From Archangium primigenium (lineage in GTDB: Bacteria > Myxococcota > Myxococcia > Myxococcales > Myxococcaceae), in NCBI RefSeq assembly GCF_016904885.1, contig NZ_JADWYI010000001.1, positions 6,448,001-6,512,000 on the forward strand: 64,000 bases of DNA. The letters are read 5' to 3'. The position numbers were made by a program, and so were the translations under genes. Positions 1-64,000 of the stretch are shown here, piece after piece. Numbering within the stretch: position 1 is the first letter of the stretch; every line of letters begins with the position of its first letter. Under the pieces are notes generated by a model. That model did no database searches. It saw only the letters and a list, made by a program, of their open reading frames with translations, and was not told the DNA's origin.

Positions 1-105
1 CCGCAGGAACGCGCGCGGACGGCCGCACAGAGGGCAGCGGTTGTAGGCGCGGACGGCGAACTTCGGCTTGCGCTTCGCCTGAGCGATCTTCGAGAGCTTG
101 GCCAT
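1..105 (-). CDS. rpsN: 30S ribosomal protein S14, zinc type (partial, 3' end outside window)
   Basis: Small-subunit protein of the 30S head. The window holds the first 35 codons, starting at an ATG at 103-105. The visible part has the basic N-terminus ([16 protein letters not shown]) and the first CPLC knuckle (residues 24 and 27) of the zinc-binding, short S14 form. It lies 15 bases after the rplE stop, the usual L5-S14 order of the spc operon. The second cysteine pair and the C-terminus are off the left edge. Confidence 0.93.
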
Positions 106-120
106 GGGTGCGGATCCTCG

Positions 121-771
121 TTACTGGCGGAACGGCATACCGAAGTGACGCATCAGCGCCAGCCCCTGCTCGTCGTTTTCCGCAGTGGTGACGAAGCTGA
201 TGTTCAGCCCCTTCACCTTCTCGATCTGGTCGTAGTTGATTTCCGGGAAGATGATCTGCTCGCGCACGCCCAGGGTGTAGTTGCCCTTGCCGTCGAACGC
301 CTTGGGCGACACGCCCTTGAAGTCGCGAACGCGGGGCAGCGCCACCGTGATGAGGCGGTCGAGGAACTCGTACATCCGGTCGCCGCGCAGCGTGACCGCG
401 GCACCGATGGCCTGGCCCTGGCGCAGCTTGAAGTTCGCGATCGACTTGCGAGCGCGGGTCACCACGGGCTTCTGGCCGGTGATGGCGCCGAGCTGGTCCA
501 CGGCGGACTCGAGGATCTTGGCGTTGGCGAGCGCCTCGCCGAGGCCCATGTTGACGACGATCTTCTCGAGACGCGGAACCTGCATGGGGTTCTTGAGCCC
601 CAGCTCCTTCATGAGGGCGGACACGCCTTCCTTACGGAAGCGCAGCTTGAGCCGCGCCGGCTTGGCCTCGAGACCTTCCTCGATGTTCGCCGCGAATCCA
701 GCCTTCTTGACTTCGTCCTTCTTGCGGCCCCTCTTTTCCTTCTTCGCCGCGTCCTTCTTCTCTTCGGCCAT
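121..771 (-). CDS. rplE: 50S ribosomal protein L5 with a lysine-rich N-terminal extension
   Basis: L5 binds 5S rRNA in the central protuberance. The family core is clear from about residue 38 onward ([30 protein letters not shown] near the end). At 216 residues it is about 36 longer than the usual 180, because of a charged leader rich in Lys, Glu and Ala ([20 protein letters not shown]). I see no in-frame ATG, GTG or TTG between this start and the conserved core, and an AGGGGA-like site lies just upstream, so the extension looks genuine. The spacer to rplX upstream is unusually long (177 bases) for this operon. Confidence 0.95.
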
Positions 772-842
772 CGTCTTGTCCCCTGCTTCGGAGCGCCGCT
801 CTAGACCCCGCGCGCCGATCAGTCGTTCGTGAAAAGTGAAAA

Positions 843-877
843 CACCGGAGCCCTACGGGTCCTTCGGAGCCCCGGTG
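843..877 (-). other. Imperfect hairpin in the rplX-rplE spacer
   Basis: The 177-base gap between rplX and rplE holds a 6-bp inverted repeat (CACCGG/CCGGTG) closing a GC-rich loop that contains two copies of GGCTCC on the minus strand. No U-tract follows, so it is not a classic terminator. A role in mRNA processing or in tuning translation of L5 is possible. I see no gene in the gap. Confidence 0.3.
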
Positions 878-948
878 ACGCATGCTTGTCTGCTCTCCCC
901 TCACCCGGGCAGGGCGAAGGGCGCGCATACATGCCTGAACCGCCGACC

Positions 949-1284
949 CTAGTCAATCAGGCCGTTGCAATCCTTGCGCTTGCAGAACCGCTTCTTCTTG
1001 TCCCCGTCCAGCCGGATGCCGACCCGGGTCGGCTTGCCGCACTTGGCGCAGACCAGCTGCACGTCCGAGATGTGGATCGTACCGGGCTTCTCGACGATGC
1101 CACCCTCGGGCTGCTGCTGCGTCTTGCGCAGGTGCCGCTTGACGACGCGCAGACCCTCGACGGTCACGCGCTCGGCCTCGCGGTCGATCTTCAGGATCTT
1201 GCCGCGCTTGGTCGCCTCGGTCTTCTCCGAGCGCTCTGCGCCGGCGATGACCTGCACGGTGTCTCCAACCTTGAGCTTCTCCAT
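949..1284 (-). CDS. rplX: 50S ribosomal protein L24 with C-terminal zinc ribbon
   Basis: Assembly-initiating large-subunit protein. The KOW motif is at the N-terminus (KLKVGDTVQVIAGAERSEK, residues 3-21) and the C-terminal part carries a CAKC...CKRKDC cysteine set that can form a zinc ribbon, a form of L24 found in several phyla. The length of 111 residues is normal. The ATG at 1282-1284 follows a strong GGAGGGAGAGG site. The gene sits between rplN and rplE as in the canonical spc operon. Confidence 0.95.
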   Translation of the reverse strand: MEKLKVGDTVQVIAGAERSEKTEATKRGKILKIDREAERVTVEGLRVVKRHLRKTQQQPEGGIVEKPGTIHISDVQLVCAKCGKPTRVGIRLDGDKKKRFCKRKDCNGLID

Positions 1285-1321
1285 GGTTCCTCTCCCTCCT
1301 CGCGGACCGCCTGATGCCCTA

Positions 1322-1690
1322 CTAGAGGACCTCGGGAGCGAGCGAGATGATCTTCATGAACTTGCGGGCGCGGAGCTCGCGGGCCACCGGCCCGAAGATG
1401 CGCGTCCCGATGGGCTCCATGTCCTTGTTGATGAGGACGGCGGAGTTGCCATCGAACTTGATGTAGCTGCCGTCGGGGCGACCCACTTCGCGCGCCGTGC
1501 GCACGATCACCGCCTTGGCCACGTCACCCTTCTTCACCTTGGAGTTGGGCAGCGCCTCGCGGATCGACACGACGATCACATCGCCGATGGACGCGTACTT
1601 GCGCTTGGAACCACCCAGCACCTTGATGCAGAACACCTTCTTGGCGCCCGAGTTGTCGGCCACGTCGAGCACGCTCGTCATCTGAATCAT
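1322..1690 (-). CDS. rplN: 50S ribosomal protein L14
   Basis: Large-subunit protein at the 30S interface. The 122 residues match the full family length, with [18 protein letters not shown] at the start and the conserved [20 protein letters not shown] segment. It lies between rpsQ and rplX. The 108-base gap upstream holds a small GC hairpin (1720-1740, GCCC.TCCG/CGGA.GGGC) without a U-tract. Confidence 0.96.
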
Positions 1691-1798
1691 CTGGAATTCC
1701 CTCTCTCAGCTTGCTGCAGGCCCATCCGTTTCGGACGGGCTCCGCGCGGCTCGAGCCACGGTCCCCGCGCGCCAGGTGGCTGCGCGGGCTCGGACGGC

Positions 1799-2113
1799 TC
1801 AGACGTTCTTGGTCTTCTCCAACACCTCGACCACGCGCCAGCGCTTGTCCTTCGAAGCGGGACGGGTCTCGGCGATGCGCACGCGGTCACCCTCGTTGAT
1901 GGTGATCTTCGCCGGGTAGTCGTGATCCTCGACGTGCGCCTTGTACTTCTCCCGCGCGTTCAGGATCTTCCCGTACTTGGGGTGAGCCGAGCGGCGCGAG
2001 ACGGTGACCACCACCGTCTTCTGCATCTTGTTGGAGGTCACGATGCCCACGCGGGTCTTGGGACGGCCGCGGGAGGGGGTCGTGGCGGGAGTGGATTGAG
2101 TCGCTTCAGCCAT
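1799..2113 (-). CDS. rpsQ: 30S ribosomal protein S17
   Basis: Primary 16S rRNA binding protein of the 5' domain. The OB-fold core is evident from residue 15 ([20 protein letters not shown]) through HPKYGK and the [14 protein letters not shown] strand. It has 104 residues, with a Thr/Ala-rich N-terminal leader of about 15 residues. It lies 11 bases after the rpmC stop on the same strand, the standard S10/spc order. Confidence 0.96.
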
Positions 2114-2124
2114 GAGAAAAGCTC

Positions 2125-2331
2125 CTAAGCCTTCTTCTCCGTCCGGGCCTTCTCACCCAGGACGGTCAGGATGCGCGCCAGATCGCGCTTGTGCTGGGTC
2201 CGCTCGGACGGGTTGTCCAGCGAGCCGGTTGCCCGCTTCAGCTGGTCCTGGAACAGCGTGTCGCGCAACTCCGCCGCGCGCCGCTTCAGGTCGTCCGCCG
2301 AGAGATCCTTGAGTTCTTTCGCAGTCGCCAT
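2125..2331 (-). CDS. rpmC: 50S ribosomal protein L29
   Basis: Small helical protein at the tunnel exit. It has 68 residues with the typical [20 protein letters not shown] start and the R.T..RARI-type helix near the end ([17 protein letters not shown]). It lies between rplP and rpsQ on the minus strand and is co-transcribed with the cluster. Confidence 0.95.
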
Positions 2332-2390
2332 TTCAAATCTCCTCAGAGCCAGCGGGCGACTCTCATATCAAAGAGCCGCCCGCGGCGGAA

Positions 2391-2810
2391 CTAGAGCGCC
2401 AGCTCGCTGCGGGTGACGATCTTCGTCAGCACCGGCAGCTTGGCCTGGGCCAGCTTCAACGCGGCGTTGGCCACCTCGGGCGTCGTACCCTCCATCTCGT
2501 AGAGGATGCGACCGGGCTTGACCACCGCGACGTAGTACTCCACGCCACCCTTACCGGTACCCATGCGGGTCTCGGCGGGCTTCTTGGTGATGGGCTTGTC
2601 CGGGAACACGCGGATCCAGATCTTGCCACCACGCTTGATGTGGCGCGTCATCGCGATACGGGCCGCCTCGATCTGCCGCGAGGTGAGCCACCCCGGCTGC
2701 AGGGACATGAGGCCGTACTCACCGTAGGTGAGATCGCTGCCACGATGAGCCAGGCCCGGCATGCGGCCCTTGTGCATCTTGCGGAACTTCGTACGAGCAG
2801 GCTGAAGCAT
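2391..2810 (-). CDS. rplP: 50S ribosomal protein L16
   Basis: Late-assembly protein of the 50S subunit near the A-site tRNA. Full length (139 residues), with [17 protein letters not shown] at the N-terminus, the [20 protein letters not shown] helix-strand core and [19 protein letters not shown]. It lies between rpsC and rpmC, 58 bases downstream of rpsC. Confidence 0.97.
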
Positions 2811-2868
2811 CGTCGGTATCCTTCAATCCCAACGGAGCCGCTCCTTGGGGGAGCGGCTCCCGGAGAGG

Positions 2869-3534
<666 letters not shown>

Positions 3535-3582
3535 CGTGCGTCTCCTTCAATCGGTTGCGTGGTGCGCCAGGCGGGCGGCCTA

Positions 3583-3927
3583 CTACTTGGCCGCCTCGGC
3601 CAGGACCACGTGAATGTGGCTGGTCTTCTTGTTGATGCGCGAGGCCCGGCCCATGGCGCGCGGCATGTAGCGGCGCTGGGTCGGACCCTGATCCACCGAG
3701 ATCGTCTTCACGACGAGCTTGTCCACATCGACCTGCCCCTTGGACAGGTCGGTCGCGTTGGCCACGGCGCTCTTGATGAGCTTGGCCACCGGGAGTGCCG
3801 CGGCGCGGCTGGTGAAGCGCAGGATGTTCAGGGCCTGTCCGACCGACTTGCCCCGGATAAGCGCCGCCACCGTGGAAACCTTCCGCGGCGACATGCTCAG
3901 AAACCTCAGATGTGCCTTCGACTCCAT
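3583..3927 (-). CDS. rplV: 50S ribosomal protein L22
   Basis: Large-subunit protein lining the peptide exit tunnel. It has 114 residues, with LRFLSMSPRKVSTVAALIRG at the N-terminus and the long beta-hairpin with the RRYMPRAMGRASRINKKTSH tip, followed by IHVVLAE. Spacing to rpsS and rpsC (40 and 48 bases) fits a single transcript. Confidence 0.96.
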   Translation of the reverse strand: MESKAHLRFLSMSPRKVSTVAALIRGKSVGQALNILRFTSRAAALPVAKLIKSAVANATDLSKGQVDVDKLVVKTISVDQGPTQRRYMPRAMGRASRINKKTSHIHVVLAEAAK

Positions 3928-3967
3928 GTCATCTCCTCTGGCGGACGCCGCCTGTCAGCGGGGCCGA

Positions 3968-4249
3968 CTACTTGCCCTTGGCGACCTTCTTCTCCGCCGA
4001 GTGACCGCCGAACGTACGCGTCGGGGCGAACTCGCCGAGCTTGTGGCCCACCATGTTCTCGGTCACGAAGACGGGGATGAACTTGCGGCCGTTGTGCACC
4101 GCGAAGGTGTGACCCACGAACTCCGGAAGGATGGTCGAACGGCGGGACCACGTCTTCACGACACTCTTCTTGTTCGTCTTGATCATGTCCTCGACCTTCT
4201 TGACGAGGTAACCATCGACGAACGGACCCTTCTTAATCGAACGCGCCAT
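3968..4249 (-). CDS. rpsS: 30S ribosomal protein S19
   Basis: 30S head protein that pairs with S13. It has 93 residues with the [12 protein letters not shown] start, [20 protein letters not shown] and the [14 protein letters not shown] signature. It lies 15 bases after rplB and upstream of rplV, the standard order of the S10 operon. Confidence 0.97.
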
Positions 4250-4264
4250 TGCTTGAACCCTCGA

Positions 4265-5110
4265 CTACTGGCTGCGCGCGCCCGGACGGCGGACGCTCAC
4301 GATGAACTTGTCAGTGCGCTTGTTCGTGCGCGTGCTCAGACCCTTGGTCTTCTGGCCCCACGGAGACACGGGGTGCGGATTACCCTGGCCGGACTTGCCC
4401 TCACCACCACCGTGCGGGTGGTCGACCGGGTTCATCGCCAGACCGCGGACGGTGGGACGAATGCCCAGCCAGCGGCTGCGGCCCGCCTTGCCGATGCGGA
4501 TGATCTCGTGCTCCAGGTTACCGACCTGGCCCACGGTGGCGCGGCACTCGATGAGCACCATGCGCACCGCGCCGGAGGGCAGACGCACCTGGGCGTAGCG
4601 ACCCTCCTTCGCCATCAGCTGGCCGGAGGAACCCGCCGAGCGGATGATCTGCGCACCGCGACCGGGCTTGAGCTCCACGTTGTGGATGATCGTACCCACC
4701 GGGATGTTGATGAGCGGCAGGCTGTTGCCCGGACGGATGTCCGCGTTCTCGCCCGCCATCACCGTGTCGCCGACCTTGATGTCAACGGGGGCGATGATGT
4801 AGCGCTTCTCGCCATCCGCGTAGTGCAGGAGGGCGATGTTGGCGGAGCGGTTCGGATCGTACTCCACCGCCGCGACCTTGGCCGGCACGCCGTCCTTGTC
4901 ACGACGCTTGAAGTCGATGATGCGGTAGCGACGCTTGTGACCACCACCCTGGTGACGCCGGGTGATGTGACCGTGAGCGTTGCGGCCACCGGACTTGGAC
5001 AGAGACTCGGTGAGCTTCTTCTCCGGCGTGCCCTTGGTGATGTCCGCGAAGTCGGACACCGTCATGAGGCGGCGGGCGGCGGAGGTCGGCTTATACTTCT
5101 TGATGCCCAT
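4265..5110 (-). CDS. rplB: 50S ribosomal protein L2
   Basis: Universal protein near the peptidyl-transferase centre, needed for subunit association. It has 281 residues, starting [20 protein letters not shown]. The conserved C-terminal block includes [20 protein letters not shown] with the functionally important histidine. It is complete and lies between rplW and rpsS. Confidence 0.98.
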
Positions 5111-5141
5111 AGTGGTCCTCTACGTCAGTCAGCGCAGTGCG

Positions 5142-5435
5142 CTAGACCGCGCCTCCCTCGAAGAGCTCGATCTTGTCCCCCTCCTTGAGGGTGACGACCG
5201 CCTTCTTGAAGTTCGGCCGCTTGCCGATCGAGCGCCCCACGCGCTTGGTCTTGCCGCGAACGATGTTGGTGCGCACGCCCTCGACGCTCACCTTGAACAG
5301 CTTCTCGACAGCGTTGGCCACGTCGTACTTGGTGGCCTTCTTGTCGACGATGAACGAGTACTGGCGGAACTTCTCGCGGGCCTGATCCAACTTCTCAGTG
5401 ATGAGCGGCCCCTTGATGACGTCATTGGCGTTCAC
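5142..5435 (-). CDS. rplW: 50S ribosomal protein L23
   Basis: Tunnel-exit protein and docking site for trigger factor and SRP. It has 97 residues, starting [20 protein letters not shown], with the FIVDKKATKYDVANAVEKLF core. The start is a GTG at 5433-5435 that overlaps the rplD stop in a GTGA arrangement, which implies translational coupling to L4. Confidence 0.95.
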   Translation of the reverse strand: MNANDVIKGPLITEKLDQAREKFRQYSFIVDKKATKYDVANAVEKLFKVSVEGVRTNIVRGKTKRVGRSIGKRPNFKKAVVTLKEGDKIELFEGGAV

Positions 5436-6055
5436 GAGAGCGCCCCCTCGATGGTCTTGATGGCCGCAGAAGTGACCACCAGGTGCTTGTGGCGCAGGAC
5501 GGACTCGAGGTTGAGACCCTCGGGCGGCAGCACGTCAAACTTCGCCAGGTTGCGCACGCTGCGGTGCAGGTTGATGTTGTCCTTGGCGTCGATGACCAAC
5601 GCGCCGGCCAGCTTCAGCCGCTTGGTCAGGGCATCGAACGCCTGCTTGCTCTTCGGAGCATCCAGCTTGAAGCCGTCCAGGATGATCAGGGTCTTCTCGC
5701 GAGCGCGCAGCGACAGGACCGCCTTGAGCGCACCCCGGCGGACCTTCTTGGGCGGCCGGTAGAAGTAGTCCCGAGGCTTGGGACCCATCGCCTTGCCACC
5801 ACCCACCCAGTGGGAGGCGCGGATGGAACCCTGACGGGCGCGGCCGGTACCCTTCTGCTTCCAGGGCTTCTTGCCGCCACCGCTCACGAGCGAGGTGTTC
5901 TTCACCGCCACCGTACCGCGGCGACGGTTCACCTGCTGCATCTTCGCGACCTCATAAAAGAGGTGCGCGTTCGGCTCGGCGCCGAAAACCTCGTCGGAGA
6001 GCTCGAGCTCCGACACCTTCTTCATATCGAGATCGACTACGTCGAACTTTGCCAT
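5432..6055 (-). CDS. rplD: 50S ribosomal protein L4
   Basis: Large-subunit protein with an extended loop into the exit tunnel. The ATG at 6053-6055 gives 207 residues ([20 protein letters not shown]). The tunnel loop ([20 protein letters not shown], then [18 protein letters not shown]) is intact. An upstream in-frame ATG would add 25 residues unlike the family, and the chosen start has an AGAGGAA-type site. Only 52 bases separate it from rpsJ, so no room exists for rplC (L3), which normally lies there. Confidence 0.96.
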
Positions 6056-6107
6056 GGCTATTTCCTCTGGGGAATGGAGTGAACCCGGTCGGGCGCTACC
6101 CCGTCCC

Positions 6108-6416
<309 letters not shown>

Positions 6417-6600
6417 TCGCAAAAACCTCTTTGTACGGCCTCTGTTGGAGGCGCTACGCCCAACGTCCCCTGGATGTCACAGAGCCGTCTCTTCGAAGGG
6501 GCGCGGCAAGTACCACCGCGGCCCCGGTGTATGCAACCTAATTCACACTGCCCCGGCTTTTCGCTGTTTTGAGCCGCCGAGGCAAGTGAAATTCTACAAA

Positions 6601-7791
<1,191 letters not shown>

Positions 7792-7805
7792 CCCTGCTCC
7801 TCAGA

Positions 7806-7827
7806 GACCCGGCCAGGAGACCGGGTC
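7806..7827 (-). other. Leader hairpin upstream of tuf
   Basis: The inverted repeat GACCCGG/CCGGGTC with an 8-base loop lies 15 bases upstream of the tuf start, between fusA and tuf. No U-tract follows. It may affect processing or translation of tuf; function is inference only. Confidence 0.3.
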
Positions 7828-7911
7828 GAGAAAATGTGCTGCGTGGTGCTTCAAACGTACGAAAACGTCAAATGAAATCGCCCGCCCCCTCTTCCGGGGG
7901 CCCAGCACGCC

Positions 7912-9987
7912 TCACCGGTTGAGGACATCCTTGGGCGCTGGAGCGTAGTGGCTGAACCGCATGGTGTAGGTCGCTCTTCCCTGGCTGCGGCTGCGCAGGT
8001 CGGTCGAGTAGCCGAACATCTTGGCGAGCGGAACCAGGGCCAAGACCGCCTGCAAGTCCCCCGGCCGAGGCTCCATGCCCTGGACCTTTCCCCTGCGCCC
8101 CGTCACGTCGCCGATCACGTCGCCCATGAAGTCGTTCGGGGTGACGATCTCGCAGTCCATGATGGGCTCGAGGAGCACGGGGTCCGCCCCACGCACGGCG
8201 TCCCGGAAGGCCATCGAGCCGGCGATCTTGAACGCCATCTCGTTGGACTCCGTCTCGTGCATGGAGCCATCGAAGGCCTCCACCTTCACGTCCAGGAGCG
8301 GGTAGCCGGCGATGGGTCCACTCGACAGCGACTCCTGGATGCCCTGACGGGCCGCCTCCACGAACTCCCGGGTGACCTTCTCCGCGGGAATGGTGTTGGA
8401 GAAAGCGAAGCCCTCGCCCGACTTGTTGGGGCTCACGCGCAGCCAGATGTGGCCGTACTGGCCCTTGCCGCCCACCTGCCGGATGTACTTGCCCTCGGTC
8501 TCCACTTGCTTGGCGATCGTCTCCCGGTAGGCCACCTGGGGCTTGCCCACGTTGGCGTCCACCTTGTGCTCACGCCGCAGCCGATCGACGATGATCTCCA
8601 GGTGCAGCTCGCCCATGCCCGCGATCAGCGTCTGCCCCGTCTCCTCGTGGGTGCGGACCCGGAAGGACGGATCCTCCGCGGCCAGACGCGCCAGGCTGGT
8701 GAGGATCTTGTCCTGATCCGCCGTGGACTTCGGCTCGATGGCCACGTCGATGACGGGCTCGGGGAACTCCATCTGCTCCAGGATGATGGGGTGCTTGTCG
8801 TCGCACAGGGTGTCCCCCGTCGTCGCCAACTTGAGGCCCACCACCGCGCAGATATCCCCGGCGTAGCATTCGGCCACCTCGTCCTTCTTGTCCGCGCGCA
8901 TCTGCACCAAGCGGCCAATGCGCTCGCGCTTGCCCTTCACCGAGTTCCACACCGCCGAGCCCGACTCCAGCTTGCCCGAGTACAGCCGCAGGAACGTGAG
9001 CGTCTGCGACGGGAAGGCCGGGTCCGGCATGATCTTGAAGGCCAGCGCGCTCAAGGGCGCGTTGTCCCGCGTCTCGCGCGTCTCTTCCTGGCCCTTGGGG
9101 CTCTTGCCGTGCACCGGCGGGATGTCCAATGGGCCCGGCAGGTAGTCCACCACCGCGTCCAGCAGCGGCTGTACGCCCTTGTGCTTGAAGGCCGAGCCAC
9201 AGAACACCGGGAAGACCTTCAGCGACAGACACCCCTTGCGGATGGCCGCGCGGATCTCCGACTCGGTCAGCTCCTGGCCCTCGAGGAACTTCTCCGTGAG
9301 CGCGTCATCCTGCTCGGCGGCGATCTCCACGAGCTCGCCGCGGGCCGCGTCGGCCTCCGCGCGCAGCTCCTCGGGGATGTCCACCTCGTCGTAGCGGCTG
9401 CCCATCTCCGAGTCCTGGAAGACGAGCGCCTTCATGCGCACCAGGTCGATCACGCCGCGGTGCTTGTCCTCGGCCCCCAGCGGCAGCTGCAGGCGCACCG
9501 GACGCGCGCCGAGCTTCTCGCGGATGCTGTCGACGGACATGGCGAAGTCCGCGCCCACGCGATCCATCTTGTTGATGAAGCAGATGCGCGGCACCCGGTA
9601 CTTGTCCGCCTGGCGCCACACCGTCATCGACTGGGGCTCCACGCCGTTCACCGCGTCGAAGACCGCCACGGTGCCGTCCAGCACGCGCAGCGAACGCTCC
9701 ACCTCGATGGTGAAGTCCACGTGGCCGGGGGTGTCGATGATGTTGATGCGGTACTTCTGATCGTTCCGGTTCCAGGCCGCGGTGATGGCCGCCGAGGTGA
9801 TGGTGATGCCACGCTCGCGCTCCTGCGGCATCCAGTCCGTGGTCGTGGTGCCTTCATGCACCTCGCCCATCTTGTGGATGGCGCCCGCGTAGAACAGGAT
9901 CCGTTCCGTGGTCGTCGTCTTGCCGGCGTCGATGTGCGCCATGATGCCGATGTTGCGATAGCGCTCGAGCGGATACTCGCGGGGCAT
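7912..9987 (-). CDS. fusA: Elongation factor G
   Basis: Ribosomal translocase GTPase. The ATG at 9985-9987 gives 691 residues ([20 protein letters not shown]). An in-frame start 11 codons upstream is less likely because an AGAGG site lies about 10 bases before the chosen ATG. G1 [13 protein letters not shown]3 DTPGHVDF, G4 NKMD, and domains II-V (ending near [10 protein letters not shown] and [10 protein letters not shown]) are all present. It is 120 bases upstream of tuf and 103 bases downstream of rpsG. Confidence 0.97.
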
Positions 9988-10090
9988 TGCTCCGAACCTC
10001 TTGCTGGAAACGGATGTCAAAGACCGGAAACACCCGGACGCGCGAGAGAGCGCATCCGGGTGCCGGGCACTGCGAACGACTGGAGGACGA

Positions 10091-10561
10091 CTACCAGCGG
10101 TAGTGGGCGAAGGCCTTGTTGGCCTCGGCCATCTTGTGCGTGTCCTCGCGCTTCTTCACCGCGTTGCCACGGTTGTTGGCGGCGTCCATGATCTCGCCCG
10201 CCAGCTTCTCCATGGCCGTCTTCTCACCGCGCGCCTTGGCGTAGGTGATGATCCAGCGCATGCCCAGCGCCACGCGGCGGTCCTGACGGACCTCCACGGG
10301 AACCTGGTAGGTGGCGCCACCGACGCGGCGGCTCTTCACCTCGAGCACGGGCTTGACGTTGTCCAGGGCCTTCTTGAACGTCTTGAGGGGGTCCTCCTTC
10401 GCACGCTCCTCGATGAGGCTGAAGGCGCCGTAGCACACCCGCTCGGCGATGGACTTCTTCCCCTTGCGCATCAGGTCGTTCACGAACTTCGTGACGAGGC
10501 GGTCCTGGAACTTCGGATCAGGAAGGATCTTGCGCTTGGCTACTACGCGACGACGAGGCAT
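10091..10561 (-). CDS. rpsG: 30S ribosomal protein S7
   Basis: Primary 16S rRNA 3'-domain binding protein and str-operon member. It has 156 residues, starting [20 protein letters not shown], with [14 protein letters not shown] and the C-terminal [20 protein letters not shown] segment that contacts E-site tRNA. It lies 141 bases downstream of rpsL. Confidence 0.97.
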
Positions 10562-10702
10562 CTTTTTCTATCCCTTACGCCCCGCTCCCATGCACCCGGG
10601 AGGCTTCGTGGGGGCTTCGAACTGCGTTGGTGACTCAGGAAGGCTCCCCAGGGTGCGGGGCAAGCGTTCCCATGAAGGATGCGAAGGTGATCAGCTCCGA
10701 GC

Positions 10703-11074
10703 TCAGCTCGGACGCTTGGCGCCGTACTTGGAGCGGCTCTGCTTGCGGCCGGCCACGCCCACGGAGTCCAGCGTGCCGCGGATGATGTGGTAGCGCACGC
10801 CCGGGAGGTCCTTCACACGGCCGCCACGGATCATCACCACCGAGTGCTCCTGGAGGTTGTGGCCCACGCCGGGGATGTAGGACGTCACTTCGATTCCGTT
10901 CGTCAGGCGAACACGCGCCACCTTGCGAAGGGCCGAGTTCGGCTTCTTCGGCGTGGTGGTGTACACGCGGGTGCAGACGCCACGCTTCTGGGGGCACTCC
11001 TTCAGAGCGGGGCTCTTGCCCTTGATGTTCAACTTCTCGCGGCCCTGGCGGACCAGCTGGCTGATGGTTGGCAC
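10703..11074 (-). CDS. rpsL: 30S ribosomal protein S12
   Basis: Decoding-centre protein. The reading frame stays open far upstream, but the family start ([20 protein letters not shown]) is met at a GTG at 11072-11074 preceded by AGGAG, giving 123 residues. The streptomycin-determining loops [17 protein letters not shown] and the [16 protein letters not shown] strand are intact. It is the first gene of the cluster, about 80 bases downstream of a strong promoter. Confidence 0.96.
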
Positions 11075-11159
11075 TGAACTCCTCTTCCTTCTCGATTGCC
11101 CCGAGCGGGTGTACCCGGGGGCGCATACAGACCTACCACTGCGCTTAAAAAGGGCCGCG

Positions 11160-11187
11160 AGTATAAAGAGGGGGCCCCCCGTGTCAA
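11160..11187 (-). promoter_or_regulatory. Probable sigma-70 promoter of the str/S10 cluster
   Basis: On the minus strand TTGACA (11182-11187) is followed after 16 bases by TATACT (11160-11165), close to consensus at both boxes. The spacer contains a GGGGGCCCCC palindrome. The predicted transcript would start near 11153 after a GC-rich discriminator (CGCGGCC), typical of stringently controlled ribosomal promoters, and give a leader of about 80 bases before the rpsL GTG. Confidence 0.65.
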
Positions 11188-11277
11188 GCACGGACGCCCG
11201 GCGGGATGCATCCCCCGGTGACCCGCGTCCCCATTCCCATCCTGCCGCGCAGGGCCGCCCCTCTACTCCCCTGGTCG

Positions 11278-11793
11278 CTAGAAGTCGAGGACCATCACGA
11301 TCGCGTCCTCGGGCGCCACGCCCTCGTCCACGTAGTAGTTGGGCCGCACGCCCACCGCCCGGAAGCCAAAGGCCTTGTAGAGGTTGATGGCCGCCTCGTT
11401 GCCCTTGCGCACCTCGAGCGTCGCCAGGCAGCACTTGCGTGCCCGCCCCTCGGCCAGCGTGGCGTCCATGAGCGCGTGGGCCACCCCCCGCCGCCGGTGC
11501 TCCGGCGCGGTGGCCACGTTGAGCACGTGCACCTCGTCATGCACGATCCAGAAGATGGAGATGCCCAGCAGCCGTCGGCCGCCCTCGGGAAGGGGCTCCT
11601 CCAGCAGGAAGATGATGGACCAGTCGTGCGTGAGCTCGCGCTGGAGCAGTTCCTGGGACCAGGGGTTGCGGAACGAGGCCTTCTCCAGGTCCATCACCGC
11701 GGGCAGGTCCTCGCGGGTCATCCTCCGGATGAGGAAGGCCGGATCAGGCTTGCCCCGACGGCTCGGCCGGGTGTCCTCGCGCATGCGCCTCAT
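11278..11793 (-). CDS. rimI: Ribosomal-protein-alanine N-acetyltransferase-like GNAT enzyme
   Basis: GNAT-family acetyltransferase, most similar to RimI, which acetylates the N-terminus of S18. The ATG at 11791-11793 gives 171 residues. The acetyl-CoA motif A is visible ([20 protein letters not shown]), followed by [20 protein letters not shown] and the C-terminal DAIVMVLDF. About 25 N-terminal residues precede the domain. It overlaps the upstream gene in an ATGA arrangement, so the two are translationally coupled. Substrate assignment is by family only. Confidence 0.8.
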
Positions 11794-12491
11794 GGCTGCT
11801 CCTCCCGCGCGAAGGGCGCCACGCCCCGCACCCGCGCATCCTTGCGAACCCGAGCGTATTCCTCCTTGGCCAGTTGGCCATAACGCTCGCGCATCAAGCG
11901 CTCCTTGAGCGCCTCGCGGACCCCCTCGTACGAGCCGCCCATCATCGCCTTGTTCTCCTCCCAGTAGCGCCGGGCCTCCGCCTCGCCAACCTGCGCCCGG
12001 AGGCGGATCCGGCTGTCGAGGATGCGCTCGGCCCGCACGCCCCGCTCCAGCACCGCCGTCAATTGATCCAAGTCCGCGTCGTAGCGCGTCAGGAAGGCCA
12101 GGAGCGCGGGCTCGTCCTCGAAGCGGTCGCGAAAGAGCTTGACCCGGGCGTCCACCTCCGAGCGCTCCGCCGCGAACGCCTGGAGCCGGTCGGCCCCCGC
12201 CACCAGCAGCCGCTGGCTGATGGCCAGGTCCAGGGCCCCTCGCAGCGTCCGCTCGTCCAGGGACGCCTCGGCCGCTCGCACGCCCCCTCGCAGGACGAGC
12301 GCCACGCGGGCCTCGAAGGACAGCTCGCTCAGGGTGAGCACCTGGCCGCCCACCACCGCCACGACCCGGTCGATGACCTGGCCTCCGGTGGCGCCCGACT
12401 GCCCGGCCGCCTGCCCCCCGAGGGACAGGGCCGCCAGCACGAGGCCGCCCATCCCCCACCCCCTCGCTCGTCGTCCGCGCGGCGCGCCCAT
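11790..12491 (-). CDS. SurA N-terminal-domain-like periplasmic protein
   Basis: Exported protein of 233 residues from an ATG at 12489-12491 with a GAGGGAGA site. A basic/hydrophobic signal peptide (about residues 1-30, ending near GQAAGQSG) precedes a segment like the SurA/PrsA N-terminal chaperone domain (VIDRVVAVVGGQVLTLSELS). The remainder is helical and charged. No parvulin PPIase domain is present, so it is shorter than SurA. It could be an outer-membrane-protein chaperone. It is coupled to rimI and divergent from the dnaJ-type gene. Confidence 0.65.
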   Translation of the reverse strand: MGAPRGRRARGWGMGGLVLAALSLGGQAAGQSGATGGQVIDRVVAVVGGQVLTLSELSFEARVALVLRGGVRAAEASLDERTLRGALDLAISQRLLVAGADRLQAFAAERSEVDARVKLFRDRFEDEPALLAFLTRYDADLDQLTAVLERGVRAERILDSRIRLRAQVGEAEARRYWEENKAMMGGSYEGVREALKERLMRERYGQLAKEEYARVRKDARVRGVAPFAREEQP

Positions 12492-12604
12492 GCTCTCCCT
12501 CGGCACTCGGTTCAGTTTATACATCTTGAACCCAAGGCACACACCCTGCTGGCGCGGGCCCAATGACGGGTTACGTTCATCCCCTCAAGGAGGACGTCAC
12601 GGTC

Positions 12605-13774
12605 ATGGCGGACGACTACTACCAGATTCTCGGCGTGCCCCGGACGGCGTCGGCCGACGAAATCAAGAAGGCCTTCCGCAAGCTCGCGCGCACGTACCAC
12701 CCCGATGTCAACCCGGGCAACAAGGAGGCCGAGGAGCGATTCAAGCAGCTCAACTCCGCCTTCGAGGTGCTGTCGGACGAGCGCAAGCGCAAGCTCTACG
12801 ATGAGTTCGGCGAGGAGGCCGGCAAGCTCGGCTTCGACGAGAAGAAGGCCGAGCAGTACCGGGCCTACAAGGCCGCGCGCGCCGGCGGCGGCGGCATGCC
12901 CTACGGCGGGGGCGGCGGCGCGGACTTCGACATCGGGGACATCCTCGGGGACATCTTCGGGCGGGCGGGCGGCGGCGGCGTGGACATCGGGGAGATCCTC
13001 GGGCGCGCGGGCGGCGGCCGTGCCCAGGGCCCCGTCGCGGGCGAGGACATCACCGCCACGCTCACGGTCAGCTTCGCCGAGGCCCTCACCGGCACCGAGC
13101 GCAACATCTCCCTGCAGCGGCCCGGACGCTGCGGACGCTGCCAGGGCTCGGGCCAGTCCGGAGCCCCCACCACCTGCGCCACCTGTGGCGGCAGCGGCAA
13201 GGTCCGCCGGGGGGGCGGCGTGCTGGGCATGTCCACGGGCGGCACCTGCCCCACCTGCCGCGGCTCCGGACGCGCCGCGCCTCCCTGCCCCGCCTGCCAG
13301 GGCGCGGGCGTCGTCGAGGAGACGACCCGGCTCACCGTGAAGGTGCCCGCCGGCGTGCAGACCGGCTCCAAGATGCGCCTGGCCGGCCAGGGGGCCGCGG
13401 GCGCTCGCGGGGGCCCCTCGGGTGACCTGTACATCGAGATGATCGTGGCCGAGCACCCCCTGGTGCGCCGCGAGGGGGATGATCTCCACATGGATCTGCC
13501 GGTGACGGTGCCCGAGGCCATGCTCGGCGCGGAGATCCGCGTGCCCACCTTCCAGGGAGAGGTCACGGTGAAGGTGCCCCCCGCCTCCCAGTCCGGCCGC
13601 CGCATGCGGCTCAAGGGGCGCGGCTCGCCCTCGCTCAAGGGCGGCGCGCCGGGAGACCTCTACCTCACCCTCCAGGTCAAGGTGCCCGAGCAGCCCTCGG
13701 AAGAGGCCCGCCAGGCCGCCGAGACGCTCGCGCGCGCCTATTCCTCGGACGTGCGGGGCACGCTCCAGTTGTGA
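12605..13774 (+). CDS. dnaJ: DnaJ-type (class A Hsp40) co-chaperone
   Basis: Co-chaperone that stimulates DnaK ATPase and binds unfolded clients. The ATG at 12605 has an AAGGAGG site 10 bases upstream and gives 389 residues. The J domain occupies residues 3-70 with HPD at 32-34. A Gly-rich linker with repeated [17 protein letters not shown] motifs replaces the usual Gly/Phe region. Four zinc-finger repeats follow ([32 protein letters not shown]), then the two C-terminal client-binding barrels. No dnaK or grpE is adjacent, so it may be one of several paralogues. Confidence 0.85.
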
Positions 13775-13877
13775 GCCGGCCCCCTCCTGCCCCGCCAAGC
13801 CCCTTGCGTTCGCTCGCGCCGCGTCCTACACGGCCCCCGTACCCGCCTCTTCCTCTCGTCTCGGAGCCTCTTCTCCC

Positions 13878-14519
13878 ATGGGCATCTTCGATTTCCTCGG
13901 CGGCTCCGGCCCCGACAAAGCGCTCAAGCTCAAGTCCAAGGTGACCCAGAAGTACGGGGATCCCAACAGCCGGCAGAAGGCCTTGCAGCAGCTCGGGGAG
14001 ATGAAGATCCCCGAGGCGGTCACCGTGCTCATGCACCGCTACACCATCACCGTGGAGCCCCTCACCACGGACGCGGACGAGAAGGAGCACGTCTTCGAGC
14101 TCATCAAGGGCTTTGGCAAGGACGCCGTGGCGCCCGTCACCGACTTCCTGCGCAAGAGCGAGCAGGCCACCTCCTGGGCCATCCGCGTGCTCGAGGCGCT
14201 GCAGAGCGAGGCCGAGGTCACCACCAGCGTCGTGGAGACGCTCGCCGCGCTCAGCGCCCACTACATGCGCGATCCGCAGAAGAAGATCGTCCTGCTGCAC
14301 TACGTCACCGGCAAGCAGGACGAGCGCATCGCCCCGGCGGTGCTGCCCTACCTCGACGACATGGCGGATGACGTGAAGATCGCCGCCCTCAAGGCGCTCG
14401 GCCCCCTCAAGCACGAGCCCGCGCGCGAGCCCATCCTCAAGCTCACCCAGGGCGACACCGCCCGCCGCGTGCAGGTGGCCGCGCAGCAGGCCGCCGACGA
14501 GAGCGGCTTCAAGGCCTGA
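13878..14519 (+). CDS. HEAT-repeat protein
   Basis: Cytoplasmic protein of 213 residues starting MGIFDFLGGSGPDKALKLKS. It is built of helical pairs typical of HEAT repeats: examples are AVTVLMHRYTI, AVAPVTDFLRKSEQATSWAI, and IAPAVLPYLDDMADDVKIAA followed by LKALGPL. No catalytic motif is visible. HEAT scaffolds usually mediate protein-protein contacts; partner unknown. It stands alone between the dnaJ-type gene and a sensor kinase on the same strand. Confidence 0.7.
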   Translation: MGIFDFLGGSGPDKALKLKSKVTQKYGDPNSRQKALQQLGEMKIPEAVTVLMHRYTITVEPLTTDADEKEHVFELIKGFGKDAVAPVTDFLRKSEQATSWAIRVLEALQSEAEVTTSVVETLAALSAHYMRDPQKKIVLLHYVTGKQDERIAPAVLPYLDDMADDVKIAALKALGPLKHEPAREPILKLTQGDTARRVQVAAQQAADESGFKA

Positions 14520-14529
14520 GCCCCCGGCC

Positions 14530-14563
14530 GGGGAGGATGCCTCAGGTCGGCTGCCTCCTCCCC
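14530..14563 (+). terminator. GC hairpin after the HEAT-repeat gene
   Basis: GGGGAGGA and TCCTCCCC form an 8-bp stem 11 bases after the stop of the HEAT gene, with a possible inner GCC/GGC pair. No U-run follows, so termination is plausible but not certain. Confidence 0.35.
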
Positions 14564-14725
14564 GCCCTGTGTCGTGAACTGGACACGGCAACTGTCCTGC
14601 CGTCAGCTCCGTGCCCCCCGCGCCGCGCCAGGGGGTTTCGTGGGGGACGCGGCCTGGCGCAGGATCGCGCTCGGATGGGTCGGGCGTGTCCGCGCGCCTC
14701 GACCCCTGGCTGCCGAGGTCTGCCC

Positions 14726-16408
14726 GTGCCCAAGAAGAAGGTTCCCCATCTGGCCGAAGTCGTCACCCTCCGCCCGGAGGTGGTGAAGAAGCCGTCCCGG
14801 CGCGCGGTGAAGCCCCAGCCTCCCGTGGAGAACGACGACGCCGAGCGCACGCTCGTGGAGATGGCCCGGCACATCTCCTCCAGCGAGGGCCCCACCGAGG
14901 CCCTGCGCGCCCAGCTCCAGCACATCCACACCCTCTTGCAGGCCAAGGCCTGCTACGTGGCGCGCTTCGTGCCCTCGCGCAACCAGCTCCAGGTGGAGCA
15001 CGTGCGCGGCCGCTACGACGAGCGCATCACCGCCGCCACGCCCGAGGAGGGCATCATCGGCCGCGCCTTCGCCGAGCGCGCCATCCTGCGCGACGAGGAG
15101 ACCGTGGCCGTGCCGCTCGAGAGCCCCCAGGGCATCAGCGGCGTGCTCGCCGTGCTCGCCCCGCGCCGCTCGGTGTCCGACGCCCTGCTCCAGGCGCTCG
15201 CGGGCCAGCTGTCCGCCGCCTATGAAGTGGCGCGCCTGCGCGACGACAGCGCCCGGCGCAACAAGGACCTGCAGACGGCCATCGCGGGCCTCAAGGCGCT
15301 CGAGCAGAGCCGCGACGAACTCCTGGGCAACGTGTCCCACGATCTCAAGAACCCGCTCACCACCATCAAGGCCTACCTGGCCATGCTGGGCCGCGAGAAG
15401 CTCGGCCCGCTCGCCGACTCCCAGCGCCGCGCGGTGCAGGTGTGCGATCGCAGCGCGGACCGCATGCTGCGCATGGTGAACGATCTGCTGCTCATGTCCC
15501 GGCTCCAGGCCGGCAAGATGCAGCTCAACCAGCGGCCCTTCGGGCTGCGCGCCGTGGCCGAGGAGGTCATCCGCGCCCTCACCCCGTCCGCCGAGCAGTC
15601 CAAGGTGCAGCTCGTGCTGCCCTCCACCGGCGAGGTCTTCGTGCGCGGGGATCGCGAGCGCATCGCCGAGGCCATCCAGAACCTCGTGGAGAGCGGCATC
15701 AACCGCTGCGAGGCGGACGACCGCGTGGAGGTGCGCGTGGGCAGCGAGGACGGCCTCGCGCTGCTCACCGTGAAGGACACCGGCCCGGGCCTGGGCACCG
15801 AGGACCTGGAGCACGTCTTCGATCCCTTCCACCGGCCCGGCGTGCGCGGCCAGGGTCACAGCCTCGGCCTGCCGCTCGTGGCGAAGATCATGGCGCTGCA
15901 CGGCGGCCGCGTGGAGGCCGCGAGCACCCTGGGCGAGGGCACCAGCCTGCAGATGGTGATGCCCCTGTTCGCCGGCGCCGTCAGCTCGCCGGACTTCGTG
16001 CAGACGGGCCCGCGCGCCGGCGGCATCCTGCTCGTCGAGGACGACGCGGACTGCCGCGAGGTGCTCCAGCAGGTGCTCGAGCAGGAGGGCTACCGGGTGA
16101 TGTCCACCTCGGGTGCCGCCGAGGCGCGCTCCATCCTCTCGCACATCCGCCCGGCCATGGTGCTGCTCGACCTGCGCCTGAGCGAAGAGGACGGACGCTC
16201 CGTGCTGCGCTTCATCCGCGGCACCGAGTCGCTCGCCGACGTGGCCGTCTACATCATCTCCGGCGCGAGCGACGTCTCCACGCTGGGCGCGGGCCAGGGC
16301 CTGGATCGCATCGACGGCTTCTTCGAGAAGCCCCTGCAGCTGCCCCGGCTGCTCGACACCGTGGGCGCCGTGGTCCGCCCGAGCCGCCGCAATCCCGCGG
16401 TCTCCTGA
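14726..16408 (+). CDS. GAF-domain hybrid histidine kinase with receiver
   Basis: Soluble sensor kinase of 560 residues from a GTG at 14726 (MPKKKVPHLAEV) with GAGG 6-9 bases upstream; the frame is open further left but upstream residues look non-coding. Domains: GAF about 45-170; HisKA with phospho-acceptor His205 in VSHDLKNPLTTIKAY; HATPase with VKDTGPGLG, FDPFHRP and GHSLGLPLVAKIMALHGG; then a receiver with Asp482 in MVLLDLRLSEEDG. No membrane segment is visible, so the signal is likely cytoplasmic. No separate response regulator is adjacent. Confidence 0.88.
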   Translation: MPKKKVPHLAEVVTLRPEVVKKPSRRAVKPQPPVENDDAERTLVEMARHISSSEGPTEALRAQLQHIHTLLQAKACYVARFVPSRNQLQVEHVRGRYDERITAATPEEGIIGRAFAERAILRDEETVAVPLESPQGISGVLAVLAPRRSVSDALLQALAGQLSAAYEVARLRDDSARRNKDLQTAIAGLKALEQSRDELLGNVSHDLKNPLTTIKAYLAMLGREKLGPLADSQRRAVQVCDRSADRMLRMVNDLLLMSRLQAGKMQLNQRPFGLRAVAEEVIRALTPSAEQSKVQLVLPSTGEVFVRGDRERIAEAIQNLVESGINRCEADDRVEVRVGSEDGLALLTVKDTGPGLGTEDLEHVFDPFHRPGVRGQGHSLGLPLVAKIMALHGGRVEAASTLGEGTSLQMVMPLFAGAVSSPDFVQTGPRAGGILLVEDDADCREVLQQVLEQEGYRVMSTSGAAEARSILSHIRPAMVLLDLRLSEEDGRSVLRFIRGTESLADVAVYIISGASDVSTLGAGQGLDRIDGFFEKPLQLPRLLDTVGAVVRPSRRNPAVS

Positions 16409-16425
16409 CGCGCGCCCGCCCCCGA

Positions 16426-16444
16426 GTCGACGCACCGCGTCGAC
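16426..16444. repeat. Perfect inverted repeat between the kinase gene and argS
   Basis: GTCGACGC and GCGTCGAC form perfect 8-base arms around ACC, 17 bases after the kinase stop and about 65 bases before argS. It could be a terminator stem (no U-tract) or a protein-binding site. Confidence 0.45.
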
Positions 16445-16508
16445 GCGACGAGCACATGCAGAAGGTGCGAGGGATAGACGCGCGCTTCGCTTAGTATCGC
16501 GCGCGTCA

Positions 16509-18227
16509 ATGAGCCCTCCCGTCTACTCCCGTTACCGGACCGCTTTCGTCGAGGCGCTCGCCCAGTCGCTGGGCGTGCCCGCCTCCGAGATCGACTCCCA
16601 GGTGAAGCCCGCGGATCCCGCCCACGGCGACCTGTCCTTTCCCACCTTTCCCCTGGCCAAGGCCCAGAAGAAGGCCCCGCTGGCCATCGCCGCCGCGCTC
16701 GCCCAGGGCCTGAAGGTCCCCGGCCTGGAGATCGCCGCCACGGGCCCCTACGTCAACGCGCGCTTTGCCCCCCTGCCCTTCAGCGCCGAGGTGATCGACG
16801 CGGCGCGCACCCAGGGCACGCGCTACGGGGGCTCGGACGTGGGCGCGGGCAAGACGGTGGTGATGGACTACTCCTCGCCCAACATCGCCAAGCCCATCGC
16901 CTTCCACCACATCCGCTCCACGGTCATCGGCCACGCCGTGGCCAACCTGCACCGGGCGCTCGGCTACAAGGTCGAGGGCATCAACTACCTGGGCGACTGG
17001 GGCAAGCAGTTCGGCCTGGTGGCCGTGGGCTTCCAGGAGTACGGCGAGTCGGACAAGCGCCAGGACATGGCGCACCTGGTGCAGGTGTACGTGAAGGCCA
17101 ACCAGCGCGCGGAGAAGGAGCCCGCCTTCGACGAGCGCGCCCGGGAGTTCTTCCGGCGCATGGAGGCCGGCGACGGCGAGGCGCTCGCCCTGTGGAAGGA
17201 GTTCCGCGAGACGAGCGTGCGCGACTTCAAGCGCATCTACGCGCGGCTGGGCGTGACGTTCGAGCACATCGAGGGCGAGAGCTTCTATCAGGGCAAGATG
17301 GAGCCGGTCATCGAGGAGATCGCGCGCACGGTGGGCGTCAAGGAGTCCCAGGGCGCCACCATCGTGGACCTGCCCTACGAGGAGAACGAGCCGCCCGTGC
17401 TCCTCAAGAAGAACGACGGCAGCACGCTCTACGCCACGCGCGACCTGGCGGCGGCGATCGACCGCCACGAGCGCTTCCACTTCGACAAGTCGCTCTACAT
17501 CGTGGCCACGGATCAGGCGCTGCACTTCCGTCAGCTCTTCCGGGTGCTCAAGGCCATGGGCCGCGCGTTCGTGGACCGCATGACGCACGTGAACTTCGGC
17601 CGGGTGCACGGCATGAGCACGCGCCAGGGCAACGTGGTGCTGCTCACCGACGTGCTCGACGAGGCCCGGGCCCGCGCGCGCACCATCGTCGACAAGAACA
17701 TCGCCGAGGGGAAGATCCAGACGGACGACCCGGAGAAGCTCGCCGAGCAGATTGGCCTCGGCGCCATCTTCTTCGGCGACCTCAAGAACCGCCGGGCCAC
17801 CGACTACACCTTCGACTGGGACGAGGTGCTCAACCTCACCGGCCACACGGGCGCCTACCTCCAGTACGCCCACGCGCGCGCCTGCAACATCCTGCGCAAG
17901 GGCGGCGGCGCGCCGGCGACCTATGACGCCGCGCTGCTCACCCTGCCCGAGGAGCAGGCCGTGCTGCGCGCCATCGCGCGGCTGCCCGTGGTGGTGCAGG
18001 AGGCCGCCGAGCAGCAGGAGCCGAGCTTCGTGGCGCGCTGGCTGCTCGACCTGGCCGCGACGTTCAGCAGCTACTACACGGCGGGCAACCAGGACCGGAA
18101 CAAGCGCGTGGTGCTGGAGGACAACGAGCCGCTCAAGGCGGCGCGTCTGGCGCTCACCGACGCCACCCGCGCGTCGCTCGCCGCCGGCCTGACGCTGTTG
18201 GGCATCGCCACTCCCGAGAACATGTAA
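16509..18227 (+). CDS. argS: Arginyl-tRNA synthetase
   Basis: Class I aminoacyl-tRNA synthetase charging tRNA-Arg. It has 572 residues: an N-terminal Add-1 domain (about 1-100, with HGDLSFPTFPLAKAQKKAP), the catalytic core with the HIGH-like FHHIRSTVIGHA after MDYSSPNIAKP, GINYLGDWGKQFG, the KMSKS-like MSTRQGNVVLLTD, and the C-terminal DALR anticodon domain (TGAYLQYAHARACNILRK onward). All parts are intact. Confidence 0.96.
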   Translation: MSPPVYSRYRTAFVEALAQSLGVPASEIDSQVKPADPAHGDLSFPTFPLAKAQKKAPLAIAAALAQGLKVPGLEIAATGPYVNARFAPLPFSAEVIDAARTQGTRYGGSDVGAGKTVVMDYSSPNIAKPIAFHHIRSTVIGHAVANLHRALGYKVEGINYLGDWGKQFGLVAVGFQEYGESDKRQDMAHLVQVYVKANQRAEKEPAFDERAREFFRRMEAGDGEALALWKEFRETSVRDFKRIYARLGVTFEHIEGESFYQGKMEPVIEEIARTVGVKESQGATIVDLPYEENEPPVLLKKNDGSTLYATRDLAAAIDRHERFHFDKSLYIVATDQALHFRQLFRVLKAMGRAFVDRMTHVNFGRVHGMSTRQGNVVLLTDVLDEARARARTIVDKNIAEGKIQTDDPEKLAEQIGLGAIFFGDLKNRRATDYTFDWDEVLNLTGHTGAYLQYAHARACNILRKGGGAPATYDAALLTLPEEQAVLRAIARLPVVVQEAAEQQEPSFVARWLLDLAATFSSYYTAGNQDRNKRVVLEDNEPLKAARLALTDATRASLAAGLTLLGIATPENM

Positions 18228-18265
18228 CGCAGGCTCAGCCGAGGAAACACCCAGGGGGCTCGCAC

Positions 18266-20818
18266 GTGGATACCGTCCTGACACCCGTCGTCGATCACCA
18301 GGAAGCGTTGAGCAAGGAGTTCGGGCCCGTCTCCCGCGTCCTCGGGCAGCGCTACTTCGACGGCGTGCGCTTTCCCCCGGAGGCCGAGGCCGAGCTGCGC
18401 GCGCTCCAGGCCAAGGGCTTCGTGGTGCACGTCATGCGCACCACGGCGTGGATCAACTACCTCTACCTGGCCTGGGCCATGGTGCGCCGGGGCCTGCCGC
18501 TGGTGCGCGCGGTGGTGAACCTGCGGCCCTGGTTCACCCGGCCCTTTCGCAACAGCAAGCAGCGCGGCCCCTTCGCCGAGCGCTTCGGCCACGCGCTGGC
18601 CACGGGCGGCAGTGGCCTCATCTTCCTCAAGAAGACGGCGCTCCTGAGCGCCACGGGCAAGGACATCGAGGAGAACCCCTTTCCCGCCCTGGTCGCCATG
18701 GCCCGGCGCGAGGAGCGCACCGTCTTCCTCGTGCCCGAGCTGTTCGTCTGGGAGAAGCGCACCGCGCGCCTCATGCCCAACGTGTGGGACCGGGTCTTCG
18801 GCTCGCCCGAGGCCCCCGGCTTCCTGCACTCGATGGTGGCCTTCTTCCGCAACTACCGCCGCGCCCAGTTCCGCGTGGGCGAGCCCATCGATCTCAAGCG
18901 CTTCATCGAGCAGAACCCCCAGGACTCCGACGAGCTCATCGCCCGCAAGGTGAGGAGCGCCCTGCACCACCACCTGTCGCGCGAGACGCGCGCCGTGTTC
19001 GGCCCCCCGGAGAAGCCCGTCGAGCGCATCCTCGAGGAGACGCTGCGCGACCGCTCGCTGCGCCGCTCCCTGGACGCCGTGGCCGCCGAGACGAACCGCC
19101 GCCCGGAGAGCGTGCTGCGCCAGTCCCGGCGCAACCTGGAGGCCATCGCCGCCAAGGCCAGCCCCACCACGCTCGCCTTCGTGTCGCCCGTGCTCGACTG
19201 GGTCTTCCACCGCATCTACGACGGCATCGAGGTGGACGAGGCCGGCCTCAACCGCGCCCTCAAGGCCGCCAGCCACGCGCCGCTCGTGCTGTGCCCCTCG
19301 CACAAGAGCCACGTGGACTACCTGGTGATGAGCTGGATCCTCTGGAACCGCGGCTACGCGGTGCCGCTCGTCGCCGCGGGCGCCAACCTGTCCTTCTGGC
19401 CGCTCGGGCCCCTGCTGCGCCGCTGCGGCGCCTTCTTCCTGCGCCGCTCCTTCAAGGACGACAAGGTCTACGCCGCCACGTTCAAGGCCTACGTGAAGAA
19501 GCTCGTGCACGACGGCGTGCACCAGGAGTTCTTCCCCGAGGGCGGCCGCTCGCGCACCGGCAAGCTCCTGCAGCCCAAGCTCGGCATGTTCACCTGGCAG
19601 GTGGAGTCCGTGCTCGAGGGCGCGCGCAACGATCTCATCTTCGTGCCCGTCTCCATCGACTACGAGAAGGTGGTGGAGTCGGGCAGCTACTCGAAGGAGC
19701 TGGCCGGCGGGGAGAAGAAGCCCGAGGACTTGAAGGCCCTGTTGAGCACGCCCAAGGTGCTCGCCTCCAGCTACGGCCGCATCCACCTCACCTTCGATGA
19801 GCCCCTGTCGCTCGTGGAGCTGATGAAGAGCCGCGGGCTCGACCCGGCCCAGGCCCTGAGCGACGAGCAGAAGAAGGGCCTGGTGCGCGCGCTGGGCAAC
19901 CGCGTCATGTACGGCATCAGCAAGGTGTCCACCGTGACGCCCCACGCCCTGGTGAGCGCCGCCCTCCTGGCCCACCGCCGCCGCGGCATGACGAGCCGCG
20001 AGCTGGGCGAGCGCATCACCCTCCTGCGCCGCATCGCCGGCGAGGAGATGGCGCCCCTGGCCGCCCTGCTCAAGGACTCGCCGAGCCACCCCGAGGCCAT
20101 GGGTCCCATCCGGGAGGCGATGAACACCTTCTGCTCGGACGGCATGGTGCGCACGCTCAAGGCCAACAACGACGTCATCTACCAGGCCGAGGACGACCGG
20201 CGCGGGGAGATGTCGTTCTACAAGAACACCCTGATGAACCTGGTGGCGGGGCGGGCCCTGGTGGCCACCGCGCTGCTCGGGCGCTTCCCCGCCCCGTTCG
20301 ACGAGGTGAAGACCCGCGCCCTGTGGCTCTCGCGCCTCTTCAAGCTGGAGTTCATCTACCGGGTGGGCGCCAGCTTCGACACCATCTTCACCGAGGTGGT
20401 GGATCGGCTGGTGCGCATGGGCCTGGTGCTGCACGACGGGGACATGCTCGGCGTGGCCCCCGAGCCCCATGCCCGTCCGGAGCTGGAGTTCCTCGCGGAC
20501 CTGCTGCGCGACTACCTGGAGGCCTACCTCATCGCCGCCCTCACCCTGCCCGAGGTGCCCGCGGGCATGGCCCAGGATCGCAAGAGCTTCGTGCGCCAGG
20601 CGCTGGAGGTGGGCCGGGCCGAGTACCACTCGGGCCGCATCACCGCCGCCGAGTCCCTGGCCAAGGTGACGCTGGAGAACGCCGTGCACTACATGCTCGA
20701 CCAGCGCTACCTCGTGGAGGAGGACAAGAAGCTCAAGCTCGGTCCCACCGCGCCCGAGCTCAAGGACTGCCAGGCGTTCGCCGAGGAGATCCGCGGCTAC
20801 CTGCGCCACCAGGGCTGA
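18266..20818 (+). CDS. plsB: Glycerol-3-phosphate 1-O-acyltransferase
   Basis: Membrane-associated enzyme that makes lysophosphatidic acid in the first step of phospholipid synthesis. It has 850 residues from a GTG at 18266. The acyltransferase block carries the HX4D motif in PSHKSHVDYL, the GAFFLRRSFKDD segment, FFPEGGRSRTGK and VPVSIDYEKVVE, in the PlsB order and spacing. The long N- and C-terminal helical regions match the PlsB family. It follows argS closely (38 bases), so co-transcription is possible. Confidence 0.92.
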   Translation: MDTVLTPVVDHQEALSKEFGPVSRVLGQRYFDGVRFPPEAEAELRALQAKGFVVHVMRTTAWINYLYLAWAMVRRGLPLVRAVVNLRPWFTRPFRNSKQRGPFAERFGHALATGGSGLIFLKKTALLSATGKDIEENPFPALVAMARREERTVFLVPELFVWEKRTARLMPNVWDRVFGSPEAPGFLHSMVAFFRNYRRAQFRVGEPIDLKRFIEQNPQDSDELIARKVRSALHHHLSRETRAVFGPPEKPVERILEETLRDRSLRRSLDAVAAETNRRPESVLRQSRRNLEAIAAKASPTTLAFVSPVLDWVFHRIYDGIEVDEAGLNRALKAASHAPLVLCPSHKSHVDYLVMSWILWNRGYAVPLVAAGANLSFWPLGPLLRRCGAFFLRRSFKDDKVYAATFKAYVKKLVHDGVHQEFFPEGGRSRTGKLLQPKLGMFTWQVESVLEGARNDLIFVPVSIDYEKVVESGSYSKELAGGEKKPEDLKALLSTPKVLASSYGRIHLTFDEPLSLVELMKSRGLDPAQALSDEQKKGLVRALGNRVMYGISKVSTVTPHALVSAALLAHRRRGMTSRELGERITLLRRIAGEEMAPLAALLKDSPSHPEAMGPIREAMNTFCSDGMVRTLKANNDVIYQAEDDRRGEMSFYKNTLMNLVAGRALVATALLGRFPAPFDEVKTRALWLSRLFKLEFIYRVGASFDTIFTEVVDRLVRMGLVLHDGDMLGVAPEPHARPELEFLADLLRDYLEAYLIAALTLPEVPAGMAQDRKSFVRQALEVGRAEYHSGRITAAESLAKVTLENAVHYMLDQRYLVEEDKKLKLGPTAPELKDCQAFAEEIRGYLRHQG

Positions 20819-20840
20819 GGCCCCGGCGGCGCGGGGCGGC

Positions 20841-21278
20841 TCAGGGTGCCGTCTGGAACGGCACCCGCACCTCGCGGGCCAGGGGGTTGCCCTGGGAGTC
20901 CGTGAGCGAGGTGCGCAGCACCAGCGTGTAGCCGGTGCCGGGCGTGAAGGCGCCGCCCTCGGCGCTCACGGTGACGAGCGAGGGGATGTCCCCGCGCTCG
21001 ACGTTGTCCTCCTCCCCCGGCAGCTCCGGCGACACCGTCACCGCCAGGGGCACTTCCTCGCGGCCCGCGAAGATGGCGATGCCTGGCCGCAGCGTGCGCG
21101 TCTCCATGCGCTCGGAGAAGAGGATCTGCACCGTGCCCCGGGCCGTCACCGTCCCGCCCGGGCCCGGCTCCGTGGACACCACCTCCGGGGGCTTGCTGTC
21201 CGCCACGGCGAGGAACGGCTCGCCGGGCTCCAGGCACGCCCCGCACCCCAACAGCCCCAGCCAGAGCAGGCGGCGCAT
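20841..21278 (-). CDS. Lipoprotein with Ig-like (Big_5-type) domain
   Basis: Small exported protein of 145 residues. The signal segment ends in a lipobox-like LLGCGAC (cysteine about residue 13), so it is probably a lipoprotein. The mature part begins with KPPEVVSTEPGPGGTVTARG, characteristic of Big_5 bacterial Ig-like folds, and has FTPGTGYTLVLRTSLTDSQG near the end. The ATG at 21276-21278 shares one base with the stop of the multihaem cytochrome gene. It is the last gene of that operon and may be an accessory subunit. Confidence 0.75.
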   Translation of the reverse strand: MRRLLWLGLLGCGACLEPGEPFLAVADSKPPEVVSTEPGPGGTVTARGTVQILFSERMETRTLRPGIAIFAGREEVPLAVTVSPELPGEEDNVERGDIPSLVTVSAEGGAFTPGTGYTLVLRTSLTDSQGNPLAREVRVPFQTAP

Positions 21279-22453
21279 CAGCGGCACCCCTTCTGGGAGA
21301 GGTCCGGCTCGGTGTGGCACTTGAGGCAGGGCCTGTCATTGGCCGCCGCCACGCGCCCACACGCGGCCTTGAAGCCCGGCGGGTGGGGGTTGATCTGCCG
21401 ACCCGTCTTGGCCGAGTGGCACGTCATGCACGACTCCTCGCGGTGGCACGACACGCACGACTGCATGTCGCGCGAGGCCGCGAGGCCGTGGTGCTGCGGC
21501 CCGGGCGTCTCCACCCACAGGTTGTAGTCCGGGTGCACCTTCACGTTGCGCGAGCGCAGCGAGCGGTCCGCGCTCTGCCCCACGCCCGAGCGCTCGTGGC
21601 ACGCGACGCAGAAGGACTGGGCGCGGTGGCAGCTCGAGCAGCGCGTGGAGTCCTGGCGCGCCTGCACCGGGTGCAGGGTGATGAAGTCGTTGGGGTGCAC
21701 CGACAGGGGCTTCTGCAGGCCGTCATGGCACGTCTGGCAGTAGGACTCGGCGTGGCAGGACATGCAGGTGGAGCGGTCCACCGCCGCGCGGCTGCCGTGG
21801 GTGAACTCGTAGCGCGGCCCGTGGTCCAGGCCGAGCGGGTCGCCCTGCATGGGCCGCAGCACCCCCGAGGGGAAGGTGAGCTGCAGCCGCCCCGACGGCT
21901 GCGCGAGGTGGCAGGTGGTGCATTCCTTGGAGGCCGCGTTGCCGTCATGGCACTTGAGGCAGGTGGCCATCTTGGGCAGCTGCTGCCGGGTGCCGAGCCC
22001 CACCTGCTCCATGGCCCCGTGGCACACCGCGCAGTCCACGTTCTTCTTCACGTGCACCTGGTGGTTGAAGTGCAGGTTGGCCGCGGGCATGTCCAGCTTG
22101 GGCGGCTCCAGGCGCACCGTGGCGTCGAAGCCCGGGTGGCACGTGTTGCACGCCGAGGGCGGATCCGTCTTCTCGCCCTTCTTCGCCGCGTCGATGTCGT
22201 GGCAGGAGCCGCACTCCTCGTGGCCCGGCAGGTTGCGGTCCTTCACGGACACGCTGTTGCGGGCGGAGTCGTGGCAGGTGGCGCACTCGGCACCCGCGGC
22301 CAGGTGCTGCTGGTGGTCGAAGCGCAGGGGCACGCGCTGGGGCGGGTAGATGGCGAGGCTGCGCTCGCGGGCGGTGGCGGCCCAGGCGAGGCTCCCTCCC
22401 ACCAGCAGCGACACGACGGCCAGGAGCAGATAGGTGCGCGTGGAGCGATCCAT
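21278..22453 (-). CDS. Thirteen-haem periplasmic c-type cytochrome
   Basis: Electron-transfer protein of 391 residues. An N-terminal hydrophobic segment (about 7-26) acts as signal peptide or anchor. I count 13 CXXCH haem-binding motifs, spread over the whole mature chain: CATCH, CGSCH, CNTCH, CAVCH, CLKCH, CTTCH, CMSCH, CQTCH, CSSCH, CVACH, CVSCH, CMTCH and CLKCH. Many free histidines (FDHQQH, FNHQVH) could be distal haem ligands. Its ATG directly abuts the stop of the upstream barrel gene and its stop overlaps the next start, a tight three-gene operon. By analogy with MtrA-type proteins it may carry electrons across the periplasm; partner and substrate are not known. Confidence 0.88.
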   Translation of the reverse strand: MDRSTRTYLLLAVVSLLVGGSLAWAATARERSLAIYPPQRVPLRFDHQQHLAAGAECATCHDSARNSVSVKDRNLPGHEECGSCHDIDAAKKGEKTDPPSACNTCHPGFDATVRLEPPKLDMPAANLHFNHQVHVKKNVDCAVCHGAMEQVGLGTRQQLPKMATCLKCHDGNAASKECTTCHLAQPSGRLQLTFPSGVLRPMQGDPLGLDHGPRYEFTHGSRAAVDRSTCMSCHAESYCQTCHDGLQKPLSVHPNDFITLHPVQARQDSTRCSSCHRAQSFCVACHERSGVGQSADRSLRSRNVKVHPDYNLWVETPGPQHHGLAASRDMQSCVSCHREESCMTCHSAKTGRQINPHPPGFKAACGRVAAANDRPCLKCHTEPDLSQKGCR

Positions 22454-23887
22454 CTACAGGCTCGCCTTCAGATCGAAGAGGAAGAACACCTTGGAGTCCC
22501 AGCGGGTGAAGGGATTCACGTTGTTCTCGAGCACGAGGGACAGGCGGGCGGCGCGCGACAGCGCCTGACTGGCCCACACCTGCGTGCCGAGGAAGTTGCC
22601 CGCGAGCAACGGGTTGAAGCCATCGCGGATGCGCGCCGCGGACAGGCGGCCGTCCAGGGTGAAGCGGCCCTCGCCGAAGCCGTAGCCCGCGGTGAGGTCC
22701 GCCCACAGCTGGCTGCCGCCGTAGCCCTCGCGGTACGTCACGTCCAGCGCCGAGCGGAAGCGCTCGCGCCGCAGCGACGCGCCCACCGAGCCGCCCAGGG
22801 TGCTCGAGCGCTGCCCGGACAGGTCCACCTTCGCGAGCTGGAGCGTGTCGTTGATGACGGTGTGGTAGCGGCTGCCCACCGCCTGCGCGTAGTAGCGCAG
22901 CACGCCCCGGGGAAACACGTCCAGGCGCACGCGCGCCTCGTCCCGGGGCGCGTAGGCGAACCAGTACCAGATGGAGTCCGCGGAGAAGACGGGCGAGAGC
23001 CGCAGCGCCTCGCCGCTCACCGCCAGCACCTCGCCATCCCAGCGCACCTGCGCCCGGGCCTGGGCCGCCTGGCGCCGCAGCAGATCGAAGTCCACGCCGG
23101 CCAGCGCGCTCAGCCCCAGGCCTCGGCCATAGCGCGCCTCCACCGTGGCGCGCTCGATGTCCGTCTTGCCGTCCACCATCGCGCGGCGGTAGCCCAGCGA
23201 GGCGGCGACGCCCCCCAGGTTCTCCAGGAGCAGCTTGGCGCCATAGAGGGGCTCGAGCGCCGTGAGCGTCGGGTCCGCGCCGGCCACTCCCTGGTCCAGG
23301 CGGCGCACGTCGCTCTCGCGCGTGCCGTCCGGCTGGTACACGGACGAGGACAGGAAGCCGGCGCCCTTCACCCACAGGCCGCCATACACCTCGGCGCCCA
23401 CGCCCAGCCGGCTCATGTAGCGCACGCTCAGCCCGTCGAAGGCGAGGATGTCCGCCACGTCCACGTACAGCTGCCGTCCGAGCTTGCCCTCCACGCCCCC
23501 CACCCCGTAGCGCACGAAGGCGTAGAGCAGGTCCGCGTCTTCCGAACGCAGCCCGTCGATCTTCGCCGCCTCGCCCCGGGGCAGTCCCAGGTCCGCGAAG
23601 AGGCGCAAGCTCGACTCGAAGCCCACGTCCTGCCCGGTGACGAGCTCGTACCCGGTGAGCCCCAGGTATTGGACGATCCGCCGGCGCGGCAGCAGCACCG
23701 GCTCGCTCGGAGTGGACTGGCGGTAGGAGCGGATCTGATACGCCTGGGCCTCGGTGCGCGCCTCCACCTGGAAGGCCGAGGCCGAGGCCATGGCGGGGCC
23801 CAACACCACCGCCAGCGCGCCCGCGCGCGCGAGCACCCGCCGCGGCGCTCGCCGCATCCGTCGCCGTGTTCGTTCAGGGAGAGGCAT
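22454..23887 (-). CDS. Outer-membrane beta-barrel protein of a porin-cytochrome-like operon
   Basis: Exported protein of 477 residues from an ATG at 23885-23887. A second in-frame ATG 10 codons on (MRRAPRRVLARAGAL) would give a more standard signal peptide and cannot be excluded. After the signal, the chain is mainly amphipathic strands with alternating aromatic/hydrophobic residues and turns, ending in a strand with terminal hydrophobics (KVFFLFDLKASL), as in outer-membrane barrels. It is the first gene of the operon with the 13-haem cytochrome and a lipoprotein. This layout resembles MtrB/MtrA or Geobacter porin-cytochrome gene sets, though sequence homology to them is not claimed. Confidence 0.7.
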   Translation of the reverse strand: MPLPERTRRRMRRAPRRVLARAGALAVVLGPAMASASAFQVEARTEAQAYQIRSYRQSTPSEPVLLPRRRIVQYLGLTGYELVTGQDVGFESSLRLFADLGLPRGEAAKIDGLRSEDADLLYAFVRYGVGGVEGKLGRQLYVDVADILAFDGLSVRYMSRLGVGAEVYGGLWVKGAGFLSSSVYQPDGTRESDVRRLDQGVAGADPTLTALEPLYGAKLLLENLGGVAASLGYRRAMVDGKTDIERATVEARYGRGLGLSALAGVDFDLLRRQAAQARAQVRWDGEVLAVSGEALRLSPVFSADSIWYWFAYAPRDEARVRLDVFPRGVLRYYAQAVGSRYHTVINDTLQLAKVDLSGQRSSTLGGSVGASLRRERFRSALDVTYREGYGGSQLWADLTAGYGFGEGRFTLDGRLSAARIRDGFNPLLAGNFLGTQVWASQALSRAARLSLVLENNVNPFTRWDSKVFFLFDLKASL

Positions 23888-23899
23888 CAAGGTCCGTGC

Positions 23900-23905
23900 A
23901 TTATA
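23900..23905 (-). promoter_or_regulatory. Consensus -10 box upstream of the barrel-cytochrome operon
   Basis: A perfect TATAAT on the minus strand lies 13 bases before the first in-frame ATG. No good -35 is visible at 16-18 bases. A start near 23893 would leave a leader of only about 6 bases for the first ATG or about 36 bases for the second, which favours either leaderless initiation or the second start codon. Confidence 0.4.
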
Positions 23906-23966
23906 GAAGCGACTTTTCCGGGTGCGTCGTGTTTTGACCCCTTCCTCTCGCGGATGGAGAACCTCG

Positions 23967-25136
23967 GTGGACGACGTCGGTACCCCTCCCCCCCCACCCC
24001 CTCGCCTCGGACCCCTGGATCCGGTGGCGGTGGCCGTGCTGGCCACGCTGGGCATCTTCCTGGCCTTCGTGTTCGCCGCGCCGGCGCAGCTGCTCAACCT
24101 CGCCTTCGGGGTGTGGTTCACCCAGCTCTTCGTGTTCCTCGGCGGCGGGTGGTTCGTCCTGCGCGCCACCGGCCGGGAGCCCGCGCGCTACACGGGCCTG
24201 TCCCAGGGCACCCCGCGCATGGCGGCCTTCGGGTTCGCCCTGGGCCTGGCCAACTTCGCGGGCATCGTGGCCCCCCTGCAGTACGTGGCCCAGAAGCTCT
24301 TGCCCAAGGGCTGGCAGGACTATGACGTGGCGGGGCTGTTCACCGGCCAGACGCCCCTGGAGCTCGTGCTCATCGGCGCGGGGGTGGGCCTCTTCGCGCC
24401 CCTGTGCGAGGAATTCTTCTTCCGGGGGGTGTTCTTCCAGGGGCTCAAGGGCCGGGGCGGCCCGCCCTGGCGCGCCCTGGTGACCTCGGCGGTCATCTTC
24501 AGCGCCTTCCACTTCGACCGGATGGGCTTCCTCGCGCGCGTGGAGCTGGGCCTGCTGTTCGGCTGGCTCCTCTTGCGCACCGGCTCGCTGTGGCCCGGCG
24601 TGCTCGCCCACGCGGCCAACAACCTCGTGTCCCTCGCCCTGTTCTTCGGCGCGAGGAGCGCGGCGGGCGAGGTGCCCGCCGCCACCGACGCCACGTCCCG
24701 GGGCGAGGGCCTGGGCGTGGTGGTGCTCACGGTGGGCGGCTGCGCGGCCCTGATGGCGCTCGTGGCCGCCGCGGAGCGCTTTCCTTCCCTGCTCGGCGGT
24801 CCGCCCCGTCCCGAGCGGGAGCTGGAGGCGGCCGAGCCCCCCGTGTACCTGGAGCCCCCGACGCGGCTCGTGCGCCTGGCCTTCCCGTGGATGATGACGG
24901 CGGTGCTGTCCCTGGCCGTGTACGTGGGGGTGGACCCGCTGGGGGTACAGCTGAGCCAGATCGACTGGGATTTGAAGCTCAAGCCCGTGCCGGAGAACGC
25001 CCCGGATGCCCTGCACGCCGAGCGCAACGCGCTCCACGAGCTCCGGGTCCGCGTGCACCGGGGCGAGGCGCCGCTGGAGGAGTACGCCCGGGAGCGCCTG
25101 CGCCAATCGCGCCACCCTCGGGACGCGAAGCCTTGA
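23967..25136 (+). CDS. CPBP-family intramembrane metalloprotease
   Basis: Polytopic membrane protein of 389 residues from a GTG at 23967 with GGAGA six bases upstream. It has the CPBP/CAAX-protease signature: EEFFFRG in CEEFFFRGVFFQG, FSAFHFDRM with the second-motif histidine, and LAHAANNLV with the third. About eight hydrophobic segments flank these. The C-terminal 130 residues add two more membrane spans and a charged tail. CPBP members process prenylated proteins or take part in peptide-toxin immunity; the substrate here is unknown. It is divergent from the cytochrome operon. Confidence 0.82.
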   Translation: MDDVGTPPPPPPRLGPLDPVAVAVLATLGIFLAFVFAAPAQLLNLAFGVWFTQLFVFLGGGWFVLRATGREPARYTGLSQGTPRMAAFGFALGLANFAGIVAPLQYVAQKLLPKGWQDYDVAGLFTGQTPLELVLIGAGVGLFAPLCEEFFFRGVFFQGLKGRGGPPWRALVTSAVIFSAFHFDRMGFLARVELGLLFGWLLLRTGSLWPGVLAHAANNLVSLALFFGARSAAGEVPAATDATSRGEGLGVVVLTVGGCAALMALVAAAERFPSLLGGPPRPERELEAAEPPVYLEPPTRLVRLAFPWMMTAVLSLAVYVGVDPLGVQLSQIDWDLKLKPVPENAPDALHAERNALHELRVRVHRGEAPLEEYARERLRQSRHPRDAKP

Positions 25137-25167
25137 CGTCCCCGCCGCCCCGCGCGAAGGAGTCCCC

Positions 25168-25956
25168 ATGTTGAGAACCCTCACCGCGACCCGCTACGTC
25201 ACCCCGCTCCGGGAAGGCGGCTCGTGCCCCGCCATCGTCGAGGCGGAGGACTCGGGCATGTACGTCCTCAAGTTCCGCGGCGCCGGCCAGGGCATCAAGG
25301 CGCTCGTGGCGGAGATCCTCGCCGGCGAGCTGGCGCGCACGCTCGGCCTGCGCATGCCGGAGCTGGTGCTCATGCAGTTGGATCCCGCCCTGGGCCGCGC
25401 CGAGCCGGACGGGGAGATCCGCGACCTCATCAAGGCCAGCGCGGGCCTCAACCTGGCCATGGACTACCTGCCGGGCTCCATCACGTTCGATCCCACGGTG
25501 GGCCCGCCCCCGCCGGCCGACGAGGCCTCGGCCATCGTGTGCTTCGACGCCTACGTGACGAACGTGGACCGCACCCCGAGGAACCCCAACCTGCTGTGCT
25601 GGCACCGCGCCTTGTGGCTCATCGACCACGGCGCGTCCCTGTACTTCCACCACGCCTGGGACGACTCCCTGGAGCGCGCCCGGAGCCGCTTCGCCCCGGT
25701 GCGCGACCACGTGCTCCTGCCGTGGGCGACCGGGCTCACCCAGGCCCTGGCCCACCTGCGCGAGCGCGTGACGCCCGAGGTCATCCGGGGCATCGTCGCC
25801 CGGGTGCCGGACGCCTGGCTCGGCCCCGCGGTGGAGCCGCACTTCGCCTCGGTGGAGGCCCACCGCGAGGCCTACGCCGCGTTCCTGATCGAGCGCCTGC
25901 AGGCGGCGCCCGCGTTCCTCGAGGAGGCCGAGCGTGCCCGCTCCCAGCTCGTTTGA
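25168..25956 (+). CDS. HipA-like kinase-fold protein
   Basis: Soluble protein of 262 residues from an ATG at 25168 with a GAAGGAG site. It has kinase-fold features of the HipA-like family found beside DUF3037 genes: an N-terminal lobe with MYVLKFRGAGQG carrying the likely ATP-binding Lys, then FDAYVTNVDRTPRNPNLL resembling a catalytic loop, and LIDHGASL resembling the metal-binding DFG. It lacks the HipA N-terminal domain and no HipB-like repressor is adjacent. It overlaps the DUF3037 gene by 23 bases. Whether it is an active kinase is not shown by sequence. Confidence 0.75.
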   Translation: MLRTLTATRYVTPLREGGSCPAIVEAEDSGMYVLKFRGAGQGIKALVAEILAGELARTLGLRMPELVLMQLDPALGRAEPDGEIRDLIKASAGLNLAMDYLPGSITFDPTVGPPPPADEASAIVCFDAYVTNVDRTPRNPNLLCWHRALWLIDHGASLYFHHAWDDSLERARSRFAPVRDHVLLPWATGLTQALAHLRERVTPEVIRGIVARVPDAWLGPAVEPHFASVEAHREAYAAFLIERLQAAPAFLEEAERARSQLV

Positions 25957-26335
25957 TTACGCCATCATCCGCGTGGTGCCCCGGGTGGAGCGCGAGGAGT
26001 TCCTCAACGCGGGCGTCATCCTCTACTGCCTCACCCACCGCTTCCTCGACGCGCGCGTGACGTTGGATCTCGCGCGGCTCGAGGCCCTGGCGCCCGGCGC
26101 CCCCGGGGACCTCCTGCGCGAGCACCTGGAGACGATCCCCCGGCTGTGCGCGGGCGGGCGCAAGGCGGGCCCCGTCGGCCAGCTCCCCCAGAAGGAGCGC
26201 TTCCACTGGCTGGTGGCCCCGCGCAGCACGATGATCCAGACCGGGCCCGTGCACGCGGGCCTGTGCGAGAACCCCGCACAAGCGCTCGAGCACCTCATGC
26301 GGTGCATGGTGCACCCGTTGCCCCGCGCGCCCTGA
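25934..26335 (+). CDS. DUF3037 protein
   Basis: Small protein of 133 residues with the DUF3037 pattern: FDYAIIRVVPRVEREEFLNA at residues 7-26, GVILYCLTHRFLDARV, and RFHWLVAPRSTMIQTGPVHA toward the end. It starts at a GTG at 25934 inside the HipA-like gene, so translation is coupled. The HipA-like/DUF3037 pairing is common in bacteria and suggests a functional unit; the biochemical role is unknown. Confidence 0.8.
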   Translation: MPAPSSFDYAIIRVVPRVEREEFLNAGVILYCLTHRFLDARVTLDLARLEALAPGAPGDLLREHLETIPRLCAGGRKAGPVGQLPQKERFHWLVAPRSTMIQTGPVHAGLCENPAQALEHLMRCMVHPLPRAP

Positions 26336-26457
26336 GGGGCCCAAGGGAACCCCAGGGGGGGGCCCGCTACCGTCCGGAAGCGGGGGTCTGATACAACTCG
26401 GGTTCAGCTCCCGGGAAAGCGCACCCGGGGCGCCGTGGTCGACCAGGAAGGGATACC

Positions 26458-27684
26458 GTGGACGCTGCCTGGACCATCTGCCCCCATTGCGGACTCAAGC
26501 ACCGGCCCCGGGCGCAGAGCCTGTGTCCCCGCTGTGGCCGCACCTCGGCCACCACGCCCCGCACGGCCACGCCGGCGGCCACTCCACGGGTCGCCCCGGT
26601 GCGTGCCGCCGTCGCGGCGCCCGCCGCCGCCGCCGTGGCTCCGCACCCGGGGGGAGAGTTTGTCCGCTCCGTGGAATACATCCCGGATCTGACACCCGCC
26701 GCGTCCGCCCTGGAGCGGGCGCACGCGCTCGAGGCGCCGACGCCCGCGAAGGCCGAGGGGCCGCCCACCCTGGGGCTCGGGGGCGCGATCCTGCTGCTCA
26801 ACGCCGTGTTCCACGTCTTCGAGTTCCTCTTCCTGCCCTCGCAGTCCTCGGACGGACCGCTCCGGGCGGTGCAACTGGCGGGCACGCTCGTGGGCGTGGG
26901 CGTGGACGCGCTGCTGGGCATCGGCTTCCTGCAGGGCAAGACGAACCTGCGCACCCTGGCGCTCGTGCGCCTCATCGTGGGCATGTTCCTGTTCGGCGGC
27001 ATCAGCCTCCACCAGGGCCAGTTCCTCTTCACCCTGGTGACGTTCGCCTTCTCCTGCGGCGTGATGGTGCTCATCTGGGGCAAGCCCTCGGTCACCCTGG
27101 CCGGCGCGGGCCTCACCGCGGTGATGCTCGCCAGCCTGGTGGAGGTCATCGGCTTCGTGAAGCTCGACGCCACCCAGTCCCTGGACGAGCGGGCGCGCAT
27201 CGCGCTGCGGCCGGACCTGCAGGGCCGCGAGCTCACCCACGAGGACTCCATCGTCGGCACCAAGCGGGCCTACAGCCTGCGGGTGCCCTCGGACGGGTGG
27301 TTCCGCCACAAGCCGGACAGCCCGGGTGCCCTGGACGCGCCCGCGGACGTGTGGCTGTCCCACCCCGAGCGCAACGGTCACCTGCTGGTGGCCCTGCGCA
27401 GCGCGCCCGAGGAGGTCCTCGACGCGAACGAGGCCCGCGAGGCCGCCCTGAGGGACCTGCGCACGCGCTTCCCGGACTTCCAGGAGGCCGAGCCGGAGGG
27501 GCCCGCGCCGGAGACGCCCCCGGCCATCACCGGCACCGCCACGCGCAACGGCCAGGCCATGCGCTTCGAGGTGTCGCTGCACCCGGCCGGTGACGTGCTG
27601 CTGCGGGTGACGGCCGCGGCGCCGCAGGGCACCTTCGAGGTGCTCCAGCTCGCCGGCGCCACCACCCAGGTCCGGCCCGACTGA
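26458..27684 (+). CDS. Zinc-ribbon membrane protein; its 3' end is duplicated downstream
   Basis: Protein of 408 residues from a GTG at 26458 with an AGGAAGGG site. An N-terminal zinc ribbon (CPHC...CPRC, residues 8-27) and an Ala/Pro-rich linker precede four hydrophobic segments (about residues 105-235). A soluble C-terminal region of about 165 residues follows, with no recognised motif. The last 92 bases before the stop are repeated at 30995-31086 with two mismatches, which marks this 3' end as the boundary of an inserted segment. Function unknown. Confidence 0.75.
   Translation: MDAAWTICPHCGLKHRPRAQSLCPRCGRTSATTPRTATPAATPRVAPVRAAVAAPAAAAVAPHPGGEFVRSVEYIPDLTPAASALERAHALEAPTPAKAEGPPTLGLGGAILLLNAVFHVFEFLFLPSQSSDGPLRAVQLAGTLVGVGVDALLGIGFLQGKTNLRTLALVRLIVGMFLFGGISLHQGQFLFTLVTFAFSCGVMVLIWGKPSVTLAGAGLTAVMLASLVEVIGFVKLDATQSLDERARIALRPDLQGRELTHEDSIVGTKRAYSLRVPSDGWFRHKPDSPGALDAPADVWLSHPERNGHLLVALRSAPEEVLDANEAREAALRDLRTRFPDFQEAEPEGPAPETPPAITGTATRNGQAMRFEVSLHPAGDVLLRVTAAAPQGTFEVLQLAGATTQVRPD
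27591..27682 (+). repeat. Direct repeat, left copy (3' end of the zinc-ribbon gene)
   Basis: A 92-base segment starting TGACGTGCTGCTGCGGGTGA and ending in the C of the last sense codon plus the first base of the stop codon. It matches 30995-31086 at 90 of 92 positions (T/C and G/C differences near the middle). It lies inside the coding sequence, so this copy supplies the present C-terminus of the zinc-ribbon protein. Confidence 0.93.
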
Positions 27685-27728
27685 CCTCGGGTCTGTTAGT
27701 GACCGCAAGCTCTACACCGAGCCTCACG

Positions 27729-29537
27729 TCAATCAGGGAAACGCGACGGTGACGGTGCGTCGAGCCGACCTTGCATGAAGTGAATACCTTCCTGCAAGAC
27801 CGTATGCATTTGCTCCGTCGGGCCGAAGCCCGCGCCACCCAGCTTCGCGAAAAACTGCCCATCGGCGAGCGGCTGGTTGAACTCCTGCCAGGCAATACCC
27901 GAGAAACGACGGTGAACCGTCACGGGGAAGCGCGCGAAACTCTCGAACGTATGGCGTTCGGTCGAGGTTGGAGTTTGTACGACGGCCGCTGACTCTCCAT
28001 CGGCGAGGGGTGGAAGAGCCCACACCTTGTCGTCGAACCGGACGAAACCCTCCATGATCGGTGCGCCCAATCCATTGTGGACCCGTATTCCCTTGCCCTC
28101 GCGATCAACCACCAGACGAGAACGTGTTGGCACCACCGCGACGTCTCCCCACTCCTGATAGGTCCGCCCAGGAAAAACCCTCGGCAAGTCCACCAAACCA
28201 TCCGTCCAATCCGCTGTGATGGGTTGTTGGAGTTCGTTCACATCGGGACCAAGAAGAGCACCGAATGCGGGAATCCGCACGGTCTTCGACCTCAGGCCAA
28301 TCTCGTAACCGAAGACGCCAATCGTCACTGCACGACTCCGCTCCCGGTCCAGGAACACGAGGCTGTAGCGAGAGGATCGGGAGGAAAACCCCTCCCTAGA
28401 CAAACTCCAGACCATGGTGGACAGCACCAACAACAATGGAATGGAAATGCGCACCACGGATTTCTTGTACTGGGCAAGACAAACCCAGCCAATCAGCATC
28501 AAGAGAACGAGGAGAACAGTCAAGACAAGAAGCCTGGCTGTTGGCGATGGCCGGTCGCTGTTCAGTAGAGGCTGTTCTCCATTGGCCAATACATGGTTTC
28601 CACTTTCCCAATCCATCGGCGGTCCAACAGCGGCGACAGGCCATAGATGCAAACCCAACCCAATGGAATGCACATCCCAGAGCAGTCCCTGGCCACACTC
28701 GTCCGGATGATGACACAGGCGCACATGCCCGAAGCCATAGCGGTGGACGCCGGGACCGGTGTCCGTGAGCAGCGGCAGGCGCTTGTCTATATCCGCGGGA
28801 GGGAGGGTGAGAATCAACCGACCACCTGTCGCGGCATAGGCCTCGAGTGCATTCCAGGCTTGCACGGACAACTCATCAGTCGCTCCCGCGACGACGGTCG
28901 CCGCATGCCCCACATACGCGGTCAGTTCTTGCGGCGCATCTCCTGGCGGCACAAAACGCGCTGAGATCCTTGGCCGTTGGTCCATTCGAGGCAGGTTTGT
29001 TCCTGTCAGTAGGAGCGTCTCTGATCCCAGTACCAACACGGCTTCGCCTCGGGCATCCAGCGCGCTGAAGTCGAACGGCTGAAAGCTGGTACCCGCGCCC
29101 GTCAACCGGACCGTTCCGTAGCGCATGGATACCGGGACATAAATCCAGGCGCTCACGCGCTGTCCCGGCGCTACCCCCACGTTTCTAACAACAGACTCCA
29201 CGGACATCCCCGCGGGAGTGAACCCAATGTGCAAGGCGCGCGGGACAGTCCCTTGATTGTTTATGATGATATCCAGCGGCAGATAGCCGCGCGCGGGGCG
29301 AAGTACTCCCGTGGCGACAGAGACAGTCAAATCTCCTTCGGTCCATTCCGACCCCTGCCGTGGCAACTCGCCGTATCCTGCCTCCCAGGGGTCTTCTTCA
29401 CCTTGATTGACCCCCTCGGGCAACGGCTCGATTATAGGTGTTTTCTCGAACTCCGAGTCGACTACCGTCGAAGTCATGGCGATGGAACCGCCCGACGCAA
29501 CCAAGTGAGCGAGAATCATGAGTCGCCAACACCTCAT
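27729..29537 (-). CDS. Orphan membrane-anchored protein in the insert
   Basis: Protein of 602 residues from an ATG at 29535-29537; another in-frame ATG lies at 29589-29591 but gives a less convincing signal region. A short hydrophobic leader (residues 4-20) is followed by a beta-rich extracytoplasmic region (about 60-320), containing ALEAYAATGGRLILTLPP, a pattern reminiscent of glutamine-amidotransferase-like DUF4350 domains. Two membrane spans (about 328-352 and 356-376) and a second beta-rich region of about 220 residues complete it. I recognise no family with confidence. GC content and codon use are lower than in neighbouring genes, consistent with transfer. Confidence 0.65.
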   Translation of the reverse strand: MRCWRLMILAHLVASGGSIAMTSTVVDSEFEKTPIIEPLPEGVNQGEEDPWEAGYGELPRQGSEWTEGDLTVSVATGVLRPARGYLPLDIIINNQGTVPRALHIGFTPAGMSVESVVRNVGVAPGQRVSAWIYVPVSMRYGTVRLTGAGTSFQPFDFSALDARGEAVLVLGSETLLLTGTNLPRMDQRPRISARFVPPGDAPQELTAYVGHAATVVAGATDELSVQAWNALEAYAATGGRLILTLPPADIDKRLPLLTDTGPGVHRYGFGHVRLCHHPDECGQGLLWDVHSIGLGLHLWPVAAVGPPMDWESGNHVLANGEQPLLNSDRPSPTARLLVLTVLLVLLMLIGWVCLAQYKKSVVRISIPLLLVLSTMVWSLSREGFSSRSSRYSLVFLDRERSRAVTIGVFGYEIGLRSKTVRIPAFGALLGPDVNELQQPITADWTDGLVDLPRVFPGRTYQEWGDVAVVPTRSRLVVDREGKGIRVHNGLGAPIMEGFVRFDDKVWALPPLADGESAAVVQTPTSTERHTFESFARFPVTVHRRFSGIAWQEFNQPLADGQFFAKLGGAGFGPTEQMHTVLQEGIHFMQGRLDAPSPSRFPD

Positions 29538-29600
29538 CACAGAACACCCCGCAGTCCGTGCGCATGGAATGTCCACGAAGTTTTCGGACATAGTCAGTAG

Positions 29601-29765
29601 TCAGGAGAGGGTCCGCGCCACCCATTCGTGCATCGCGGTTCGACACCAGGAGCAGGTGGATGGTTGGGCGTAGAGGTAATTGTACTCGGGCCAGCTCACT
29701 TCGAGGTGGACGAGGAAGTCGAGATGGGACGATGCCTCGCGGTTGCGCGACACGAGCCGGGTCAT
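29601..29765 (-). pseudogene. Short protein-like frame in the 29.6-30.2 kb degenerate stretch
   Basis: A 54-codon frame (MTRLVSRNREASSHLDFLVH...) ends in STCSWCRTAMHEWVARTLS and shows coding-like third-position GC, but has no ribosome site. The same minus frame continues upstream to about 30160 as protein-like pieces separated by stops at 29781, 29955, 30078 and 30126; one piece contains EEAREYGEWSVHEVLGIV. This looks like a decayed gene, but random open frames at this GC cannot be excluded. Otherwise the 616-base interval 29592-30207 holds only a TACCGT/ACGGTA inverted repeat at 30070-30085 and a TTGACA at 30046-30051 that may belong to the promoter of the next gene. Confidence 0.3.
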
Positions 29766-30207
29766 AAGTGAGCCAGTGGGTCATGTGTAGCCCGACTCCA
29801 GCCGACTCGCAGCACGCCAGCCACACAACGCCGATGCGCAGGGGAAGAAAACGCCCGCGGGCGACTCGGTATGTCCGTCTCGCACCGATGCATTCAGGTA
29901 AGAGGCCTCTTCCGGGCTGAGGTGGATGTGTCGTGCGGGACGCCTTCTCATCCATCAGAGCAATTCATTCCCCGCGACTATGCCCAAAACTTCGTGGACA
30001 CTCCACTCGCCATATTCACGCGCCTCCTCACAGGCAAAGTCCAAGTTGACAGCCCTACAGTACTCCCGATACCGTACTCACGGTACGCGCGCCCAAGCAG
30101 CTACCTGATGGGCTGCTTCATTGATTTACTTGAGAGTCAGACTGTCCACCTCAATGGACACGTCCGACGTAGATCAACAACGACAGCATCTTGTCTGCTG
30201 AGGAGCC

Positions 30208-30924
30208 ATGCCGCCACCGCCCCCTCCGAGTGCCCATCCCATCGTTGCGGAAAAGGCAGAGCTTCTTGGAAAAGACCAAAAAACGATGCAGTCCTACGAG
30301 CTTTTCCAAAGCGGAACGCGGGGCTGGTTTTTCTCACCAAATCGAGGCTTGACTGGCGCAAAGGAGCGGCCGAGCAAAATAGAATCCTGGAAGGCCTTCA
30401 AGGCGCTGCTCAACGTGGGCGACAAGAAAGCCAAGGTCATCGCGGATCTCGCGGGCATCCCTGACAACAGCTTAAGCGAGAGACATTGGCCGACATTGAA
30501 GCGCGCCTACGATGGTTGGCCCGCCGATCGCTATGCGATCTTCCAATCATCGGGCACAGGCGGCGACTATCTCTGTAACGTCTTCGTCGGTGACGTGATC
30601 TACTTGGCAGGTAAGTCGCGCATGCGCGACGGAGGAAAGTATTACGGCGCCAAGGAGTTCTACACCGGGGGAGTCGTTCCTCGCTGTGAGCAGATCGAAC
30701 AGCGCCAGTCGGCCCGAGGAGATATCGCCTCGTGGGATTTTGGGAACGCCAAGCACATGGAGATCGTGACCAAGGTCACGCGGGAGAAAGGTATCTTTTG
30801 GGATACCAATGAGTTTTGCTCTCGAGGCGCGGGACGAGCAGGCGGAGAGCAGGGATTAGAGAAGTGTGGAGGCGGCGATCGGGCTCTGGATGCCTCGAAC
30901 ATCAAGTTCTTCCGTCTCAGGTAA
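30208..30924 (+). CDS. Predicted papain-like/CHAP-type Cys-His hydrolase (possible effector)
   Basis: Protein of 238 residues from an ATG at 30208 with AGGAG three bases upstream. After a poly-proline start (MPPPPPP) and a charged helical region, residues 119-190 read like a papain-like NlpC/P60 or CHAP core: SSGTGGDYLCNVFVGDVIYL with candidate nucleophile Cys123, then KHMEIVTKV with candidate His183, and a final FFRLR strand. No signal peptide is seen, so if it is a peptidoglycan amidase it would need a secretion system or delivery partner. No immunity gene is obvious beside it. Its codon use is less GC-biased than that of flanking genes. Activity is inference from the motif order. Confidence 0.6.
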   Translation: MPPPPPPSAHPIVAEKAELLGKDQKTMQSYELFQSGTRGWFFSPNRGLTGAKERPSKIESWKAFKALLNVGDKKAKVIADLAGIPDNSLSERHWPTLKRAYDGWPADRYAIFQSSGTGGDYLCNVFVGDVIYLAGKSRMRDGGKYYGAKEFYTGGVVPRCEQIEQRQSARGDIASWDFGNAKHMEIVTKVTREKGIFWDTNEFCSRGAGRAGGEQGLEKCGGGDRALDASNIKFFRLR

Positions 30925-30994
30925 TCATGAGCGCCTGCGACTGCCCATCTGGGACGCGTTCTCGCGATTCTGGGGTGCCCTCCACCTAGCCGTG

Positions 30995-31086
30995 TGACGT
31001 GCTGCTGCGGGTGACGGCCGCGGCGCCGCAGGGCACCTTCGAGGCGCTCCAGCTCCCCGGCGCCACCACCCAGGTCCGGCCCGACT
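30995..31086 (+). repeat. Direct repeat, right copy (orphan 3' end of the zinc-ribbon gene)
   Basis: Second copy of the 92-base repeat (90/92 to 27591-27682), ending with the last sense codons and a TAG stop in place of TGA. It has no start codon or upstream gene. Its TAG (31086-31088) overlaps the TAG of the convergent MarR gene (complement of 31085-31087), which suggests that this junction, not the left one, is the ancestral gene order. Confidence 0.93.
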
Positions 31087-31534
31087 AGCCCGCCTCGTCC
31101 AGGGGCCGCTCCTGCGCGGAGGGGCCCTGCGTCAGTGCCCCCAGGGCCTTGTCCAAGAGGCGTCTGAGCTCGTGCAGCTCCGCCTCGGTCAAGTGCCGCG
31201 ACACCTCCTCGTCCACCGCGCGCGCCGCCTCGCCCAACAGCTCCAGCTCCGGCCCCACACTCTCGGTGGTCTGAAGCTTCACGCAGCGGCGATTCTCGCC
31301 CGCCTGCCGGGTCACCAGCCCATCCTCCACCAGGCGGTCCACGAGTCGGCTCACCGCCGGGGCGTCGATGCCCAGGCGATCCGCCAGGTCCACCTGACTG
31401 CGTACCTCGCCGTGGGCGATGCACTTCATCGCGATCAGGTGTTGGAAGGGCCGACGCGTGCGCCCACTCAACCGGCGGTTGATTACCCGGTGGATGGCGC
31501 GGCGCAGCGAACCCACTTGCTCAGCCAGGGTCAT
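31085..31534 (-). CDS. MarR-family transcriptional regulator
   Basis: Winged-helix regulator of 149 residues from an ATG at 31532-31534; the frame is open further upstream but would run through the operator. The core shows RPFQHLIAMKCIAHGEVRSQ, then VDLADRLGIDAPAVSRLVDR as recognition helix and GLVTRQAGENRRCVKLQTTE as wing. It is divergent from a TolC-adaptor-RND operon, the usual arrangement for a MarR repressor of efflux responding to small hydrophobic ligands. Its start is 18 bases from a 25-bp palindrome. Confidence 0.85.
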   Translation of the reverse strand: MTLAEQVGSLRRAIHRVINRRLSGRTRRPFQHLIAMKCIAHGEVRSQVDLADRLGIDAPAVSRLVDRLVEDGLVTRQAGENRRCVKLQTTESVGPELELLGEAARAVDEEVSRHLTEAELHELRRLLDKALGALTQGPSAQERPLDEAG

Positions 31535-31552
31535 TTGACCTATACAATGCTT

Positions 31553-31577
31553 GTGGTCGACAATAGTTGTCAACCAC
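31553..31577. promoter_or_regulatory. MarR-type operator in the divergent promoter region
   Basis: GTGGTCGACAA and TTGTCAACCAC form 11-base arms around TAG with one mismatch. The palindrome overlaps TTGACA (31568-31573, minus strand), a likely -35 for the regulator, and a GACAAT (31559-31564) that could be the rightward -10, 18 bases after TTGACC (31535-31540). Binding here would block both genes. Confidence 0.65.
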
Positions 31578-31652
31578 GGACCGCACATGGGTGCGGTCGG
31601 GGGTCCCGAACCGGGGCCCACCCCCCTCGTCGTCCTGGGTGTTCCAACTGGT

Positions 31653-33035
31653 ATGTCCTCGCGCTTGGCGCTGTTCCTGATGTCGCTCACGGCGGTCCCG
31701 GCCCTGGCTCAAGAGCCCACCGCCGCGCCCCCGCCCTTCCAGGCGCAGGTGAACGATCCGATGCTGGCCCCGGCCCCGTCGGCCGCGCGGCAGGTGGCCT
31801 CGTGGCAGGAGGCGCTGCGGCTGGTGCGCGAGCGCTCCACGGATCTGCGCACCGCGGAGGCCAACGTGGAGCGGGCCCAGGGCCGCTGGCGCCAGTCGCT
31901 GTCGCTCCTGTTGCCCAACGCGCGCCTGTCCATGGGCGTGACGGAGGATCTGCTCCACCCGAACCTCGCCGTGGGGCTCACGGGCGCGCCCATCATCCCC
32001 CAGGCGGGCCAGCCCATCCCCACGGTGCCGCTGCTCAGCGGCACGGCGTCGCTCACCCAGTCACTGGTGGACGTGGGCGCCTGGCGGGGCCTGTCCTCCG
32101 CGTCGGCGGCGACCGACAGCGCCCGGGCGAACCTCTCGGACATCCAGCGCCGACTCACCCTGGGGCTCGCGCGCACGCTCGTGGCCACCGTGGCCGCCGA
32201 GCGCTCCGCGGAGATCAACCGCGTGGGCCTGCTCCGGGCCCTGGAGCGCGCGGCGCTCACCCAGCGCGCGTTCGAGCTGGGCTCGGGCACGCAACTGGAC
32301 GTGGTGCGCGCGCGCCAGGACGTGGAGGTCGCGCGCCAGGCGCTGATCGCCGGAGACGAGCAGTTGCGCCGCACGCGCGAGGCCCTCGGGCTCGCGGTGG
32401 GCCTGCCCGAGCAGGTGGGCGTGGAGCCCGCGTTCCAGCTCCAGGGGCTGGTGGACGAGACGCGGCAGGCGTGCGCGCCCCTCGACGGCCCGGAGGCGCG
32501 CGCGGACGTGGAGTCGGCGCGCAAGAACCTCACCGCCACGCGCGACAGCCGCCAGCAGGCCACCGCGGGCTACCTGCCCACGCTGGGCCTCGCGAGCAAC
32601 CTCTCCGGCTACACCACCTCGGATCCGGCGCCGGCGCAGCTGGCCACCTGGAGCCTGGCCGCGGTGCTGACCTTGCCCCTGTGGGAGGGCGGCGCCCGGG
32701 GAGGCCTGGTGCGCGAGCGGACGGGCCTGGAGCGGCAGGCGGCCGAATCCCTGGAGAATACGCGGCGCAACGTGCAGGTAGAGGTGACGCGCGCCCAGCG
32801 CAACGTGGGCGTGGCCGAGTCCCTGGTGAAGACGTCCGCGGAGTCGCGGGAGCTGGCGGCGAAGACGGATCAGCTCACCCGCCGGGCCTACGAGGTGGGC
32901 CGTGGCAGCAGTCTGGAGCTGGTCCAGAGCGGGGCCGCCCTGCGGCAGGCGGAGCTGTCCCTGGTGTTGCGTGAATTCGAGCTCGTCCAGGCACGCCTGG
33001 ATGCATTCTTGACGGAGGCGCGGTGCGACTGGTGA
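31653..33035 (+). CDS. TolC-family outer-membrane efflux channel
   Basis: Outer-membrane component of a tripartite exporter, 460 residues from an ATG at 31653 that starts a clean signal peptide (MSSRLALFLMSLTAVPALAQ). Two repeats of the TolC/OEP family follow, with coiled-coil helices such as SWQEALRLVRERSTDLRTAE and RRAYEVGRGSSLELVQSGAA. It overlaps the adaptor gene by 13 bases, so the three efflux genes form one operon. Confidence 0.9.
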   Translation: MSSRLALFLMSLTAVPALAQEPTAAPPPFQAQVNDPMLAPAPSAARQVASWQEALRLVRERSTDLRTAEANVERAQGRWRQSLSLLLPNARLSMGVTEDLLHPNLAVGLTGAPIIPQAGQPIPTVPLLSGTASLTQSLVDVGAWRGLSSASAATDSARANLSDIQRRLTLGLARTLVATVAAERSAEINRVGLLRALERAALTQRAFELGSGTQLDVVRARQDVEVARQALIAGDEQLRRTREALGLAVGLPEQVGVEPAFQLQGLVDETRQACAPLDGPEARADVESARKNLTATRDSRQQATAGYLPTLGLASNLSGYTTSDPAPAQLATWSLAAVLTLPLWEGGARGGLVRERTGLERQAAESLENTRRNVQVEVTRAQRNVGVAESLVKTSAESRELAAKTDQLTRRAYEVGRGSSLELVQSGAALRQAELSLVLREFELVQARLDAFLTEARCDW

Positions 33036-34204
33036 ACAAGGGACGCCCCCTGAAGGCGATGATGATGGGAGTCTGGGGCGCGGCGTTGTTGGCGGGCGCC
33101 TCGGCCTGTGGGAGCAAACCGGCGGCCAAGGCCGCCCCGCCCCCCCGTGAAATCGACGTGGTGCAGCTGACGCCCGGCGAGGTGCGCGACACCGGCGAGT
33201 ACCTGGGCACGCTCATGTCGCGGCAGAGCATCACCGTGCTGCCCCAGGTGGCCGGCTACGTGCGCCGCATCCACGTGAAGCCCGGCCAGAAGGTGGAGCA
33301 GGGCGCGCCGCTCTTGGACGTGGACTCGCGCGAGGCGAGCGCCGCGCTCGACAGCGCCCGGGCCCAGCGCACCTCGGCCGAGGTGAACCTGGAGCAGTCG
33401 CGCCGCACCCGCGCGCGCATCGAGTCGCTCTACAAGGAGGGCCTCGCGAGCGCCCAGGAGCTGGATCAGGCGCGCGCCCAGGTGGACGCGCTGGACGCCA
33501 GCACGCGCGCCGCGGCGGCCCAGGAGACGCAGCGCTCGGTGCAGTTGCAGTTCCTCACGGTGCGCGCCCCGTTCGCGGGCACCGTGGGTGACGTGCTCGT
33601 GCGCCTGGGGGACTTCGTGGGCGCCACCACCCCGCTCACCAGCATCGCCCAGGCGGACGTGCTGGAGGTGAGCGTGGCCATCCCCTCCGAGCGCGCCCGG
33701 TCCCTGCGCCTGGACACGCCCCTGGAGATCCTCGACGCCCAGGGCAAGCTCTTGCTCACCAGCCCCGTCTTCTTCGTGGCCCCGCTGGCCGACCCGCGCA
33801 CGCAGCTCGTGGAGGTCAAGGCCGCGTTCCGCAACACCGCGGGCCTGCGCCCGAGCGAGCTGGTGCGCGCGCGCCTCATCTACTCCACGCGCGAGGCCCT
33901 GCAGCTGCCGGTGCTCGCGGTGGTGCGCCAGAGCGGCCAGCCCTTCGCCCTGGTGGTGGCGGACAAGGAGGGCAAGACGGTGGTGGAGCGTCGACCCGTG
34001 CGGCTCGGCCCGCTGGGCGCCACGTCGTACGTGGTGGAGAACGGCCTCCAGGTGGGAGATCGCGTGGCGGTCAGCTCGCTGCAATCGCTGCGCGATGGCG
34101 CGGTGGTGAAGGTGAAGCAGGCCGCGGCCTCCCAGCCCGAGTCCATGCAGGCCGACAAGAAGAATGTCCAGGCCCAGGGCGGCATCGCCGGGGGCAGCCG
34201 CTAG
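33023..34204 (+). CDS. RND efflux periplasmic adaptor (membrane fusion protein)
   Basis: Periplasmic adaptor of 393 residues from a GTG at 33023. The signal peptide ends in GASAC, close to a lipobox, so it may be lipid-anchored. The barrel-sandwich hybrid begins with QSITVLPQVAGYVRRIHVKP, the alpha-hairpin spans about residues 100-170, and the second lipoyl half contains FLTVRAPFAGTVGDVLVRLG. The C-terminal domain has VVVERRPVRLGPLG and an overall AcrA/MexA layout. It links the TolC protein and the RND pump encoded on either side. Confidence 0.92.
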   Translation: MRLVNKGRPLKAMMMGVWGAALLAGASACGSKPAAKAAPPPREIDVVQLTPGEVRDTGEYLGTLMSRQSITVLPQVAGYVRRIHVKPGQKVEQGAPLLDVDSREASAALDSARAQRTSAEVNLEQSRRTRARIESLYKEGLASAQELDQARAQVDALDASTRAAAAQETQRSVQLQFLTVRAPFAGTVGDVLVRLGDFVGATTPLTSIAQADVLEVSVAIPSERARSLRLDTPLEILDAQGKLLLTSPVFFVAPLADPRTQLVEVKAAFRNTAGLRPSELVRARLIYSTREALQLPVLAVVRQSGQPFALVVADKEGKTVVERRPVRLGPLGATSYVVENGLQVGDRVAVSSLQSLRDGAVVKVKQAAASQPESMQADKKNVQAQGGIAGGSR

Positions 34205-34288
34205 TCCAAGCAACCGCGTGAGCCCGGTCCCCCCGCGATGAGCGCGGGGGGCCGAGAGCACCGCCGAGAGAATGAGGGCGTCACCTCC

Positions 34289-37200
34289 GTGTTCGTCGAT
34301 TTCTTCATCCGCAGGCCCGTCTTCGCCGCCGTCTGCTCCATCCTGCTCACGCTGGCCGGAGCGGTGGCCATTCCCACCCTGCCCATCTCCCAGTACCCGG
34401 ACCTGGCGCCCCCCCAGGTGACCGTCACCAGCACCTACGTGGGCGCGAGCGCCGAGGTGGTGGAGCAGGCCGTCACCATCCCGTTGGAGCAGGAGATCAA
34501 CGGCGTGGAGGGCATGCGCTACATCACCTCCACGAGCGGCAACGACGGCACCAGTCAGATCACCGTCACCTTCGAGCCCACGCGCGACATCGAGGTCGCG
34601 GCCGTGGACGTGCAGAACCGCGTGAGCCGCGCCGCCGCGCGCCTGCCCTCGCAGGTGAACCAGACGGGCATCGTGGTCAACAAGGCCTCCAGCCAGATGC
34701 TGCTGACCATCGGCCTGTCCAGTCCGGACAACCGCTACGACACCCAGTTCCTCACCAACTACGCGGACGTGAACCTCAAGGACGCCATCAAGCGCGTGCG
34801 GGGCGTGGGCGACGTGCGCATCTTCGGCGAGCGCAAGTTCTCCATGCGCCTGTGGTTGGACCCCACGGCGCTGGCCAGCCGCGGCCTCACCCCCCAGGAC
34901 GTCACGCGCGCGCTCCAGGAGCAGAACCTCCAGGTGGCCGCGGGCCAGGTGGGCCAGCCCCCGAGCGACACGGATCAGCCCTACCAGATGGCGGTGCGTG
35001 CCCGGGGTCGGCTCCTGGAGCCCGACGAGTTCGGCGAGGTGGTGCTGCAGCGCACCGCCGCGGACGGCAAGGTGGTGCGGGTCAAGGACGTGGGCCGCGT
35101 GGAGCTGGGCGCGGAGAGCTACAGCACGCTCTTGCGCTTTGGCGGCCGGCCCGGCGTGGGCATGGGCGTGTTCCAGTTGCCCACCGCCAACGCGCTGGAC
35201 GTGCGCGACGGCGTCTACCGGGAGCTGGAGCGGCTCGCGCAGCAGTTCCCCCCGGGCCTCGAGTACAAGACGGGCACGGACACCACGCTCGCGGTGCGCG
35301 CCTCCATCAACGAGGTGATGCACACGCTCGTGGAGGCCATCGCGCTCGTCATCCTCGTCATCTTCCTGTTCCTGCACGGCTGGCGCAGCGTGCTCATCAC
35401 CGCCATCACCCTGCCGGTGTCGCTCATCGGCACCTTCTCCTTCGTGTACCTGATGGGCTTCTCCATCAACACGCTCACCCTCTTTGGCCTCACGCTCGCC
35501 ACGGGCCTCGTGGTGGATGACGCCATCGTGGTCATCGAGAACATCGAGCGCTTGATGGCCGAGCGGGGCCTGTCCCCCATGAAGGCGGCGAGCGAGGGCA
35601 TGAAGGAAGTGGCGGGCGCCGTGGTGGCCATCTCCATCGTGCTGGTGGCGGTGTTCGTCCCCGTGGCCCTGTTCCCCGGCACCACCGGCGCCATCTACCG
35701 CCAGTTCGCGCTCACCATCGCCGCGTCCGTGGCCCTGTCCACCTTCTGCGCCCTCACCCTCACCCCCGCCCTGAGCGCCCGCCTGCTCAAGCACCACCAC
35801 GGCGAGAAGTGGGTGTTCTTCCGGATGATGGACCGCGGGCTCGACTGGACGCGCGACACCTACAGCCGCGGACTGCGCGGCATCCTGCGCTACCCGCTCG
35901 TCATCCTCGGCGCCTTCCTCTTGTGCATCGCGGGCACGGTGATGCTCCTGCGCGCGGCGCCCACGGGCTTCATCCCCGACGAGGACCAGGGCTACATCAT
36001 CGTCTCCATCCAGGGCCCCGAGGGCATGGCGCTCACCCAGACGGAGAAGGTGATGGCCGACGTGGAGAAGATCCTCCTGGCCCAGCCCGAGGTGCTGACC
36101 ATGTTCGCCATCGGCGGCTTCTCCATGTCGGGCAACGGCTCCAACTACTCCACCATCTTCGTGCCGCTCACCCCCTGGGAGAAGCGCGTGGGCAAGGAGC
36201 ACTCGGTGGCGGCGCTGGTGGAGCGGCTGCGCGGCCCGTTCGGCGCCATCGGCACCGCGCGCGTGCTGCCCTTCCAGCCCCCGGCCATCCGCGGCGTGGG
36301 CAGCGTCGGTGGCTTCCAGTTCATCGTCGAGGACAACGCGGGCACGCGCTCGCTCGACGAGCTGGCCACCTCCACCGCCGAGCTGGTGGCCGCGGGCAAC
36401 GAGGACGGCCAGCTGCGCGGCGTGTTCACCTCGTTCAACGCCGACACGCCGCTCCTGGACGTGGAGGTGGACCGGCAGAAGGCCAAGGCGCTCGGCGTCC
36501 CCATCGAGCAGATCTTCGGCACCATGCAGATCTACATGGGCAGCCAGTACGTCAACGACTTCAACTACGCCAACCGCACCTACCGCGTGTACATGCAGGC
36601 CGAGCAGCGCTTCCGCGACAGCCCGCAGGACATCGGCTCGTTCTACGTGCGCAGCGACGCCGGGGCGATGATCCCCCTGGAGTCCCTGGTGAAGGTGAAC
36701 CCCATCGTCTCCGCCCAGGTCATCCGGCACTACAACCTGTTCCGCTCCGCGGAGATCAACGGCCAGGGCGCGCCCGGCGTGTCCTCGGGTCAGGCGCTCG
36801 CCGCCATGGAGCAGCTCGCCGCCGAGCGGCTGCCCCCGGGCATGAGCGCGGAGTGGACGGGCCTGAGCCTCGAGCAGAAGGAGAGCGGCGGTCAGACGGT
36901 CATCATCTTCGGCCTGGGCCTGCTCTTCGTGTTCCTCGTGCTCGCGGCGCAGTACGAGAGCTTCACCCTGCCCTTCGTCATCATCCTGTCGGTGCCGCTG
37001 GCCATCATGGGCGCCATCGGCCTGCAGCTCGCGCGCGGCTTCGCCAACGACGTGTTCTGTCAGGTGGGGCTGGTGATGCTCGTGGGCCTGGCCAGCAAGA
37101 ACGCCATCCTCATCGTGGAGTTCGCCGAGCAGCTGCGCGCCGCGGGCAAGAGCGCGGCGGAGGCGGTGGTGGAGGCCGCCGCGGTGCGTCTGCGGCCCAT

Positions 37201-37462
37201 CCTGATGACGTCCATCGCGTTCCTCCTGGGCGTGGTGCCGCTCATGACGGCCACGGGCGCGGGCGCCGCGTCGCGCAACTCCCTGGGCACCACGGTGTTC
37301 GGCGGCATGCTCGTGTCCACGGTGGTGAACTTCCTCTTCATCCCCGGCCTGTACGTGCTGATGCTCAAGCTCCGGGGCGAGGCCGAGGCCCCGGCCAGCT
37401 CCGGCTCCAACGACTCCGGCTCGGACGCGGATTCTCACGGAGTCCCCGCGCCCTCGCCCTGA
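34289..37462 (+). CDS. RND (HAE1-type) multidrug efflux pump
   Basis: Inner-membrane proton-driven pump of the AcrB/MexB class. A GTG at 34289 gives 1057 residues and the typical start (MFVDFFIRRPVFAAVCS); an ATG at 34238 would add 17 atypical residues. Key points are the VVDDAIVVIEN motif with the proton-relay Asp pair in TM4, GFIPDEDQGYIIVSIQGPEG at the second porter repeat, and RLRPILMTSIAFLLGVVPL near the C-terminus. All 12 membrane spans and both large periplasmic loops appear intact. Drug range is not deducible. Confidence 0.93.
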   Translation: MFVDFFIRRPVFAAVCSILLTLAGAVAIPTLPISQYPDLAPPQVTVTSTYVGASAEVVEQAVTIPLEQEINGVEGMRYITSTSGNDGTSQITVTFEPTRDIEVAAVDVQNRVSRAAARLPSQVNQTGIVVNKASSQMLLTIGLSSPDNRYDTQFLTNYADVNLKDAIKRVRGVGDVRIFGERKFSMRLWLDPTALASRGLTPQDVTRALQEQNLQVAAGQVGQPPSDTDQPYQMAVRARGRLLEPDEFGEVVLQRTAADGKVVRVKDVGRVELGAESYSTLLRFGGRPGVGMGVFQLPTANALDVRDGVYRELERLAQQFPPGLEYKTGTDTTLAVRASINEVMHTLVEAIALVILVIFLFLHGWRSVLITAITLPVSLIGTFSFVYLMGFSINTLTLFGLTLATGLVVDDAIVVIENIERLMAERGLSPMKAASEGMKEVAGAVVAISIVLVAVFVPVALFPGTTGAIYRQFALTIAASVALSTFCALTLTPALSARLLKHHHGEKWVFFRMMDRGLDWTRDTYSRGLRGILRYPLVILGAFLLCIAGTVMLLRAAPTGFIPDEDQGYIIVSIQGPEGMALTQTEKVMADVEKILLAQPEVLTMFAIGGFSMSGNGSNYSTIFVPLTPWEKRVGKEHSVAALVERLRGPFGAIGTARVLPFQPPAIRGVGSVGGFQFIVEDNAGTRSLDELATSTAELVAAGNEDGQLRGVFTSFNADTPLLDVEVDRQKAKALGVPIEQIFGTMQIYMGSQYVNDFNYANRTYRVYMQAEQRFRDSPQDIGSFYVRSDAGAMIPLESLVKVNPIVSAQVIRHYNLFRSAEINGQGAPGVSSGQALAAMEQLAAERLPPGMSAEWTGLSLEQKESGGQTVIIFGLGLLFVFLVLAAQYESFTLPFVIILSVPLAIMGAIGLQLARGFANDVFCQVGLVMLVGLASKNAILIVEFAEQLRAAGKSAAEAVVEAAAVRLRPILMTSIAFLLGVVPLMTATGAGAASRNSLGTTVFGGMLVSTVVNFLFIPGLYVLMLKLRGEAEAPASSGSNDSGSDADSHGVPAPSP

Positions 37463-37480
37463 GGTCCGCGCGGCGCTGAA

Positions 37481-37528
37481 ACGACGAAGGGCCCGGCTTC
37501 CCCCAGGGGAGGCCGGGCCCTTCGTCGT
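37481..37528. terminator. Bidirectional rho-independent-type terminator
   Basis: Two 23-base arms (37481-37503 and 37506-37528, beginning ACGACGAAGGGCCCGGC) pair with a single T-G wobble and a 2-base loop. They lie between the convergent RND pump and BamA-like genes. The U-tract is weak on both strands, but the stem is very stable. Confidence 0.8.
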
Positions 37529-37538
37529 TCGGGACCCC

Positions 37539-38900
37539 TCAGAACATGTGGTTGAAGTCGAGGTAGAAGCCCGTGGTGCCATCCCGGGGGCTCACGCCGT
37601 AGTCCGCCCGGACGACGAAGTTCTCCTCCCAGGCGATGCGCAACCCGCCCCCGGCGCCATAGAGCGTGGTGGTCGCGTCCCGGAAGCGCGGATCCGTCCA
37701 GGCCCGCCCCGCGTCGAAGAAGGAGATGAGCGTGAAGTCCAGCCGCTGTCCGCCCGGCTCCACGGAGAGGAACTTCCAGCGCAGCTCCCCGTTGCCCAGC
37801 AGCTTCGCCTTGCCCTGCAGGCGGTTCTTGAGGATGCCGCGCGCGGAGTACACGCCGCCGATGCCGCCAAAGCCCTCGCGCCACTCGATGCCCGTGAAGG
37901 TGCTCAAGAGCGTGAAGGGCACGTCCCCGGCCACCACGTCGCCGAACAGCCGCAGCGCCGCGACCAGGCGCTCGGTGAAGAGCGGGTGGTAGAAGCGCAG
38001 GTTGAGCGAGGCGCCGCCGTAGGTGAAGGCGCTGCCCGTGGCGGGCGCGGCGCCGCGCAGGGCGAACTCGTGGAACATGCCGCGCACGGGCGCCGGCTCG
38101 TTGTCCCGCAGGTCGAGGATCACCCCCGCGTTCACCTCACCCGAGCGCAGGCGCAACAGGCCCCCCGCGCGCTCCTCGCCCAGCCCGCCCACGAGCCCGG
38201 CGCGGATGTCCTCCTCCAGCAGGGACTCGCGCGCCTGGCCCAGGTCGTCCGCGCCGTAGCGCGTGCGCACGTCGGTCAGGCGGAAGCGGTAGCCCACTTC
38301 CAACTGCCAGGGGCTGTCCCCGAGCTGCCGGCGCCCGTTGAGCATGATGCTCGGCAGGGTGCGCTGATCGTAGGTGTAGTAGCGCAGCCCCCGGAAGTCC
38401 GGGTTGTCCGGGCACACGTCCGGGTTGGTGGAGAGCGTGCTCCGGTCCGCGCAGGTGGCGTACGCGGCCGTGTACCCGGCGCGCTGCCCCAGGCCGAAGT
38501 ACGGCGAGAAGCGATCGTTGATGATGCCCACCGAGGCGGCCAGCCGCCAGCGCGACTCCAGGAAGCGGGGCGCGTCCAGGAACAGGCGGTGGTTGGCCAC
38601 CCCGCGCGTCGTCTGGAAGAACTGCGCCACGAACACCATGCGGTAGGGCCGCTCGGTGCCGTTGCCCCGGTCCACCAGCATCAGCCGGGCGCCATACCCG
38701 AGGCCCTCGTCGCTGTTGTAGTTGACCAGGGGCAGGCCCTGCACGCGCCAGCCCGTGCGCACGGGCGAGCGCTCCACGGCGGGCGGGACTTCCACTTCAC
38801 GAGGAGGCACGGGCTCCGGCGGCGCGGTGTCCTGCGCGCCCGCCGAGGCCGCCCACAGCGCCAACACCACGCCCGCCCACGTCTTTTGAATCGGTGGCAT
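37539..38900 (-). CDS. BamA/Omp85-like surface-antigen barrel protein without POTRA domains
   Basis: Outer-membrane protein of 453 residues from an ATG at 38898-38900 with a GGAG site. A signal peptide (about 1-23, ending SAGAQD) is followed by a Pro/Glu-rich linker and a 16-strand-type barrel: GYGARLMLVDRGNG, the long VGYRFRLTDVRTRY region, then GELRWKFLSVEPGGQRLDF and FFDAGRAWTD near the end. It closes in FYLDFNHMF with terminal Phe. No POTRA repeats are seen, so it is an Omp85-superfamily barrel of unknown role. It is convergent with the RND operon. Confidence 0.78.
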   Translation of the reverse strand: MPPIQKTWAGVVLALWAASAGAQDTAPPEPVPPREVEVPPAVERSPVRTGWRVQGLPLVNYNSDEGLGYGARLMLVDRGNGTERPYRMVFVAQFFQTTRGVANHRLFLDAPRFLESRWRLAASVGIINDRFSPYFGLGQRAGYTAAYATCADRSTLSTNPDVCPDNPDFRGLRYYTYDQRTLPSIMLNGRRQLGDSPWQLEVGYRFRLTDVRTRYGADDLGQARESLLEEDIRAGLVGGLGEERAGGLLRLRSGEVNAGVILDLRDNEPAPVRGMFHEFALRGAAPATGSAFTYGGASLNLRFYHPLFTERLVAALRLFGDVVAGDVPFTLLSTFTGIEWREGFGGIGGVYSARGILKNRLQGKAKLLGNGELRWKFLSVEPGGQRLDFTLISFFDAGRAWTDPRFRDATTTLYGAGGGLRIAWEENFVVRADYGVSPRDGTTGFYLDFNHMF

Positions 38901-38935
38901 GTACGACTCCAGATGCACGGAAGAGGATGAGTTGT

Positions 38936-40060
38936 TCAGGGCCGCAGCCACCAGGCCACGGCCAATCCCAGGTAGGTGCCCACCGCGTAGCCCATGAGCC
39001 CGGTGGTGAGGCCCGACACCACGAGCTCGCGGTTGCCGAGCGCGCGGGCCACCGGACCGATGAAGGGCGGCCCGAAGATGGTGGCGGTGGAGGTGATGAG
39101 CGCGGTGTCCGCGTCGATGCGGAAGAGCGCCGCGAGGGCGAAGTGCAGCACCACGGAGGCGAGCACCACGCCCGCGCAGAAGAGGAAGACGAACGCGCCC
39201 GTGTCCCGCAGGCGGCTGGCGTCGGCGAGCGTGCCCACCGCCACGCAAAAGACGAGCAGCGCGTAGTCCCCCAGGGCGTAGCTGCCCGGCAGCCGCCGCA
39301 CCGCGGGCACGAAGGAGGCCGCGAGGCTCAGCGAGGTGAGCAGCAGGAGCACCACCGGCGGCTCCAGCCCCCCCAGCGCGAGCCACGACGCCCCCACGGA
39401 CACGCCCACGAGCCCGGCCGCCAGCCCCAGGGCCAGCGCCATGCCCCGCGCGCGCGGCCCCAGCGGCCCGGACGTCTCCGAGGCCTCGCCGCCGTCCACC
39501 CAGCCCGAGGGGTTGGCAAAGGGCCGCAGGAAGACGAGCGCCACGCGCTGGGCCACCGTGACGAGGAAGAGCAGGTACACGGCCCCCACGACGATGTCCG
39601 CCGTGTTGAGCAGGATGAGCGTCTCCTCGCGCACCCGCAGCGCCAGGCCCACGGCGTTCATGTTGGCGGTGCCGCCCGTGTAGACGCCCACCAGCATGCC
39701 GGACATCTTCCACCACTCGTCCGAGCCGTCCTTGAGCAGCCACCCCACCCCCGCGGCGCCCACCATGGCGGACACGCACGCGAGCGCGAAGGACACCAGC
39801 GTGGGCCGCGCCAGCCGGCTCCACCGGGGCACGTCCGTGGAGAAGAGCAGCAGCGGAATGGCGAGCGGCACGGCGGCCTCGCTCACCGTCAGGCTCAGCT
39901 TCACGTCCGGGCTCCACCCGGGCAGGTTGCCCAGGAGGATGCCGAAGCCGTAACAGACGACCACCGGCCCCACCCAGGCGAGCGGCCGGACGTGGCGCGC
40001 GGCGAACAGGACGAGGCCAGGAAAGCCCACCAGGGCCAGGACTTGGAGCACCGCCGTCAT
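38936..40060 (-). CDS. DUF819-family integral membrane protein
   Basis: Polytopic protein of 374 residues with about ten membrane spans, starting MTAVLQVLALVGFPGLVLFA. Features of the DUF819 (YjcL-like) family are VSEAAVPLAIPLLLFSTDVP, GVYTGGTANMNAVGLAL and TSTATIFGPPFIGPVARALG. These proteins are proposed permeases of unknown substrate. The ATG overlaps the stop of the PLP-enzyme gene in an ATGA arrangement, so the pair is translationally coupled and may act on related compounds. Confidence 0.82.
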   Translation of the reverse strand: MTAVLQVLALVGFPGLVLFAARHVRPLAWVGPVVVCYGFGILLGNLPGWSPDVKLSLTVSEAAVPLAIPLLLFSTDVPRWSRLARPTLVSFALACVSAMVGAAGVGWLLKDGSDEWWKMSGMLVGVYTGGTANMNAVGLALRVREETLILLNTADIVVGAVYLLFLVTVAQRVALVFLRPFANPSGWVDGGEASETSGPLGPRARGMALALGLAAGLVGVSVGASWLALGGLEPPVVLLLLTSLSLAASFVPAVRRLPGSYALGDYALLVFCVAVGTLADASRLRDTGAFVFLFCAGVVLASVVLHFALAALFRIDADTALITSTATIFGPPFIGPVARALGNRELVVSGLTTGLMGYAVGTYLGLAVAWWLRP

Positions 40061-41379
40061 TCGCCCGAGTACAGGCCATCCATGAACTGCAGGAGGAAGC
40101 CCTCGGCCTCGTTGCGGTCGGGCAGGGAGCCCAGCATGCCGTACAGGGCGGCGCTGCCATCCGGCGCGGGCTCTCCGCGCGCGAGGCTCGCGGCGCACGC
40201 GCCGAGGTCCTCCAGGAAGGGCTTGACCACCTGGGCGTGGGCGGGCGTCACCATCAGGTGCAGCGCCGGGGGCGACATCTGCCGGTCCAGCTTCCAGCCC
40301 CGCGCCTCCATGACGTCCCCGAGCGCGTAGACGTCCAGGGTGTCCGAGGTGAAGGCGAAGATGCTCAGCCCGGGCTCACCGATGAGCCGCAGGCCCGGCA
40401 CCGCGGCGATGCCCTCGCGCAGGGCCCGGGCCGTGTCGAGCACCTGGCCCGCCAGCCGCAGGTAGCCCTCCTCCCCCAGGTACTTGAGCACCGCCCACGC
40501 CGCGGCGATGGCGCCGCCCGGCCGCGTGCCCGCCATGGAGGGCGAGACGTACAGGCCCCCGCTCCACCCGGCGTAGGTGAAGAACTGGTGCCGCCGCAAT
40601 TCCGGCGTGCGGTAGAGCACCACCGAGGCGCCCTTGGCCGCGTAGCCGTACTTGTGCAGGTCCGCGGACAGGCTGGTGACGCCCGGCACCGCGAAGTCGA
40701 AGTCCACGAGCGCGTGGCCCAGCCGCCGGGCGAACGGCAGCAGGAAGCCGCCCAGACACGCATCCACGTGGAAGAGCACGCCCCGCTCCTGGGCCAGGGC
40801 GGCCAGCTCGGGGATGGGATCCATCACCCCGTGCGGATAGGACGGCGCCGAGCCCACCACGAGCGCCGTGCGCGGGCCGATGGCGGCGCGCGTGGCGGCC
40901 ACGTCCGCGCGGAAGTCCGCCGCCACGGGCACGTTCACCGGCTTGAGGCCGAAGTAGTGCGCGGCCTTCTGGAAGGCCGGGTGCGCGGAGGCGGGCAGCA
41001 CCAGCTCCGGCTCGGTGATGCCCCGCTCCGCCCGGGCGAAGTCGCGCGCCGTCTTGACGGCCATGAGGATGGACTCGGTGCCCCCGGACGTCATCGTCCC
41101 GGCGGCGGTGTCCCCGTGGAAGAGCTCCGCCGCGATGGCGAGCACCTCGGCCTCGAAGCGCCGCAGGCTCGGGAAGGCCAGGGGGCTCAGGCCATTCTCG
41201 GACATGAACTCCGTGTAGGCCTCGGCGGCCACCCGGCGCACGTCCTCCCCCGCGTTGTACACGAGGCTCCACGTCCGGCCCTCCCTCCAGTTGGCGTCCT
41301 CGGTGCGCATGTCGCGCATGCGCGCGAGCACTTCCAGATGACTCAGCCCCTGGGACGCCAGGCGGGCACTCTTCGACAT
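40057..41379 (-). CDS. PLP-dependent decarboxylase / sphingosine-1-phosphate-lyase-like enzyme
   Basis: Cytoplasmic fold-type I PLP enzyme of 440 residues from an ATG at 41377-41379. Hallmarks are TMTSGGTESILMAVKTARDF for phosphate binding, FHVDACLGGFLLPF with the PLP-pyridine Asp, and SLSADLHKYGYAAKGASVVL with the Schiff-base Lys. The order and spacing fit group II decarboxylases and sphingosine-1-phosphate lyases. Myxobacteria make sphingolipids, so lyase activity is reasonable, but a decarboxylase of another substrate is equally possible. Confidence 0.8.
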   Translation of the reverse strand: MSKSARLASQGLSHLEVLARMRDMRTEDANWREGRTWSLVYNAGEDVRRVAAEAYTEFMSENGLSPLAFPSLRRFEAEVLAIAAELFHGDTAAGTMTSGGTESILMAVKTARDFARAERGITEPELVLPASAHPAFQKAAHYFGLKPVNVPVAADFRADVAATRAAIGPRTALVVGSAPSYPHGVMDPIPELAALAQERGVLFHVDACLGGFLLPFARRLGHALVDFDFAVPGVTSLSADLHKYGYAAKGASVVLYRTPELRRHQFFTYAGWSGGLYVSPSMAGTRPGGAIAAAWAVLKYLGEEGYLRLAGQVLDTARALREGIAAVPGLRLIGEPGLSIFAFTSDTLDVYALGDVMEARGWKLDRQMSPPALHLMVTPAHAQVVKPFLEDLGACAASLARGEPAPDGSAALYGMLGSLPDRNEAEGFLLQFMDGLYSGE

Positions 41380-41509
41380 CTCGACTCCAAGAGAGGGGGG
41401 GGACGGGTGGAGCGCACTATAAGAGAAACCACCCGTCACGCGTGTCCGGATGTTCACAACCCGTGGGAGCGGCCCTTGACGTGCCGCGACACCGCCCGGA
41501 CTCCGGCGC

Positions 41510-42175
41510 TCAGCGGCCGCGCCCGCCGGGCGCCAGGAGGCCGTGGAGCAGCAGGTCCACCACGCGCTCGAGGAAGGCGGCGTCGGGCTCGCGGCGCTCC
41601 ACGAAGAGCCGGTGCTGGACGATGCCCGCGATCATGCTGATCACCACCTTGCCGTCGACGCCCTCCGGCCCGATCTCCCCGCGCGCCCGCGCGTGATCGA
41701 ACAAGGGCTGGGGCCGGGCGTCCAGGGCCTCGCGGATCACGGTCGCGAGGGCGAAGAACTCCGGGTCCTGCTCCTCGGCGATGAGGATGCGCCGCAGCGC
41801 CTGGCCCTCGGGGGACTTCATCACCGAGGCCATGTGGCCCACCACCCCCAACAAGTCCCCCCGGAGCGAGCCGGTGTCCGGCAGCACGAGCTGCTCGAGG
41901 GTGGACGCGCGCAGCGCCGCCTTCACCAGCTCGGGCTTGGTGGGCCAGCGCCGGTAGATGGTGGTCTTGTTGACCCCGGCGCGCGCCGCCACGTCCTCGA
42001 CGCGCAGCGCCCCATACCCCTTGGCCACCAGCTCCTCGAGCGTGGCCTCCAGCACCCCGCGCACCACGGGCTCTCCCCGCACGAGCGCGCTCTTCTTGGA
42101 CGTCGTCCGCCTGACCGCCACGTGTCCGCTCGCTCCCCTGCCGGACGCACATCCCGCGCCCCTGCCCCACAACAT
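41510..42175 (-). CDS. TetR-family transcriptional regulator
   Basis: Repressor-type regulator of 221 residues from an ATG at 42173-42175 with a GGGAGGG site; a GTG at 42119-42121 is an alternative. The N-terminal HTH is clear (GVLEATLEELVAKGYGALRV, then VAARAGVNKTTIYRRWPTKP). The ligand-binding domain has FFALATVIREALDARPQPLF. It is divergent from a glycosyltransferase-exporter pair and faces two matching palindromes, so it probably represses that pair and itself until a ligand binds. Confidence 0.88.
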   Translation of the reverse strand: MLWGRGAGCASGRGASGHVAVRRTTSKKSALVRGEPVVRGVLEATLEELVAKGYGALRVEDVAARAGVNKTTIYRRWPTKPELVKAALRASTLEQLVLPDTGSLRGDLLGVVGHMASVMKSPEGQALRRILIAEEQDPEFFALATVIREALDARPQPLFDHARARGEIGPEGVDGKVVISMIAGIVQHRLFVERREPDAAFLERVVDLLLHGLLAPGGRGR

Positions 42176-42197
42176 GGCCTCCCTCCCGCCCAGCGTC

Positions 42198-42220
42198 CAT
42201 CGCAACTTCCAGTTGCGATG
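42198..42220. promoter_or_regulatory. TetR operator O1
   Basis: A perfect palindrome with arms CATCGCAAC and GTTGCGATG around a 5-base spacer, 22 bases upstream of the TetR start. The same motif recurs at 42242-42264. Confidence 0.8.
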
Positions 42221-42241
42221 ATGACACGCGGCGTCTATATC

Positions 42242-42264
42242 CATCGCAACAACCCGTTGCGGTG
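42242..42264. promoter_or_regulatory. TetR operator O2
   Basis: CATCGCAAC-N5-GTTGCGGTG, a copy of O1 with one mismatch in the right arm, 44 bases (about four helical turns) from it and 46 bases upstream of the glycosyltransferase start. The AT-rich TCTATATCC between the two sites may be the -10 of one or both promoters. Confidence 0.78.
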
Positions 42265-42310
42265 GTCACGTGTGACACGTGGCCGCCGCCGGATTCCAGG
42301 ACGGACACGC

Positions 42311-43615
42311 ATGACCTCGACGACGGAAGTGTCTTCCAAGCCCGCGACGTTCCTGCTGACCAGCTCCTCGGCGCCGGGCCACTACCTGCGGGTGTTGGAC
42401 CTCGCGCAGCAGCTCACCTCGCGGGGCCACCGGGTGCTGTTCAAGGCCCGCGCGAGCGCCACTCCGGACGCGAAGGCCGCGGGCGCGGAGCACGTGCCCT
42501 ACGAGCACATGCTCGACCTCCAGGACTTCACGGCGCTCGCCCCGCATGTCCGCCTGCCCGCGTGGCTGCCCAAGGCGCCCTTCACGTTCGTGCAGATGCG
42601 CAGCGTGGTGCAGGCCAACAACGTCCAGCTCGCCAAGGAGCTGGAGGCACTGCTCAAGCGCGAGCGGGTGGACTGCGTCGTCTATGATTTCTTCGAGGTG
42701 GGCGCGGCCTGGGCCGCGGAGCGCGCGGGCATTCCCCACGCGAGCGCCGGCAACATGGGCACCACGCTCACCCAGGACAGTGTCCCCCTGATGCTCAGCG
42801 AGGCCTCTCCCCTGCGGCACGTGCGCCGTTTTCCCGGGGTGGCGCACACGCTGCTCGGCCAGCTCATTCCCCTCAACGCGCAGCGCGCCATGCTCGGCCT
42901 GCCGCCCTACACCGGCCGCACGGCGGAGCTCATCCAGGGCATGGTGTCCCCGCACCTGCACATCGTCATGGGGCACCGCGGCCTCGCCTCGGGGTTGGCG
43001 CTGCGCGACCGCCAGCTCTTCGTGGGGCCCACCACCTTCAACGTCTCCGCCAAGACGCTCCAGGAGGCGCCGCGCGTGGTGCCCGGCACGGTGATCGTCA
43101 GCACCACGACGACGCCCGGGGACAAGGGCCTGTTCCGCCGGGTGCTGGAGGCCGTGGCGCCCCTGAGCGTGCCGGTGTTGGCCACGGCCGCGGGGGCCCA
43201 GGACGTGCCCGAGGGGCTGGGCGGCCACGTCCGCATCGAGAAGTACGTGCCGCACGACGCGGTGTTCCCCCAGGCCCGGGCGCTCATCACCCACGGCGGC
43301 TGGGGCACGGTGGGCCGCGCCCTGCTCCATGGTCTGCCCATGCTGGTCATCCCCCTGTTCGGCGATCAGCCGCTCAACGCCACCCTGGTGGAGCGCGCGG
43401 GCCTCGGGCGCTACCTGCCGCTGGACAAGGCCACGCCCGAGGCCATCCGCGCCGCGCTCCAGGACCTGCTCGCGGACGAGGGCCTGCGGGCCCGCGCGCG
43501 CCGCGTCGCCTCGGACATCCAACACCTCAAGGAAGAGCAGGTCGCCGTGCGCGCCCTCGAGCAGCTCGCGCGCTCGGGCCGGGTGGACGTCGCGGCGCTC
43601 GCCTCCGCCGCCTGA
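42311..43615 (+). CDS. GT1-family (UGT/macrolide-type) glycosyltransferase
   Basis: Cytoplasmic GT-B enzyme of 434 residues from an ATG at 42311. The N-terminal acceptor half has SSAPGHYLRVLDLAQQLTSR and RVDCVVYDFFEVGAAWAAER. The C-terminal donor-sugar site has FPQARALITHGGWGTVGRAL and LPMLVIPLFGDQPLNA, the GT1 signature. Bacterial relatives glycosylate macrolides and other aromatic or polyketide compounds. With a TetR regulator and a drug exporter it fits a detoxification or self-resistance cassette; the acceptor is unknown. Confidence 0.85.
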   Translation: MTSTTEVSSKPATFLLTSSSAPGHYLRVLDLAQQLTSRGHRVLFKARASATPDAKAAGAEHVPYEHMLDLQDFTALAPHVRLPAWLPKAPFTFVQMRSVVQANNVQLAKELEALLKRERVDCVVYDFFEVGAAWAAERAGIPHASAGNMGTTLTQDSVPLMLSEASPLRHVRRFPGVAHTLLGQLIPLNAQRAMLGLPPYTGRTAELIQGMVSPHLHIVMGHRGLASGLALRDRQLFVGPTTFNVSAKTLQEAPRVVPGTVIVSTTTTPGDKGLFRRVLEAVAPLSVPVLATAAGAQDVPEGLGGHVRIEKYVPHDAVFPQARALITHGGWGTVGRALLHGLPMLVIPLFGDQPLNATLVERAGLGRYLPLDKATPEAIRAALQDLLADEGLRARARRVASDIQHLKEEQVAVRALEQLARSGRVDVAALASAA

Positions 43616-43626
43616 CGAGCCCGCCC

Positions 43627-45348
43627 ATGTCCCTGACCGCCACCGCCACCCCGGCGCCGCCCGACGCGCGCATCGACTACGTGAGCACCCTCACGCCCCG
43701 CACCAAGGCGCTCGTCCTGGCGGGGGTGATGATGGCGCTGTTCCTCGCGGCGTTGGATCAGACGATCGTCGCCACGGCCCTGCCGCGCATCGTGTCCGAG
43801 CTGCACGGCATGGAGCTGTTCGCCTGGACGTCGACGTCCTACCTGCTCGCCAGCACCACGCTCGTGCCCATCTACGGCCGGCTGTCGGACAGCCTGGGCC
43901 GGCGGACCATCATCCTCGTGGGCATCGCCATCTTCCTGGTGGGCTCGGTGCTGTGTGGCCTCGCGGGCTCCATGCTCGCGCTGGTCGTCTTCCGGGGCAT
44001 CCAGGGCATGGGCGCGGCGGCCATCACCTCCACGGCCTTCGCCGTCCCGGCGGACCTCTTCGCGCCCGCCGAGCGCGCGCGCTACCAGGGCATCTTCGGC
44101 ACGGTGTTCGCCGCCTCCAGCATCATCGGCCCGCTGCTGGGCGGCACGCTCACGGACACGGTGGGCTGGCGCTGGGTGTTCTTCATCAACCTGCCGCTCG
44201 GGGCGCTCGCGGTGGCGTTCATCGTGAGCAAGATGCCGCGGCTGCACAGCGGGGTGCGCGCCCGGGTGGACTGGCTCGGCGCCTTCCTGCTCGTGGTGGC
44301 CACGGTGCCCCTCCTGCTCACGCTCCGGGGAGACCGGCCGCTCGCGGCGTGGCTGTCCGCGCCCGTGCTCGGCATGCTCGGCGTGTCGCTCGTGGGGCTG
44401 GTGCTGTTCATCCGCGTGGAGCGAAAGAGCCCCCACGCCATCATCCCCTTCACCCTGTTCCACAACCGCGTCTTCTCGCTCATCTCCCTGACGTCGGTGT
44501 TCACGGGCGCGGCGTTCTTCGCCGCCCTGCTCTTCCTGTCCATCTTCGCCGTCAACGGCCTGGGAGCCACGGCGCGCGAGGCGGGCCTCGCGATGATTCC
44601 CCTGACCCTCGCCGTGGTGCCCACGTCCCTGGTGACGGCGCGCCTGGTGAGCCGCACGGGGCACTACAAGCCCGTCGTCCTGGGCGGGCTCGTGCTGACG
44701 AGCCTCGGGCTGTACCTGCTCAGCCGGCTCACGGTGGACAGCACGCTCTGGCACATCGGCGTGGGCACCTTCGTGTTCGGCTGCGGCATGGGCCCGCTCC
44801 AGCCCATGCTCACCCTGTCCATCCAGAACGCGGTGGCCCCGCACCAGGTGGGCACCGCCACGGCGGGCCGGCAGTTCTTCCAGCAGCTCGGGCAGGCCCT
44901 GGGCAGCGCCGTGTTCGGCCTCATCCTCACCCTGTCGCTGACCCACTCGCTCACCACCACGCTGCCCGGGGTGCGCGAGCGGGTGCCCCCGGGGCTGCAC
45001 GCCCGGTTCGATGCCTGGTTCGACGCCGAGCGCATCCGCAGGGGGGGCGGCACCCAGGAGGACGCCCCCGGGAGTCCAGGGCCCGGGGCCTCCACGCCCA
45101 CCGCCGAGGTGCGCGCCCGCTACGAGGCCCTGCGGCACGCGCCGGGCGCCGATGGGGCGGCCCTCGCGCGGGAGGAGGCCCAGGCGCTCGAGGCCACCCA
45201 CGCGGGCGAGCGGGCCGTGCGCGCCGCGTTCGCCCGGGCCGTGGCGCGCGTCTTCGACTGGGCGCTGCTCTTGAGCCTGTGCGCCCTGGTGCTCGCCGTG
45301 TTCACCCGGGAGATCCCCCTGCGCCGGACGAACGCGCCCGCGTCCTGA
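43627..45348 (+). CDS. DHA2-family 14-span MFS drug exporter
   Basis: Proton-coupled multidrug exporter of 573 residues, 11 bases downstream of the glycosyltransferase. The DHA2 motif LDQTIVATALPRI lies in span 1, and YGRLSDSLGRRTIILVG is the MFS loop 2-3 motif; span 5 has the antiporter motif region near SIIGPLLGGTLTDTVGWRWV. An unusual hydrophilic insert of about 100 residues (Pro/Ala/Arg/Glu-rich) lies between the last two spans. Likely function: export of the compound modified by the neighbouring transferase. Confidence 0.88.
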   Translation: MSLTATATPAPPDARIDYVSTLTPRTKALVLAGVMMALFLAALDQTIVATALPRIVSELHGMELFAWTSTSYLLASTTLVPIYGRLSDSLGRRTIILVGIAIFLVGSVLCGLAGSMLALVVFRGIQGMGAAAITSTAFAVPADLFAPAERARYQGIFGTVFAASSIIGPLLGGTLTDTVGWRWVFFINLPLGALAVAFIVSKMPRLHSGVRARVDWLGAFLLVVATVPLLLTLRGDRPLAAWLSAPVLGMLGVSLVGLVLFIRVERKSPHAIIPFTLFHNRVFSLISLTSVFTGAAFFAALLFLSIFAVNGLGATAREAGLAMIPLTLAVVPTSLVTARLVSRTGHYKPVVLGGLVLTSLGLYLLSRLTVDSTLWHIGVGTFVFGCGMGPLQPMLTLSIQNAVAPHQVGTATAGRQFFQQLGQALGSAVFGLILTLSLTHSLTTTLPGVRERVPPGLHARFDAWFDAERIRRGGGTQEDAPGSPGPGASTPTAEVRARYEALRHAPGADGAALAREEAQALEATHAGERAVRAAFARAVARVFDWALLLSLCALVLAVFTREIPLRRTNAPAS

Positions 45349-45378
45349 GCGGGGCCCGGGCGCGCTACACTGGCGGGC

Positions 45379-46152
45379 ATGAACTGTCCGGAGTGCAAGA
45401 AGCCCATGGGGGAGCACTCCCTGGGGACACGCACGGGAGGCACCCTCCAGCTCGACGTGTGCCAGGCGTGTGGCGGGTTGTGGTTCGACACCCACGAGAG
45501 CCTGAAGCTGTCCGCGGGCGGCACCCTGCGGCTCTTTCGCGCGGTGTATGGCGAGCGCCGCGCCCGCCCTCCGAAGCGCACGGGGCCCCTGTCCTGTCCG
45601 CGCTGTGACACGAAGCTGGTGCTGTGCCACGACCTGGCCAACGGCAACCGCTACCAGTCCTGGCGCTGCACCGCGGGCGACCACGGCCACTTCATCACCT
45701 TCTTCCAGTTCCTCCGGGAGAAGGGGCTGGTGCGGGCCCTGCACGCCAAGGAGCTCGTCGAGCTGCGCAAGCACGTGGACACCCTCTTGTGCTCCGACTG
45801 CGGCGAGCCCATCCGCCTGGCCAACATGACCGCCTGCGCGCGCTGTCAGGCCCCGGTGTGTCTGATGGACCCCGAGTGCGTGGAGAGCACCATCCGGGAC
45901 GCGGAGCAGGCGGTCGGCTCGCGCCGGGACGTGGCGCCGCACGTCGCGGGCCACCTGGTGATGAAGCACCTGGGCATGAAGGACTTCCATGCCCGCCGGG
46001 CCGCCGCCGCGGCCGCCCTGGCCGCTACCCCCGTCGCCCTCTCCCAGGACGCCAAGGGCTCGGCCGAGGCGGTGGATCTCGTCGACGTGGATTCGTGGAG
46101 CGTCGGCTTGGACGTCGTGGAGCTGCTCGGTGAGCTCTTCTCGATCTTCTAG
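45379..46152 (+). CDS. Multi-zinc-ribbon protein (TFIIB-type)
   Basis: Protein of 257 residues with several CXXC ribbons: CPEC/CQAC at the N-terminus in the zf-TFIIB pattern (residues 3-38, with GGLWFD), CPRC and CTAGDHGH in the middle, CSDC/CARC and a further Cys cluster before residue 175. The C-terminal 80 residues are Ala-rich and end in VVELLGELFSIF. Function unknown; a structural zinc-binding scaffold is likely. Its TAG stop overlaps the stop of the convergent IIB-like gene. Confidence 0.72.
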   Translation: MNCPECKKPMGEHSLGTRTGGTLQLDVCQACGGLWFDTHESLKLSAGGTLRLFRAVYGERRARPPKRTGPLSCPRCDTKLVLCHDLANGNRYQSWRCTAGDHGHFITFFQFLREKGLVRALHAKELVELRKHVDTLLCSDCGEPIRLANMTACARCQAPVCLMDPECVESTIRDAEQAVGSRRDVAPHVAGHLVMKHLGMKDFHARRAAAAAALAATPVALSQDAKGSAEAVDLVDVDSWSVGLDVVELLGELFSIF

Positions 46153-46652
46153 TCCAGCAGCCGCGTGAAGTGGCGGCGCAGGTTCACCCAGTCGTGCGAG
46201 GGGGCCTCGGGCACGAGCTGGAAGTGCACGTCGATGCCGAGCAGATCCAGCTGATCCACCGCCCGCAGCTCCTCGCGGGTGCAGGACCACGAGCCCGCGA
46301 CGGGGTGGAGCTCTCCCGCGTTGAGCGTCGATACGATGAAGAGCTCCCGCATGAAGTCCAGGGCCACGCCCGCCTGACGCAACCGCTCCAGGGGCGCCGG
46401 GCTGCGCAGCAGCAGGACATAGGACTTGGCGCTCGCCACCGCCTCTGGCAGCTTCGTGACGGCCTGAGCCACGCTGAGCAGGTGCACCGGGAGGTTCTCG
46501 GGCGCCGTGTTCTTGTAGACGAAGGCGAGCGACTCCGTGAGCGCCACCTCGTCGTCCAGCACGAGACATCCATCGCATTTGGGGGGCAACCACCGGAACA
46601 AGAGCTGTCCGTCCATCCCCTTGGCATTCACGACGGTCATGACGACAGCCAT
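46149..46652 (-). CDS. PTS sorbose-type IIB-like protein lacking the active-site histidine
   Basis: Protein of 167 residues from an ATG at 46650-46652 with a GGAGGAGG site. It follows the mannose/sorbose IIB fold: CLVLDDEVALTESLAFVYKN corresponds to the VVNDEVA region, YVLLLRSPAPLERLRQAGVA to the VMLLF.NP..VERL segment, and SCTREELRAVDQLDLLGIDV to the C-terminal helix-strand. In true IIB proteins RLIHGQV carries the phosphorylated His; here the aligned segment is KGMDGQLL, with Asp14 in place of His. It therefore cannot phosphorylate sugars in the usual way. No IIA, IIC or IID genes are nearby; a regulatory role is inferred. Confidence 0.65.
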   Translation of the reverse strand: MAVVMTVVNAKGMDGQLLFRWLPPKCDGCLVLDDEVALTESLAFVYKNTAPENLPVHLLSVAQAVTKLPEAVASAKSYVLLLRSPAPLERLRQAGVALDFMRELFIVSTLNAGELHPVAGSWSCTREELRAVDQLDLLGIDVHFQLVPEAPSHDWVNLRRHFTRLLD

Positions 46653-46684
46653 AGGCTCGCCTCCTCCGTGGAGCGGGTTCCTTG

Positions 46685-47695
46685 TCACATCGGGGACGGA
46701 GCGGGCAACCCCTTCGGTGCTCCACGTGATGGCCGTGAACGTCTGGAGGCGGGCGCCGGCTCGCCGGGCTCACGCAGCGTGCGCAGCAACAGGTCCCGGA
46801 AGCACGCGGAGGCCGCATCGCCTTCCGTGCGGGCATGCCAGACGAGCGACATCGGCATCGCGAGGCCCTCGATGGGCAGCCGCACGAGCCGCAGGGGCAG
46901 ATGCGCCGCGAGCACCGTCGCCACGCGCCGGGGCATGCACGCGAGCCGCTCGGTCGAGGCCACCACCATCGCCGCCGCCGCGAAGCTCGGCACGTACAGG
47001 GTGGGAACGGCGTCCAGCCCCCCCGCGCGAAACGCCCGGTCGGTGAGGGCACTGCCAATGCCCGGCCGTCCGAGCGCGACGTTGAAGGAGACCTGGGGAA
47101 TCCGCGCGAAGGCCTCGGGCGTGAGCACGGCGCCCCGGAAGGGATGATCGCGGTGGACCACCGCCACGGGGGACTCGACGTACAAGGGCGCCGCGTGCAT
47201 CCCGGGGGGCGCGCCGGAGGGGGCGATGGCCAGGTCCACCTCGCCCGTCACCAGCCCGTTCGTGGCCAGCAGCACGTCGATGCTCACCACGCGCAGCCGG
47301 GCCCGGGGCATCTCGCGCTCCAGCGCCTGACAGAGCCGCGGCAGGTCCGCGAGTTGCTGGTTGTCCGCGCACGCCAGGGTGAACTCCCGGTCGCAGCGCG
47401 CCGCATCGAAGGCCGGAGCGGTCTCCACGACCCGCTCCAGTTCCTTCAGGGCCGCCGCCAACCGGGGCTGCAACTCGAGCGCCCGGGGCGTGGGCACCAG
47501 CCCCCTGCCCCGTCGGGTCACGAGCGGATCCTTGAGCACCTCCCGCAGCCGCGCGAGCGCGTTGGACACCGCGGACTGGGTGACATGCAGCCGCCGCGCC
47601 GCCCGGGTGGCACTGCGCTCCTCCAGGACGACGGCGAGCACGTGGAGCAGGTTGAGATCGATGGCGGAAAGATTCACGGCGGTGATGTTTAACAT
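46685..47695 (-). CDS. LysR-family transcriptional regulator
   Basis: Regulator of 336 residues. The N-terminal HTH is canonical (IDLNLLHVLAVVLEERSATR, then AARRLHVTQSAVSNALARLR) and the substrate-binding domain has EFTLACADNQQLADLPRLCQ and VDLAIAPSG. The start is uncertain: ATG at 47693-47695, or GTG at 47675-47677 nearer the family norm; neither has a clear ribosome site. A 17-bp palindrome overlaps the start region. It is divergent from a small membrane protein, its probable target along with itself. Confidence 0.85.
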   Translation of the reverse strand: MLNITAVNLSAIDLNLLHVLAVVLEERSATRAARRLHVTQSAVSNALARLREVLKDPLVTRRGRGLVPTPRALELQPRLAAALKELERVVETAPAFDAARCDREFTLACADNQQLADLPRLCQALEREMPRARLRVVSIDVLLATNGLVTGEVDLAIAPSGAPPGMHAAPLYVESPVAVVHRDHPFRGAVLTPEAFARIPQVSFNVALGRPGIGSALTDRAFRAGGLDAVPTLYVPSFAAAAMVVASTERLACMPRRVATVLAAHLPLRLVRLPIEGLAMPMSLVWHARTEGDAASACFRDLLLRTLREPGEPAPASRRSRPSRGAPKGLPAPSPM

Positions 47696-47698
47696 CAC
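47682..47698. promoter_or_regulatory. Palindrome at the LysR gene start
   Basis: GTGATGTTTAACATCAC is a perfect 17-bp palindrome (8-base arms around T). It contains the candidate ATG start and lies 46 bases before the divergent gene. It resembles a LysR binding half-core and may mediate autoregulation; if so, the GTG at 47677 is the better start codon. Confidence 0.5.
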
Positions 47699-47743
47699 GA
47701 GCCATCACGCGAACAAACGGATGCCCCCCGCTACATTGCCCCC

Positions 47744-48208
47744 ATGACTGTCTCGGAACTCATCGCAGAGGGCGCTCTCCGGCTGGCGCTGGTCGCGTGT
47801 CTCCTCGAGTGCGGCGGAAGCCTGTACGAGTACGCCGTCGTCGACACCGTCTGGCCCTCGAACCTGGCGGTCATCCAACCCCAACGCGGCGGCCTGGACC
47901 GCAAGCGCTTCTGGGTGCCCCTGCACGGCGTGCTCACCCTCGCGCTGCCGGTGGCGCTCTGGGCCTGCTGGGGTCGGCCCGACGTGCGCGCCTGGTTGCT
48001 CGCCTCCACCGGGCTGTACGTCGTGCTCCGGGGCTGGACGTTCGCCTACTTCATTCCCCGGGTGATCCGGTTCGAGCAGGGAACGGACACGGACCCCGCG
48101 CGGGCCCGGCGCTGGGTGCGCTGGAGCCTCCTGCGCGCCCCCCTGCTCCTCGCGCTCACCCTGTGTATCTGGCGGGCCTCGCTGGGCCTGGCCGGTGCCT
48201 CGCCCTGA
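47744..48208 (+). CDS. Small four-span membrane protein
   Basis: Protein of 154 residues with about four hydrophobic segments (residues 10-30, 58-78, 85-105, 128-148) and a conserved-looking ECGGSLYEYAVVDTVWPSNL near the N-terminus. I do not recognise its family with confidence. It is divergent from the LysR gene with 48 bases between starts, which suggests LysR control. Confidence 0.65.
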   Translation: MTVSELIAEGALRLALVACLLECGGSLYEYAVVDTVWPSNLAVIQPQRGGLDRKRFWVPLHGVLTLALPVALWACWGRPDVRAWLLASTGLYVVLRGWTFAYFIPRVIRFEQGTDTDPARARRWVRWSLLRAPLLLALTLCIWRASLGLAGASP

Positions 48209-48216
48209 ACCGAAAC

Positions 48217-48252
48217 ATATGCCTTGACGGGCATATGCCATGATGGGCATAT
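48217..48252. promoter_or_regulatory. Two overlapping ArsR-type operators
   Basis: Two perfect inverted repeats of identical design, ATATGCC-N6-GGCATAT, lie at 48217-48236 and 48233-48252 and share the middle GGCATATGCC. TTGACG (48224-48229), a likely -35, sits in the first spacer. The second repeat ends 8 bases before the ArsR start. Occupancy would shut off the ArsR-SRPBCC operon. Confidence 0.78.
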
Positions 48253-48260
48253 ACTCCCGC

Positions 48261-48596
48261 ATGATCGAGACGTTCGCGGCGCTCTCCGAGCCCAACCGTT
48301 TTCGCATCGTGGAGCTCCTGCGCTCGGGGCCCCACGCGGTGAACGACATTGGCGAGCGCCTCCAGCTCAACCAACCCCAGGTGTCCAAGCACCTGCGGGT
48401 GTTGAAGGAAGCCGGTCTGGTGGACGTGCACCCGCGCGCCCAACAGCGGCTCTACGCGCTGCGCGCGGAGTCCCTCCGCCAGCTGCACGTGTGGCTGGAG
48501 GGCTACCGCCAGCTCTGGGAAGAGCGTTTCGACCAACTGGACGAGCTCCTCGAGGAGCTCAAGGACAAGGAGACGCCCCATGGTCGCAAGTCTTAG
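48261..48596 (+). CDS. ArsR-family winged-helix regulator
   Basis: Regulator of 111 residues from an ATG at 48261 (MIETFAALSEPNRFRIVELL). The recognition region is LQLNQPQVSKHLRVLKEAGL. No cysteine metal site is seen, as usual for the ArsR type paired with SRPBCC proteins. An earlier in-frame ATG at 48240 lies inside the operator, so the later start is preferred. Its end overlaps the SRPBCC gene by 17 bases. Confidence 0.85.
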   Translation: MIETFAALSEPNRFRIVELLRSGPHAVNDIGERLQLNQPQVSKHLRVLKEAGLVDVHPRAQQRLYALRAESLRQLHVWLEGYRQLWEERFDQLDELLEELKDKETPHGRKS

Positions 48597-49092
48597 CCCG
48601 GAGTCCGCCCCCAAGAACCGCACGTCCGTGGAGCTGCACGGCGAGCGGGAGATCATCATCTCGCGCACCTTCAACGCGCCGGCCCGCATCGTGTTCGACG
48701 CCTGGACCCGGCCCGAGTTCGTCAAGCGCTGGTGGGCGCCCCAATCCCTGTGCGTCACCCTGGTGGGCTGTGAGGCCGACGTGCGCGTGGGCGGCGCCTA
48801 CCGCTACCAGTTGCGCACGCCGGACGGCAACGCGTTCGCGTTCTCGGGCCGGTACACCGAGATCACCCCGCCCTCGCGCCTGGTCTACACCCAGGTGTTC
48901 GAGCCGATGGCCGAGGCGGGCGAGATGCGCATCACCGTGACGTTCGACGAGCGCGAGGGCAAGACACACCTCGTGTCACACGAGGTGTATCCGTCCGCGG
49001 AGGCGCGCGCCGGAGCACTCGCCTCGGGCATGGAGACCGGCATGCTGGAGACGATGGATCAGCTCGACGCGCTCGTCGCCTCGCTGCGCTGA
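48580..49092 (+). CDS. SRPBCC (AHSA1-like) ligand-binding protein
   Basis: Soluble protein of 170 residues with the AHSA1/START-like fold: IIISRTFNAPARIVFDAWTR, FVKRWWAPQSLCVTLVGCEA, VGGAYRYQLRTPDGNAFAFS and a C-terminal helix (GMLETMDQLDALVASLR). It starts at an ATG at 48580 with an AAGGAGA site. Such proteins bind hydrophobic ligands and often form operons with ArsR regulators. The ligand is unknown. Confidence 0.85.
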   Translation: MVASLSPESAPKNRTSVELHGEREIIISRTFNAPARIVFDAWTRPEFVKRWWAPQSLCVTLVGCEADVRVGGAYRYQLRTPDGNAFAFSGRYTEITPPSRLVYTQVFEPMAEAGEMRITVTFDEREGKTHLVSHEVYPSAEARAGALASGMETGMLETMDQLDALVASLR

Positions 49093-49108
49093 CGCCCGGG
49101 CTCGCGCG

Positions 49109-49873
49109 CTACCACTGATCGGGGTCGGCATCGGCGAAGGTCGTGCCCGTGCCGATCTCGTCGAACCAGATGCTGCGCGTGCCCTGACTGCCCTGCATGT
49201 AGCCGCTGTCATGCCAGCCATTGGCATACAGGCCCACGCGGAACTGGAAGGAGCGATCGTCGGACACGGTGGTGGCCAGGTTGTACTGCTCGAGCACCTT
49301 CTGGCCGTCGAACCACATCTTGATGAAGCCGGTGTTGTCGCTCGCCCACTTCGTCTGGATGATGATCTTGTGCCAGTCGCCCGCGCTCACCGTGGCCAGG
49401 TTGGTGAAGTTGACCGTCTTCTGGCTGCACACCGAGCCCTGCTTGACGCGCGTGTTGAGCTGGTTGCCCGAGAGCCACACCATGGTCGAGGGCATGTAGT
49501 CGTCACAGCCCGTGTCGCCGAAATCGGCGATGAACTGGGCGATGTTGAAGGACTGGCTCTGGAACTGCCAGTCGTTCTGCAGCCGGAAGGCGAAGCCATA
49601 GAAGCCCGTGTCGCCCCGGCGGTACACGTTGTGCTTCACGACCTCCGAGTGGTAGCGGCCGGTATAGGACGGGTCGTAGATCTGCGTCACCTTGAGGGCC
49701 GTCGGGCCCTCGTAGGTGACGTTCGTCACCTCGTTCACCGTGCCCTTGTGCTCCCGGTTGATGGCATTCCAGCCCGACAGGGTGCCGGTGTTGTGGAAGC
49801 CGACCGCCGCGTGCGCGACCAGGGCGGAGGTGAGAACGGAGGCGCCAACCAGACCGATGTGCTTGAGCTTCAT
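49109..49873 (-). CDS. Secreted polysaccharide-lyase-like jelly-roll protein
   Basis: Exported protein of 254 residues from an ATG at 49871-49873 with a signal peptide (MKLKHIGLVGASVLTSALVA). The mature part has lectin/lyase jelly-roll features such as YHSEVVKHNVYRRGDTGFYG, FRLQNDWQFQSQSFNIAQFI, the tract KIIIQTKWASDNTGFIKMWF and FRVGLYANGWHD, like PF14099-type polysaccharide lyases (heparin lyase/glucuronan lyase folds). A role in degrading an acidic polysaccharide is plausible; specificity is not deducible. It is transcribed alone. Confidence 0.72.
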   Translation of the reverse strand: MKLKHIGLVGASVLTSALVAHAAVGFHNTGTLSGWNAINREHKGTVNEVTNVTYEGPTALKVTQIYDPSYTGRYHSEVVKHNVYRRGDTGFYGFAFRLQNDWQFQSQSFNIAQFIADFGDTGCDDYMPSTMVWLSGNQLNTRVKQGSVCSQKTVNFTNLATVSAGDWHKIIIQTKWASDNTGFIKMWFDGQKVLEQYNLATTVSDDRSFQFRVGLYANGWHDSGYMQGSQGTRSIWFDEIGTGTTFADADPDQW

Positions 49874-50002
49874 GGTTCCTCGAGGGGGAGCGGGGAAAAG
49901 CCTGACGCAGAGCAGCAAAACACGGATATCGTATCATAACCGCATTTCCAGGAAAACGCCCTCAAGGCTTTTCAGTGCGTGCCGAGCACCTCCAGGGCGC
50001 GG

Positions 50003-50752
50003 TCAACGCTCCCCGGACAGGGCTTGCGACTCGTCCCGGCGGGGCGGTCGCAGCGTGTGCAGGATCTCGCCCCCCTCCCCCAGGATGAGCAGGGCGCCGT
50101 CCTCGCGCTCCACCCTCGCCTGTCCATTGTAGAAGGGCTCCACCATCGCGAAGCGCTCGCCGTAGAGCGGCGCGCCCGCCGTGTCCACATGGTGCCACCC
50201 GCGCTCATCCCGGGCCCGCGCGAACCCCTTGTGGAAGACATCCAGGTCCAGGAAACGCCGTCCGTTGAGGGGCCGGCCATCCTCGTGGATGTGCAGGTGC
50301 AATCCCTCGGCGTCCTGCACGACCGCGAGACCGTCCCGGAAGTCACCCGCGTAGGCGTGGCGTTGGGCGTAGACGGGGTGGCCCTCCCGGTCCACATGGA
50401 AGTAGCGCCCGTCCCGGTCACGCACCGTACAGCGGCCGGATTGGAAGTTGCCGCACCAGGCATGGCGCTCGGCGGACAATTCCGAGCCATCCTCACGCAG
50501 ATGGAAGGCCTCGCGCCCCTGCACCACGGTGGCCCGTCCCTCGTAGAAGCCGAAGGTCCGGGTGAAGCGCCGCGCGTACACGGGCTGACCCGACACGTCG
50601 ATGTGGAAGGCGCCCGTGGTGTCCCTCGCCGCCGCCAGGCCCGGGGCATGAAAGGACAACACCTCCAGGAACCGGGCCGGGTACAGCGCGACGCCCGCAC
50701 GCACGTGATGGGTCCGGTCCGCCGCCACCCGCGTCTCCGTCCAGGCGCTCAC
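50003..50752 (-). CDS. WG-repeat-like protein coupled to the GT/radical-SAM gene
   Basis: Cytoplasmic protein of 249 residues from a GTG at 50750-50752. It consists of about eight degenerate WG/KWG-type units of 20-24 residues, each with a beta pair such as VYARRFTRTFGFYEGRATVV, YAQRHAYAGDFRDGLAVVQD and LYGERFAMVEPFYNGQARVE. No signal peptide or catalytic motif is seen. The start codon overlaps the stop of the radical-SAM gene (GTGA), so the two proteins are made together; a binding or substrate role in the same pathway is likely. Confidence 0.75.
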   Translation of the reverse strand: MSAWTETRVAADRTHHVRAGVALYPARFLEVLSFHAPGLAAARDTTGAFHIDVSGQPVYARRFTRTFGFYEGRATVVQGREAFHLREDGSELSAERHAWCGNFQSGRCTVRDRDGRYFHVDREGHPVYAQRHAYAGDFRDGLAVVQDAEGLHLHIHEDGRPLNGRRFLDLDVFHKGFARARDERGWHHVDTAGAPLYGERFAMVEPFYNGQARVEREDGALLILGEGGEILHTLRPPRRDESQALSGER

Positions 50753-53097
50753 GGGCCCACCTCCACCGGCTGCCGCATGTTGCAGCCCCGGCACAGCGGC
50801 TGCTCCTGGTAGGTCTCCCGCAGCCGCTGATAGGGCACGCCCGTCCAGACGTCCTGGATTCCCACCTGGATGAGGTCCCCGAACTCACCGAGCGAGCGCC
50901 GCTGCGCATCCGGCGCGCAGCAGGGGTCGAAGCGGCCGAGGGCACTCACCCAGGCCTCCTTGCCCAGGAACGGGCAGCGCGCCCCCGGAGCGATATCGTC
51001 CACGGCCCCTTCGGCCAGTTCGTGGAGGTTCTCCAACAGCAGGTGCCGCCCACCGGCCAGGGGGTGCTCGGCCACGGCCCGCCGGGCCTCACGCACCGCC
51101 GCGTTCCAGCGCCGGATGGACTCGGGGTCGCGCCGCATCGACAGGTTCTTGATCTGCTCGAAGTGCGCCCACAGGTGGTGGCCCTTCACCCGATCCACGC
51201 CCAGGCTCGCGGCGAGCCGCACGATGTCGGCCAGCTCTCCCACGTTGGTCTCCAGGAAGGTGAGCTGGAGGGTCACCCGGCAGCGATGCCCTCCGGCCCG
51301 TGCCCGCGCGTCCCGCTCGGCGATGAACGTGCGCAGGTTCTCCAGCACCCGCTCCCAGCACGTGCCGGGCATGATGGCTTCCTGCGTGGCGCGCGTGGCT
51401 CCGTTCCAGGAGATCTTCACGTCCGAGAGGATGGGCACCAGACGCCGTGCCCACTCCCTGGCGCCCAGGCGTGGAAAGGTGCCATTGGTCGTCAGGTTCA
51501 TCAACAGCCCCTGCTCCCGGCACACCTCGATGAGCTCGTCGAAGTGGGGATAGAGCAGCGGCTCTCCCATGGTGGAGGGGATGATCTCCCGCAGGGGCGT
51601 GTCGCGTGAGTCCTCGAGAATCCGACGCAGGAGCGCGATGGGCATGCGGCGGCGGGGAAGCCCTGCCGCCTTGCGCACGAGTTGCTTGTCGCTGTGGGGA
51701 GAATGCTCCTCGCACATGATGCAGCGCAGGTTGCAGTCGTCCGGGTTGGTGTCGAAGGTGATGCGCCAGGGACCGGGCCGGGTCGGCGGACGGGTGGCAC
51801 GCTTGTCGCGGATGACCCGGGCATAGAGGGCTTCCACGTCGTGGACGTGGTCCTTCATGTCGGGCACGTCGCCGCTCTCGGATTGCAGGTAGCCCCGTGC
51901 GCCCAGCCGCGCGGCCAGCGCGGGTTCGTCCACCAGCCGCTGCATGGCCCGCGCGAGCGCCATGGCGTCCCGGTGCGCGAAGAGCAAGCCATTGACCCCA
52001 TCCTGGACATACTCGCGCATGCCTCCCGCATCCGCGGTGATGACGGGGACGCGGGCCTGGAGCGCCTCATGGATGACGAGGGGTGAGTTCTCCGCCCAGA
52101 TGGAGGGGACCACGATGGCATCCACGTGGTCGAACACATCCCGGACGATGTCGGGATTGCGGTACTCGGGCAGCCACTCGACCCGCGCTCCCGCGTCTCC
52201 CGGGAGCGCCCGCGCCAGGGCCTGGAGCGACTCCGTGCTCGCGCCCCGGGGTCGACCATGAATGCGCAACCGCGCCGGGCCACGGACCCGACCAAAAGCC
52301 TCGATGAGGTGATGAATGCCCTTGGCGGGAATGTGCGTGCCAATGTACCCGAAGACGAAGTCCTGCTCGGGCTGGCGCACCCGGCCCGACAGTCGGCCGA
52401 GGTCGAAACCGTAATCGAGGGAGTGCAGCTTGTGCGCGGGCAGGGGCAATTCCTGAAAGCGCTGGAGCAGGTAGCGCGAGGGCGCGATGAAGGCATCCAC
52501 CAGCCCGGCCATGCGCCGCACGTGGGTCATGCGCCGACCCACCCAGTCCGCCCAATGGGCCACGTCGGTCTCACGCTCCTCGGCCGCGCCCGAGAAGTAG
52601 CGGGCGTAGCAGCGCTCGGCGCACTTGCGGTCTTCCTGGCCCTCGCACGCGGCCCAGAGGTCCTGGGGATCCTCCGGATGCATTTGCATGAATTGCCCTC
52701 GAGGGCACATCAACCAATAGTCATGCAAGGTGAAGACGATGGGCACCCGCCGGGACGCCGCCTGTTCGAGCAGCGAGGTGGACAGGTGGTTGAGGTGCCC
52801 GACATGGACGACGTGGGGCTGGAGGGTCTCCAGCACTTCGGCGAAGCGTTGGTCCACGCCCGCGTGGCGGTAGCCGTCACGGCTGTTGGGCATGTTGACC
52901 AGGTGCAGCGCGATCCGCGGATCATCCGGATCCCGCTCCTGGCGCAGGGTGTAATCCGGACGGAAGGGATCCTCGTACCGGGTGAAGACGTGCACCTCGT
53001 GCCGCTCGGCGAGCCCCTGGGACAAGGCCTGGGTATAGACCTCCGAGCCCGCGTTGAACCGCATGGGGTAGCCGTGAATGACTTGCAGGACGCGCAT
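50749..53097 (-). CDS. Glycosyltransferase family 4 / radical SAM fusion protein
   Basis: Large soluble protein of 782 residues from an ATG at 53095-53097 (MRVLQVIHGYPMRFNAGSEV). Residues 1 to about 420 are a GT-B glycosyltransferase: VHVGHLNHLSTSLLEQAASR, YIGTHIPAKGIHHLIEAFGR, and the EX7E motif in AENSPLVIHEALQARVPVIT. Residues from about 440 form a radical-SAM domain with CNLRCIMC (Cys455, 459, 462), then TMGEPLLYPHFDELIEVC and NLTTNGTF. The C-terminus has a SPASM-like cysteine set (CPFLGKEAW, DPCCAP, CRGC). The two activities in one chain suggest coupled sugar transfer and radical chemistry on a peptide or cell-surface product. Product unknown. Confidence 0.85.
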   Translation of the reverse strand: MRVLQVIHGYPMRFNAGSEVYTQALSQGLAERHEVHVFTRYEDPFRPDYTLRQERDPDDPRIALHLVNMPNSRDGYRHAGVDQRFAEVLETLQPHVVHVGHLNHLSTSLLEQAASRRVPIVFTLHDYWLMCPRGQFMQMHPEDPQDLWAACEGQEDRKCAERCYARYFSGAAEERETDVAHWADWVGRRMTHVRRMAGLVDAFIAPSRYLLQRFQELPLPAHKLHSLDYGFDLGRLSGRVRQPEQDFVFGYIGTHIPAKGIHHLIEAFGRVRGPARLRIHGRPRGASTESLQALARALPGDAGARVEWLPEYRNPDIVRDVFDHVDAIVVPSIWAENSPLVIHEALQARVPVITADAGGMREYVQDGVNGLLFAHRDAMALARAMQRLVDEPALAARLGARGYLQSESGDVPDMKDHVHDVEALYARVIRDKRATRPPTRPGPWRITFDTNPDDCNLRCIMCEEHSPHSDKQLVRKAAGLPRRRMPIALLRRILEDSRDTPLREIIPSTMGEPLLYPHFDELIEVCREQGLLMNLTTNGTFPRLGAREWARRLVPILSDVKISWNGATRATQEAIMPGTCWERVLENLRTFIAERDARARAGGHRCRVTLQLTFLETNVGELADIVRLAASLGVDRVKGHHLWAHFEQIKNLSMRRDPESIRRWNAAVREARRAVAEHPLAGGRHLLLENLHELAEGAVDDIAPGARCPFLGKEAWVSALGRFDPCCAPDAQRRSLGEFGDLIQVGIQDVWTGVPYQRLRETYQEQPLCRGCNMRQPVEVGP

Positions 53098-53228
53098 GAC
53101 CCCGCAGTCTCGGCGCGACAGGACCCTCCCTCCGGCGAAAAGCAGGGGTCGTTCAAGAGGAAACAGAACGAGGACCCCGAGGCGGCTGGTGTCCGCCCCC
53201 GCCGCCCCGTGGCACCATGCACCAGGGC

Positions 53229-53260
53229 TTGACCTTGACACCCGTGTCAGGTGCTAGCGT
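53229..53260 (+). promoter_or_regulatory. MerR-type promoter with dyad in the spacer
   Basis: TTGACC (53229-53234) and TAGCGT (53255-53260) are separated by 20 bases, the overlong spacing used by MerR-activated promoters. The spacer holds TGACAC-CC-GTGTCA, a perfect dyad (53236-53249). The start codon follows 17 bases after the -10. Confidence 0.65.
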
Positions 53261-53277
53261 TCTTCATCGAGGCGGGA

Positions 53278-53625
53278 ATGAACATCGGACAGCTTTCCAG
53301 ATTGTCGGGCGCGAGCGCGCGGTCGATCCGCCATTACGAGAAGGCCGGACTGCTCGTCTCGACCCGCCAGTCCAATGGCTACCGGACCTTCAGCCCCGAC
53401 GCCGTGCGCCGCATCCAGCACATCGTCCGCATGATCCGCCTGGGCTTCTCCCTGGAGGAGATCGCCACCTTCTCGCCGTGCATGTTCACGAACGCGTCGA
53501 ATGTCGTCTGCCCCAACGCGCGTGAGGCCCACCGGGAAAAGCTCGCCGACGTCGAGCGGCAGATCTCCGAGCTGGAGGCCCGCCGGGTCCGGCTCCTCGA
53601 AACCTTGTCCACTCCCCGAGAATGA
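53278..53625 (+). CDS. MerR-family transcriptional regulator
   Basis: Regulator of 115 residues starting MNIGQLSRLSGASARSIRHY, followed by EKAGLLVSTRQSNGYRTFSP and a dimerisation helix (AHREKLADVERQISELEARR). Two cysteines (CMFTNASNVVC) lie before the helix and could sense metal, redox state or a ligand. It stops one base before the alpha/beta-hydrolase gene, so the two are one transcription unit controlled by the dyad promoter upstream. Confidence 0.88.
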   Translation: MNIGQLSRLSGASARSIRHYEKAGLLVSTRQSNGYRTFSPDAVRRIQHIVRMIRLGFSLEEIATFSPCMFTNASNVVCPNAREAHREKLADVERQISELEARRVRLLETLSTPRE

Positions 53626-53626
53626 C

Positions 53627-54550
53627 ATGAATCGCAGAGACCTCTTGAAGAACGCGGCGCTCGCCACCGCCACGCTGCCGCTCGTGGAAGGCGCACGGGC
53701 CCACGCGGCCCCTCGCCCTCCGAGCAAGAACTTCGTGCTCGTGCACGGCGCCTGGCACCACTCCCTGCACTGGGCACGTGTGATCCAGCACCTCGTGGCG
53801 CTCGGCCACCGCGTGGACACCGTCGACCTGCCGGGTCATGGCCTCCACGCGCGCTTCCCCGCCTCGTACCTCACGGGAGACGCGGCCCAATTCGCGCGCG
53901 AGCCCTCGCCCCTGCGCAACATCCGGCTGGAGGAAGGCGCCCAGGCGGTGATCGACGTGCTCAAGGCGCCGCGCCCGGGTCCCCGGCCCATCCTGGTGGG
54001 CCACAGCATGGGGGGCACGATGCTGACGCAGGTCGGCGAGCAGGCCCCGGAGCTCATCGGCCGACTCGTGTACCTGAGCGCCTACTGCCCCCTCCAGCTC
54101 AAGTCGGCGAGCGCCTACGCCGCCCTGCCCGAGGCGAAGACCGGTTACGGCGAGACGCTCTTCATCGGGGACCCGGACGTGGTGGGCGTGTTCCGCATCA
54201 ACCCCCGAGGGGATGCCGCGTACCTCGAGGCGCTGCGCGCGGCGTACTACCAGGACGTGGAGCTGCCCGCGTTCCTGCCCTTCGCGCTCGCGCTCACCCC
54301 GGACCTGCCGAGCACGTTCTTCACGACCGAGGTGCACGCGACCCGCGAGCGCTGGGGCCGCATTCCCCGGACCTATCTGCGGTGCGCCCAGGACCGTGCC
54401 CTGGCGCCCGCGCTGCAGGATCTGATGATCCGCGAGGCGGATGCCTTCACGCCGGGCAACCGCTTCGAGCAGAAGACCCTGGAGACCAGCCACTCGCCGT
54501 TCGCGTCGCAGCCGGAGCAGCTCGCCCGGCTCCTGGCCGGGCTGCGGTGA
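53627..54550 (+). CDS. Tat-exported alpha/beta hydrolase (esterase-like)
   Basis: Hydrolase of 307 residues from an ATG at 53627. The leader MNRRDLLKNAALATATLPL has a twin-arginine motif, so export by Tat is likely. The core shows FVLVHGAWHHSLHW (oxyanion HG), nucleophile elbow GHSMGG, RCAQDRALAP with the acid and SHSPFASQPEQLA with the catalytic His. The sequence resembles EstC/hydroxynitrile-lyase-like esterases. It is co-transcribed with a MerR regulator; substrate unknown. Confidence 0.82.
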   Translation: MNRRDLLKNAALATATLPLVEGARAHAAPRPPSKNFVLVHGAWHHSLHWARVIQHLVALGHRVDTVDLPGHGLHARFPASYLTGDAAQFAREPSPLRNIRLEEGAQAVIDVLKAPRPGPRPILVGHSMGGTMLTQVGEQAPELIGRLVYLSAYCPLQLKSASAYAALPEAKTGYGETLFIGDPDVVGVFRINPRGDAAYLEALRAAYYQDVELPAFLPFALALTPDLPSTFFTTEVHATRERWGRIPRTYLRCAQDRALAPALQDLMIREADAFTPGNRFEQKTLETSHSPFASQPEQLARLLAGLR

Positions 54551-54559
54551 GACGCCCGC

Positions 54560-55186
54560 TCAATACACCAGACAGTCGAACCGCTCGATGACGGCCCGGA
54601 GTTCTTCCGGCGTGGTTTCAGCGAACTTCGCGATCGTGGGGGCGTGGAAGGTCAGGGCCGTGGTGCAGGCGGGATGGGTATGCAGGTCGTTCACGATGAT
54701 GCGGCCAAACAAGGCGGGCCATGGGGCTTCGCGCAACTTCGCCGCGTGGCCAATCGGATCCAGGAAGGTGAAGCAGGGCCACCGCGGGAAGCGCAGCGTC
54801 GCCGGATCACTCCCCATGATGCGGCAGCTGTCCATCTGGGCCTCGGAGAAGTCACAGTCCTTGATGGCACCGTGCTCCGCCCCCCCTCCATACTCGGGCC
54901 AGTGCCCGAAGTCGCACCCCGACAGGCGCCCCTTGAAACGGCACCCCTCGAGCGAGGCGAATACCCATTGCTGATGGTTCTTGAGTTGCTGCTTCACCTC
55001 GAAGGAGCAATCGATGAAGCGTGCCTGCTTGATGAGCAGGTTTCTCGCGGACACCTTCAGGATGACCGAGCACCTCTTGAGCGTCAGATCGGGGCCCAGA
55101 AAATAAAGCGAGTTCTTGTCGCTCAAATCCAGTCGCTCGTTCTCGAGCAACTTGCTCTTGAGGACAACATTTTCAAACCATGCCAT
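54560..55186 (-). CDS. Probable immunity protein of the Sit-like toxin cassette (pentapeptide-like N-terminus)
   Basis: Protein of 208 residues from an ATG at 55184-55186 with a GGAG site; a TTG at 55199-55201 is the only longer option. The N-terminal two thirds resemble loosely spaced pentapeptide-type units (CSFEVKQQL, GCRFKGRLSGCDFGH, DCDFSEAQMDSCRI). The C-terminal part is helical (TTPEELRAVIERFDCLVY). It lies 11 bases after the toxin-like gene, no signal peptide is seen, and cysteine content is high. Position suggests a cytoplasmic immunity protein; the function is inference from context. Confidence 0.6.
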   Translation of the reverse strand: MAWFENVVLKSKLLENERLDLSDKNSLYFLGPDLTLKRCSVILKVSARNLLIKQARFIDCSFEVKQQLKNHQQWVFASLEGCRFKGRLSGCDFGHWPEYGGGAEHGAIKDCDFSEAQMDSCRIMGSDPATLRFPRWPCFTFLDPIGHAAKLREAPWPALFGRIIVNDLHTHPACTTALTFHAPTIAKFAETTPEELRAVIERFDCLVY

Positions 55187-55197
55187 GGCCACTCCGC

Positions 55198-56760
55198 TCA
55201 AAAAATGATCATCCGGAAGAACTCGCGCGCCATGCGACGACCGTGTCGAGCCACATTGGACTCAGTTCCAGAGAGAAGCTCGTACTGATGGCCAGTCTTC
55301 AGGTCAATGATGTCGACGCCTCGGACATTGAACCGCCAACCTGGTTGAAGCTGATGTCTCACCGCTTCGTGGACGTAACGACCTCGGGCTTCCCGCTCCA
55401 ATAGCCGCGCCAGCCAATACTTCCCCTGATCCACGGCCTTCTTGATGGCGCTCCTCTCCGCGACCGAGAGCCCGTCAGGACCCCATTCCTTCGCCGCCCG
55501 GGTCACGGCCTCCTGCAACACATCTCCCGCCTTGTCTTCCGTGGGAATGTCCGCGAGGGATTTGCCCCGGGGCAGGTGCCAACGCTGCCCGTTGGCGAGT
55601 TCCACCTGCCGGTTGCCCGCCCGGTGACGGATGACCGTGGTCGCACCTCTGCCGCTGGGTGCGTGGCCCCCACTCCCCCTGCTCTTGAGCAGCACCACCG
55701 CCGTGGGGCCCTGGGGGGACATCGCCATGGCCTCCACGGCCGCCACCGCCACCGCGAGGGACTCCTGTTTCCCCTCCACCGTCTCCAGGACCGCCGCCCC
55801 ACCCTGTGCCTTCCACTGGGCGCCCGCCAGGCGGTAGCCCGGAAGCGATCGCACCCTCGCCGCGAGCTCCCCCGCGGTGCGTCCCGAGAGCGTAGCCACC
55901 GCCAGGATCATCGCCCGGGCGGCGTCCTCCCCCAGTACGGCCCCGAATGCTCCGCCCGCCGCGCGCAGGTCCTCGAAGGTGCTCGCGTCATGCGCGGACC
56001 GGGTGAGCCGCGCCCAGCCATCCATGAGGCTCCACACCGTGTCCACGCCCAACCATCCCACGAGCAGCACCGTGAGCGTGGCCGCCACGGCCTTCAAGGT
56101 CGGCTCGGGCACCGCCCACATCGCGCAGTACACGGCCGCCGTCCACACCACCAGGGACACCAACGCCCGCGCATCCAGCACCTCGCGCGTCAGGGCCTCG
56201 CGCGTTTCATCGAGCACGGAGCCCAGGGCCAGCGCCAGGGCGAGCGTCCTCCGGTCATCCGCGCGCAGGTAGGGACCGTCGTCCAGCAGGCCCAGGCAAT
56301 CGCCTCCCCCTTGGTGCTCGCACCACCGCAGGTAACCGGTGCGCAGGGACTCCTCCGCCTCGGGGGTGAGCGGCACGGGCCCCGTCTGGCGCAGGGGCAC
56401 GAAGGTGTGGGTCCGGTCGCCGTCCGCTTCCAGCAACCACTCCCCCGCCATCCCGACGGTCTCCACCTCGTCGGGCGAGGAGGGCTCGGTCTTCAGCCGG
56501 TCGTGCGCGGCCAGCCGAGGCGATCCGTCTGCCCGCATGTCTCGGACGAGGCCCCGGAGGGCGTGCTGGAACGCGGCGCGCTCGATCGACACGGGCCGGG
56601 TCGCGACGGCGTCCGGCTCCAGGAGCACCCCGGCGGCGTCATGAATCGGTCTGTCCCCGAGCGGCGCGGTGCGCGGCACCGTCGCGCACGCGACCTGGAG
56701 GGACAAGACGAGCAGCCACGCGCTCCCCGCCAGGCGGGGGCCCACGGCACGGGTGGACAC
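55198..56760 (-). CDS. Sit-like polymorphic toxin lipoprotein
   Basis: Protein of 520 residues from a GTG at 56758-56760 with a GGAGGA site. A lipoprotein-type signal (LLVLSLQVACATVPR; Cys about 25, lipobox not perfect at -3) places it in the outer membrane. The middle has two hydrophobic segments (about 195-245). The C-terminal 140 residues look like a separate polymorphic effector domain ending VDIIDLKTGHQYELLSGTES followed by RHGRRMAREFFRM, compatible with a nuclease-type toxin. Architecture and context match SitA-type toxins of Myxococcus, which are exchanged between kin by outer-membrane exchange; the Sit assignment is inference. The following gene is a plausible immunity partner. Confidence 0.68.
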   Translation of the reverse strand: MSTRAVGPRLAGSAWLLVLSLQVACATVPRTAPLGDRPIHDAAGVLLEPDAVATRPVSIERAAFQHALRGLVRDMRADGSPRLAAHDRLKTEPSSPDEVETVGMAGEWLLEADGDRTHTFVPLRQTGPVPLTPEAEESLRTGYLRWCEHQGGGDCLGLLDDGPYLRADDRRTLALALALGSVLDETREALTREVLDARALVSLVVWTAAVYCAMWAVPEPTLKAVAATLTVLLVGWLGVDTVWSLMDGWARLTRSAHDASTFEDLRAAGGAFGAVLGEDAARAMILAVATLSGRTAGELAARVRSLPGYRLAGAQWKAQGGAAVLETVEGKQESLAVAVAAVEAMAMSPQGPTAVVLLKSRGSGGHAPSGRGATTVIRHRAGNRQVELANGQRWHLPRGKSLADIPTEDKAGDVLQEAVTRAAKEWGPDGLSVAERSAIKKAVDQGKYWLARLLEREARGRYVHEAVRHQLQPGWRFNVRGVDIIDLKTGHQYELLSGTESNVARHGRRMAREFFRMIIF

Positions 56761-56815
56761 GGGCTTCCTCCAGCGACGAGGCGGCGAAGGAGCCGCCGCC
56801 GCGAGGAGGACCGTA

Positions 56816-57412
56816 TCAGAACGTGTACTTCACCCGGGGGAACAGGGCGAAGGTCGGGATGTTGGGCCCGATGAGGTAGCGCGCCAGCACGTCCGCGCCC
56901 ACGGTGAAGTGGTCCATCGGCGTGGCGTACTCCACCCCCAGGCCCACGCCCGCGTTGGGCGCCGTCACCGCGAGGCTCGGATCTCCCGAGCCCGTGGGCG
57001 CCGGGTCCAGGCGCGCCACACCCGCGGCCAGCTTGGGCACCAGGTAGAAGCGCGTGGCCAGCGGCACCCGGTAGCCCGCCGTCACGTTCGCCAGCGCCAC
57101 CGTGAAGTTCTCCGTGCGGCCACACAGTTGCGTGCCCGGCGCATAGCCCGCGAAGCAGTTGGCGGCGGAGGCCCCCAGGCCGAAGTGCAGCCCCAGGGTG
57201 AAGCGCTCGGTCACGTCCACACCCACGCCCAACTGCACGTACGTCTGCGCGTTGGAGTAGGCGTTCTCCCCGCCCAGCGTGAAGAACGCCCCGATGTCCG
57301 CCTCGGTGAAGAAGCCCCGGCGCACCTCCAGGGGAACGCCCTCGGGGGGCGTGGCCGACAGGGCGGCGGTGGGCAGCAGCGCGAGCACGGCGGTCAACAA
57401 CGGCTTGGTCAT
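56816..57412 (-). CDS. gltH: Adventurous gliding motility outer-membrane barrel GltH/CglE-like
   Basis: Outer-membrane protein of 198 residues with a signal peptide (about 1-19, ending ALSA). Mature sequence LEVRRGFFTEADIGAFFTLG is followed by eight-strand-like alternation and a terminal Phe (FPRVKYTF). Size, position after gltG and the FFTEAD start match the GltH/CglE protein of the myxobacterial gliding complex, which spans the outer membrane at focal adhesions. It follows an intrinsic terminator, so its level relative to the upstream genes may be tuned. Confidence 0.72.
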   Translation of the reverse strand: MTKPLLTAVLALLPTAALSATPPEGVPLEVRRGFFTEADIGAFFTLGGENAYSNAQTYVQLGVGVDVTERFTLGLHFGLGASAANCFAGYAPGTQLCGRTENFTVALANVTAGYRVPLATRFYLVPKLAAGVARLDPAPTGSGDPSLAVTAPNAGVGLGVEYATPMDHFTVGADVLARYLIGPNIPTFALFPRVKYTF

Positions 57413-57430
57413 CGCAACGAACCCTCTCCT

Positions 57431-57467
57431 AAAAAACCGCCCCCCTCCCGGACCGGGAGAGGGGCGG
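57431..57467 (-). terminator. Intrinsic terminator/attenuator between gltG and gltH
   Basis: On the minus strand a 15-base arm pair (57437-57451 and 57453-57467, CCGCCCC...CCCGG type) with one mismatch is followed by TTTTTT (57431-57436). It lies 38 bases after the gltG stop and immediately before the gltH ribosome site (GGAGAGGG), a position suited to partial termination. Confidence 0.75.
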
Positions 57468-57504
57468 ACTTCACCCGCGATACTCTAGGCAGCCAGCAAG
57501 GCCT

Positions 57505-59433
57505 CTACTCACCCGCCGGCGAGAACAACCAGGGATACGTCACCGCCACGACACCGCCGCCCTTGGGCTCGGGGAACTTCCAGCGGCGGATGCGCGAGAG
57601 CATGCAGGCCTCGGCCGCGGAGCTGTTGAGCGTGGTCTCCGTCACGTTCGCCTCGGCGACGCCGCCCGCCGGGTCGATGGTGAAGGCCACCGCCACCTTG
57701 CCCGCGAGGCTCGGATTCTTGTTCAGCTCCGTCTCGTAGCAGTACTTGATCTCGTTCTGGTGGCTGCGGATGATCTTCGCGATGACGTCCTTGTCGAGGC
57801 CGCCCACCACGGTGGTCTTGCCCGGGACGATCTTGGTGATGGTTTTTCCGCGGCCCGACAGGTCGATGCCGCCGCTGCCGCCCGTGCCCCGGCCGTCTCC
57901 CCGGGTGCCCAGGCCGCCCATGCCCAGCGCCGTGCCGCCGCCGCCCGCGCCCTTGCCGCGCGAGCCGAGGCCGCCCACACCCTGCGCGTCACCCATGCCC
58001 GCGCCGCTCTTGAGCCCGCCCAGCGCGCTGTTGATGCCGGTGCCCAGGCCGCCCGGACCGAACACGTCCGAGGCGCCGCCCTTGAGGCCCTTCATCGCGC
58101 CCAGGAGGCCCACCGAGCCCACCATCTTGCGGTCCTGCTCCTTCTTGCTCTTGTTGACGATGGCGGTGCCCGGCTTGGACGGCTCGGCCTCGGCCTTCTG
58201 GGCCTCCTCCTTGCCGAACTTGCCCTCCTCGCCCTTGGCCTTCTCGCCCTCCTCCGCGGTCTTCTTGAACCGCTTCATGTCGATGGGCTTCTGCGGCGCC
58301 ACGAGCAGCTTGGCCACGCGCTGCTGGCTCTGGAGGATGTCGTCCTGGGTGGGCACGTCCGAGCGGGGCGTGAACACCATGGCCGCCACGAAGGCGCCCG
58401 CGGCCAGCATCGTGATGCTCGCGATCTTCAGCCAGGTGAAGTCCGCGGCCGCCAGGCGGTTGACCTCCACCAGGGGCGAGGGCTTCACGTAGCGCACCAC
58501 GAACGCGAGGGTGCCGATGGACACCTCGGCGCGCTCGTGCAGGTCGAGCGTGTACACGTGCTCGGCCTGGGTGCCCGTGAGCCGGCCCTCGGCGCGCAGC
58601 GACTCCTTGGTGCGCACGTCCCCGTTGTGGGTGACGAACACCCCGGCCGAGGCCGGCACGCGCAGCTCGAACTTGCCGCCCTGGGCCACCGCCAGCACGT
58701 GCCGGGCGCCCACGTCGTCGGCGTACACGTGGAAGAAGTTCTTCTTGCCCTCGCCCACCGTCACCGGCACGCCGTCGGCGAAGTGCTGCACGCCCAGCAT
58801 CTGGTCACCCCAGAGCTGGCGCACCTGCAGCACGCGCTCCTCCTGGGTGGGCAGCGCCTCGGGCGGCAGGGGCTCCTGGATGTGGGCCGCCGCCGCGGGC
58901 CGCGGCACCTTGCCGGCCACCACCGGATGGGCCACCGCCGGACGGGCCGCCACGGGACGCGCCGGAGCCGCCGCCGGAGCGCGGTTGCGCATCCCCGGAG
59001 GCACGCCCGCCGCGGGCCCCACCGTCCGGGGCGGGCCCACGGGCTCGGCCACCCGCGTGGGCGGGTGCAGCACCGAGCCCTGGAGCGAGCCCTCGTTGAC
59101 CTGGGCGCCCGCGGCCGAGTGCTCGCCGAAGAGCACCTCCACCTGCGAGCCGCCCAGCCTCAGCACGTCTCCGGGCTCGAGCCGCTTGGGGCCCACCACC
59201 CGCTGGCCGCCCACCTGCGTGCCCGCCTCGCTGCCCAGGTCGATGGCCGTCACCGCGCCACCGTCCACCTTGAGCATCACGTGAAGGTTGGACACACCCG
59301 GGTCCAAGATCTTCACCGCCGCCTGCGCCCCCGAACCGACGATGACGCTCTCGGCATCCGACACGGCTTCGTGCACGGTGCCGTCCGGACCGGTGATTCG
59401 CAGCGTCAAACCGTTCCTCTTCCCCGCCGCCAT
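57505..59433 (-). CDS. gltG: Gliding motility protein GltG (FHA and TonB/AgmX C-terminal domains)
   Basis: Inner-membrane protein of 642 residues. Residues 10-100 form an FHA domain with the VSNLHVML phosphothreonine-binding region. A second FHA-like or beta-rich region spans about 190-315, then one membrane span (about 332-352). A Lys/Glu-rich periplasmic stretch and a long Gly-rich region lead to the C-terminal AgmX/PglI-type TonB-like domain (DVIAKIIRSHQNEIKYCYET; ACMLSRIRRWKFPEPKGG). This is the architecture of GltG, which links the cytoplasmic motor platform to periplasmic Glt proteins. Confidence 0.85.
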   Translation of the reverse strand: MAAGKRNGLTLRITGPDGTVHEAVSDAESVIVGSGAQAAVKILDPGVSNLHVMLKVDGGAVTAIDLGSEAGTQVGGQRVVGPKRLEPGDVLRLGGSQVEVLFGEHSAAGAQVNEGSLQGSVLHPPTRVAEPVGPPRTVGPAAGVPPGMRNRAPAAAPARPVAARPAVAHPVVAGKVPRPAAAAHIQEPLPPEALPTQEERVLQVRQLWGDQMLGVQHFADGVPVTVGEGKKNFFHVYADDVGARHVLAVAQGGKFELRVPASAGVFVTHNGDVRTKESLRAEGRLTGTQAEHVYTLDLHERAEVSIGTLAFVVRYVKPSPLVEVNRLAAADFTWLKIASITMLAAGAFVAAMVFTPRSDVPTQDDILQSQQRVAKLLVAPQKPIDMKRFKKTAEEGEKAKGEEGKFGKEEAQKAEAEPSKPGTAIVNKSKKEQDRKMVGSVGLLGAMKGLKGGASDVFGPGGLGTGINSALGGLKSGAGMGDAQGVGGLGSRGKGAGGGGTALGMGGLGTRGDGRGTGGSGGIDLSGRGKTITKIVPGKTTVVGGLDKDVIAKIIRSHQNEIKYCYETELNKNPSLAGKVAVAFTIDPAGGVAEANVTETTLNSSAAEACMLSRIRRWKFPEPKGGGVVAVTYPWLFSPAGE

Positions 59434-59479
59434 AACTCCCTCCTCGCCCTTCCGTCCCCGGTGAACCAGTTGCCGCCCG

Positions 59480-59746
59480 CTAGAGGTTGTCGACTGACTT
59501 TTGAAGCTCCGGATTGAAGTTGTCCCGGACGCGGATGAGGCTCTGGAAATCTGTCTTCTTGCGGTTGAGCACGTACGAGCCCTCGGGCTTCGTCAGCTCG
59601 CCTTCCACCGCCATGTCGGTGAAGTCGATGGTCGTCTTCTTGCGGACCACCACCTTGTCCTCCTCTTGGATGACCTTCACCTGGTCCTGCTGCGCGAGCG
59701 CCGGTACCGCCAGCGTCATCGTCACCGCCATCATCAGTCGTCTCAT
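59480..59746 (-). CDS. gltF: Small periplasmic gliding protein GltF/CglF-like
   Basis: Exported protein of 88 residues from an ATG at 59744-59746 with a GAGGAG site. A signal peptide (MRRLMMAVTMTLAVPALAQ) precedes a short mature domain with VVVRKKTTIDFTDMAVEGEL and YVLNRKKTDFQSLIRVRDNF. Size and position between the TPR lipoprotein and gltG fit CglF/GltF of the gliding complex. Confidence 0.75.
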   Translation of the reverse strand: MRRLMMAVTMTLAVPALAQQDQVKVIQEEDKVVVRKKTTIDFTDMAVEGELTKPEGSYVLNRKKTDFQSLIRVRDNFNPELQKSVDNL

Positions 59747-59858
59747 CCGCGGTCTCCTCGCAGGCACCCCAACCGCTCTTGCATGCCTCGATCCAACGTC
59801 GCGGAGCCGTGGAACTCCGCGAAACTGCTTGGGAAAATAGATCCACCCGGCTGGCGAT

Positions 59859-59895
59859 CCACCCCCCGGGGGAAAAAACTTCTCCCCGGGGGTGG
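59859..59895 (-). other. Strong hairpin after the gltE stop
   Basis: CCACCCCCGGGG and CCCCGGGGGGTGG pair around an 11-base loop containing TTTTTT, a few bases after the gltE stop in a 153-base gap before gltF. No U-tract follows the stem, so it may stabilise or partly terminate the gltD-gltE message. Confidence 0.4.
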
Positions 59896-59899
59896 AAGG

Positions 59900-61207
59900 T
59901 TATTCGGCCGGGGTGGGCGCGGGCTCGGCCGGGGACTCGGCCGGAGCCGCGTCCGGGAGCGCCCCGCTGCCGCCGACCGCGGCCGGAGCCGCCGCCGCGC
60001 TCTTGCGCAGGGCGGCCAGGCCCTGGAGCTTCGAGTCGATGAGCTGCTTGTCCTGGGCGCTGGTGCTCGCCGAGGCCTTGCAGCGCTGCAGGAAGCCCTC
60101 GGCCTTGTCCCAGCCGGCGCGCTCGACGGCGTAGGCCCAGCCCGCGCCGCACACGGCCTCGGAGGACTCGGCGCGCAGGGCGAGCACCTTCTCGAAGGCG
60201 GCGCCCGCGGCGAGCCCCTTCTGGGGATCCCTCCCCTTCTGTCCGTCCAGGGCCCAGGCGTAGGACAGCCACGCGGAGGACGAGCCGGGCTCGAGCTCCA
60301 CCGCCTTGGCGAAGGCGCGCTCGGCGCCCGCGTAGTCGCGCCAGGCGAGCGCGAGCGCGCCCAGGTTCACGTGGCCCGGGGCGAAGCGCTCGTCGAGCGC
60401 CACGGCCTTCTGGAACTGGGCGAGCGCGCGCGGGCGCTGCTCCAGCTTGAGGTAGACCATGCCCAGGTCGTTGTGGACGCCGGGATCCTTGTCCGCGAGC
60501 TTGCGCGCCTGGAGCAGCACCGTCTCGGCGAGCCGGTAGCGGCCCTGGGCGAGCGCGGCGAGCCCCAGGTTCTTGAAGGCCTCGGCGTCCTCCGGGTGGC
60601 GCGCCAGCACGCGGCGGGCGCTCGACTCGGCCTGGGCGGGCTTGCCCGCGAGCCGGTACGCGGTGGACAGGTTGTTGAGCAGCGCCGGCTCGAACTCGTT
60701 GCCGGGCGTCTTGAGCCCCGTCTCGTAGAGGGAGATGGCGTCCGGGTACTTCTCCTGCTGCCGGTAGAGCCGGCCCAGGTTGAGCAGCATGGACACGTGG
60801 CCGGGCTCCAGGAAGCGCACCTTCTCGTAGGCGGCCACGGCGTCGTCGACGCGGCCCTGGCGCTCGGCGATGAGGCCCAGGTTGAACTGGGCGTTGAGGC
60901 TCTGGGGCGCGAGCTTGAGCACCTTCTCGAAGCCCGCGCGCGCCCCGTCGTAGTCTCCCGCGTCGAAGGCGGCCACGGCCTCGGTGAACACGGCCTGGGC
61001 CGGGTGCGGCTTGTCGGGCGTGCGCTCGGGCGACTTCGCGGCCTCGGCGGCGGCCTCGGCCGCGGGGGCCTCGGCCACCGGCGTGGGGTGGCTCTCGGTG
61101 GCCACGGGCACCGGCCGCACCTGGGCGGTGGTGGCGCACGCGGCCAGGCTCAGCGCGGCGGCGGACAGGGCGAGGCGGATGGCGGGATGCAGGATGGAAG
61201 TCTTCAC
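59900..61207 (-). CDS. gltE: TPR lipoprotein GltE/AglT of the gliding complex
   Basis: Outer-membrane lipoprotein of 435 residues from a GTG at 61205-61207 that overlaps the gltD stop (GTGA). The signal ends in the lipobox LAAC. At least eight TPR units follow from about residue 75 (for example AQFNLGLIAERQGRVDDAVA, LLNLGRLYRQQEKYPDAISL, GVHNDLGMVYLKLEQRPRAL). The tail is Ala/Pro-rich. Gene order and architecture match AglT/GltE, which assembles the periplasmic part of the motility machinery. Confidence 0.8.
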   Translation of the reverse strand: MKTSILHPAIRLALSAAALSLAACATTAQVRPVPVATESHPTPVAEAPAAEAAAEAAKSPERTPDKPHPAQAVFTEAVAAFDAGDYDGARAGFEKVLKLAPQSLNAQFNLGLIAERQGRVDDAVAAYEKVRFLEPGHVSMLLNLGRLYRQQEKYPDAISLYETGLKTPGNEFEPALLNNLSTAYRLAGKPAQAESSARRVLARHPEDAEAFKNLGLAALAQGRYRLAETVLLQARKLADKDPGVHNDLGMVYLKLEQRPRALAQFQKAVALDERFAPGHVNLGALALAWRDYAGAERAFAKAVELEPGSSSAWLSYAWALDGQKGRDPQKGLAAGAAFEKVLALRAESSEAVCGAGWAYAVERAGWDKAEGFLQRCKASASTSAQDKQLIDSKLQGLAALRKSAAAAPAAVGGSGALPDAAPAESPAEPAPTPAE

Positions 61208-64000
61208 GGCAGCACCTCCCGGGAGGCGGTGGGCGGCGTGGGCGAGGCCTCGTCCTGGGACGGGGTCTGGGCGCCCACTCCGGAGTCCTTGACCCTGTCG
61301 GCGGTGGCGAAGAACTCGCTGCCGCGATAGGGCATCTGGCGCACCTGGGCGTAGGCGCCCGGGTGATAGCGGTTGACCTGATCCTGGGCCGCGACCGTCC
61401 ACTCGTTGTAGACGGACAGCTCGTAGGCCTTGCCCAGGGCCTTCTCCAGCGCCTCGCTGGCCTTGTCCTCGAGCGGCAGGGACAGGTTCTCCAGCTCGCC
61501 GCGGTACATGGCGAGCTGCTCCTCGTCGAGGCCCGGCGGGTTGGGCGAGTCGATGATGTTGCGCGCGAAGTCCGCGTAGGCCAGGCCGATGCGGGTGAGC
61601 GCGGCGATGCCCCACTCGCCCGAGCCGCTGGCGAGCACGTCCACGTACTGCTTCTCCAGCTTCTGCAGCGCCTTCTGCTTGGCGGCCAGGTCCGCGCGCA
61701 CCGTGCTCACGCGCTTGAAGCGGATGGCGGTGAAGGCCTGCCAGTCCTCCTCCACGGCGAGGAAGCGCGCCTGGCCGTAGGCGTCGATCAGGTCCGGCTG
61801 CTGCTTGTCCTCGGCGCTCAGCTTGCTCCAGCCGTAGAGCAGGTCCGAGCGCACGCGATCCACGTTGCGCGCGCTCTTGAGGTGCTGGTAGGCGACGAGC
61901 TGCTCGTGGCGCGCGCGGTAGATCTCGGCCTGGGAGACGCGCGCGTCCTTGCCGTAGACGGTGAGGAAGTACTCGAGGGTGCGCGAGGCCTCGGGCCACT
62001 TGCCGTCCTTGCCGTACACGATGCCCAGGTTGTAGGCGATGCGCGGCACGTCGGGCCGATCCTTGAAGCGCTTGAGGTAGGCGCGGTAGGCGGCGAGCGC
62101 CTTGTCGCTCTCGCCCACGCCCTCCCACCACAGGCCCGCGTTGAAGAGCGCGTCGGACACCCACTTCTCCGACTCGGCGAGCAGCGCGCGGCGCTCCTCG
62201 TCACGCGAGCCCGCGGCCGCGTCGGGCGGCGTCTCCGCGGACTCGGCGGCCTCGGGCTTGCCCTTCTTGGCCTTCTTGGCCTGGGCGCGCGCTTCGGCCT
62301 TGCGGGCCTTCTGGGACTGCAGCAGGCGCTGGCCCGAGTCCTGGGCGTCCACGAAGGCCGAGTACATGGCGGCGGCCTTGGCGTACTCGGCCATCTTCTC
62401 GTAGAGGCGCGCGAGCGTGTAGCGCACCTTGGGCTCGAAGACGCTGCCGGGGTAGTCGTGCAGCAGGCGCTCGCCGGCGGCGATGCCGCGGTCCACCTGG
62501 CCCGCCTCCTCGAAGATGACCATGGCGGAGGTGATGGCCCGGTCGGCGTTCTCCGAGCGCGGGTACTCCTTCACGTAGTCCAGGAAGAGGCTGGCGGCGC
62601 GCGCCGGCTCCTTCTGCTTCTGGTAGATGACCTCGTGGATCCACTTGTAGCGCGCGCCCTCGGCCACGCGCGCCACGCGGGCGGCGAACTCGGGGTTGGG
62701 CTTGATGAGCTTGTCGTTGGCGAGGAACAGCCGCGCCTGCTTGTTGAGCTCGTCCCACTCCTCGCGCGACTCGAGCACGTACATGGTCAGGTCGGCGGCG
62801 TCGCGGCTGCGGCGCTCGGCGGGGTACTTCTGGATGATGTCGCCGAAGCGGCGCGCGGCCTCCAGGAAGTGGTGCCGGTCGTAGACGATGAGGGCCGCCT
62901 GGTAGCGCAGGTCGATCTCGTCCGGGTTGTCCGGGAAGAGGCGGTTGTAGGTGTCGCACGCGGCGACGAGCTTGTCCTCGTGGCGCGTGAGGGGCTCCTC
63001 GGCCTGGTGGGCGTCCTTCTTGGTGATGCGGCCCTTCTTCTCCACCTGGCCCTTGGACTTGTTCTCGTCCACCTTCTGGCCGTCCTTGAGGTCGCTCTTG
63101 GAGAGCTCCCCGCGCTCGATCTTCACGAGCTTGTCGTAGGCCATGATGGCGGCGAAGGAGGCGCTCTTGCGGTACGTCTCGTTGGAGACCTCGCGCGCCG
63201 AGTCGCGGTCGGGCACCTGGAAGGCGGCCACGGCGTCGTACTGGGTGGCGGCGGCCTCCCACTCCTCCAGGGCCCAGAGGATCTCCGCGTAGAAGAAGCG
63301 CATGTTGAAGGCGGAGTCGGAGAGGAACTCGGGATCCGTGCTGGACGCGAAGGTGTCCACGTACTGCTTGTAGATGTCGCGGGCGAGCCGGTACGTCTCC
63401 ACCTGGCGCGTCTTCTGCGCCTCCTGGTGGTAGTCCGTCACCATGACGCGCATGGCCTCTTCCGTGACGCTGAAGGCGTTGCGCAGGACGGGCGTGTTGC
63501 CCTCGTTGGCCTTCCACCACGCGCTGCCCGGACGGTAGCCGGACACCATGGTCTTCATCTCGGCGCGCACCTTGTCGCGCTGGCGCAGCCCCTCGAAGGC
63601 GTGGACGATGGCCTGCTGGTACTCCGGGGCGCTCGCGCCCATGGGCCGGTCCTGCAGCAGCACGCGGTAGGTCTCGATGGCGCTGTCGTACAGGCCCACG
63701 TCCACGAGCTGCACGGCCATCTTGGAGATGAGGCGCTCCTGGCGCTTCTCCGGGGCCTTGGCCTTGAAGAAGGCGATGCCCTCCTGGGCCTTGTCCAGCT
63801 TCACGTAGAACATGATGAGGTCGTTGAGCGCCTCGGTGCGCAGGTCGCCCAGCTCCTCGCCGCGCTGGCTGGCGAAGTCCACCACCTCGTGCAGCCGGGT
63901 GAGGCCCTCGTCGTAGCCGCCGGCGTTGTAGTCACACCAGGCGAGCTTGTAGACGGCGTAGGCGTAGACCTTGGGCACCTTGGAGGCGAGCGCCTTCTCG
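61204..64000 (-). CDS. gltD: TPR-repeat gliding protein GltD/AgmU (partial, start outside window)
   Basis: Large helical-repeat protein, open from the right edge of the window to the stop at 61204: 931 residues are visible and the reading frame continues beyond 64000. TPR-like units occur throughout (YAVYKLAWCDYNAGGYDEGL; AYKLGIVYGK-type repeats near 62000), with a Lys/Ala-rich coiled segment around 62200-62330. Such length and repeat content with AglT/GltE downstream identify AgmU/GltD, a periplasmic and cytoplasmic scaffold of the gliding complex. The signal region cannot be seen. Confidence 0.8.
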   Translation of the reverse strand, partial: EKALASKVPKVYAYAVYKLAWCDYNAGGYDEGLTRLHEVVDFASQRGEELGDLRTEALNDLIMFYVKLDKAQEGIAFFKAKAPEKRQERLISKMAVQLVDVGLYDSAIETYRVLLQDRPMGASAPEYQQAIVHAFEGLRQRDKVRAEMKTMVSGYRPGSAWWKANEGNTPVLRNAFSVTEEAMRVMVTDYHQEAQKTRQVETYRLARDIYKQYVDTFASSTDPEFLSDSAFNMRFFYAEILWALEEWEAAATQYDAVAAFQVPDRDSAREVSNETYRKSASFAAIMAYDKLVKIERGELSKSDLKDGQKVDENKSKGQVEKKGRITKKDAHQAEEPLTRHEDKLVAACDTYNRLFPDNPDEIDLRYQAALIVYDRHHFLEAARRFGDIIQKYPAERRSRDAADLTMYVLESREEWDELNKQARLFLANDKLIKPNPEFAARVARVAEGARYKWIHEVIYQKQKEPARAASLFLDYVKEYPRSENADRAITSAMVIFEEAGQVDRGIAAGERLLHDYPGSVFEPKVRYTLARLYEKMAEYAKAAAMYSAFVDAQDSGQRLLQSQKARKAEARAQAKKAKKGKPEAAESAETPPDAAAGSRDEERRALLAESEKWVSDALFNAGLWWEGVGESDKALAAYRAYLKRFKDRPDVPRIAYNLGIVYGKDGKWPEASRTLEYFLTVYGKDARVSQAEIYRARHEQLVAYQHLKSARNVDRVRSDLLYGWSKLSAEDKQQPDLIDAYGQARFLAVEEDWQAFTAIRFKRVSTVRADLAAKQKALQKLEKQYVDVLASGSGEWGIAALTRIGLAYADFARNIIDSPNPPGLDEEQLAMYRGELENLSLPLEDKASEALEKALGKAYELSVYNEWTVAAQDQVNRYHPGAYAQVRQMPYRGSEFFATADRVKDSGVGAQTPSQDEASPTPPTASREVLP

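Follow-up and report, generated by a model that had tools for sequence, protein, structure and literature searches.

A glycosyltransferase-radical SAM fusion and its WG-repeat partner in Archangium primigenium represent the minimal form of a mobile cassette

Archangium primigenium carries two overlapping genes, one for a fusion of a GT4 glycosyltransferase with a radical SAM enzyme and one for a WG-repeat protein, which are part of a horizontally mobile cassette. We assume, at a probability of about 0.45, that the pair is the minimal form of a biosynthetic cassette for a radical-modified glycoside in which the WG domain would serve docking. The cassette crosses phylum borders among free-living bacteria, and both the WG domain and usually also a phosphatase belong to its core.

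Results

Architecture of the gene pair

The window, i.e., the whole stretch of 64,000 nucleotides that was analyzed, contains the following features of the pair:

50749..53097, minus strand: coding sequence of the GT4-radical SAM(twitch) fusion, 782 aa (ORF and translation, Pfam, full-length relatives, omega)
51808..53097, minus strand: GT4 glycosyltransferase domain, residues 1-430 (PF13439/PF00534, fold matches; a separate gene in some relatives)
52066..52092, minus strand: EX7E motif, E336-E344 (invariant in 83/83; kept in the phage WO and Arsenophonus copies)
50998..51774, minus strand: radical SAM domain, residues 442-700 (PF04055; SuiB and DesII among the fold matches)
51712..51735, minus strand: CX3CX2C [4Fe-4S]/SAM motif, C455/C459/C462 (invariant in 89/89)
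50770..50976, minus strand: predicted twitch-type auxiliary cluster domain, C708-X12-G-X4-C726 ... C769-X2-C772 (PF13186; motif in 87/89)
50749..50752, minus strand: 4-nt overlap GTGA of fusion stop and WG start (sequence; same in 61/74 loci)
50003..50752, minus strand: coding sequence of the stand-alone WG-repeat protein, 249 aa, without C-terminal O-methyltransferase (PF14903, alignment, beta-propeller-like model)

A preliminary description of this DNA had proposed that a GT4 enzyme with an EX7E motif and a radical SAM enzyme with the signature CNLRCIMC share one chain of 782 residues, and the open reading frame, the Pfam searches and the motifs all agree on this. The GT4 part is recognized by PF00534 (E 3e-27) and PF13439 (E 1e-18), the remainder by Radical_SAM (PF04055, E 5e-13) and SPASM (PF13186, E 6.5e-7); the matches for GT4, Radical_SAM, SPASM and WG_beta_rep all exceed their cut-offs. 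EX7E reads E336-NSPLVIH-E344 and shows no variation in the alignment of 83 relatives, and the same is true for C455-X3-C459-X2-C462 in 89 of 89. Loss of Cys455/459/462 or of EX7E, raised earlier as a possible counter-argument, is thus not observed among these relatives. The second gene starts within the stop codon of the fusion, as described: its GTG at 50752 shares 4 nt with the TGA, the frames overlap without any intergenic gap, leaving no space between them for the precursor peptide gene of a RiPP pathway, and the WG gene ends at 50003. The encoded protein passes the cut-off for WG_beta_rep (PF14903, 29.8 bits versus 25.6). Compared with other proteins of this type it belongs to a specific subfamily of about 240 aa, whereas other WG proteins of Myxococcota score below 80 bits.

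One earlier assignment has to be corrected, namely that of the C-terminal domain as "SPASM-like". The SPASM motif contains seven cysteines (CX9-15GX4C-gap-CX2CX5CX3C-gap-C), while the twitch motif is the truncated form CX9-15GX4C-gap-CX2C with one auxiliary cluster (PMC6231123). In the fusion, the nearly invariant Cys 708, 726, 769 and 772 form the pattern CX12GX4C...CX2C, and no cysteine follows CX2C in 87 of the 89 relatives. As SPASM needs seven cysteines and only the first four are present, a full SPASM enzyme is ruled out, and by motif the domain is a twitch domain with a predicted single auxiliary cluster.

In a fold search the best matches for the model of the glycosyltransferase half were MshA, GlgM, sucrose-phosphate synthase and BshA; small or phosphorylated acceptors are known for several of these enzymes. 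The fold matches of the radical SAM half include SuiB and DesII, and a search of PDB sequences gave no match for this half at E 0.001. The WG model is a compact all-beta structure with a mean pLDDT of 94. Its fold matches, BamB and designed propellers, are moderate (TM ~0.5, rmsd 7-8), and no sequence relatives were found in the PDB. The moderate propeller match counts against the glycoside and docking proposal made below, as do the peptide-modifying enzymes among the twitch/SPASM relatives; the case of SkfB shows that this motif is no predictor of the substrate (PMC6231123). Comparison with close relatives resulted in omega values of 0.15-0.18 for the fusion and of 0.23-0.26 for the WG protein (WG values involving L034 were mis-framed and are left out), and therefore the pair looks maintained.

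Relatives and linkage of the two genes

A scan of GTDB species genomes revealed at least 80 related loci, which align along almost their whole length at 59-84% identity and belong to Myxococcota, Pseudomonadota, Planctomycetota, Chloroflexota, Nitrospinota, Verrucomicrobiota, Thermodesulfobacteriota and Bacteroidota, which rules out a fusion unique to this genome; the most divergent relative in the scan (52%) is from an archaeal bin of the Hodarchaeota. The 80 loci were picked by patterns derived from the window protein; therefore close relatives are over-represented and the apparent conservation may be inflated.

The search for the same fusion and WG partner in other genomes, which had been suggested, confirmed the association. 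Wherever at least 700 bp of sequence were available beyond the radical SAM gene, a WG domain was present (74/74 loci), in 70 cases less than 200 bp away and in four at a distance of about 0.9-4.7 kb. Fusions without a WG neighbor, brought up as a possible objection, do not occur among these 74 loci, and the stop/start overlap of 4 nt is repeated in 61 of them. Within Myxococcota, 10 of 195 genomes contain an intact fusion, and the WG subfamily (>380 bits) is found in exactly the same 10. Some relatives match the radical SAM half only; they come from one family of the same order and lack a WG domain of this kind. A related genome (G039) contains a broken copy of the cassette. The invariance of EX7E (83/83) and CX3CX2C (89/89) together with the WG linkage and the frequent overlap indicates more than chance. 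Hence, because of the linkage in 74/74 loci, the co-occurrence in 10/10 genomes, the conserved gene overlap and the purifying selection, the view that GT4, radical SAM enzyme and WG protein form a dedicated, tightly coupled module is strongly supported.

The complete cassette and its variants

Profile searches revealed the order [SDR]-GT4-radical SAM-WG-[OMT]-[HP]-[NT]. SDR is a nucleotide-sugar epimerase (PF01370), OMT an O-methyltransferase of the small-molecule type (PF00891 plus dimerisation domain), HP a histidine phosphatase (PF00300) and NT a nucleotidyltransferase-like domain with weak similarity to CCA-adding enzymes (E 0.002). The WG domain usually forms the N-terminal part of the O-methyltransferase, and the histidine phosphatase comes next; among the 69 loci with at least 2.5 kb beyond the radical SAM gene, OMT is found in 54 and HP in 55. 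The SDR gene is the immediate upstream neighbor in 36 of 76 loci, four of which have it in the same open frame. A single chain contains both GT4 and radical SAM enzyme in 46 loci, and neighboring genes encode them separately in 29; the split arrangement is found in Chloroflexota and several gammaproteobacteria. The coexistence of fused and split states ties the glycosyltransferase to the radical enzyme and argues for one pathway common to both.

In two variant loci (L060 and L096) a kinase-like domain is attached to WG, which in L060 has a class II aldolase as a further fusion partner, and this variant adjoins a NodU-type carbamoyltransferase and further radical SAM genes. A gene similar to UDP-glucose-6-dehydrogenase is located near eight loci, seven of them from Chloroflexota. 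The recurrent partners of the cassette are sugar or small-molecule enzymes.

The locus in the window shows the arrangement of GT4 and radical SAM followed by WG that is also seen in the complete SDR-GT4-radical SAM-WG/OMT-HP cassette, but it is a stripped, minimal form without epimerase, methyltransferase and phosphatase: there is no SDR upstream of the pair, no OMT or histidine phosphatase downstream and no PhyH or UGDH adjacent to it. The WG frame ends (LSGER-stop) exactly where relatives continue into the O-methyltransferase (LSGDMV...), and translation of the 117 bp before the next gene revealed no recognizable OMT remnant. The host genome of 9.49 Mb contains a single copy of the fusion and one high-scoring WG domain. 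We also considered that OMT or HP are encoded elsewhere in this genome (G000), and rejected this possibility: the best OMT has 28% identity, while both positive control genomes gave a close one, and HP-NT was not found in a search that had no positive control. Several separate lineages have OMT-less WG proteins as well (G010, L054-L057, L058, L082, L083 and L088, some of them on short contigs), and L058 retains an SDR.

Evidence for mobility

The two genes are part of a horizontally mobile cassette. In a quick tree, the Myxococcota rows show 13 label changes, at least seven of which are forced by supported branches. Nucleotide similarity to relatives of the same family stops at the cassette edges, and the cassette is absent from three congeners that share the MerR/hydrolase flank. 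A clean empty site is not present in these congeners, as the MerR/hydrolase side is conserved and the other side, where a polysaccharide lyase gene lies downstream of the pair in the window, is not syntenic. No phage genes were found among the annotated genes at 48-55 kb of the window. Wolbachia phage WO carries a copy (50%), and further copies (54%) are located on Arsenophonus plasmids. EX7E is kept in the copies from both sources. The plasmid copies align in two pieces and the single-frame one has internal stops, and they may be broken or mis-sequenced.

Discussion

Proposed function and alternatives

In its complete form the cassette would consist of epimerase, GT4, radical SAM(twitch) enzyme, WG/O-methyltransferase and histidine phosphatase, sometimes with the nucleotidyltransferase-like domain. 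For the substrate and the reaction order we infer the following scheme. The GT4 half would use a nucleotide sugar to glycosylate a small acceptor, which may be phosphorylated, and the twitch radical SAM half would abstract a hydrogen from this same product, leading to oxidation or epimerisation, with the auxiliary cluster as putative electron acceptor, as proposed for BtrN. The beta propeller-like WG domain may dock substrate or enzyme, so that methyltransferase, kinase or phosphatase steps can follow where these are encoded. In A. primigenium the later tailoring steps would be absent or carried out by unlinked enzymes; as SDR, OMT and phosphatase genes are missing from the window, the full product cannot be made from linked genes.

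The preliminary description had left it open whether the WG protein is substrate, carrier or binding partner. The binding part of this suggestion fits best, since in other genomes the same WG domain forms the N-terminal part of proteins with an O-methyltransferase, kinase-like or class II aldolase domain, and the protein looks like a docking domain rather than a substrate. On a more tentative footing, it is possible that the cassette stands for a new class of natural products, a GT4 glycoside radical-modified by the same polypeptide, with WG as an exchangeable docking domain that recruits methyltransferase, kinase or aldolase, and that the Undecim Cluster core carried by Wolbachia phage WO would be an intracellular branch of this widespread free-living pathway.

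Among the alternatives, the synthesis or decoration of a cell-surface polysaccharide or another envelope glycan, a role already suggested for the Undecim Cluster, comes closest, and we still regard it as rather unlikely. SDR epimerase, UDP-glucose dehydrogenase and GT4 as partners would suit such a role, as would the polysaccharide lyase gene downstream in the window and the published assignment of UC1-UC3 and UC10 discussed below. However, only a single glycosyltransferase recurs, flippase, polymerase and initiating transferase are missing among the shared neighbors, the recurrent OMT is of the small-molecule type and the genes travel together as a self-contained set.

An antagonistic or phage-defensive metabolite, made by an island for chemical defence or competition, is an even less probable product. 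The patchy, transferred distribution, the carriage by phage WO and plasmids and the neighborhood in some hosts (BrxHI and an AriA-like gene adjoining L075, NERD-UvrD adjoining L071) are in line with this idea, but in L085 and L109 the cassette is located among ordinary chromosomal genes. Moreover, PADLOC gave no match for fusion, WG, HP-NT or SDR, and the single hit, to the WG-OMT protein of L071, was weak and generic; as no cassette protein has a specific match, a known anti-phage defence system was rejected.

We give still less credit to the WG protein as substrate, post-translationally modified by the twitch enzyme and glycosylated by the GT4 half. Translational coupling and obligate linkage would be expected for such a pair, and SPASM/twitch enzymes often modify peptides (PMC9012708, PMC6231123). 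Unlike a precursor, WG is normally the fused N-terminal domain of OMT, kinase-like and aldolase proteins. The high-confidence model of a compact all-beta domain and the four loci with a distant WG gene speak against a substrate as well. Finally, a decaying, non-functional remnant in A. primigenium is very improbable, as neither frame is interrupted, every motif is retained, omega is 0.15-0.26 and OMT-less WG proteins recur in separate lineages. In favor of it are the absence of SDR, OMT and HP, the end of the WG frame at the point where relatives enter the OMT, the broken copy in the related genome G039 and the lack of the cassette in three congeners.

Comparison with known systems

The Undecim Cluster comprises WD0611-WD0621 of Wolbachia phage WO with UC2-UC4 (WD0612-WD0614) as core; it is also found on Rickettsia plasmids and in Cardinium. 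UC3 (WD0613) is the same GT4-radical SAM fusion as in the window, with 50.3% identity over 99% of the query and every motif kept in the phage copy. UC4 (WD0614) carries the same WG domain on an O-methyltransferase (289 bits with the WG model), and UC2 is the same SDR as in the free-living cassettes (328 bits). The window matches the cluster in UC3 and in the N-terminal part of UC4 only; the OMT half is absent, none of UC1, UC2 and UC5-UC11 lies beside the pair, and its host is a free-living myxobacterium. Compared with UC1-UC11, the free-living cassettes add the histidine phosphatase.

The statement that no characterised system has this composition therefore holds for function but not for composition, as WD0613/WD0614 have been described (PMC4701759, PMC9203015). 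Baldridge et al. regard UC4 as unusual in that a KWG repeat domain is fused to an O-methyltransferase, and they mention BLASTp relatives from Haliangium, Stigmatella and Desulfovibrio (PMC4701759). Bordenstein and Bordenstein describe UC3 as a fusion of glycosyltransferase and radical SAM and, from annotation and homology only, connect UC1-UC3 and UC10 with precursors of exopolysaccharide/LPS (PMC9203015). A 2025 paper still calls the Undecim functions unknown (PMC12801941). A literature search for WG together with radical SAM gave no result, and the cluster was reached through the phage sequence match. In the open-access Undecim literature, as far as its text was accessible, the association with a histidine phosphatase, the counts for WG linkage and the kinase/aldolase swaps are not mentioned. 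A relation to the aminoglycoside (AGAB) genes of Rickettsia buchneri was discarded, as the available published text contains no link to the cassette.

With regard to single enzymes, the butirosin biosynthesis dehydrogenase BtrN shares the radical SAM domain and the twitch motif CX9-15GX4C...CX2C with the fusion. It oxidises an alcohol of an aminocyclitol, and its auxiliary cluster is the proposed electron acceptor (PMC9012708); an alcohol oxidation on a sugar-like substrate is plausible for the fusion as well. BtrN is stand-alone, whereas the radical SAM domain in the window shares its chain with GT4 and has WG as genetic neighbor. MshA, BshA and sucrose-phosphate synthase resemble the glycosyltransferase half in EX7E, GT-B fold and as best fold matches, but have no radical SAM half.

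Judged by sequence, the pair in A. primigenium is a minimal free-living variant of the Undecim core, and the cassette suggests that WG repeats may act as docking domains. The core is uncharacterised in its obligate intracellular hosts, which are difficult to manipulate. The free-living carriers, with isolates classified as Myxococcus, Corallococcus, Halomonas, Marinobacter and Marinomonas among them, should make its chemistry accessible to ordinary genetics and metabolomics.

Cysteines within the glycosyltransferase half

Four cysteines of the fusion protein P0001, all located in its GT4 half (residues 1-430), are invariant:

52609-52707, (-) strand: cysteines at residues 131, 151, 159 and 163, invariant

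Part of this set (C131, C151, C159, C163) lies in a loop of low confidence in the predicted model, and the four residues possibly form a metal or Fe-S site within the glycosyltransferase.

Relatives and gene neighborhood

The family f5 genomes (L042-L052) have a conserved, stand-alone protein of the radical SAM type, about 490-500 aa long, which shares 41-51% identity with the radical SAM half of the fusion. Pfam gives no match for its additional N-terminal region, and neither a GT nor a WG gene of the cassette family was found in the neighborhood of these genes. In the window, the immediate downstream neighbor of the fusion/WG pair is a polysaccharide lyase gene, which was not found beside the cassettes of the relatives compared by nucleotide search:

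49109-49885, (-) strand: polysaccharide lyase (PF14099, E 2.6e-72)

In Pseudodesulfovibrio and Halomonas (L075 and L071) the cassette is adjoined by the defense genes BrxHI, AriA-like, NERD-UvrD and PDC-M27-like.

Variant cassettes and accessory domains

Two loci carry variant cassettes in which a kinase-like domain is joined to WG, and these WG fusions are followed by a histidine phosphatase and additional radical SAM genes:

L060, 7473-12710: variant cassette
L096, 8318-15200: variant cassette

L060 also contains a second WG, joined to a class II aldolase and placed ahead of the histidine phosphatase, and a NodU-type carbamoyltransferase. In the IMG/VR contig L186 (10976-11926; fusion with 46% identity), the O-methyltransferase is located ahead of the WG domain rather than behind it.

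The C-terminal domain of the histidine phosphatase (L071, 12675-13322) gave no match in Pfam and weakly resembles the heads of CCA-adding/poly(A) polymerases (E 0.002). In Ramlibacter (L068), a gene at 10349-11374 lies between radical SAM and WG; with E values of 4.5e-9 and 7e-13, it shows weak similarity to the PhyH dioxygenases found in the Undecim/Arsenophonus clusters.
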